From a virus, in the IMG/VR virus record IMGVR_UViG_3300044966_000229, positions 1 to 29,738 of that record: 29,738 bases of DNA; one strand, 5' to 3'. A program made the position numbers and the translations under genes. This document shows positions 1 to 29,738 of this stretch, piece after piece. Position 1 is the stretch's first letter, and each line of letters begins with the position of its first letter. Under the pieces are notes generated by a model that was not told the DNA's origin, searched no databases, and saw nothing but the letters and a program-made list of their open reading frames with translations.

Positions 1-156
1 TTTGCGCGGGCCTTGGAAATGTTCGAGCGGCGTACCTTTCTCGCCCCACGGGAATGTCAGCAATACGAAAGCTAACGGGTCATCCTTGATCGACGGCGAC
101 CACAGCCGCGTCATCAATTCCATCTCTTCGGATGCGCTGTATATCGGTTGCTGCAT
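1..156 (-). CDS. terL: Terminase large subunit, N-terminal fragment
   Basis: The first 52 codons of a gene that leaves the window at its left edge. The N-terminus contains DDPLAFVLLTFPWGEKGTPL, followed by a HFQGPRK segment. This matches the lead-in of phage large terminases that precedes the ATPase domain. The Walker motifs and nuclease domain are outside the window. The start codon overlaps the stop of the 107-aa gene as TAATG, so translation is probably coupled. The family packages DNA into the procapsid as an ATP-driven motor and nuclease. The call rests on this short N-terminus plus the adjacent small terminase gene. Confidence 0.8.
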   Translation of the reverse strand, partial: MQQPIYSASEEMELMTRLWSPSIKDDPLAFVLLTFPWGEKGTPLEHFQGPRK

Positions 157-479
157 TAGCGTTTAGTCTTCTGAAAGTCCGCTATGTCTTTTTCCATCAG
201 CTTATGAATTGTCTGCTCACGCATCATTGCTTCTTCAGGTGTTTTGTATGACGGAAACTTAATGCCTGACTTTACCGCCAGCCGCACCGCTGTTGGGATG
301 TCGCGCTCTTGCCCATGCCAGTATGTCGGTATCAAAGTCTCGCCTTGCGGCAAACCTACGACAGCGCCTTTAAACGTAGTCAAACTGCCGTCAGCGTTCT
401 TCTGATACATTCCCGTCGCTAAGTTCCGACGGTGGTATTCTAAAACTTCCTGTTCTTCCGGCGTCAATTTGTCTGGCAT
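156..479 (-). CDS. Conserved hypothetical protein between terS and terL
   Basis: A 107-aa protein of unknown function, soluble and charged, with no membrane segment. A central YWHGQERDIPTAVRLA segment and a helical, lysine-rich C-terminus are the visible features. The ATG is preceded by a strong ribosome-binding site (GAGGAAG, six bases upstream). This supports the long start even though it makes the gene overlap terS by 89 nt in another frame. Its end overlaps the terL start as TAATG. The position suggests a packaging or head-assembly accessory role, but that is inference from context. Confidence 0.8.
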   Translation of the reverse strand: MPDKLTPEEQEVLEYHRRNLATGMYQKNADGSLTTFKGAVVGLPQGETLIPTYWHGQERDIPTAVRLAVKSGIKFPSYKTPEEAMMREQTIHKLMEKDIADFQKTKR

Positions 480-900
480 AGTTTTCTTCCTCTATCTGGG
501 GTACTTCAGCGTACGTCCCTTCGATGACGCGCTGCTGTGCCTTTTCCAGCGCGCCTGTAATACTAATCTGTTGGTCGATGTTCACGTCGATCTGCTGCTT
601 GGCTACCCAGCCATGCTGATGCTTGAGTATTTCCAGCGCAGCCTTGCTGTCGCCATCGCGCGCCGCTTCGTACATGGTCTTGGCCGCGGTGTATTCGCCG
701 TCGGTGCGCCCTTTGATCTCAGCCATCTCGACCAGCGGGTCGGCCTCGGCCAGCAAGCGGTATTGGCGCGGGGTTAATCCAGCGGCCATAGCGAGGCTGT
801 CGCCCTTCAGTCCGTAGCGCGCGGCTTCATAGATTGCCTCTAACCGCGCCTCGGTGGCTTGCGTGCGCTCAGGTGTAAATGGCAGTGAGTAAAATGTCAT
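391..900 (-). CDS. terS: Terminase small subunit (probable)
   Basis: A 169-aa protein with an N-terminal helix-turn-helix-like part (GLKGDSLAMAAGLTPRQYR) and a helical middle (AAKTMYEAARDGDSKAALEI, then LKHQHGW). This is the pattern of phage small terminases, which bind pac or cos DNA and feed the large subunit. I chose ATG 900 because a sigma70-like -10 box ends eight bases upstream, which fits a leaderless message, and because the extra residues of the longer frame look non-coding. The alternative is GTG 978 (195 aa), which has a G-rich purine tract 11 bases upstream. No ribosome-binding site precedes ATG 900. The end overlaps the next gene by 89 nt. Confidence 0.8.
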   Translation of the reverse strand: MTFYSLPFTPERTQATEARLEAIYEAARYGLKGDSLAMAAGLTPRQYRLLAEADPLVEMAEIKGRTDGEYTAAKTMYEAARDGDSKAALEILKHQHGWVAKQQIDVNIDQQISITGALEKAQQRVIEGTYAEVPQIEEENYARQIDAGRTGSFRIPPSELSDGNVSEER

Positions 901-907
901 TGCGCGT

Positions 908-936
908 ACTATAGTGTGTTGCAAACCATATTGCAA
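908..936 (-). promoter_or_regulatory. Sigma70-like promoter for terS operon, probably leaderless
   Basis: Read on the minus strand: -35 TTGCAA, a 17-bp spacer, then -10 TATAGT. The -10 box is followed by seven bases (ACGCGCA) and then the terS ATG. Transcription would therefore start at or next to the A of the start codon. A second TTGCAA lies inside the spacer. The hexamers are seen directly. Promoter activity and leaderless initiation are inferred. Confidence 0.55.
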
Positions 937-989
937 AAAAAATAAAAATTGTTTGCGATAGGTGCCCGGAACAGTCACGCGGCCACCGG

Positions 990-1008
990 CCCTCCCCCTC
1001 CCCCCTCC
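990..1008 (-). other. G-rich polypurine tract upstream of terS
   Basis: On the minus strand this reads GGAGGGGGGAGGGGGAGGG, with three runs of three or more G. It could form a G-quadruplex (two-tetrad, or intermolecular), act as a packaging signal near terS, or be an overstrong ribosome-binding site for the alternative GTG start at 978. None of these can be decided from sequence alone. Confidence 0.4.
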
Positions 1009-1062
1009 AGCCTGCCAGCGTTCCGGCTTTGTTCTATCGCGCAGATTTTGGAATGACCTTTT

Positions 1063-1200
1063 GCTTTACGTTTACGTCAACGTAAAGAAAAACACATTCG
1101 GCTGGCTGGCTATGCTGCGATGCAACATTTTGTTGGGCGGTCTGGGTCATGATTGCGCAGGTCATGATGCGTGGGTCATGACGCTTTACGTTAACGTCAA
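1063..1200. repeat. Pair of 18-bp dyad repeats (GCTTTACGTTWACGTCAA)
   Basis: GCTTTACGTTTACGTCAA at 1063-1080 and GCTTTACGTTAACGTCAA at 1183-1200 differ at one base. The first extends into an inverted repeat with 9-bp arms (CTTTACGTT ... AACGTAAAG, 1064-1087). The second is a 20-bp near-perfect palindrome with one mismatch (1183-1202). The spacing is 120 bp. Such dyads are typical binding sites for a dimeric DNA-binding protein. No candidate protein is identifiable here. Confidence 0.75.
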
Positions 1201-1530
1201 GCATGAGAACAAACTGCGCAGGTGTATTACGTGGGCAATACGCACTGGGCAATCTGGGTCATCTGTTTCCAGTCGCCCAGAAATATACACGTTCTAACCA
1301 TATAGGTTATATTTTTCATATCTCTGTTAAATAACAAACCATAACCCAGAACGCCCAGTTTCCTCCAAGACCCGTGCATTTGAGCCGTTTATTTCTGGGC
1401 AATTTATATCGAAACCATGACCCAGCCAATGACCCAGTTTTTGACCTGTTTTGCCCAGCCTTTCACAACAAAATCCTGAGATCTCGAAACTGGGCAATTT
1501 CTGGGTCATTACTGGGTCATTCTGGGTCAT
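1142..1530. repeat. Iteron-like array, consensus CTGGG(TC/CA)AT
   Basis: CTGGGTCAT occurs at 1142, 1254, 1501, 1512 and 1522, and inverted (ATGACCCAG) at 1417 and 1429. CTGGGCAAT occurs at 1245, 1395 and 1490. Near matches lie at 1171 and 1231 (GTGGG forms) and inverted at 1275, 1341, 1352 and 1451. That is about 16 sites in 390 bp, in both orientations, flanking an AT-rich stretch at about 1281-1345. The last three copies are spaced 11 and 10 bp, about one helical turn. The pattern resembles iterons of a replication origin or a cluster of regulator sites. The spacing is irregular and the units are too short for CRISPR. Confidence 0.7.
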
Positions 1531-1598
1531 TTGGGATTTTGGAACAGAAACAGAACAGAACCAGAACCTTTTAAGACTCGACCCTTTTCCATACTAAC

Positions 1599-1654
1599 CT
1601 ACCCTCAAACTCAAATCGCGCTGTATGAGGCTTAAAATCGGTTTTAGAGGGTAG
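1599..1654. repeat. Inverted repeat CTACCCTC ... GAGGGTAG
   Basis: Perfect 8-bp arms at 1599-1606 and 1647-1654 are separated by 40 bp, upstream of the first plus-strand gene. The loop is too long for a terminator. It may be an operator-like site for the early operon or may be chance. Confidence 0.3.
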
Positions 1655-1778
1655 TGCCGAAATGCCACATATTTTAGTGCAAATCCGGAAAATCGACATC
1701 GCCCTATAAAATAGTGTCTTGAATATACCCTCATTTGGGTTCATTACGGGCGCTCAATCAATAAAGGAGTGAGTGATT

Positions 1779-2129
1779 ATGTATGCTTTACCAGCCAACC
1801 CGACAGCCCGCGACATCATTGAGCGGTCGATAGTCTGCCATGATGAAACATTCCGCGCAGCCCTAATTCAACAGGCAGAAGTGCACGATACGTCTGCCAT
1901 GCTTACACCTAACGAAAGAGCGCGCCAAGGCGCTATGGCGTCATTTAAGGCCTGCTTGAGCGCATACGACATTATAGGGCGCGACGATATGACACCTTAT
2001 GAAAAGGCGCTCTTTATCGGCTCTGATTGCGGCACAATGGTAATTGCGCTCAATATCGCCTGTAAGTTGCAATGCCTGCCTCCTCATATTCGGACGCAAG
2101 CTGCAATCGCATGGGGAGAGGCAGCCTAA
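1779..2129 (+). CDS. Hypothetical protein, first gene of the plus-strand small-gene operon
   Basis: A 116-aa protein that I do not recognise. It is mostly helical by composition, with no membrane segment or metal-binding cluster. ATG 1779 is chosen over an in-frame GTG at 1773 because AAAGGAG then lies nine bases upstream of the ATG, but only three upstream of the GTG. It opens the operon downstream of the repeat region. The stop is followed immediately by the first copy of the 67-bp intercistronic element. Confidence 0.75.
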   Translation: MYALPANPTARDIIERSIVCHDETFRAALIQQAEVHDTSAMLTPNERARQGAMASFKACLSAYDIIGRDDMTPYEKALFIGSDCGTMVIALNIACKLQCLPPHIRTQAAIAWGEAA

Positions 2130-2131
2130 CG

Positions 2132-2199
2132 CCATATTAGCCGCGCAGCCACCCCTGCGCGGCCTTTATGGCGCTAGTGCCAACAACAGGAGTGAGTGA
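2132..2199 (+). repeat. Intercistronic element, copy 1 (two dyads plus ribosome-binding site)
   Basis: About 67 bp repeated almost exactly at 3231-3297. It contains a perfect 8-bp stem, CCGCGCAG (2141-2148) and CTGCGCGG (2155-2162), with a six-base loop. A second near-palindrome, TGGCGCTAGTGCCA, follows, and then the GGAGTGAGTG ribosome-binding site of the next gene. There is no U-tract after the hairpin, so it is more likely an mRNA processing or stability element than a terminator. Confidence 0.8.
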
Positions 2200-2201
2200 C
2201 C

Positions 2202-2513
2202 ATGACAATTACCGCATTACAATACGCCACCCGTCACGAAGCGCGGATTGCCCGTAAAATCGTCAAGGATGCCTTGGCGAAGGGTTGGACTGTTTCCGTT
2301 TATGATGGTGAAGAATGGACTGTGAAGCGCAGCGCCGACAGTCGCGCAATACTAGATGCCTTGTGCACCACCGACAGCGATGTCCTGCACATGCGCGATG
2401 CCTCTGACCAGCCTGTCGGCAACATTTGGCTCGTATGGGGCAATGACGAAGATGTCATTAGCGACCACACCGACAGCGAGGCAATGGCCGACTTTATGGC
2501 TGGCCGTTACTAA
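2202..2513 (+). CDS. Conserved phage protein of unknown function
   Basis: A 103-aa protein. The segments LAKGWTVSVYDGEEWTVKRS and ISDHTD resemble a widespread unnamed phage protein family that I recall only as hypothetical. ATG 2202 has AGGAG nine bases upstream, while the GTG at 2196 is too close to it. The gene directly follows copy 1 of the intercistronic element. It looks soluble and probably alpha/beta. Function is unknown. Confidence 0.8.
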   Translation: MTITALQYATRHEARIARKIVKDALAKGWTVSVYDGEEWTVKRSADSRAILDALCTTDSDVLHMRDASDQPVGNIWLVWGNDEDVISDHTDSEAMADFMAGRY

Positions 2514-2537
2514 TCAATTCAACAGGAGTGAGATCCC

Positions 2538-2732
2538 ATGAAAAACACCGAAAGCTATTACGAAGTATCCGCCGATTGGCTCAAAGCCTGTGGCTTGGGG
2601 AATGGCGAAGCAGCGCAAGCGTTTCCTGTTGTCCGCTCATACATGGCTGGGCATCTGCCGATGGTAGTCGTTCGGCTTGATAATGGCCGCGAATGGGAAG
2701 TGATTGCATCATGGCGCGGACGTTATGTCTGA
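2538..2732 (+). CDS. Hypothetical protein
   Basis: A 64-aa unrecognised protein with mixed composition and no membrane segment. It ends in an aromatic and arginine-rich stretch (REWEVIASWRGRYV). The start is supported by AGGAGTGAG ending about seven bases before the ATG. A hairpin built from the same 8-bp arms as the neighbouring repeats follows the stop. Confidence 0.7.
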   Translation: MKNTESYYEVSADWLKACGLGNGEAAQAFPVVRSYMAGHLPMVVVRLDNGREWEVIASWRGRYV

Positions 2733-2739
2733 TTTTATC

Positions 2740-2764
2740 CTGCGCGGTGCAGCTCGCCGCGCAG
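2740..2764 (+). repeat. Intercistronic hairpin with the same arms in inverted order
   Basis: CTGCGCGG (2740-2747) and CCGCGCAG (2757-2764) form a perfect 8-bp stem with a nine-base loop. These are the same arm sequences as at 2141-2162 and 3240-3261 but in swapped order. The CTTTT after it is a weak U-tract. The next gene's GGAGTGAGTG site follows at once. Confidence 0.7.
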
Positions 2765-2788
2765 ACCTTTTCAACTGGAGTGAGTGAA

Positions 2789-3004
2789 ATGACAAATACC
2801 TTCAACATCGGTGACCGCGTTATGGCCCGTATATTTGGCAGCGAATATTATCCCGCGACTGTTGTCAGTCCTGTGGGCTGGTATTTTATCCCGTCAATGT
2901 GCTATCCCGTAGAGTTTGACCGCAAGCCTGTCACCGCAAGCGGCACATTAAACAGCCGCCGCGTCACAGTCCTAAAATGTGACGTAAAGGCGGTGCAAGC
3001 ATGA
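2789..3004 (+). CDS. Hypothetical protein
   Basis: A 71-aa protein, beta-rich by composition. The opening (FNIGDRVMARIFGSEYYPAT) resembles the first strands of SH3- or Tudor-like barrels, which often begin with a GDRV motif. That is only a fold suggestion. ATG 2789 is chosen because GGAGTGAG precedes it; the longer frame back to 2693 runs through the previous gene and the hairpin. The end overlaps the next gene as ATGA. Confidence 0.7.
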   Translation: MTNTFNIGDRVMARIFGSEYYPATVVSPVGWYFIPSMCYPVEFDRKPVTASGTLNSRRVTVLKCDVKAVQA

Positions 3005-3228
3005 CGCAGACAGTTTCACAAGATTATCTTGACGGCATCAGCGAGGGCCGCGCCATTCTGAAAGCATGGAAAGCGGAGGGCATGGCCGATACGGACTTGC
3101 CAGCCCTCGCACAAGCGCACCTTGACAACATAAAGCGCACGGCGCGTTCATTTGACGCGCAATCGCCGGTCGGCCAACTGTTGCGCGGAGAGCGCGACTT
3201 TTGGCGCAACAAATTAAAGCAACGCTAA
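3001..3228 (+). CDS. Hypothetical helical protein
   Basis: A 75-aa protein that starts inside the stop of the previous gene (ATGA), so it is probably translationally coupled. Its composition is strongly helical and charged. It ends with a basic RDFWRNKLKQR tail. No known motif is visible. The second copy of the 67-bp intercistronic element follows it. Confidence 0.7.
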   Translation: MTQTVSQDYLDGISEGRAILKAWKAEGMADTDLPALAQAHLDNIKRTARSFDAQSPVGQLLRGERDFWRNKLKQR

Positions 3229-3230
3229 CA

Positions 3231-3297
3231 CCATATTAGCCGCGCAGCTATCCCTGCGCGGCATTTATGGCGCTAGTGCCAACAACGGAGTGAGTGA
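3231..3297 (+). repeat. Intercistronic element, copy 2
   Basis: Near-identical to 2132-2199, with only a few substitutions and one short deletion. The stem is CCGCGCAG (3240-3247) with CTGCGCGG (3254-3261). The changes CCACCC to CTATCC fall in the loop and leave both arms intact, which fits selection on the hairpin. It ends in GGAGTGAGTG upstream of the next gene. Confidence 0.8.
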
Positions 3298-3298
3298 A

Positions 3299-3472
3299 AT
3301 GGAATATTTGACGCAAACAGAAGCAGCGTATCTTGCGGGCATATTGGCTGGTGAACAATCCACCGACACCCACGTCAATAATGAGCGCGACCGGCTGATA
3401 GCCAAATTGTTACGCCTTAAGATGTGGGCAGAAAAAGAGGATGCTGCCCGCGCACGTCTAAACGCGCTTTAA
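3299..3472 (+). CDS. Hypothetical helical protein
   Basis: A 57-aa unrecognised protein. It is helical and ends in a charged segment (KMWAEKEDAARARLNAL). ATG 3299 is chosen over the upstream GTG because GGAGTGAG then sits at normal distance. It directly follows copy 2 of the intercistronic element. Confidence 0.7.
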   Translation: MEYLTQTEAAYLAGILAGEQSTDTHVNNERDRLIAKLLRLKMWAEKEDAARARLNAL

Positions 3473-3495
3473 TCAACCAACAGGAGTGAGAAACT

Positions 3496-3744
3496 ATGAC
3501 ATTTGTTACACAAGCAATCGAAACCAAATACCTTGGCGCGACCAATGCCAAGGGTGGACGCATCAAAGCTACCGCATGGGGTGGCAGCATTACGTTGCCA
3601 TACGACCATGCGTTAGACGTTCAAGGCAATCATAAGGCCGCCGCTGACGCCCTAATCGCTAAATTAGGTTGGACTGGCACATTCGCACAAGGCGCAAACG
3701 TCAAAGGCGATGGTTACTATTTCGTCAATGTGGAGGGCGCATAA
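3496..3744 (+). CDS. Conserved small phage protein
   Basis: An 82-aa protein with the segments TQAIETKYLGATNAKGGRIK and ITLPYDHALD. I recognise these as a widespread unnamed phage protein type. It is likely beta-rich with a helix that includes AAADALIAKLGW. AGGAGTGAG precedes the ATG. Function is unknown. Confidence 0.8.
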   Translation: MTFVTQAIETKYLGATNAKGGRIKATAWGGSITLPYDHALDVQGNHKAAADALIAKLGWTGTFAQGANVKGDGYYFVNVEGA

Positions 3745-3745
3745 C

Positions 3746-3943
3746 ATGACACACGCACGACAATGCACCGCTTGCGGCGCTGGCATGAACGAGGGCTACG
3801 TTATCAACGGCGGCTGTGACCATTATTGCTCTGACGATTGCCTACCCATGACAGAGGCCGAATTCGAAGAGCTTTACGATGATGGCGAGGGCGATAGCTA
3901 CTGGACTGAATGGGAAGAAGAAGAGGAGGGCGCAGACGCATGA
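3746..3943 (+). CDS. Small zinc-ribbon-like protein with acidic tail
   Basis: A 65-aa protein with cysteines arranged CTACGAGMNEGYV then CDHYCSDDC, a plausible zinc-binding knuckle. A very acidic C-terminus rich in Glu and Asp follows. The acidic tail could mimic DNA or bind a basic protein, but no function is known. ATG 3746 is preceded by GGAGGGCG. The stop overlaps the next gene as ATGA. Confidence 0.75.
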   Translation: MTHARQCTACGAGMNEGYVINGGCDHYCSDDCLPMTEAEFEELYDDGEGDSYWTEWEEEEEGADA

Positions 3944-4038
3944 CCGACAATCAACTGAACCTAGCAATCCGCTTGGGCCTATTCGCCCTAATCGTGATTG
4001 TGGCCAACTACTACAAATATACCGGAGGCGCATCATGA
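3940..4038 (+). CDS. 32-aa single-pass membrane microprotein
   Basis: The translation begins MTDNQLNLAIRLG, then has a hydrophobic stretch (LFALIVIVANYY) and a short polar tail. This is one predicted transmembrane segment. The ATG overlaps the previous stop as ATGA, with GGAGGG upstream. Its own stop overlaps the next gene as ATGA. Function is unknown. It is the first of four small hydrophobic genes in this stretch. Confidence 0.6.
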   Translation: MTDNQLNLAIRLGLFALIVIVANYYKYTGGAS

Positions 4039-4124
4039 TAACGCACATCATCATCAACGCATTTTTCTGGGGCGTCCTTGCCCTATCGGTTTACGCAATC
4101 ATTAAAACAGTGAGAGGAGCATAA
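4035..4124 (+). CDS. 29-aa single-pass membrane microprotein
   Basis: The core is IIINAFFWGVLALSVYAIIK, a clear membrane segment, followed by a basic TVRGA end. GGAGG lies upstream and the start overlaps the previous stop as ATGA. Size and topology allow a role as a small membrane effector or superinfection factor, but nothing in the sequence decides this. Confidence 0.6.
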   Translation: MITHIIINAFFWGVLALSVYAIIKTVRGA

Positions 4125-4125
4125 A

Positions 4126-4374
4126 ATGACAAACGACATATTCCGGACAGTGCGGGAACTACTCGAAAACCGCGATTGCGTCCTAATGGGCAACGCCGTT
4201 AACACTGAGGGCAAGTTATATGACGACAGCGTCAAGAACCTTCACGCATTGGATATGCTGGAGCCGTCCCTGCGCGGCCTTGTGAACGTATGCGTGGAAA
4301 GCGGCATGGAGTGTGCCGAATTGTATGAAGTCATTGGCCTAATCGGCTTGGAGGGTGAACAACATGAAATATGA
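4126..4374 (+). CDS. Hypothetical protein
   Basis: An 82-aa acidic, helical protein with no recognised motif. It has two cysteines near residues 68 and 72 but no clear metal site. AGAGGAGC precedes the ATG, which lies directly after the stop of the 29-aa gene. It overlaps the next gene by 11 nt. Confidence 0.7.
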   Translation: MTNDIFRTVRELLENRDCVLMGNAVNTEGKLYDDSVKNLHALDMLEPSLRGLVNVCVESGMECAELYEVIGLIGLEGEQHEI

Positions 4375-4615
4375 CCGTAACTATTTTCGGATGCTAGATG
4401 ATGACGGCCTAATCAATGAAGGCCGCGACAGCATGGACGAATTGGCAATTGTATTGGCTGACCGCCTAGCGGATTTGGTGGGCGTTGAAGAACAACTAGA
4501 GGAAGCAAAAGCCGAGATGCTCGAACTGACTAATTTGTGCGCGCATCTGCGCGAAGAATTAGAGGCCTTGCAAGCGCATATGGACGCGACACGCGGCTAT
4601 GGCCCTGATGAATGA
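4364..4615 (+). CDS. Coiled-coil protein
   Basis: An 83-aa protein whose C-terminal two thirds (about residues 33-75) form a heptad-like, Leu/Glu-rich coiled coil (VEEQLEEAKAEMLELTN and on to LREELEALQAHM). It probably oligomerises. ATG 4364 is chosen because GGAGGG lies eight bases upstream; the GTG at 4355 lies inside that motif. Function is unknown. Confidence 0.7.
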   Translation: MKYDRNYFRMLDDDGLINEGRDSMDELAIVLADRLADLVGVEEQLEEAKAEMLELTNLCAHLREELEALQAHMDATRGYGPDE

Positions 4616-4671
4616 CGGCCCTGTTGGCAGGAGCCGCCCTATTCCTATTGACCTTATTATTAGAGGATTGA
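4612..4671 (+). CDS. Possible 19-aa membrane microprotein
   Basis: The translation is MTALLAGAALFLLTLLLED, a single hydrophobic helix. The ATG overlaps the previous stop as ATGA and there is no ribosome-binding site of its own, so expression would depend on coupling. It fills the gap to the next gene exactly. Confidence is low because of its length. Confidence 0.4.
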   Translation: MTALLAGAALFLLTLLLED

Positions 4672-4674
4672 CCA

Positions 4675-4878
4675 ATGGACCAATATCAAATCGCAATCGT
4701 TGCGCTGTTAGCCATGCAAGCCGTGACGCTGTGCTTGCTATGGATAACGCATAAAGACCGCCAGTTATGGCAAGCCATATGGACAGCGACAGCCGCTGAA
4801 TTACTATTCTGGAAGCGCAACGCCGTCCTGCGCGACCCTAAAACTGGCAAATATGTCAAGAAAGCGAAGCGGCCATGA
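4675..4878 (+). CDS. Small membrane protein with basic tail
   Basis: A 67-aa protein with an N-terminal transmembrane segment (IVALLAMQAVTLCLLWI), a helical middle, and a basic C-terminus (DPKTGKYVKKAKRP) that should face the cytoplasm. GAGGA precedes the ATG. It overlaps the next gene as ATGA. The layout resembles small phage membrane proteins of unknown role. Confidence 0.7.
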   Translation: MDQYQIAIVALLAMQAVTLCLLWITHKDRQLWQAIWTATAAELLFWKRNAVLRDPKTGKYVKKAKRP

Positions 4879-5213
4879 TAGAATATGCCGTCCGCAAGCA
4901 AATACAGCACCTGTGCGGCTATATCAGCGACAGGAGCGCCGTGTTGCAACACGTCAACAGGGAACACGGCCTCAACCTGACGCTGCGCGACATAGACGAA
5001 GCCGCCACAACGCGCCACCGCGCACGGCGGACAGACCTAGCAGCGATGATGCCATCGCCGCTGATCGTGACGCATACAAGCAAAGGTTACGACCCGCTGG
5101 CTAGGGCGCTGTTCAAATACCATGCGGCGCGGACGTTCGGCCCTGAGCAAGCCTACTGGCTCGACAGGCTGAACGACCGCAAGCCGAAGCCGACAACTAC
5201 AATCGAACTATAG
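4875..5213 (+). CDS. Hypothetical protein, possibly DNA-binding
   Basis: A 112-aa protein. Residues about 22-45 (SAVLQHVNREHGLNLTLRDI) have the spacing of a helix-turn-helix, and a basic RHRARR follows. This suggests, but does not prove, DNA binding. The start overlaps the previous stop as ATGA. The C-terminus is basic and polar (DRKPKPTTTIEL). No family is recognised. Confidence 0.65.
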   Translation: MIEYAVRKQIQHLCGYISDRSAVLQHVNREHGLNLTLRDIDEAATTRHRARRTDLAAMMPSPLIVTHTSKGYDPLARALFKYHAARTFGPEQAYWLDRLNDRKPKPTTTIEL

Positions 5214-5224
5214 GAGTAAAACCA

Positions 5225-5452
5225 ATGCAAACCGGATTTAAAATAGGACACGACCAGAAAGCCGTCACTGACGTTAGCGACCTCATCCGCTACATTATAG
5301 ACGCGCCGACAGGTGAGCGCGTGAAAATGGCGGCGCTGGAAGCCATGAAAAGCACCCTAACTATGGGGGAAGTATCAATATCCAACTGCAACATAGGCGA
5401 CCACACGCACTGCCACTACGGCGAACAAGAGGACTGCGTAACACATGATTAG
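5225..5452 (+). CDS. Hypothetical protein with His/Cys-rich end
   Basis: A 75-aa protein with a helical N-terminal half. The C-terminal stretch NCNIGDHTHCHYGEQEDC could bind a metal ion. TAGGAG precedes the ATG at good distance. It overlaps the next gene by 8 nt. Function is unknown. Confidence 0.7.
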   Translation: MQTGFKIGHDQKAVTDVSDLIRYIIDAPTGERVKMAALEAMKSTLTMGEVSISNCNIGDHTHCHYGEQEDCVTHD

Positions 5453-5594
5453 ACCACAGCAAGCCGCGCCAATGGGGCGCAAGCACCGCGTCTCATCTGA
5501 TAGCGCATGGCCGCTACGGGGCGCAGACGGCAGGACATTCGCGGAACGCCGCGCAACACATGAAAAGGAGCAAAGCAAATGGAAGAAAATTTAA
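5445..5594 (+). CDS. Small basic protein
   Basis: A 49-aa, arginine- and lysine-rich protein (MIRPQQAAPMGRKHRVSSDS at the start). It overlaps the previous gene by 8 nt and the next by 16 nt. A GAGGA 11 bases upstream is a weak ribosome-binding site. The composition would suit nucleic-acid binding, but that is only inference. Confidence 0.5.
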   Translation: MIRPQQAAPMGRKHRVSSDSAWPLRGADGRTFAERRATHEKEQSKWKKI

Positions 5595-5737
5595 GAGATA
5601 GGCTCGATGAATTTTGTGAAGAATATGGCGTACCAGAAAAACACCACGGCAGTCTGAGGCTGCTTGCTGGAATGGGCTATGTTCTGGGGGTTGAACTTAC
5701 AATGGTAGTATCACCACGCAGGGAGCAAAGCGAATAA
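5579..5737 (+). CDS. Hypothetical protein
   Basis: A 52-aa protein with an acidic helical N-terminus (EENLRDRLDEFCEEYGV) and a more hydrophobic middle. AAGGAG precedes the ATG at eight bases. It ends on TAATG shared with the next gene. It is not recognised. Confidence 0.55.
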   Translation: MEENLRDRLDEFCEEYGVPEKHHGSLRLLAGMGYVLGVELTMVVSPRREQSE

Positions 5738-5922
5738 TGGCTAGACCAATGTTTTACCCGATGGGAACGCTGGAAGTAGGCGAAAGTGCTACCATGCCAG
5801 CCGTCAAAAAAGGCGATGCCAAGCGCACCAGCCGCAACGCGTCACAATACGGCCAGCGCCACGATAAACATTTTATCTGCCGCACCAAAGGCGATGTGAC
5901 AGTCATAACAAGGATAAGGTAA
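5737..5922 (+). CDS. Small basic protein, paralog of the gene at 6914-7114
   Basis: A 61-aa basic protein. The pattern LEVGE, RNAS, then RHDKHFICRTKGDVTVITRI matches the protein at 6914-7114 (MEVGE, RSA, RTDRHYITRSKGDKLTVTRV). This indicates a duplication within the operon. The C-terminal alternation of hydrophobic and basic residues suggests a beta-hairpin. Such small phage proteins are often DNA-binding, which is inference here. GGGAG precedes the ATG and the start is coupled through TAATG. Confidence 0.7.
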   Translation: MARPMFYPMGTLEVGESATMPAVKKGDAKRTSRNASQYGQRHDKHFICRTKGDVTVITRIR

Positions 5923-5923
5923 C

Positions 5924-6094
5924 ATGATTATAAAAGAACGCATTGAGGCGCTACGCAAGCGCGAGAACGTCTGCTGGGATATGGCGGAGGTGTTCCTACA
6001 CGCCAAGGACGCGCACGGGCTGCACGACATGGGCGTCGAAATCCAAGGCATCCAGTGGGCGATCCGCGAACTAGAAGGGTTACTGAGCAAATGA
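5924..6094 (+). CDS. Small helical protein
   Basis: A 56-aa protein, helical throughout (MIIKERIEALRKRENVCWDM and on to IQWAIRELEGLLSK), that may dimerise as a coiled coil. AAGG lies upstream. It overlaps the next start as ATGA. Function is unknown. Confidence 0.65.
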   Translation: MIIKERIEALRKRENVCWDMAEVFLHAKDAHGLHDMGVEIQGIQWAIRELEGLLSK

Positions 6095-6525
6095 CAGACG
6101 AAGAAATCAGACAGGCCGCACGGGGAATCTGCTCCCTGCAAGCAGACAACGACGACTGGACGAATTACCTTAATGGTAATTACGACCACACGATCTGGAT
6201 GCGCCTAGTCGAACAAGGCATCCGGCGTGGGCTTGAGGGGCAGGCAATGGTTAAGACCCAACATTGCCCCAACTGCGAAGCCACCGAGCAAAAGCTGCAC
6301 GACTTCCAGCAAAAGGTGAGTGATGCGGCAAAAGTATATAACGAGGTTGGTGCCCCAATGGGATGGGAAGGTTTCGACCAATTTATCACCCCCAAGCCTG
6401 ACCCGCTGGTGGAGGTGTTAAATGAAGCCGCCGCCAAGTCTTCACTTGATGATGACGATTTTGCAGCCCAATTCCGCGCCGCACTGGAAGCGCGTGGGCT
6501 GGAGATACGGGAAAAGGGGCAATGA
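6091..6525 (+). CDS. Hypothetical protein with CxxC and acidic patch
   Basis: A 144-aa protein, the largest of the plus-strand small-gene operon. A CPNC pair near residue 60, followed by a helical region, could be half of a zinc site or a redox pair. An acidic run (SLDDDDF) lies near residue 120. ATG 6091 is used because it is coupled to the previous stop as ATGA; the upstream GTG at 6055 lies inside the previous gene. No family is recognised. Confidence 0.7.
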   Translation: MTDEEIRQAARGICSLQADNDDWTNYLNGNYDHTIWMRLVEQGIRRGLEGQAMVKTQHCPNCEATEQKLHDFQQKVSDAAKVYNEVGAPMGWEGFDQFITPKPDPLVEVLNEAAAKSSLDDDDFAAQFRAALEARGLEIREKGQ

Positions 6526-6659
6526 ACAACCCAATCCAAACTAAGCGCATTGAGAAGGCTGACAAACGCAAGGGCAGAAGTTGCTTCTACTTTTCGGGAA
6601 GCAGGACTGGCCGCATTTCATGGGCTGACTGGTTTTATATACGAGAGAAGAAGCAATGA
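6522..6659 (+). CDS. Small basic protein
   Basis: A 45-aa, strongly basic protein (TKRIEKADKRKGRSCFYFSG) with an aromatic end (WADWFYIREKKQ). Both ends overlap neighbours as ATGA, so it is embedded in a coupled chain. AAAAGGGG lies just upstream. Nucleic-acid binding is possible but unsupported beyond charge. Confidence 0.55.
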   Translation: MNNPIQTKRIEKADKRKGRSCFYFSGSRTGRISWADWFYIREKKQ

Positions 6660-6856
6660 CCGACAACGATGATGACGATGATGAACTTGCACTGCCTGAA
6701 CGATACATCGAACGGGCCGGAGAAACCTTGGCCTATCGCTTGATGGAATATCTGGAGTTTCTGGGCGTGATAGGCAAAGACCATGTGTCTTATCTGCGCT
6801 ACCCGCCCATCGAATTGATTGAAGACGCTGAAAAAGCATTGAGAGATGAAGCATGA
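6656..6856 (+). CDS. Acidic helical protein
   Basis: A 66-aa protein that opens with an aspartate run (TDNDDDDDELALPE), then helices (GETLAYRLMEYLEFLG and PIELIEDAEKAL). It is coupled at both ends through ATGA. The ribosome-binding site is weak (GAGAAG). Function is unknown. Confidence 0.6.
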   Translation: MTDNDDDDDELALPERYIERAGETLAYRLMEYLEFLGVIGKDHVSYLRYPPIELIEDAEKALRDEA

Positions 6857-6930
6857 CCCTGCGCCAGTTCCTACAGGACAATTTTGGCTGGGATATTTAT
6901 GATTGGGAAATAGATGACATTCGGTTCTGA
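6853..6930 (+). CDS. Possible 25-aa acidic peptide
   Basis: The translation begins MTLRQFLQDNFGWDIYDW and ends EIDDIRF. It is coupled to the previous stop as ATGA and overlaps the next gene by 17 nt. The ribosome-binding site is weak. The length makes this a low-confidence gene, but its coupled position and coherent composition favour it. Confidence 0.4.
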   Translation: MTLRQFLQDNFGWDIYDWEIDDIRF

Positions 6931-7114
6931 CACACGCAAATCTAAGCACGGCATTAACGCAATGGAAGTGGGCGAAGTCCGCGTATTCGATACGCCGACT
7001 GAACACGACAAGCACCTACTCCGCCGTTCGGCACACAACCAAAACGAGCGGACGGACAGGCACTACATAACACGCTCTAAAGGTGACAAGCTGACAGTCA
7101 CCCGTGTGCGATAA
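6914..7114 (+). CDS. Small basic protein, paralog of the gene at 5737-5922
   Basis: A 66-aa basic protein that shares MEVGE, an RSA segment and the C-terminal RxDxHxIxRxKGD...TxxR pattern with the protein at 5737-5922. It is the last gene before the terminator. The start lies inside the 25-aa gene and has only a weak upstream purine run (GGGAAA). It may belong to a small beta-rich DNA-binding type, but no named family can be given. Confidence 0.65.
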   Translation: MTFGSDTRKSKHGINAMEVGEVRVFDTPTEHDKHLLRRSAHNQNERTDRHYITRSKGDKLTVTRVR

Positions 7115-7125
7115 CTGACAATAAA

Positions 7126-7158
7126 AAGCCCCCTGCGGAGTGAGGACGCAGGGGGCTT
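7126..7158 (-). terminator. Strong hairpin terminator between converging operons
   Basis: A perfect 12-bp stem, AAGCCCCCTGCG (7126-7137) with CGCAGGGGGCTT (7147-7158), and a nine-base loop. On the minus strand it is followed by TTTTTATTG, a good intrinsic terminator for the replication operon ending at 7217. On the plus strand only TT follows the stem, so it should be weaker in that direction. The loop reads GAGTGAGGA, the same motif as this phage's ribosome-binding sites. Confidence 0.85.
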
Positions 7159-7216
7159 AAAAAGGCCAACGGAGCAACATTGACCTTGTCCTTATATCAT
7201 CGCAACCAAATGGTTG

Positions 7217-9559
7217 TCAATTCTTGCCTATCGACGGCATGATACTTGACTTAGGCAACTCTTCTGCCAAGCGGCGCAAGTCTGATTTGTTCCGCTGGCG
7301 CACGTCAGGCGCGGCGAAGATGTGCTTCTTTGTGGGATACTCCACAGAGTGAACGCGGCCTATGTCAACCCATCCAGCTTCCTTTAGAGCGTGTAGGAGC
7401 GCCGCCTGTGGTATCTTCACGCCAGCGGGCACGTTGATTGCCAGCGCGTCACAGATGCGGTGGAACGGCCCACCAATGACGCCATTGGCGAACACACCCG
7501 CCTTCTCGCGCATCATGTCTACCAGATAGCTTTCTGCGACGCTCATGCCATGCTCGACCATGTTCAGCTTCCATTCGGTCACTGGCGGCGCAGCCGCAGG
7601 GTTGAACGCCGACACGTCGCGTTGATGGAGCCAAGCGGCGCACTTCTCATAGCCGCCGTTCTTATACCACGCCCACAGCTTGTCCGCTGCGGCTGGAGCC
7701 ATGCGCGGCGCGTGTGTCCACACGCAGAACCACCGCCTGTCCTGTGTCGGCAGCGTGATGGGCAGCGGGTCGTTCGTGTAAGCGATGACCATCAGGCGGT
7801 TCACCAGTTCGTAAGGGTGCATCCCCTTGCGGTTGACTGTCAACGTCTCAGGCGGCGCAGCGATGAGCGGCTTCAGCTTGTTAGCCATAGCGCGGCGCTC
7901 TCGTGCCTCTGGCTCCTTCAATTCGTTCAGGATGACAACCTCAGCCTCAAGCGCGTAGCCCCACTGGCTTTCCAACCCGCCAGCCTCAATGACTGACCTG
8001 TTGCGCCAATGCTGGCCACCCAGCGCCCACAGGAACGGCTGGAACATACTGTCCTTACCGACGCCTTCATCGCCGCCGATTAGGATGGCATGGTTAATCT
8101 TGACGTTGGGGTGCTGTATCTTGAACGCCATAGCGTTAAGGATGTGGTCTAACTCCTCATCGTCCGCAATCAAATCGCGGCAATGCTGAAGCCACGGCTC
8201 AACGTCATGGTCGGCGATTACATCGCTGTCCGACACGTCAGGGCGTCCGTCTGTCCACCTGTTGCCGTAGACAAGCCCGTCACGCGTCACCAACACGTCA
8301 TCGCCAGCGGCGAACGTCACCGCCGACAGCGCAGGAGCGCCGCGGTCTTGACGGCGCTCATCATAATAGATGGACGCCTGCACACGCTGCGCTTTCTTGT
8401 GGATGGAGCGGCAGTCAATGTGACGGAACAGCGCGTTAAAGACGTTGCGGGCTATCTCTTGGCGCGTCACCATGTCGAAATAGCTGTCATCGGACTGGAT
8501 ATAAGCGAAACGCTCGAACCATTCGTTTTGTTCCAGCCGTCCAGCTTCTTTCTTTTCGACCTCACGCACACGCGCTGCGGCCTCATCCGGAAAGGCATCA
8601 TTCGGCGCGATCTTGTCATACATCGACGCCAGACGTTCGGCGATGAGTTCGTCACGCAATCCCGGAGTTACCTTCGGGCCACCATTGTTGTCTACCCAAT
8701 CAAGAAAGGCGCGGCTGTCTAGGTCTTGGCAATGCCCGTGGTAGCAGCAAAACGAGCGGTCGAGCGGCTTGTAGCGCGCCTCAACCATGCCGTCGCTGTG
8801 TTGCTCATAGTTAGGACAGACGATGCCGCACCAGCCGTCAGCATTAGGTGCGCTAAGAACTAGGCTGTTTTCGTTTAGCCATGTCAGGACGTTGTCAAGG
8901 CCATTGTCGCGCAACTGCACCGTTTTATACTCGGCTGTGTCGCCTTCCTGTGGCGTAACACCCAGCGCCGCACAGATTTTATCCAGCGTGTATTCACGCT
9001 CAGGGTGGAACTCAACCAGCCGCGCCGGAAAGTTATCGCGTCCGCGCTTCAAATTGACGCTGCCGGGAATACGGCAGTTGCGGACAGCGTTCGTCGCGCC
9101 GGGGTCAGTGTAGCCAGCGTCCGCGATGGCTTTGATGGCCGCGCAGAAGTCGCCTTTCTTTGGCTGTTCGCTGAACGCGTAGCCCCACTGGAACGAACCT
9201 TCGCTGGTTTCCAACACCCATGTCGGGTCAAGCGGCGGCTCTTTTGACTTCGTGCCAACGTCATCCAGCATCATGAACAGGACATATTCGACGTTGCTCG
9301 ACTTGGCGGACGGCTTGCCGTCTACAAAGCGGTCAACGATGAACGAGCCTGTGTTGATGTACCACGCCTCGCCTTCTTTGATGCGCGCCTTGTCAGGCAT
9401 GAACGCAGGAAAGGTGGCGGACGGCACGCCGTCAGCATGGTAGATGATGCCGCCATCAACGTCATACTTGGGCTTCTGACGCAACAACAGCGCCGTCTCG
9501 CCAGTTTCGCTGGCTAGGCCGGTTACATAATCTATAAACTTGATGCGATCCTCACTCAT
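7217..9559 (-). CDS. Primase fused to SF3-type helicase (VapE/DUF5906-like)
   Basis: A 780-aa replication protein. The N-terminal part looks like an archaeo-eukaryotic (RepB-like) primase: MLDDVGTK with acidic residues at 99-100, SFQWGY near 122-127, and RIPGSVN near 163-169. Cysteines and histidines at 244, 248, 254 and 271-277 may bind zinc. The C-terminal part is an SF3 helicase-like ATPase: Walker A GGDEGVGKDS (495-504), Walker B VVILNEL (541-547), YTN (594-596) and DRR (607-609). ATG 9559 is chosen because AAGGAG lies six bases upstream; ATG 9580 would overlap the polymerase gene. It should prime and unwind the phage DNA for the adjacent polymerase. It is the last gene of its operon. Confidence 0.85.
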   Translation of the reverse strand: MSEDRIKFIDYVTGLASETGETALLLRQKPKYDVDGGIIYHADGVPSATFPAFMPDKARIKEGEAWYINTGSFIVDRFVDGKPSAKSSNVEYVLFMMLDDVGTKSKEPPLDPTWVLETSEGSFQWGYAFSEQPKKGDFCAAIKAIADAGYTDPGATNAVRNCRIPGSVNLKRGRDNFPARLVEFHPEREYTLDKICAALGVTPQEGDTAEYKTVQLRDNGLDNVLTWLNENSLVLSAPNADGWCGIVCPNYEQHSDGMVEARYKPLDRSFCCYHGHCQDLDSRAFLDWVDNNGGPKVTPGLRDELIAERLASMYDKIAPNDAFPDEAAARVREVEKKEAGRLEQNEWFERFAYIQSDDSYFDMVTRQEIARNVFNALFRHIDCRSIHKKAQRVQASIYYDERRQDRGAPALSAVTFAAGDDVLVTRDGLVYGNRWTDGRPDVSDSDVIADHDVEPWLQHCRDLIADDEELDHILNAMAFKIQHPNVKINHAILIGGDEGVGKDSMFQPFLWALGGQHWRNRSVIEAGGLESQWGYALEAEVVILNELKEPEARERRAMANKLKPLIAAPPETLTVNRKGMHPYELVNRLMVIAYTNDPLPITLPTQDRRWFCVWTHAPRMAPAAADKLWAWYKNGGYEKCAAWLHQRDVSAFNPAAAPPVTEWKLNMVEHGMSVAESYLVDMMREKAGVFANGVIGGPFHRICDALAINVPAGVKIPQAALLHALKEAGWVDIGRVHSVEYPTKKHIFAAPDVRQRNKSDLRRLAEELPKSSIMPSIGKN

Positions 9560-9569
9560 CGCTTGCTCC

Positions 9570-11525
9570 TTATTTGCCATATCGTTCCATAATTGCCACT
9601 TCAGCGTTCAGGGGTAGCCCTGCTGCCCAAGGTGGCGGCTCACACATAATCTGCACCAGCCGCGCTGCGGCGGCTTCGGCTTCATCCTCTGGCACTTCCA
9701 AGACAATTTCATCGTGGATGTGCAACACTACGTTGTCCAATCGACGCAAGGCGGAGCGCAGCAAGTCGTTGGCGACAGCCTGCGTGATGTTCTCACACGC
9801 CAGACCGCGCCACAGCCGCGCCCTCGGCCACTCTTTCGCATCTGCGGCTGGCTTCCATGAAGCCTTGGCATAGGTCAGATTGCCTTCTTCGTCAAAACGG
9901 GCGAAAGGATAACATAACACACGTCCGGACGGAAGAGCATACCAAAGATGCAATCCATCAAATAAATATGTGACGCGGCCAATGGTGAACTCGCGGCCCT
10001 TGTTCCGCATGGCGCGCATATAGGTTTCCTCAAGGCCCGACCAATACGGCACGGCCCATTTGTTTGCCCTGCGCCATGCGTCCACCATGCGCTTCGCGTC
10101 GCTCTCCGACATGGTCAAGCCGTAGATGCGGCCCATGCTGGCGAACGCGCCGACGCCACCGGCAAAGCCGCAAGCCAACTCCTGAACCTTGCCGATCTGG
10201 CGCTGGTCTTTATCAACCTCGTCATAGCCGACATGGAATGTTGCCATAGCGTTGTGCTTGTAAACGTCCTCACCCTTGGCGAAGATGTCCAGCTTGTTCG
10301 CGCCGAAGGTGCTGTTGGACGCCCACGGCGTGACGCGCGCTTCGATAGCAGCCCAGTCAGCGACGATGAGCCGCTTGCCTTTGTCGGCCATCAGCGCAGG
10401 GCGTAGCATCCCTTTCAACACGTCCGTCACGCGGCGACCATGCTCAGGGACTATTCTGTGGCCGCGCACCATAGCCTGCCGCACTAATGCAGGGTCGTCG
10501 GCACACTTTCTTGGGAAGTTATGGACCTGAAGCCCAAATGATGAAGCACGGCCAGTTGCGCTGCCTCCTGCAAAAACAAACGCTCCTCTAACGCGAAAAT
10601 CTTCCTCATCAGCAAGCGCCGCGGCACGCTGGAATTTTGCCACGGACGATGCCCAGAGATCGTCCGCGCACTGGATGACTTCCGCAACTTCTGCCGGTAC
10701 TTCATCAGGATTTTCCTCTGCTAGTGTGAGCAAATTAGCGCGCACGTTCTTGTCAATAGATAGCTTGGCTTCGCCGTCTTTGTAAATGGTCGCCAGTTCA
10801 AGCGCCTGCGGCCCTACACGGTCCAACACCCATTTACGCATCTTCGGACTGCGGACGGACGTTATCTCGCCCTGCGTCACCTCTGCGACGATGTCTTGTA
10901 TCTCGACCATCTCTTCTTGTGCGTAGCGCACAGCGGCCAGCGCCAGCGGCCTGTCGAGCAGGACGCCACGGTCATTGATGCGTTCGTTGTTGTGATAGTC
11001 GGCCAACTCATCCGCCGACAGCGGACGCTGCGCCTGCGCGATGGCGCGCATGGCACGGACGTCCTGTTCGCAATAGTCAACCATCTCCTGCATCAGCGCG
11101 GCGTCTTCGCGGAACGTGCCGTCTGCCTGCGGGATGGATAGCAAGCGGATCAGTTGTCCGCCGCGATGGTCTTTCTTCATGGTCGCGCCAGCGAAGCGGC
11201 CTACATCCTCAAGACTGCCCGGCGCACAGTTGGCACGCGCCTGCGCTGCGGTGCAGTAGAACTGCTCCAACTTGAAATCGACCTGAAGGACATACCAGAA
11301 TATCAGGCGCTCGAACGCTGCGTTGTGCGCGTACACAAGCCCCTTGTGGTCTTTGACGGCCTGCGGGAAAGGCTCACTGGGTAGCCACGTCCGCACGTCT
11401 TCGTCATCAAATGCGTAGGACATACACAACACGTCGGTGCTCATATCCTGCGCGTAATTATAGACGCCTTTGCTGCGTAAGTCGCAACGGCTGCGCGTCT
11501 CAAAGTCAACCCATAATTTAGACAT
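9570..11525 (-). CDS. Family A DNA polymerase with 3'-5' exonuclease
   Basis: A 651-aa replicative polymerase. Exonuclease motifs: DFE (7-9), HNAAFE (67-72) and YCEQD (151-155). Polymerase motif A is DWAAIEAR (390-397). Motif B is RQIGKVQELACGFAG (442-456). Motif C is HDE (604-606). The O-helix position equivalent to E. coli Pol I Phe762 is Leu, and the Tyr766 position is Phe. There is no 5' nuclease domain, as is usual for phage enzymes. ATG 11525 replaces a longer frame that enters the intercistronic hairpin; GAGTGAG lies upstream. It stands between the probable ssDNA-binding protein and the primase-helicase. Confidence 0.93.
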   Translation of the reverse strand: MSKLWVDFETRSRCDLRSKGVYNYAQDMSTDVLCMSYAFDDEDVRTWLPSEPFPQAVKDHKGLVYAHNAAFERLIFWYVLQVDFKLEQFYCTAAQARANCAPGSLEDVGRFAGATMKKDHRGGQLIRLLSIPQADGTFREDAALMQEMVDYCEQDVRAMRAIAQAQRPLSADELADYHNNERINDRGVLLDRPLALAAVRYAQEEMVEIQDIVAEVTQGEITSVRSPKMRKWVLDRVGPQALELATIYKDGEAKLSIDKNVRANLLTLAEENPDEVPAEVAEVIQCADDLWASSVAKFQRAAALADEEDFRVRGAFVFAGGSATGRASSFGLQVHNFPRKCADDPALVRQAMVRGHRIVPEHGRRVTDVLKGMLRPALMADKGKRLIVADWAAIEARVTPWASNSTFGANKLDIFAKGEDVYKHNAMATFHVGYDEVDKDQRQIGKVQELACGFAGGVGAFASMGRIYGLTMSESDAKRMVDAWRRANKWAVPYWSGLEETYMRAMRNKGREFTIGRVTYLFDGLHLWYALPSGRVLCYPFARFDEEGNLTYAKASWKPAADAKEWPRARLWRGLACENITQAVANDLLRSALRRLDNVVLHIHDEIVLEVPEDEAEAAAARLVQIMCEPPPWAAGLPLNAEVAIMERYGK

Positions 11526-11551
11526 AGAAGTTCTCACTCTTCTGCTACTCA

Positions 11552-11574
11552 CCGGAGCGCCCAACACGCTCCGG
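11552..11574 (-). repeat. Intercistronic hairpin upstream of the polymerase gene
   Basis: CCGGAGCG (11552-11559) and CGCTCCGG (11567-11574) form a perfect 8-bp stem with a seven-base loop. There is no U-tract on the minus strand, so it is not an obvious terminator. A GAGTGAG ribosome-binding site follows, as after the hairpins in the plus-strand operon. It may stabilise or process the mRNA, or attenuate the polymerase gene. Confidence 0.6.
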
Positions 11575-11587
11575 CTTTCGCACCCCC

Positions 11588-12250
11588 TTAGGCTACGCGA
11601 CGACGACGGCGCGCGCCTTCAGCGGCTTCAGGTTCAGCGGCGACTTCCGATTCCGCGTCATCTGATGGCTTAACCGTATCGGTGTCCATCGACACCCAAT
11701 CGGTAATCTGAAAGATAGGCGTGTAGATGCGCCCATAAGTCTTATGTTGGTAATGCTCAGATGTCAGCGAGAGCAACGGCACAGGCTTAGTCTGGTCCTT
11801 GTCCACCTGATCGGCGATGGCAACGGCCAATGCCTGCACAGCGCGTTTGCCGCCGACTGATGTAGCCGTGAAGCGCGCCTGCATATCCTTGTCTTCGCCG
11901 TTCGTGCAAACCAGCATCATGCCGACTTGCATTTCCCAGCCGCGCGTCGCGCCTGCGGGAGCCGGGTCCAACTCTGGCAGAGGTTCTGACACTGGCACCA
12001 GCTTCTCAGCCAGCACTTCGCCGTTACCCCATGCGATGTAGCCATGAACGAACGAAAACGGGTTAGCGGCCCACAGGCTGTCTTCCTCGACTTCGGTTTG
12101 GTCTGCACCAAAAACCCAATGGCCCGTCTTGTCCATCTTCAGGATGACTGTGCCACCAGCACCGACTTCGGACTGGATGGAGCGCAGCGCGCCGGAGAGG
12201 GACTGAACGGACGGCAAGTTAGCGCCACCAAAAGTAGTGATATTCGACAT
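11588..12250 (-). CDS. Probable single-stranded DNA-binding protein (by context)
   Basis: A 220-aa protein resembling a conserved phage family with segments such as FVHGYIAWGNGEVLAEKLVP, SVGGKRAVQALAVAIADQVD and YGRIYTPIFQITDW. I know the family only as hypothetical. The composition is beta-rich. The tail is acidic (DDAESEVAAEPEAAEG) and then ends in five arginines, unlike classical SSB tails that end acidic. The position between a Cas4-like nuclease and the DNA polymerase is where many phages encode an ssDNA-binding protein. The ssDNA-binding role is therefore inference. AAAGG lies upstream of the ATG. Confidence 0.6.
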   Translation of the reverse strand: MSNITTFGGANLPSVQSLSGALRSIQSEVGAGGTVILKMDKTGHWVFGADQTEVEEDSLWAANPFSFVHGYIAWGNGEVLAEKLVPVSEPLPELDPAPAGATRGWEMQVGMMLVCTNGEDKDMQARFTATSVGGKRAVQALAVAIADQVDKDQTKPVPLLSLTSEHYQHKTYGRIYTPIFQITDWVSMDTDTVKPSDDAESEVAAEPEAAEGARRRRRVA

Positions 12251-12268
12251 TGTATTGTACCTTTCTGT

Positions 12269-13390
12269 TTACTGGATTTTAGACATAGCTTTGGTGAGCG
12301 TCTGTCCGATTTGCAAAACCGCTGGCCGAGGGTCATCCTCCGGCGCAAGGGTAGAGCCTGTGGAGACAGCGGCAACTAAGTCCGCTGGCAATTCTATTTT
12401 GGCTTTCTTCAAAGCCTTTTCCGCTTGGGCCGGTGACAGCGGCTTGGGGTCTGCCCATGCTTCTACACCCGCTTGGGTCATAAATGCTACAGCTTTATCT
12501 TCATCTGTCCACTGTCTTGTGGCGCGTTTGTTGACTAGCTTCCAGCCGGGGACTTTACGGCCTTCTTCCAGAAGCCCGTGCGCCATCTGCTGCACATCCT
12601 TGATGAACGCTTCGATCAGCGGCGCCTGTTCCAGATAGTGTGCAATCTGGTCAATCGGCAGCGCATCCAGCTTGGCTTTCAGCGCGCGGTCTACAGCGCC
12701 GGTCATCACAGGGCAGATGGGCTTGGCCGCGCACCACTTGCAATGGTCGCCTGATGCCAACGGCGCGTCTGGCCGCATGGCAATCTTGACGGCAGCGGCA
12801 AGTTCTTTCTCGAACGCGTCAACGCGCGCAAGGTCTGTCACCCACCGCTTGACGTAAGGCGGCTGCACGATAATCAGTTCGACTTCTTTTGCGTCTTTGA
12901 AAGCCCATGCCGTATCCGCCGTGCGTTTAGCAGCCGCAGCGTAGAAGAGTAGCTGCGCGTTTTCTTCGACTTCGACAGCCACGCCATCGCCAAACTTCCA
13001 ATCCAGAACAATCGCTCGATCACCAATGCGACCAAGAAGATCGGTAGAACCAAAAACGTCAGGCAGAAAATCACCAAAACCAACCCTGCTTTCAACCGCA
13101 TATTCCATCTCCCCCTTAGGGTCTACATCATCCAACGCGCGCAGCGCCGGTATCAGCTTGTCATCGACCAATGCTTCGGTCAGCACGGTCTTCTCATAGG
13201 TGGTGCCGACCATGCTGTACGGGTCAATGTCACGCTCTAATATGGTGGCTATAGTATCATGCAGGAGCGTGCCTTCGTCGGCGTAGCTGCTGCTGGGCTT
13301 CGGCGGTACGGTGTCCACCAGCGCCACGCTGCCGGGGCAGGCGATGACGCGCTTGGCGGTAGAGCCGCCGACTATCTTACTATGTTGCAT
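12269..13390 (-). CDS. Cas4-like PD-(D/E)XK nuclease (DUF2800-type)
   Basis: A 373-aa nuclease. The N-terminus has CPGS (18-21) and YADEGTLLHD (36-45, His44). The catalytic core is GSTD (Asp117), then LDWKFG (Asp130, Lys132), with Gln146 of the QLLFY motif. Cysteines 217, 220 and 226, together with Cys18, are arranged like the four-cysteine iron-sulfur cluster of Cas4 and AddB nucleases. The family likely degrades or processes DNA ends during phage recombination and replication. ATG 13390 is preceded by GAGTGAGG; the longer frame crosses the promoter. It is the first gene of the replication operon. Confidence 0.85.
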   Translation of the reverse strand: MQHSKIVGGSTAKRVIACPGSVALVDTVPPKPSSSYADEGTLLHDTIATILERDIDPYSMVGTTYEKTVLTEALVDDKLIPALRALDDVDPKGEMEYAVESRVGFGDFLPDVFGSTDLLGRIGDRAIVLDWKFGDGVAVEVEENAQLLFYAAAAKRTADTAWAFKDAKEVELIIVQPPYVKRWVTDLARVDAFEKELAAAVKIAMRPDAPLASGDHCKWCAAKPICPVMTGAVDRALKAKLDALPIDQIAHYLEQAPLIEAFIKDVQQMAHGLLEEGRKVPGWKLVNKRATRQWTDEDKAVAFMTQAGVEAWADPKPLSPAQAEKALKKAKIELPADLVAAVSTGSTLAPEDDPRPAVLQIGQTLTKAMSKIQ

Positions 13391-13420
13391 ACTGTACCTC
13401 ACTCTATTGTTTGAACCGCC

Positions 13421-13448
13421 ATCATACAGACAACAAAATTTGATGCAA
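13421..13448 (-). promoter_or_regulatory. Sigma70-like promoter for the replication operon
   Basis: Minus strand: -35 TTGCAT (13448-13443), a 16-bp spacer, -10 TATGAT (13426-13421). The start codon of the nuclease gene lies about 30 bp downstream with GAGTGAGG between. The -35 box lies within the left arm of the 40-bp dyad, so a protein bound there would block it. Confidence 0.6.
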
Positions 13449-13472
13449 CCCTTGAAATGCAAAAAATTTTGT
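13433..13472. promoter_or_regulatory. 40-bp dyad in the divergent control region (candidate operator)
   Basis: Arms ACAAAATTTGATGCA (13433-13447) and TGCAAAAAATTTTGT (13458-13472) are complementary at 13 of 15 positions around a ten-base centre. The element spans the space between the minus-strand replication operon and the plus-strand nuclease-helicase operon, and covers the minus -35 box. It is a good candidate for a regulator site that controls both directions. Confidence 0.6.
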
Positions 13473-13486
13473 AGTAGCCCTTCGAT

Positions 13487-13726
13487 ATGACCTACGAATA
13501 TATAAATGCGCTACGGAATATGGCCGACCGATTAGGCGCGCACATATCTATAGCTCGCGGTGAAGCTCACGCAGCGTTTGACCCCCTATGGAAGAGCGGC
13601 CAGATGTCTCGTTCGCAAGCATATAAATGGTTGGCGGCGCAAATGGATTTGCCGCCCGAAGACTGCCACATGGAAAAATTTACGGTTGAGCAATGCCGCA
13701 AAGTTGTTGAGATTTGCCATGACTGA
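13487..13726 (+). CDS. DUF3268-like protein lacking its zinc finger
   Basis: A 79-aa protein. AHAAFDPLWKSGQMSRSQAY followed by KWLAAQMDLPPEDCHMEKF matches the C-terminal part of a phage zinc-finger-containing family (DUF3268) as I recall it. The usual N-terminal cysteine-rich finger is absent, and the upstream DNA is the divergent promoter, so the gene is naturally short or was truncated at its 5' end. There is no clear ribosome-binding site before ATG 13487; ATG 13520 is an alternative. It overlaps the VRR-NUC gene by 8 nt. Confidence 0.65.
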   Translation: MTYEYINALRNMADRLGAHISIARGEAHAAFDPLWKSGQMSRSQAYKWLAAQMDLPPEDCHMEKFTVEQCRKVVEICHD

Positions 13727-13994
13727 GAAAGAAATAGAGCGATACTTCTGTAAACATGTGCGGGCGCGCGGCGGCTTCGCCTATAAGTTCCGCAGCGTTA
13801 CGCAGGCTGGCGTCGCCGACCGCATAGCCTGTATGCCCAACGGCGAGGCTTGGTTCATCGAACTGAAGAAGCGCGGCGGGCGTCTGTCTGCGTTGCAGCG
13901 TATCTTTGCAGATGAGATGAAGCACACCAAGCAGCACTACGCCTGCCTGTGGTCAGTGGAGGACGTGGACGCATGGATAAAACGCTTCAACTAA
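13719..13994 (+). CDS. VRR-NUC domain nuclease
   Basis: A 91-aa single-domain nuclease. Motifs are GVADRI (Asp34), WFIELKKRG (Glu48, Lys50) and Gln60 in the following helix, as in VRR-NUC enzymes of the PD-(D/E)XK superfamily. Eukaryotic relatives (FAN1) cut branched DNA, and stand-alone phage versions are thought to resolve junctions. It overlaps both neighbours (8 and 22 nt). Linkage to the SNF2 helicase is common in phages and suggests they work together on recombination intermediates. Confidence 0.88.
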   Translation: MTEKEIERYFCKHVRARGGFAYKFRSVTQAGVADRIACMPNGEAWFIELKKRGGRLSALQRIFADEMKHTKQHYACLWSVEDVDAWIKRFN

Positions 13995-15289
13995 GGCCGT
14001 ATCAGGAGCAGGCGGCGACGTTTCTGTATGAGCGCGACCGTGCCATGATCCTTGCGCCTGTCGGCGCGGGCAAGACCGCCATCACCTTGACGGCGATGGA
14101 CGAGATGCTGCGCGACGGCCATGTCAAACGCTGGCTGGTAGTAGCGCCGAAGCGCGTCTGCACGGACGTGTGGCCTGTCGAAGCACCGAAATGGTCTGGC
14201 GTCGCCCCTGCGCTGGCTGTCGGCACGCCAGCGCAAAGGGTGGATGCGTTGCGGAGCGACGCCAGTGTCGTCGTCATTAACTACGACAACCTAGATAAGC
14301 TAGAAGATTTATCGGGTTTTGACGGAATTGTGTTTGACGAACTGACGCGGCTGAAGAACCCCAGCGGCAAACGCTTCAAGGCGCTCGAAAAGCTACTGGC
14401 TAACGTCAAGGTGCGCTGGGGTCTGACGGGTTCGTTCACGTCGAACGGCCTTGAGGATGTCTTCGGCCAGTGCAAAATTATTGACCAAGGGCTGTTGGGC
14501 CGCGCCAAGGGTGCGTTCCTGCAACAGTATTTCATCTGCACCAACCGAGAGTTCGGCCAGTGGGTTCCAGCGGCAGGCGCTCTCGAACAGGTGATGACGC
14601 GGATCAAACCAGCGACGTTCGTGCTGGAGCCGGGCGAGTACAAGGACAAGCTGCCGCCGTGCCATGTCACTGAGGTGCGCGTCGCGCTGGATGACCGCAA
14701 GCCATACGAGAAAATGAAGCGTGAGTATGTGGTGCGCTTCGGCGACGATCAGATTGTCGCGCAGAACGCAGCGTCGGTGACGACCAAGCTGCAACAGATG
14801 GCGTCCGGCTTTGTCTACAACCGCGACGCTGGCACGCCGTCCATCTGGTTCAGCGGCCACAAGTTCGACCGGCTGGAAGAGTTGCTGGCGGAGAACCAGC
14901 GGGCCAATACCATCATCGCCTACACCTATCAGGAAGAGTTGGCGGAACTGAAGCGCCGCTTCCCGCACGCGCAGACGATGGACGATGACAACGTCGTCGA
15001 ACGCTGGAACGCAGGTAAGGTCGAACTGCTGCTGGCCCACCCTAAGTCGGCTGGGCATGGGCTGAACCTACAGCATGGCGGATGCCACATGGTGTTCCTG
15101 TCGCTGCCGTGGTCGCTGGAACTGTACGAACAGACAGTCGGGCGCCTGCACCGCAGCGGCCAGACGAAGGATGTCTGGGTCTACGTGATGCTGACCGAGA
15201 AAAGTATTGACGAACGTATATGGGCGGCGCTGCACGACAAGCGTGCGGTGTCCGACATAGCATTAGAGGAATTGAAAGATGCAAACTAA
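13973..15289 (+). CDS. SNF2-type DNA helicase/ATPase
   Basis: A 438-aa SF2 ATPase. Motif I is APVGAGKT (28-35), motif II is DELT (122-125), motif III-like is LTGS (151-154), and motif VI is QTVGRLHRSGQ (387-397). The helicase C-terminal part contains AHPKSAGHGLNLQ. It probably translocates on duplex DNA and remodels branched or protein-bound DNA during replication or recombination. ATG 13973 is chosen because GGAGG lies ten bases upstream; the GTG at 13949 lies before it. It overlaps the VRR-NUC gene by 22 nt and the next gene by 11 nt. Confidence 0.88.
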   Translation: MDKTLQLRPYQEQAATFLYERDRAMILAPVGAGKTAITLTAMDEMLRDGHVKRWLVVAPKRVCTDVWPVEAPKWSGVAPALAVGTPAQRVDALRSDASVVVINYDNLDKLEDLSGFDGIVFDELTRLKNPSGKRFKALEKLLANVKVRWGLTGSFTSNGLEDVFGQCKIIDQGLLGRAKGAFLQQYFICTNREFGQWVPAAGALEQVMTRIKPATFVLEPGEYKDKLPPCHVTEVRVALDDRKPYEKMKREYVVRFGDDQIVAQNAASVTTKLQQMASGFVYNRDAGTPSIWFSGHKFDRLEELLAENQRANTIIAYTYQEELAELKRRFPHAQTMDDDNVVERWNAGKVELLLAHPKSAGHGLNLQHGGCHMVFLSLPWSLELYEQTVGRLHRSGQTKDVWVYVMLTEKSIDERIWAALHDKRAVSDIALEELKDAN

Positions 15290-15482
15290 ATTTTTTAAAT
15301 ACACCTGCCATTCCGTGACCGACGAAGGCGCGCGGCTGGTCGGCTATTTCGGCATGGGTGTTGAAGACCGCCCGCCAGCAATCGTAATGAAAGGGGTGGA
15401 CATGAAAAAAGGCGACGAAGTAGAGTTGGCGTTTGTGCATCATCCTGCAACGACAAATCAAATTTTAGGGATTGAAAAATGA
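15279..15482 (+). CDS. Hypothetical protein
   Basis: A 67-aa protein with probable beta structure (KFFKYTCHSVTDEGARLVGY, then MKKGDEVELAFVHH). It is not recognised. GAGGAA precedes the ATG and it overlaps the helicase gene by 11 nt. It ends on an ATGA overlap with the next gene. Confidence 0.7.
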   Translation: MQTKFFKYTCHSVTDEGARLVGYFGMGVEDRPPAIVMKGVDMKKGDEVELAFVHHPATTNQILGIEK

Positions 15483-15670
15483 GTAAACTAAACTGGCGGT
15501 CGATGATTGCCGTGCTGTCCGACCTTACGGAAGACGAACTGAAGGCGGCGCTGGACGCTGAACTGAAAACGCACAAGCGCCCGGCCATCGCTCGGCGTCT
15601 GCACCAACGCTACTCCGCCATGCGGACGGCGCGGGAGCGCGTCGAGCTTTTGAAAGGCTTGAAGAAATGA
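15479..15670 (+). CDS. Small helical protein
   Basis: A 63-aa helical, basic protein (LTEDELKAALDAELKTHKRP, then AIARRLHQRYSAMR). It may bind DNA or a protein partner; no motif settles this. It is coupled through ATGA to both neighbours. Confidence 0.65.
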   Translation: MSKLNWRSMIAVLSDLTEDELKAALDAELKTHKRPAIARRLHQRYSAMRTARERVELLKGLKK

Positions 15671-15798
15671 CAGACCATGCAGCGGCAGCCGCTGAGGCGC
15701 TAGAAAAGGTGATTGCCATGCTAAAGGCAGGGCAATCACCTGAAGACTTAGGCCCGATGGTTATACTGATCGGGCGTATGATGGCTAGGCGAACCTAA
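15667..15798 (+). CDS. Small helical protein, last gene of the nuclease-helicase operon
   Basis: A 43-aa protein with an Ala-rich N-terminus (HAAAAAEALEKVIAMLKAGQ) and a weakly hydrophobic end (PMVILIGRMMARRT). It starts inside the previous stop, with AAAGG upstream. Its stop lies only three bases from the stop of the converging holin gene. Confidence 0.55.
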   Translation: MTDHAAAAAEALEKVIAMLKAGQSPEDLGPMVILIGRMMARRT

Positions 15799-15801
15799 CC
15801 C

Positions 15802-15960
15802 TTATGGTTGAGGGACACTTGCCCGCAGGAACGCAAGAGCGCCTGCGGTGAAGGCAGCGTTAGCAGCCGTCATTATGTCTGTGTCGCCGACCAGATAGCT
15901 GGCGGCGGCGCTGAGGACGCCGAGAGCGGCCAGAACGTATGTGCGGTAACCTTTAAGCAT
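15802..15960 (-). CDS. Holin-like small membrane protein
   Basis: A 52-aa protein with two predicted membrane segments (YVLAALGVLSAAASYLV and AANAAFTAGALAFL), a short loop and charged ends. It sits directly downstream of the endolysin gene, with GAAGGG upstream of its ATG. Size, topology and position fit a class II-type holin that releases the endolysin through the inner membrane. Holins have little sequence conservation, so the call is mainly structural. It is the last gene of the late operon. Confidence 0.7.
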   Translation of the reverse strand: MLKGYRTYVLAALGVLSAAASYLVGDTDIMTAANAAFTAGALAFLRASVPQP

Positions 15961-15961
15961 A

Positions 15962-16354
15962 TTACTTTCCCTTCGGATAAAACTTCCAAGGCAGTTCCCA
16001 GTGGGGGCCGTCCTTGAAAGTGCGCCAATCGCCGCCCCATTGGAGCGGGACTTTCTCGTCCGCGGCAGCGGACTTTACTATTTTAGCCAGCCGGTTATAC
16101 AGCGGCCAATCCCATGATACTTTGCCGCCGATCATCGGCGCCAAATCGACAGCGTGGCCGGTGATGTGACGCGAGTTCATCGTCTTCGACGCACCTTGTC
16201 TGACCAACTGCTTCTGGCGTTCGACGGTACGCAAACCTTCCAACACCGTGAAGTCAAGGTCGGACAGCGCGGCGGCTTTCTTGACAACGCGCACCAGATC
16301 AGGGTGGACGCCTTCAAGCCGTGACAGACTGCGCTGGCCTAGAACGATACTCAT
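15962..16354 (-). CDS. Endolysin, M15 family D-Ala peptidase type
   Basis: A 130-aa zinc peptidase. Motifs are LEGLR (38-42), SRHITGHAVDL (61-71, zinc ligands His63 and Asp70) and PHWEL (117-121, His118 ligand and Glu120). This is the fold of VanY/Ply500-like L-Ala-D-Glu or D-Ala-D-Ala peptidases used by many phages to cut peptidoglycan cross-links. It has no signal peptide, so it needs the holin. Its length is typical of single-domain enzymes of Gram-negative phages. It overlaps the upstream gene as ATGA. Confidence 0.92.
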   Translation of the reverse strand: MSIVLGQRSLSRLEGVHPDLVRVVKKAAALSDLDFTVLEGLRTVERQKQLVRQGASKTMNSRHITGHAVDLAPMIGGKVSWDWPLYNRLAKIVKSAAADEKVPLQWGGDWRTFKDGPHWELPWKFYPKGK

Positions 16355-16521
16355 ACGTTCATCTTCACTAAAATGCCGACTAGCAGCATGATGATTGTGC
16401 CAGCCACGGCGACACCTATATTTTCAAGACGCTTCAGCCGAGCGCAAATACCGTCATAACGCAATGCGCAAACTTCCTCATGTGTGTTGAGCCGGGCTTC
16501 GGTCTGGTCGATAGTTGTCAT
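16351..16521 (-). CDS. Small coiled-coil/membrane protein of the lysis cassette (XhlA-like)
   Basis: A 56-aa protein with a polar, helical N-terminus (TEARLNTHEEVCALRYDGIC then ARLKRLE) and a C-terminal membrane segment (VAVAGTIIMLLVGILV). This architecture matches XhlA-like lysis proteins. It could be an accessory or second holin, or an antiholin. It precedes and overlaps the endolysin gene. No spanin (Rz/Rz1) was found nearby. Confidence 0.6.
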   Translation of the reverse strand: MTTIDQTEARLNTHEEVCALRYDGICARLKRLENIGVAVAGTIIMLLVGILVKMNV

Positions 16522-16523
16522 TG

Positions 16524-18959
16524 TTAGCGTCTCATAGCGTTAAGGTTTTTAAACCGTTTATTTTCGGGTATGTCGCCATATATCGGCACGGCGTAGCCTT
16601 CGGAAAAATCTATGTTCACCAGCGGTTGGCCAGTTTCAGGATCGAAGTCAGGGAAGTTAAATTCTTCACCCAATGTCTTCGGCGTCATAGCAGCCACACC
16701 TGTTTGAACCACGGCTTGCTGTCTGGCGGCAGACGGCGCTTTCGATCCATACAGAAACTTACTGATATAATCTTCGGCGGGGCGCACCCGTAGCAACTCG
16801 CCCGCTTGGCGCGGCGACGCTAACGCAGGGACTAAGTTACGCATCGTGTTCTCCGACGCTTTTTGCGCCGCCCGAACACCAAACTCTTGAGCCGCTATGC
16901 CGCCGCCGTAAACGTGCGGCAGTCCCCCCGCTACACGGGCGCCCGCCGTGAATATGTTTGACACGGGCGGTTCCAACATACCGCCGACATTAGCCGTAGC
17001 GCCTTGCTTAAACAAAAGACGCTGCGATTGCGATAAGTCTTCAAGCCCTGTTTGCGCTACCGCACGTTGCGCTTCAATATCGCTGCCCAGATTTTTAGCT
17101 GTAGTGAGTACAGGCCCTTGCAATTCCGCGTTGATGTCGTACCGACCGGGGCCAAAGTTAGCTTCTACAAAGTCAGGGTCTTCACCCTTCATTACCTTGG
17201 CAAGCCGTGCCTCTGGAAGCGCCGCTAATTTACGCTGAAATGTTTGGCGCTCGATACCTTTCATACCCTCGGCAAAAGCGTTCAGGTATTCTTTCCATCC
17301 AGCACCACCTGCCGCTTCAATGGCGTCATCAATAGGTTTTTGCGCGGCGGCGACAAGTAGAGATGTGCCTTGACGCAATGCTTTAGGGTCTGTCGTACCT
17401 AAGACGCTGGATACAAAGTTACCCATTTCGCGGCGTGCTAAGTAAAGCCCCCGCGCGTCAATGACACCACCCATCTTAGCCGCGCGGCGTTCCAGATTGT
17501 TGGCAAACTCTGACAGTATCCTGAACCGATCAGGGCTAACGAACTCTGCTTTGTCAGCTTCCGCCCGCAGATTAGATACCACTTGTGAGATGTCTAGCTT
17601 CTCAAGACCTTGCGCGCGCAAGTTAGCCGCAACTTCTTCGTTGCTGCGGGCGTCTTCCAGATATTGACCCATACGAGCATCAAAGTTTGGATCATCCATA
17701 TACCTTGCGGCAGTATCAAGTTCATTCTGTAGCGCCGCGCGCGCCTGAGCAGCCCTTCGTTCAGCAGGCGCGATAACGGTGCGGCCAATATCCGACGTGT
17801 CTAGCGCGCCCTCACGCTGGATTGCTGTTTCGTCTTGCAATGCTTTTTTAGTGGCGCCTATGTTGCTTACGGCTTCCGTTTGGGTTTTGCCGCCACTGAT
17901 AAAATTACGCATACGGTTTTGCCTCGCGGCGCGCTGTTGCGCTACACGGAGAAGGGCACCGCTTTCGGTGCTTCCGCTTGCAATCTGGGTAGCCGCAGCC
18001 AATTCAGGCGTGAGCAATCCACGCGACGCCAGAAACTCAGCCGTGTTGGCTTTGATTTTCTTCGGTGAATTTCGCAGTGCCTTCTCAATTTGAGTTGCGT
18101 TGTTGCTTATAACTTCACGCAAAATTCGAGCGGCTTCCACTGGGCCAGCGCGTCCTGCGATAATGTCGTAGGTCTTGCCCGCTCCAAACTTGAGGATATG
18201 CCCAAGGACAGGCACGGTGGCACCGGCCAATGCGGCGTCCGTCAAATCTTGATCGGTAGCGGCAGCAGCTATAAGGCTTGAAACAGAACCGCCAGTAGCA
18301 CGAAGTGCAACACGCGCCTTGCGCGATTTAGCTATAATCTTGCCTTCTTTTACGGCGGCCTTTGTTGGTTTAGCCACCCGCGTGCCGCCAGATGTAATCG
18401 CGCGGCCAGTTTTTTCTACCACAGGGCCTAGCCGTGGTGCGACTTTGGTAAGCAGTCGGCCACCACCTTGAACAATTGCACCGCCGCCCATCGTGAGCGG
18501 AGTTGTCCCTACAATTTCTCCGGCAAGTTTGCCGCCCGCAAATGCGTTAGGGTTAGCCTGCTGCCGTTCAGCAGCGTAGGTCGCCAGCCGTTTTTCGGTA
18601 GTGGCCGTTTCTTTTTTAGACGTAAAAGGATTGGGTATATATGATAGCGGGTTAAGGTAATCTAGCTTTTCAGCTATCGGTTTTAGCCCGCTCCCAAACC
18701 CAGATACGGCAGACGCAATCTTACTGCCGGTGTCGAGCAGCGCGCTCTTCTCGTCCGCACGTTGTTGCGCCTGCTGCCTTTTGTAGCGTTCTTTAGATGT
18801 TTCAAGACCAAACCGGCGACGAATGTCAGCCTGCGTAGCAGGGTTTGCGCGGCGGTATTCCGGCAGCGTAGCAACACGGGCATTAAAAATAGCCCTTTTT
18901 GTTTCTGTGTTGGCGCGGATGTAGTTCGGGTCTTTTAAAATAGCTAGCGGGTTAGGCAT
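16524..18959 (-). CDS. Large ejection/internal virion protein
   Basis: An 811-aa protein in the position of P22 gp16. The start (PNPLAILKDPNYIRANTETK) is followed by basic helices, a long Ala/Gly-rich middle with weakly hydrophobic stretches (GGSVSSLIAAAA, LAGATVPVLGHILKF), then helical segments. There is no lysozyme or transglycosylase motif. Such proteins are packaged in the head and injected to help DNA cross the envelope. The assignment rests on position, size and composition, not on a clear domain. AGGGG lies upstream, inside the end of the preceding gene. Confidence 0.65.
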   Translation of the reverse strand: MPNPLAILKDPNYIRANTETKRAIFNARVATLPEYRRANPATQADIRRRFGLETSKERYKRQQAQQRADEKSALLDTGSKIASAVSGFGSGLKPIAEKLDYLNPLSYIPNPFTSKKETATTEKRLATYAAERQQANPNAFAGGKLAGEIVGTTPLTMGGGAIVQGGGRLLTKVAPRLGPVVEKTGRAITSGGTRVAKPTKAAVKEGKIIAKSRKARVALRATGGSVSSLIAAAATDQDLTDAALAGATVPVLGHILKFGAGKTYDIIAGRAGPVEAARILREVISNNATQIEKALRNSPKKIKANTAEFLASRGLLTPELAAATQIASGSTESGALLRVAQQRAARQNRMRNFISGGKTQTEAVSNIGATKKALQDETAIQREGALDTSDIGRTVIAPAERRAAQARAALQNELDTAARYMDDPNFDARMGQYLEDARSNEEVAANLRAQGLEKLDISQVVSNLRAEADKAEFVSPDRFRILSEFANNLERRAAKMGGVIDARGLYLARREMGNFVSSVLGTTDPKALRQGTSLLVAAAQKPIDDAIEAAGGAGWKEYLNAFAEGMKGIERQTFQRKLAALPEARLAKVMKGEDPDFVEANFGPGRYDINAELQGPVLTTAKNLGSDIEAQRAVAQTGLEDLSQSQRLLFKQGATANVGGMLEPPVSNIFTAGARVAGGLPHVYGGGIAAQEFGVRAAQKASENTMRNLVPALASPRQAGELLRVRPAEDYISKFLYGSKAPSAARQQAVVQTGVAAMTPKTLGEEFNFPDFDPETGQPLVNIDFSEGYAVPIYGDIPENKRFKNLNAMRR

Positions 18960-18960
18960 A

Positions 18961-20778
18961 TTACATACCCCTTAGAAGCGGGTTATTCCGATCCACCTTA
19001 GTTGACGTGCGCGGTTTAGGCATATCTTTAGAACTTAAGTAGCGGTCAGAAACCTTCGGCACTACTAACCGCAGCCGTGGGTTATCCTTCAGTACATCGC
19101 CGTACACGCCATCATATTCGCGCTGGGCGCTTACGAATGTGCGGTACAGTTTCCGACGAATATCTAATAGGTTAGCGTCAAACTTAGATGGTTCGCCTGT
19201 CTGAATTAACTCGCTGGCCGCTTGCTCTACGATTTTGGCGTCCTTATCGGTCGGGTTAGCGCCGACCGGCGACGCGCCAGTTTGAGTAGACTTACGCATA
19301 TCAATCAACGATGTAAGTGTAGCGGTGTTTTTGATCTTATCAAAAGCAGCCTGTGCGTCAGCGCGGGGGCCGAACTGCATAAGTCTAGGTAGGTTACCTT
19401 CAATCGGGCCGACAATTGAGAAACGGTTGCGGTTACGCAATAACCGATCTACAGTGTTGATGCGGTCGGCTAGATCGTTGAGCAATGACTCCGTGGCGTA
19501 TTTTTCTCTTGTTGCCTCTGACTTTAGTTCGATAGCGCGCTCTGCGTTCTTAGTCGCCTCCGCAATTCTAGGGTTCATTTTCAACTCTACGGCCTTAGAT
19601 GCGCTGGTTCTCGCCCCTTCTTGCGCGCCAATAACACCGGCGGGAACTGGCGATGGAGTAGGCGCTACGTTCGGGTCGCGCTTCATAACAGGTATGTATT
19701 GCGCCAGTGTCTGTTCCATAGGCGGCGCGCCGCGTAGACCAGCGGTCTGCGATTGCATCGGCTCACCGCGCATAACAGCAAACTGCGACTGAGGTGTTTG
19801 CACAGGGTTGGTGTCCATCGCGCTGGCAGCCAACGACGGTGCGTCGGCTTGCAGCGTAATGTTGGCACGCCGGAAGGAGTCCACGAGCGCCTGCTTATTT
19901 TGCGGGGGCTGAGACGCTAAAAGCTGATCAAAGTCCACCTGCGCCATAACACCTGTCTGGAACGCAGAGTCAACAATACGCGACATTACATCCGGCGTCA
20001 TCTGCATTGCACCAGCGCCGCCCATATCGCTTTGATTAAAGGATATTGGCCGCGACGTAGGGTTATCCGAAGGGATGTTATTAATATCCATACCTTGGTC
20101 TATAAGATCCCGTGGCGTTGTGTTGACACCACGCGTCGCACGCATATCCACGTCCGTACCCGCCGTTACTGGCGGTGCCGTTGGCGTTGCGCGGGGCGCT
20201 GGGGTAGCGTCGCTACGTGCTTTTAATGGAGTTGACCCCGCAGCACCGCCAAAGCCGCCGATACGCGTCTCTATAACCGTACCTTCTGGTATCACATTTC
20301 CTTGAGCGTCCCTAGCACCGGCAGCGGCGTATTCTTTGCTAACTGTAACGTCGGGAATAGTTTTATCAGCTATTTCCTTACCTTTTAGCATCAGTTGCAC
20401 TCTATAGTCCTGCGTCCATTCAGACGCTGGACGTATGTAGTTACCCCATGCAGGGATTTTAGCTACAATATCTGCACGCAAGGCTTCAGCGCCAGCGATG
20501 TCGCCTTCCTTTAATTTAGCTACGTCTCGGCTAAATTGATCCGCTACCAAACCTACATATTCTATATCTGCTTTTTTCTCCGCTGACGTATGCGTTTCTC
20601 GCGCGCGATCTTCGGCCGCCCGCGCATAGTCCATCTCCTGACGCAAACGCTGACCCTGAAGCTGCGACGCGCGCTGTTGCGACGCCATGTTCATCATGTT
20701 CGCCATCTGCGTTGTAGCACGGGCGGGATCAGGAAGCTGCGGATTGCGCGCCTGAAGTGCTATCATCTGGTTTGGCAT
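18961..20778 (-). CDS. Probable ejection/internal virion protein
   Basis: A 605-aa protein in the position of P22 gp20. The N-terminal 110 residues are Gln/Met/Ala-rich helices (ATTQMANMMNMASQQRASQL). A proline/threonine linker (TPAPRATPTAPPVTAG) lies near residues 210-225, and a further helical domain follows. ATG 20778 is chosen because GAGG lies upstream; the longer frame would run into the previous gene. The stop is one base from the start of the 811-aa gene. The family is not firmly identified. Confidence 0.6.
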   Translation of the reverse strand: MPNQMIALQARNPQLPDPARATTQMANMMNMASQQRASQLQGQRLRQEMDYARAAEDRARETHTSAEKKADIEYVGLVADQFSRDVAKLKEGDIAGAEALRADIVAKIPAWGNYIRPASEWTQDYRVQLMLKGKEIADKTIPDVTVSKEYAAAGARDAQGNVIPEGTVIETRIGGFGGAAGSTPLKARSDATPAPRATPTAPPVTAGTDVDMRATRGVNTTPRDLIDQGMDINNIPSDNPTSRPISFNQSDMGGAGAMQMTPDVMSRIVDSAFQTGVMAQVDFDQLLASQPPQNKQALVDSFRRANITLQADAPSLAASAMDTNPVQTPQSQFAVMRGEPMQSQTAGLRGAPPMEQTLAQYIPVMKRDPNVAPTPSPVPAGVIGAQEGARTSASKAVELKMNPRIAEATKNAERAIELKSEATREKYATESLLNDLADRINTVDRLLRNRNRFSIVGPIEGNLPRLMQFGPRADAQAAFDKIKNTATLTSLIDMRKSTQTGASPVGANPTDKDAKIVEQAASELIQTGEPSKFDANLLDIRRKLYRTFVSAQREYDGVYGDVLKDNPRLRLVVPKVSDRYLSSKDMPKPRTSTKVDRNNPLLRGM

Positions 20779-20779
20779 A

Positions 20780-21583
20780 TCATTGACCTCTTCGGATGCC
20801 GGGAAGAATGTATGGCGTGCTAGACCCGAAAGCCCGACCAAAATCTATTTTATTGCTGTCTGGCGTATTGCTGCGGTAATAGTCCATCATAGCGTTCTGC
20901 ATGGGTAGCTGCCCTGCGATGCCAGCGACTTGACCAAGGGCTTGGTTCAGCGCGTTACCCTGACCGATGTAGCCAGACGCGCGGGCTTGCCCTGCGTTGT
21001 AGATGTTCGACGCTTCGTTCTGGCCCATTTGACCTGCGGCGCCCGTAAGCACATTAGTGGCGGATTGGCCTGATCCCATCAGCGATTGCAGCGGGTTCAG
21101 TTTGGCTGCGCGCTCGACTTGATAGCGGTTAAATGCGTTCTGGTATTCTTGGCTTGCCAAGTCCTGACCGAAACGCTGAATACCTTTCATGGCGCTGCCC
21201 GACAGCAAATTGCCGCGCGCTGCCGCTGACCGCTCTAGCGCCTTCATGCCTTCCGATTGGCGGAACGCATAGCCGGGATCTTGCTGGAACTGTTCAGTGC
21301 CAAAGGCTTTACCAAGACTGCCGTAGCCAGCGGCGGTCTTATCGCCGCCGATGCCGAGAAGCTGCATGATTTCTTGCTGGGCGGTTAAACCACCTTGGCG
21401 AAACGGCTCTTGCAACGCCTTTTGTTCTTCGAACATACGCTGCTGCGCTGCTGTAGCGTCGCGCGCGGCCTGCTCTTGCACCCTAGATGCTTTTTTGGCT
21501 GCGCTTGCGGCCATCGCGCCGCCAGCAAGTGAACTTGCGGCGGATACGCCTGCGGCGATAGCCATGCCTGTGGTAATTGCCAT
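20780..21583 (-). CDS. DNA injection protein (P22 gp7-like)
   Basis: A 267-aa Ala/Gln-rich protein. The N-terminus is hydrophobic and small-residue rich (AAGVSAASSLAGGAMAASAA). A helical section with EEQKALQEPFRQGGLTAQQE and a Gly/Asn/Gln-rich C-terminal half follow. This is the usual look of phage proteins annotated as DNA transfer or internal virion protein, in the gp7 position. It is probably ejected with the genome. The start overlaps the GNAT stop as TAATG. Confidence 0.7.
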   Translation of the reverse strand: MAITTGMAIAAGVSAASSLAGGAMAASAAKKASRVQEQAARDATAAQQRMFEEQKALQEPFRQGGLTAQQEIMQLLGIGGDKTAAGYGSLGKAFGTEQFQQDPGYAFRQSEGMKALERSAAARGNLLSGSAMKGIQRFGQDLASQEYQNAFNRYQVERAAKLNPLQSLMGSGQSATNVLTGAAGQMGQNEASNIYNAGQARASGYIGQGNALNQALGQVAGIAGQLPMQNAMMDYYRSNTPDSNKIDFGRAFGSSTPYILPGIRRGQ

Positions 21584-22047
21584 TAGTTTAATCCCTTTAC
21601 GAACACACGTTCTGTGGGTGCATACCCTAAACGTCCGTACATTTTTGCCATAGTCGTGACGCGGTCGTTGTCTAGCGCAATCATAAACATAGCATCAGCC
21701 TGCTTACTCTTACCCCATTTTTCTATTTCTTGAAATAACAATTTTGATGCTGTTCCGCCTCGCGCGTCAGGTTTTATATACCACCACAACTCTTGCGCCA
21801 CCAACTTCGACGGGTTGAAGTACATCGGATACGCAAGCGCCGCGGTAATGCCGACTATTTCGTCGTCATCTTCGGCTACCAAAACAATCATGTTTTCGTT
21901 GTTTAGCGCGCCTTCGACAAACGCCGCGGTAGCCTCGCGGTCAAACGGGACTAGATGGCTTACGGGGGTCGCCGCCACAAACGCCTCTGCCAAGTCCATA
22001 TAGCTTGGTATGTCTTCGACAGCAGCGGTGCGGATTGTCACCGGCAT
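21583..22047 (-). CDS. GNAT-family N-acetyltransferase
   Basis: A 154-aa acetyltransferase. Motif A (WWYIKPDARGGTASKLL, with the R-G-G-T-A pyrophosphate loop) and the following helix are clear. The beta-strands IVLVAEDDDEIVGI before it fit the fold. It uses acetyl-CoA; the acceptor is unknown. It lies inside the late structural cluster, coupled through TAATG on both sides, so it is likely made with virion proteins. GNAT genes appear at this position in other podoviruses, possibly modifying virion or host proteins, but this is not established. Confidence 0.85.
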   Translation of the reverse strand: MPVTIRTAAVEDIPSYMDLAEAFVAATPVSHLVPFDREATAAFVEGALNNENMIVLVAEDDDEIVGITAALAYPMYFNPSKLVAQELWWYIKPDARGGTASKLLFQEIEKWGKSKQADAMFMIALDNDRVTTMAKMYGRLGYAPTERVFVKGLN

Positions 22048-22382
22048 TAGCTAACCAGACGGCCTGACGCGCGGATGTTGATCGACGTTGCCGCGCTGGC
22101 GACGGTGCTGATGAAGCCGCCGACCGGAAGGACGTGGCCTACTAGTTCAGGAAACGTATACGTCTCGGCAGGCTGAAGTGTTTTTGTCTTGACAATCAAG
22201 TTATCGTTGCCTGCGCTACCCGCAAGCGTAACAAGGTTGACGCTGATGGTTGCTGCGGACGCCGAGTAGTTGGTGGCCGTGAACTTGTCGATGATCGTCT
22301 GCACGCCTGCGGACGTGTATTGCGTCGTCTGGCTGTTCTCCGCCGTCTTGGCGGGGATGATGTTGCTAATGTTTACTGTCAT
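22047..22382 (-). CDS. Small conserved virion-region protein
   Basis: A 111-aa beta-rich, Thr/Ser/Ala-rich protein (TIIDKFTATNYSASAATISV, then YTFPELVGHVLPVGGFIS). The pattern of repeated short strands suggests a beta-sandwich head-decoration or fibre-associated protein. It follows the tailspike and overlaps the GNAT gene as TAATG. AAGG lies upstream. The exact family is unknown. Confidence 0.6.
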   Translation of the reverse strand: MTVNISNIIPAKTAENSQTTQYTSAGVQTIIDKFTATNYSASAATISVNLVTLAGSAGNDNLIVKTKTLQPAETYTFPELVGHVLPVGGFISTVASAATSINIRASGRLVS

Positions 22383-22393
22383 GACAAAAAACC

Positions 22394-23974
22394 TTATCCA
22401 GTAATGGGGCCGGGGCCGACGCTGACCACGGTGGTTGCGTTAAGCTGCGAAACTTGAAGATAGTCAGATGTACCACCTAAGTCATAGTTTCCAGCGACAT
22501 TGGCGCGGAACTGGATACCTGTCAGCAACACAGGGCTGTCACCGGCCGACGCGACGCCGCGCAACGTGTTGGCGATTAGCTGCATGGTTCCGATGTTAAT
22601 CGGGCCAGCCTGCGCGGCAATCTTGTAGATGCCGTTGCCGGTGAAGTCGCGCATATAGCCGCCAGTGATGGTAATATCACCACAGCCGGACACGAAGCGG
22701 ATACCGTCAGCGCCTGCGGGTGGGCTGGTCAGATAGTTGCGGCCAAAACCTTCAACGCCGACAAGGCTGGAGTTGATAACATCCGTCAGGTAATAGCCGT
22801 GGCTTCCGCATAGACCCGCAGTTGTGCCGACCAGATGCAGACCAGTGATGTCTTCAAAGACGAAGCCGATCTCGCATACGGTGTCTGCGCGGCACTGCTT
22901 CATCCAAACCGCTGCCGTGTTGCGGATGTCGTAGCCGCGCTGGTTGGCGTTGGTGAAGACGCCCATCGTGCCGAGAACGTCGCAATCGTCCATAACCAGA
23001 CCGCCAGCGCCACCGCCGATGCCTGCTGGATTGAAGTAGAAGCCCGTCCAGTCAGCAGCCGCGCCCATGCCGACATAGTCAATCGAGACTTGCGTCAAGA
23101 AGATAAAGGCGAACGGACGCGTAAAGTAGACGCCGGGGCCACGGTGACCGCGTGCTTGGCACTCTGTTACGCGGGTGGTGACGTGGACGCCGGTCGTTCC
23201 GGTGTCACGCATGAAGCCGTAGCTGTAGAACGTATTGATGTTGGTGAAGTTGAGGCGCTCAAGCGTTGATGCGCCGCAAGCAATGGTGAAGTCCCAACCG
23301 CCGCTCTTCGCCGTGTCGTCGATGTACAGGTTCTCAATCATGACGTCAGAGCCGCTGATCGTGAACATATCGTAGTTGCCGGACTTGGCAGTAATCGTTG
23401 TCTGGGACCCAGCACCTTGAAGATGCAGGTTGCCGGTGATGTTAATCTGACCAATCTTGAACGCGCCGGGGAGGTAAAGCGTCAAGTTTTTAGATTGGGC
23501 TTCATTAACCGCGGCCTGAAACGCTGCTGTGTCATCAGCGACACCATCGCCGACCGCGCCGTAGTCCTGCGGTGTGATTGTGCGCCGGAGTGCGTCCTCC
23601 ACTGTCTGAGCCTCTGCGCCCGCACCGCTCTGGATGTAGCCAATCCGCGAAGAACCGCTTGAAGCTGCCAGCGTTGCCAGAATGGCCGCTTGCGTTACAA
23701 CGTCAGGGCCGTTCAAGTTATCGACAGTCCAGATGTCTATGTCTGTGGCGCTGACTAGTTTCAGCTTATACTGACTGGTACCGAACCAGACCGAGGCTTC
23801 GCCGCGACTGTCAAGGATGACCGGATTAGCGTTAGCTGTTAGGCCGCCAGCGTCGGTGTAGGTCGCCAGTGGTGTGGTCGTGCCTGCTGCGTAGGAGTAT
23901 AGTTTTCCGCCGACCAACGGCGTGCCGTCAGCAGCAAAAAATTGCAGTTTAGGGGGTGTAGCGATAACCGCCAT
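22394..23974 (-). CDS. Tailspike with pectate lyase-type beta-helix
   Basis: A 526-aa receptor-binding protein. Residues about 8-90 (LQFFAADGTPLVGGKLYSY, DSRGEASVWFG, LNGPD) are the adaptor seen at the start of many phage tail proteins. From about 135 the sequence PQDYGAVGDGVADDTAAFQA begins a pectate-lyase-3-like right-handed beta-helix that continues to near the end. Such spikes bind and often cut surface polysaccharide. Catalytic residues cannot be named from sequence. GGAAAGG lies upstream. Confidence 0.85.
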   Translation of the reverse strand: MAVIATPPKLQFFAADGTPLVGGKLYSYAAGTTTPLATYTDAGGLTANANPVILDSRGEASVWFGTSQYKLKLVSATDIDIWTVDNLNGPDVVTQAAILATLAASSGSSRIGYIQSGAGAEAQTVEDALRRTITPQDYGAVGDGVADDTAAFQAAVNEAQSKNLTLYLPGAFKIGQINITGNLHLQGAGSQTTITAKSGNYDMFTISGSDVMIENLYIDDTAKSGGWDFTIACGASTLERLNFTNINTFYSYGFMRDTGTTGVHVTTRVTECQARGHRGPGVYFTRPFAFIFLTQVSIDYVGMGAAADWTGFYFNPAGIGGGAGGLVMDDCDVLGTMGVFTNANQRGYDIRNTAAVWMKQCRADTVCEIGFVFEDITGLHLVGTTAGLCGSHGYYLTDVINSSLVGVEGFGRNYLTSPPAGADGIRFVSGCGDITITGGYMRDFTGNGIYKIAAQAGPINIGTMQLIANTLRGVASAGDSPVLLTGIQFRANVAGNYDLGGTSDYLQVSQLNATTVVSVGPGPITG

Positions 23975-23976
23975 TA

Positions 23977-26754
23977 TTATTGCCTTTCCAATGCCGCCAC
24001 GCGAGTGGTCAAAATGTCAATTAGTTGTTCAGCGTGTTGTAACGCCTTTACCAGAAGCGCATTCATATTGCCATAGTGCAGCGCGTCAGGTTTTCCGTCT
24101 TTATCCAATACGACAAACTCGGTCAGCCCAGCGTCGTAAACTTCTTCTGCAATAAAACCAGCAAACCGCTTGCCTTCGTCAATTTCGCCTTTGCCTTCGT
24201 AATAGACAGGGCGTAGCTTTTTAACCGCATCCAAGCCGCGATCATAATCGACAATGTTCTTTTTATAGCGCGCGGATGAAGTCGAGCGATACAGATAAAA
24301 GTCCGCCGCGACGACAAGGTTAGCCGCCGCTGCCGTTGTCAGGTTGTAAGGCGAAAGAGTTGCCGCGCCTGAGAAAAACGCGCCGTCGTCGCGTATACCA
24401 AAGCAGCCAGTCCCTGCGCTATTTTCGCCATAGTAAGAGAACGCGCCGGAGCCAGTCGTGCCGCCCTTGGAATAGACACGGACGTTAGACGATGCAGTGC
24501 GCCCCACGCCGAGCGTGTTGTTGGTATCATCCCAGTTAAAGTTCGCATTATCCTGCGAATAGACGCCGGATGCACCCGCAAAAATGATTGAGCCAGTGGT
24601 GAAAGTCGTAGCCGTGCCTGTGCCGCCGTTGCCGACTGGAAGCGTGCCTGTGACTTGCGTCGTAAGGCTGACGTTCGACAGCGTGCCGCCGAGCGTTAGA
24701 CTGCCGCTTGAAGTGACATTGCCGGTGAGCGTGATGCCGTTGACCGAGCCGGTGCCAGATACGCTGGTGACGGTCCCGACATACTGATCGTTCGATGTAA
24801 TCGTAAAGTTGGGGTACGTGCCGGTGACGACAGTCGTCCCAGCGCCCGTCAACGAAACAGTCTGGTCGGGCGCGCTGTTGGAGAGCGTGCCTGCGGCGAG
24901 CGACAGTCCAGTGCCGACAGTAAGTTCTTCCACCGCGCCCGTGCTTGCCGTTGTGCGGCCCAGCAGGCGCGCCGTGGTCATGGTCAGGCCGCTGGTGGTG
25001 ATTGCGCCCGGCGCGACATAATCAGTGCCAGCCGAAGCAGCAGAAAGCGCCGTGCCGTTGCCTTTTACAAGCCCTGTGACAGTGGTCGATAGCGTGATTG
25101 CAGGGGTCGTTGTCGCGTTAGCAACAGTGCCTGCAAAGCCGTTTCCGCTGGTAACCGAAACCGTGGTGACAGTGCCGACATATTGGTCAGTCGCATTAAT
25201 CGTGATAGACCCTGCACCATTGGTAATGCTGACGTTTGTGCCTGCCGTCAGCGTAGCCTTGGTCAGCGTGTTGCCGGTGCTGTTACCAATCAAAAGCTGG
25301 CCGTTGGTGTAGGATGTCTGGCCTGTGCCGCCATATCCAACGCCAAGAGTCCCAGCCAATGTCACTGCGCCAGATGTTGCAGTTGCAGGCGTCAGGCCAG
25401 TGCTTCCGCCGCTGAATGACGTGACGCCCGTGTTGACCACACCAGTAAGACCGACGCTCCATGTAGCATATGTACCGGAACCAGCCGTCGTATCGACATC
25501 GACTGTCATGCTAGTGCCGCTGAAGGCTGTAATTGTGCCTTCCATATAGTTGGTAGCGTCATAGATCAGACGGACGCGGTTTCCGACTGTGAACGCTGTA
25601 TCGGTGCTGCTGACGTTGGTCGTAAAGGTTTTTGAGCCAGTGCCGATGGTCATCGACGTTGTAGAGTCCACGCCTGCGTAGCCAATACCGATATGCGGCG
25701 CGCTGACCGCCGTAAAAATAACGCCGGGGATTGAGGGTGAAACTGGCGAAGTTCCAGCGGGAACCGACTGAATAGAGACCGCCGTGTCCGTCGTCGCCCA
25801 AATCATTTCGATGTAATCGCCAGCCGCAAGCGACAAGACGAAATTGACGGTCATCAAACCATAGCCGTCAACGCCGCCATGCTTTTGCTGAATACTCAGT
25901 TTGGTATCGCTGTCGGGAATGTCGCCGCTGCTGCCGCTGTCATTCTTGCGGAGCCAGACGTTTACATCGTGAATTTGCGTGTCGGTGTTCACAAACTGAA
26001 TTGAAAAGGTCAGGCTATAAACGCCTGCGTGTGCAAAAGTCACGCGGCTACCAGAAACAACTGAGGTGCCGTTATTCGCGGCGTCGGCTGAGTTAAGAGT
26101 GACCGAATAGGCAGTGTTAGCCGCCGGTGCAACTTGGTCAGTTGTATCCCAAAAGCTACCCCAATAGGCTGGGTTGCCAAACGGAGACGATGCCGTTGAC
26201 CAAGTCGGCGCCCCTGCGCCGGTTGAAGTCAGAAACTGCCCAGCCGTCCCAGCAGGACTAAAGGCATATGCAGTGCCAGTCCCGTAAGCAATTCCGCCAG
26301 CCGTTGGGGTCGCGGTGCTGTTCGTGCCGCCATTAGCTATAGCCAAAGTGCCGCCCAGCGTCAGTGTGCCGCTGGTCGTAATTGGCGACCCGCTAAAAGT
26401 CATCCCAGTCGTACCGCCAGATGCAGCTACAGATGTGACAGTGCCGCCCAAATCAGGCGGCGTAACGCCAAACGATTGCGCCAGCATATTAACTTTGCTG
26501 TCGAGCGAAGTAGCAACTGAAAGCGCGTCAGGCGCACTCTCCACGCCCTGCGCCAGACTGTTCAACATGGCATCATAGGACGCCAGCAGCGACGACGTGT
26601 CGGGGCCAACCTCAGCCGCGGTTAAATTGTCTTCTGTGGCCGTCAGCAATGACAGAAAGAACCGATACCATTCGCGGCTGATCGCGCCGGTCCGGTCGTC
26701 CGTAAGCGGGACGCGGGGCGGCGTAAGCTGAGTTGGGTTGGTCGGAACTGCCAT
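23977..26754 (-). CDS. Tail fibre with C-terminal S74 chaperone
   Basis: A 925-aa fibre. The N-terminus (TPPRVPLTDDRTGAISREWY) is a conserved attachment segment of podovirus fibres. A C1q-like jelly roll spans about 200-350 (FAHAGVYSLTFSIQF). The shaft has repeated modules with GTVTSV/GTVTTV near 104, 527 and 660, and GGTG/GGTN near 142, 475 and 710. Residues 826-925 form a peptidase S74 intramolecular chaperone (SSARYKKNI, GFIAEEV) that trimerises the fibre and then cuts itself off; Ser827 and Lys831 are the likely dyad. The start overlaps the gp10-like stop as TAATG. Confidence 0.9.
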   Translation of the reverse strand: MAVPTNPTQLTPPRVPLTDDRTGAISREWYRFFLSLLTATEDNLTAAEVGPDTSSLLASYDAMLNSLAQGVESAPDALSVATSLDSKVNMLAQSFGVTPPDLGGTVTSVAASGGTTGMTFSGSPITTSGTLTLGGTLAIANGGTNSTATPTAGGIAYGTGTAYAFSPAGTAGQFLTSTGAGAPTWSTASSPFGNPAYWGSFWDTTDQVAPAANTAYSVTLNSADAANNGTSVVSGSRVTFAHAGVYSLTFSIQFVNTDTQIHDVNVWLRKNDSGSSGDIPDSDTKLSIQQKHGGVDGYGLMTVNFVLSLAAGDYIEMIWATTDTAVSIQSVPAGTSPVSPSIPGVIFTAVSAPHIGIGYAGVDSTTSMTIGTGSKTFTTNVSSTDTAFTVGNRVRLIYDATNYMEGTITAFSGTSMTVDVDTTAGSGTYATWSVGLTGVVNTGVTSFSGGSTGLTPATATSGAVTLAGTLGVGYGGTGQTSYTNGQLLIGNSTGNTLTKATLTAGTNVSITNGAGSITINATDQYVGTVTTVSVTSGNGFAGTVANATTTPAITLSTTVTGLVKGNGTALSAASAGTDYVAPGAITTSGLTMTTARLLGRTTASTGAVEELTVGTGLSLAAGTLSNSAPDQTVSLTGAGTTVVTGTYPNFTITSNDQYVGTVTSVSGTGSVNGITLTGNVTSSGSLTLGGTLSNVSLTTQVTGTLPVGNGGTGTATTFTTGSIIFAGASGVYSQDNANFNWDDTNNTLGVGRTASSNVRVYSKGGTTGSGAFSYYGENSAGTGCFGIRDDGAFFSGAATLSPYNLTTAAAANLVVAADFYLYRSTSSARYKKNIVDYDRGLDAVKKLRPVYYEGKGEIDEGKRFAGFIAEEVYDAGLTEFVVLDKDGKPDALHYGNMNALLVKALQHAEQLIDILTTRVAALERQ

Positions 26755-28196
26755 TAGGCGCGCGTTCCGCTGATGACGAGTTCAGCGCCCATGATGTATA
26801 TGCGGACGGGATCAGTGCCTGAAACTTCATACACGCGGTCACGGATTTTAAGCGTCATGCCGAGACGGCGCCAGATGGTGCGGAAGCCGTACCGGCCAAT
26901 TCGGCCCATCGACTTCCAGTGTTCGTTCGACCAAGTATGGCCCCCATCGTCAGACCAACGCAGCATAGCTTGCGGGTTGCTACCCTGTCCGTTGTTAATC
27001 CCAACGCCAGTTTCGCAGTCAAGCTGCATCCCGTGCTGGGCTGTGCGGGTCAGGTTGTTAGCGCCGGTCGGCAGCGCGCGCCACGACCGCAGCCATTTTT
27101 GCGGCTGGCCGTTGTCGGCGTAGACATTGAGATCGAACGTATAGATGTTGCCGTTCTCATAATCGCCGATAATGATGTTGCCGTTAAAATTGCACATATT
27201 ATTGCCGCGATGGCGGTAGAACTCGCCGTTGCTGAACGCCGCGCGCTCATGCCAAGCGCCGGTCGCTACGTCGTACACCCAAGTGGTGTTGGCAGTCGGG
27301 AAGTTAAGCACATAGAAGCTGTGGCCGTCTTGCTGGTATGTATAGCCGACCGCGTCTGACAAATCAGGATACTCCTGCATTTGCCACTCGATTGCGTGCG
27401 TCGAAATGCGCTGGCCCATATAGCCTGCCGCGCGGTAAACTATGCCTTGGCCGCGTGCGTCTTTGCCGAGCCAATAGATTTGGTTATCCATCTTGGCGAC
27501 GGAATAGGGTGCCGCGCACCCCAGTTCGTTAAACGCGCCTTGGATGCGGGTGAGGGGAAAATCAAGACCGCCGGTATTATACCAAACTTCGGCCGTATCC
27601 GTGCCAAACACCCACAGTTCGCGGTGGTCGGTCAGCACTGCAACGACGCCGTCTGGCGATCCTTCCGCGCTGGCAAAATCCAACGGGTCGATGCTGGTGC
27701 CGTCAAGAAGTTGCGTCACCCAGATTTTTTGGCTGTTGGGTTCATTGAACACAAAATACCCGTCGAGGTACGACACCGTGACTGCGCCGGGGAAGTCAGG
27801 ATCGGTGATTGGGCCAAACGTGTCGGTGACTTCGTTGTATATGTAGCTTGGGCCGTTAGCCGCAATAAAAAGCTGCGTCCCGTTATCTGCAATAGATACT
27901 GGGCCTGTGCCGATTACCGTTCCAAGCAGCCGCGGTGTTGCGGTGAGACCTGTAACTTTGTAAAATCCGTTGCCGGACACGACATAAAAGTCGCTGCCGT
28001 TAGTTTGGTGCGCCCATAGCCCGCGGATTGGGCCAGTGCCAATAGTCTGCAAAAAGTTAAGCCCCGGCGCGCGCTGAAGAAACGCAGGCTCTTTGCCGCC
28101 TTCGGGGACGACTTCAGGGAACAGGTTTACCATGCGGTTGTCAGCGGCGTTGACGCTTCGTGCGACATACGCCGACCCCAAGATCGGCGTCTTCAT
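26754..28196 (-). CDS. Packaged DNA stabilization protein (P22 gp10-like tail hub)
   Basis: A 480-aa protein. The N-terminus (NAADNRMVNLFPEVVPEGGK) and FLQRAPGL, a middle beta-propeller-like pattern (DNQIYWLGKDARGQGIVYRA), and the C-terminus with LRWSDDGGHTWSNEHWKSMG match the P22 gp10 family. It plugs the portal and carries tail attachments after packaging. It is coupled to the gp4-like gene through TAATG at its start and to the fibre gene through TAATG at its end. Confidence 0.92.
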   Translation of the reverse strand: MKTPILGSAYVARSVNAADNRMVNLFPEVVPEGGKEPAFLQRAPGLNFLQTIGTGPIRGLWAHQTNGSDFYVVSGNGFYKVTGLTATPRLLGTVIGTGPVSIADNGTQLFIAANGPSYIYNEVTDTFGPITDPDFPGAVTVSYLDGYFVFNEPNSQKIWVTQLLDGTSIDPLDFASAEGSPDGVVAVLTDHRELWVFGTDTAEVWYNTGGLDFPLTRIQGAFNELGCAAPYSVAKMDNQIYWLGKDARGQGIVYRAAGYMGQRISTHAIEWQMQEYPDLSDAVGYTYQQDGHSFYVLNFPTANTTWVYDVATGAWHERAAFSNGEFYRHRGNNMCNFNGNIIIGDYENGNIYTFDLNVYADNGQPQKWLRSWRALPTGANNLTRTAQHGMQLDCETGVGINNGQGSNPQAMLRWSDDGGHTWSNEHWKSMGRIGRYGFRTIWRRLGMTLKIRDRVYEVSGTDPVRIYIMGAELVISGTRA

Positions 28197-28906
28197 TAGT
28201 AGTTCCCAGCGTAGACGTTGAACCGCTGACGGGTGGCGACGAGGCTGTATGGCATCGACATGATGTCGTCAGGGTTATTGATGCGCTTCAGATTGCGCTT
28301 GCTGCTCATGGCAATACGCATAACTTGCGGCGAAGGCTCTGTGCCGAACTCAGGTGCTAATTCACAGGCCAAGTTATAGCGGAAGGCACGCAGGTAGCCC
28401 GGCGGGAAATGCAGTGTGGTCGCCAGTGTCGCAGGTTGAGACAGTTCTTCAACCGAAATGAAGTGCCATTCCAAATCGCGCGTCGGACGCGGATAGACGA
28501 ACATATCAATATCGGGAAACGTGTTATTGACGAAGATAACCTGCGGATATGTCGATGTCACGGTCTTCACCGCAATCCCATCATACTGCTGCTGGTTGAT
28601 GAATTTGATGCCGTAGCTAACGCCAGTGCCGGGGTCTTTGAAGTACGTTGCGTCGTCGAGCAGTACTGGGCGGTTGCCGACAAAATCACCGCTTGGGCCG
28701 AGCGTGCGGTTAAGCTGACCCGCAGGCCATGTGAATACTTGATCTTGCGTCGAGAAAACGGACAGGCGTTCAGTGTTCCAGCTATCAATCATCTGGTTCA
28801 TGGCGCGCAATGCGTCTTGCGACGTTTCCGCTGAAGGCGTTTCGCCTTCTGCCAGAACGCCTAAAAGCCTAAGCGCACCGTTGATTATGTCCCCAGCCGT
28901 TTCCAT
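28196..28906 (-). CDS. Tail accessory factor (P22 gp4-like)
   Basis: A 236-aa protein. The N-terminus (GDIINGALRLLGVLAEGETP) with ALRAMNQMIDSWNTERL, and the later YPRPTRDLEWHFISVEELSQ, match the P22 gp4/tail-completion family that binds the portal after DNA packaging and forms the adaptor ring for gp10. There is no muramidase-like motif. Only a weak ribosome-binding site is visible. It stands directly before gp10, the usual order. Confidence 0.88.
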   Translation of the reverse strand: METAGDIINGALRLLGVLAEGETPSAETSQDALRAMNQMIDSWNTERLSVFSTQDQVFTWPAGQLNRTLGPSGDFVGNRPVLLDDATYFKDPGTGVSYGIKFINQQQYDGIAVKTVTSTYPQVIFVNNTFPDIDMFVYPRPTRDLEWHFISVEELSQPATLATTLHFPPGYLRAFRYNLACELAPEFGTEPSPQVMRIAMSSKRNLKRINNPDDIMSMPYSLVATRQRFNVYAGNY

Positions 28907-28909
28907 CGG

Positions 28910-29089
28910 TTAGTCTTCCTGCGTTGCGCGGCGGCGGCTATTGCGCGCCGACATTTCGTTTGCTGACGCCACTACAGGGGCGTCCGGATAGTAGCGTTCC
29001 CAACCATACTCTTCGTCAAACTGCGCTTCTTCTTCCGAAATAGCAACTTTTGCGCCGTGAATGTCGTGAACCAGATAGATAGCAGCCAT
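28910..29089 (-). CDS. Small acidic/basic structural-region protein
   Basis: A 59-aa protein with a short beta-like start (MAAIYLVHDIHGAKVAI), an acidic middle (SEEEAQFDEEYGW) and a basic tail (ARNSRRRATQED). GGAG lies upstream of its ATG. It is not recognised. It sits between the 94-aa structural protein and the gp4-like gene. Confidence 0.65.
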   Translation of the reverse strand: MAAIYLVHDIHGAKVAISEEEAQFDEEYGWERYYPDAPVVASANEMSARNSRRRATQED

Positions 29090-29105
29090 AAAAACTCCGT
29101 AAAAT

Positions 29106-29125
29106 GGACGGCCCGAAAGCCGCCC
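29106..29125 (-). terminator. Intercistronic hairpin between structural genes
   Basis: Minus strand: GGGCGGC and GCCGTCC arms pair, including one G-U pair, around a six-base loop, followed by ATTTTA. It is a weak terminator or attenuator that may lower downstream expression relative to the upstream structural gene. Confidence 0.45.
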
Positions 29126-29131
29126 ACTATA

Positions 29132-29416
29132 TTAGCTGATTGCCATAAACTGCCACTTGGTGCCGTCCGCATAGAACAGCTTGCCACGGCCAGTAGCGTT
29201 CGTCGTAATGCCGAGCGAACCTACAGGTGCAGAAGTGGTGGTTGAGTTAGCGGTAATCGCTGTGCTGAGAATGTAAACGCCTGCGTTGGCGTTAGATGCA
29301 ACAGCACCGCTGCTGGCGGTTGAAACGACCGATCCGGCGCTCATCGCACCAGTTACGGAAACGCTTTCAAACTCAGGGTCGGCGTAAGCAACGCCTACTG
29401 CTTTAGTATTAGGCAT
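29132..29416 (-). CDS. Small structural protein (head decoration or fibre-like)
   Basis: A 94-aa protein, rich in Ser, Thr, Ala and Gly with short hydrophobic strands (MSAGSVVSTASSGAVASNAN, then GRGKLFYADGTKWQFMAIS). This is typical of head-fibre or decoration proteins next to capsid genes. AGGAG lies upstream of its ATG. Hairpins flank it on both sides. Confidence 0.65.
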   Translation of the reverse strand: MPNTKAVGVAYADPEFESVSVTGAMSAGSVVSTASSGAVASNANAGVYILSTAITANSTTTSAPVGSLGITTNATGRGKLFYADGTKWQFMAIS

Positions 29417-29437
29417 AATTGTTCTCCTGAAAAGGAT

Positions 29438-29457
29438 GCCCCGACCGTAGCCGGGGC
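29438..29457 (-). terminator. Hairpin after the right-edge structural gene
   Basis: Minus strand: GCCCCG and CGGGGC arms with an eight-base loop, followed by ATCCTTTT. It lies between the partial right-edge gene and the 94-aa gene. It is probably a partial terminator that adjusts dosage between structural genes. Confidence 0.5.
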
Positions 29458-29464
29458 AAGCCTA

Positions 29465-29738
29465 TTAGCCAGCGATGCGGTACAGATTGTACGTGTTTTC
29501 GCCAGTTTTAACTGCACGGAACAGTACGCTCTTGGATGCAACGCCTGCGCCGGAACCAACCAACGTCCAGCCTGTGCCTGCCGTGATGGTAGGTACGCCG
29601 GTGCTGGTAGCGATCAAAGCAAACTCAAACGACGAGTTAACTTTGGCGCTGCTGATGTCAGCGTTAACGCCGCCGACGCCAGTAACAGCAGGAAGCGCGA
29701 GGTCTGCCGTGCTGCTTGAGGTGTAAACAACTGCGCCG
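29465..29738 (-). CDS. Structural protein, C-terminal fragment (starts beyond the window)
   Basis: About 90 codons of a gene whose start lies beyond the right edge. The frame ends with TYNLYRIAG. The visible part is beta-rich, with Ser/Thr/Gly/Ala stretches (TSTGVPTITAGTGWTLVGSG and SVLFRAVKTGENTYNLYRIA). The composition fits a head or decoration protein. Its position just before the small structural genes suggests it is near the capsid genes, but the protein cannot be named from this part. Confidence 0.7.
   Translation of the reverse strand, partial: GAVVYTSSSTADLALPAVTGVGGVNADISSAKVNSSFEFALIATSTGVPTITAGTGWTLVGSGAGVASKSVLFRAVKTGENTYNLYRIAG

Follow-up and report, generated by a model that had tools for sequence, protein, structure and literature searches.

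In this work, we have analysed a short non-coding element that occurs twice between early genes of a virus, in a window of 29,738 nucleotides (the whole stretch of DNA studied here, positions 1 to 29,738 of IMG/VR record IMGVR_UViG_3300044966_000229). Our results show that this element is a structured RNA lying between genes in the early operons of phages, and that it is a member of a previously uncatalogued family of folded intercistronic RNAs in viruses of bacteria. The element is under selection as RNA, on the basis of covariation and of GNRA loops. At orthologous junctions it is swapped with type II hammerhead ribozymes (three replacements), and by its niche the type II hammerhead is its nearest relative. 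The element probably helps to cut the long viral message into single-gene pieces, and with moderate confidence we read it as an intercistronic RNA-processing element that would be interchangeable with type II hammerheads.

The duplicated element and its predicted fold

The repeat extends over positions 2126-2199 and 3225-3297 of the window, with 93.2% identity over 74 columns (blastn E about 1e-24), and chance is far too small to account for such a similarity. It contains a direct repeat of 62 nt with 94% identity (2126-2187 and 3225-3286), in which the 56-nt element is embedded (Table 1). A preliminary description had recognised this near-identical duplication and had placed it at 2132-2199 and 3231-3297; the repeat is real, but its left edge lies six bases earlier, with the stop codons included. 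Both copies start at the 5΄ end with CTAAC, and the TAA within this motif is the stop codon of the upstream gene. The copies differ in a G/A base at 2131/3230, in two loop bases, in one internal-loop base and in one A deleted before the ribosome-binding site (RBS). The same description had reported intact arms and substitutions restricted to the loop or the region between dyads; the 9-bp distal arms are indeed intact. The proteins flanking the two copies are unrelated (best blastp E 0.32), as had been said of the genes that follow them, and the next start codon lies 18-20 nt past the element, after an RBS of sequence GGAGTGAG.

The predicted fold is one long hairpin, consisting of an outer helix that includes the stop codon, a 3x3 internal loop, a 9-bp distal hairpin and an unpaired tail, TGCCAA. 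Each copy had been described as holding two dyads, which in the predicted fold are parts of this single hairpin, one being an outer arm and the other a distal arm. When 59-nt pieces were compared with dinucleotide shuffles, they folded better than almost all of these, with z values of -5.6 (copy 1) and -3.9 (copy 2).

Table 1. Coordinates of the features discussed; positions refer to the window unless a contig is named.
Feature	Position	Strand	Evidence
Element copy 1 (CTAACGCC ... TGGCGCTAGTGCC)	2126-2181	+	repeat, fold, model R1 77.8 bits
Element copy 2	3225-3280	+	repeat, fold, model R1 81.5 bits
TAA stop of gene 1779-2129, paired in outer helix of copy 1	2127-2129	+	sequence, ORF list, fold
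TAA stop of gene 3001-3228, paired in outer helix of copy 2	3226-3228	+	sequence, ORF list, fold
Outer helix 5΄ arm, copy 1, pairs with 2167-2177	2126-2136	+	fold, covariation
Outer helix 3΄ arm, copy 1	2167-2177	+	fold, covariation
3x3 internal loop, copy 1	2137-2139 / 2164-2166	+	fold
Distal hairpin copy 1, 9-bp stem (2140-2148 / 2155-2163), loop CCACCC	2140-2163	+	fold
Conserved unpaired tail TGCCAA, copy 1	2178-2183	+	conservation in inner-hairpin scan
Outer helix 5΄ arm, copy 2, pairs with 3266-3276, one extra mismatch	3225-3235	+	fold
Outer helix 3΄ arm, copy 2	3266-3276	+	fold
Distal hairpin copy 2, loop CTATCC	3239-3262	+	fold
Conserved unpaired tail TGCCAA, copy 2	3277-3282	+	conservation in inner-hairpin scan
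RBS GGAGTGAG of gene 2202-2513	2189-2196	+	7 copies in window, 0.48 expected
RBS GGAGTGAG of gene 3299-3472	3287-3294	+	7 copies in window, 0.48 expected
Gene upstream of copy 1, 116 aa, no family	1779-2129	+	
Gene downstream of copy 1, PHROG 5680/22565, unknown function	2202-2513	+	
Gene upstream of copy 2, 75 aa, no family	3001-3228	+	
Gene downstream of copy 2, 57 aa, no family	3299-3472	+	
RF02276-type hammerhead	L077 8432-8492		
RF02276-type hammerhead	L099 3459-3519		
RF02276-type hammerhead	L151 1152-1218		
RF02276-type hammerhead	L198 2070-2141		

Other sequences of this region deserve mention. The extended RBS GGAGTGAG occurs seven times in the window (at 1766, 2189, 2525, 2777, 3287, 3483 and 7137; 0.5 expected), and six of these copies precede early genes, between 1766 and 3490. 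At 2740-2764 there is a third hairpin between genes, CTGCGCGG...CCGCGCAG, 7 nt past a stop codon and followed by GGAGTGAG; it has the layout of the element, a different sequence and none of the element's ends. The non-coding stretch before the early genes (1142-1530) carries ten CTGGGTCAT/CTGGGCAAT repeats on both strands (0.8 expected), which could be the iterons of an origin or an operator array.

Extent of the family and selection on RNA

The 3΄ motif was found at 36 loci of viral contigs, almost all of which show the same arrangement behind different genes, and a gapped pattern gave at least 118; a pattern for the inner hairpin only, which makes no demand on the ends and therefore measures their conservation, gave 94. 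One scan required TAAC, and a test of stop-codon usage was hence left aside. The family comprises at least 63 distinct versions in at least about 119 contexts, mostly viral contigs; nearly all of its sequences are metagenomic, with simple gene calls made by script. Their neighbours belong to at least some 43 upstream and at least 23 downstream protein families in many combinations, and across the roughly 119 contexts listed these neighbours are unrelated, which bears out the earlier view that the non-coding element, and not the genes, is the conserved unit. The distal hairpin has several sequences (types I, II and others) and one common shape. The type I and type II models find each other at E values of 1e-6 to 1e-3, the sense strand scoring higher than the antisense strand, and they therefore form one family.

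No Rfam family was found in the whole window, nor for the element at permissive thresholds (E up to 10). Phage and plasmid records gave no DNA match to the element, and it is absent from the relatives DSL-LC05 and ctNMl277. Cellular genomes gave 16 pattern matches, most of them chance by eye; one, in Sphingobium, has the right fold (model E 7.5e-4), in 1 of 398 genomes of the family, and since a backward control gives as many matches or more, it is only a possible case. A contig of Sphingobium fluviale with phage-like genes (L141, 3166-3228, minus strand) probably holds a copy, whose distal stem is unrelated, and may hint at sphingomonads among the hosts. There is mostly one copy per genome in the podovirus lineage of the window (roughly 38 kb), several copies occur in some integrase-bearing records of 42-58 kb, and with model R2 divergent copies also came to light in phages that bear an integrase.

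The preliminary description had proposed a search of relatives for covariation, and compensatory changes were found. The widest alignment, which includes the divergent R2 copies, was fitted to the model, leans to the model's structure and includes one antisense hit among its rows; in it, 10 of the 16 pairs show two-sided changes, and 96.2% of cells are paired, compared with 84.5% after shuffling and 30-49% with slid partners. Here the stop codon's second base and its partner covary, changing from A-U to G-C. In the type II alignment three pairs change on both sides, and in neither this nor the type I alignment did any of 500 shuffles reach the observed covariation score. The terminal loops of type II are nearly all GNRA tetraloops (GCAA, GCGA, GUAA, GAAA) whose closing pair switches between A-U and G-C, and the standard-helix cells of the sense strand hold G.U 28 times versus A.C 11 times. 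The closing pairs C-G and U-A at the base are invariant in 38 of 38. The 3x3 internal loop reads UUA/NUU in type I versus RGA/CGA in types II and III, which are also the only ones to have the RGA/CGA loop together with a 3΄ bulge; the sequence of the outer helix drifts, and no single set of unpaired core bases, of the kind that a ribozyme core would normally provide, can be seen in all copies. The suggestion that the repeat might act in RNA processing, stability or translation was thus right about its RNA nature, as covariation and GNRA loops show, but too vague, and it had overlooked the stop codon inside the structure, the single long hairpin, the wide phage family and the replacement by hammerheads.

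The variety of neighbours could also be explained by a DNA recombination joint, either a boundary sequence or a site like the integron attC, that shuffles early genes, an explanation that we consider very improbable. The gene at 1779-2129 and the element recur with 95% identity in an unrelated contig (L002), where the flanks differ and the match ends at the edge of the element, and where upstream genes are homologous, the genes that follow them differ in 199 of 235 comparisons at the element versus 4028 of 7386 elsewhere. Averaged per gene cluster, however, this excess is small (0.76 versus 0.59), and a recombination hot spot, favoured by the raw counts and only weakly by the cluster averages, was discarded. 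Integron attC sites hold the stop codon of the cassette in the 5΄ half of the core and have conserved ends around a variable stem, as the element does. Unlike attC (RYYYAAC ... GTTRRRY plus a tyrosine recombinase), the element has GCTAGTG at the place of the right core, with no GTT core; PF00589 was found in 6 of 33 records, leaving 27 without a tyrosine recombinase, and the single copy usual in the window's lineage also speaks against a joint. An attC-like single-stranded DNA site was first suggested by folding of the bottom strand, the reverse strand being the more stable in 59 of the 63 versions, but the GNRA loops, the sense-strand wobble pairs and the covariation are signatures of RNA.

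The ends of the element are strongly conserved. In the inner-hairpin scan, the C and T that precede the remaining stop-codon bases, the C after the stop codon and TGGC..TAG were invariant (75 of 75), and TAA, TAG and TGA interchange while the flanking C and T are kept. Among the 119 contexts listed, the CTrrC codon is the in-frame stop of an ORF of at least 40 aa in 108, the gene stops elsewhere in about 8%, and the start codon lies at +18 to +22 in most. Pairing of the stop codon and the constant distance to the start could control termination-reinitiation or coupling of two cistrons, and the interchange of stop codons and the covariation of their second base agree with such a translational role, which we nevertheless regard as quite unlikely. 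The RBS of copy 1 is unpaired in the predicted folds, the 8% of contexts in which the gene stops elsewhere do not fit, and hammerheads overlap the stop codon likewise, so that the overlap may only reflect compact packing. Stop-codon readthrough, which a stop followed by C and a downstream hairpin might recall, was rejected because with element lengths of 51 and 53-57 the downstream frame falls in all phases.

Exchange with type II hammerhead ribozymes

The upstream cluster U1 (L067, L010, L009 and others) consists of fast-diverging proteins of 190-230 aa that by eye resemble sliding clamps; one that was tested has no Pfam match, and their genes have the element on one or both sides. Relatives of the clamp-like protein that often precedes the element were collected without selecting for the element. 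Close relatives of this gene mostly carry the element, and the more distant ones have hammerheads, promoters or terminators. In L198 and L199, a match to RF02276 (38.9 bits) lies a few bases past the stop codon of the clamp-like gene. L203 and L204 have a sub-threshold match (27 bits) at the junction after this gene, and in L152 the element lies between homologues of the same two genes, with 56-59% identity downstream. The operon of L165 contains, in order, an element (7210-7260), two hammerheads (7771-7834 and 8228-8292), a divergent element (8632-8689) and another hammerhead (9172-9235). The gene after the first hammerhead belongs to the MSLNW family, whose genes have the element in L036, L059, L077, L086, L099 and L107, and the gene after the second is a homologue (47%, E 7e-29) of the window gene 2202-2513, which is preceded by the element. 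In L151 a single gene is preceded by the element and followed by a hammerhead, and both RNAs also share a contig in L077, L099, L059 and L107. The strongest cases come from a handful of contigs (L165/L160, L198/L199, L203/L204 and L151), some of them near-identical pairs. In the window's own lineage most phages carry the element and lack a hammerhead, so that the case for co-occurrence comes mainly from a second lineage, which bears an integrase.

When type II hammerheads were scanned for separately, 141 phage sites were obtained, 120 of which have an ORF stop 3-12 bases before CGAAAC (58 at -4 and 27 at -5). The next start lies about 20-30 nt past the core, a layout like that of the element, and the overlap with the stop codon suggests that translation could gate hammerhead folding. 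Hammerheads that flank genes of native polycistronic RNAs of ~2 kb self-cleave in vitro, and one arrangement does so in vivo (PMC3088659). Like the element, type II hammerheads (RF02276) occur in phage operons with a stop codon at their 5΄ edge and 15-30 nt to the next start, often flanking single genes or short blocks (PMC3088659), and the element shares this intercistronic niche around small genes down to the same junctions and the same operons. It is not itself a type II hammerhead. RF02276 has no match in the window at the gathering score and none on the element at E up to 10, the core motifs (GAAA, stem III, NUH, stem I, CUGANGA) are absent, as is any GAAA, CUGAUGA or cleavage triplet arrangement, and the element is one long hairpin whereas the hammerhead has three stems.

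At some orthologous junctions the place is taken by plain hairpins, promoters or intrinsic terminators, which indicates that the site tolerates several solutions. These occupants bear on the idea that the element is a transcription signal, namely an intrinsic terminator, an attenuator or an antitermination RNA of the early operon. Two findings would suit such a signal: the element lies close to where the early gene run begins (a median of two genes in, with a crude gene caller), and distant relatives have terminators and promoter-hairpins at the same junction. We find it very improbable: the distal stem is followed by CTTTATGG or CGAGGATGG, with no U tract, a terminator scan did not list the element, and the genes run on in the same direction directly after it.

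In contigs L215-L236 (L227 and L232, for example), promoter-like TTGAC...TATACT sites, in which a perfect GC-rich hairpin (TTGACGGGCGGCACATGCCGCCCGTATACT) forms the spacer, are found just after the clamp-like gene, and they are reminiscent of the promoter stem-loops of T4-type phages. The PeSL elements of these phages are stem-loop cassettes at variable early gene boundaries that include an early promoter. The element resembles PeSLs as a stem-loop at early gene boundaries and differs from them in that a scan found no promoter-like site inside it.

A protective or insulating hairpin, which would stabilise the 3΄ end of the upstream message or separate the cistrons without being a cleavage site itself, is an alternative explanation that we consider unlikely. 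The family folds are stable (mostly -21 to -36 kcal/mol), related junctions bear unrelated plain hairpins, and the hairpin at 2740-2764 of the window has the same layout with another sequence, all of which would suit such a role. A plain stabiliser, however, needs neither invariant C-U/A-G closing pairs, nor a fixed 3x3 loop, nor an embedded stop codon, and it leaves the exchange with a self-cleaving ribozyme unexplained.

Proposed function and comparison with known elements

We propose that the element would do the job of the hammerhead, so that the long early mRNA would be cut between cistrons. Since the base helix includes the paired stop codon, a ribosome terminating there would melt this helix or hold it open, and the RNA would fold and be cut only once the stop codon had been freed. 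The cutting agent could be the element RNA itself, or else a nuclease, for example RNase III or RNase E. The RNase III hairpins of the T7 early region are intercistronic structures of about 50-60 nt with an internal loop, lying between early genes. By description, the element is like them in place, size and internal loop, although the strong conservation of its base helix and tail would not be expected of RNase III sites.

It is also conceivable, if doubtful, that the element represents an undescribed class of small self-cleaving ribozymes, a hairpin of about 55 nt that would cut polycistronic mRNA beside the stop codon and whose folding would be gated by the ribosome. The odds of a catalytic core are raised by the invariance of the closing pairs C-G and U-A and, in types II and III, by the RGA/CGA loop and its 3΄ bulge, whereas the internal-loop difference between type I and types II/III and the drift of the outer helix lower the odds of a single one. 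In the catalytic loop of twister-sister and TS-like ribozymes, GCUC^AA or AU stands opposite GCNAG. The 3΄ strand of the element's base helix, GCUAG, is identical to the short strand of the catalytic internal loop described for the LINE-1 ribozyme (PMC11620745). In the opposite strand, however, the element has CU-AAC, with the equivalents of C10A and A12C, changes that abolish LINE-1 ribozyme activity (PMC11620745); in addition, the position of the cleavage-site A varies and there is no SL4. With these inactivating-equivalent changes in the long strand and no cmscan match, a twister-sister or TS-like identity was rejected. Twister, a double pseudoknot, was also discarded, as cmscan gave no match and the GNRA terminal loops of type II cannot form the pseudoknot.

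Why phages put self-cleaving ribozymes between genes is an open question (PMC6155905, PMC3088659), and a second RNA family in the same places of the same operons gives a direct handle on it. Either the element is a new ribozyme class, found by the guilt-by-association logic that earlier gave twister-sister, pistol and hatchet (PMC6154101), or a different kind of mRNA processing can stand in for self-cleavage. The overlap with the stop codon, common to the element and the hammerhead, suggests that translation termination and mRNA cutting are linked in a way that can be tested.

Among described phage repeats, the ESAS of cluster K mycobacteriophages are inverted repeats with a variable spacer, just upstream of some non-structural gene starts and of unknown function (PMC3203893). 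The element is like them in being an inverted repeat upstream of start codons. ESAS differ in sequence and are tied to the 13-bp SAS GGGATAGGAGCCC, and neither a stop codon in the repeat nor exchange with a ribozyme has been described for them (PMC3203893). A SAS/ESAS identity (the SAS plus 17-bp inverted repeats) was rejected, as the RBS of the element is GGAGTGAG and its arms have another sequence. Finally, in L013, L016 and L028 a different perfect hairpin, CACCGGGTGACAATCCCGTCACCCGGTG, follows a homologue of the window gene 1779-2129; it recurs at other junctions and is possibly a second family of intercistronic hairpins.
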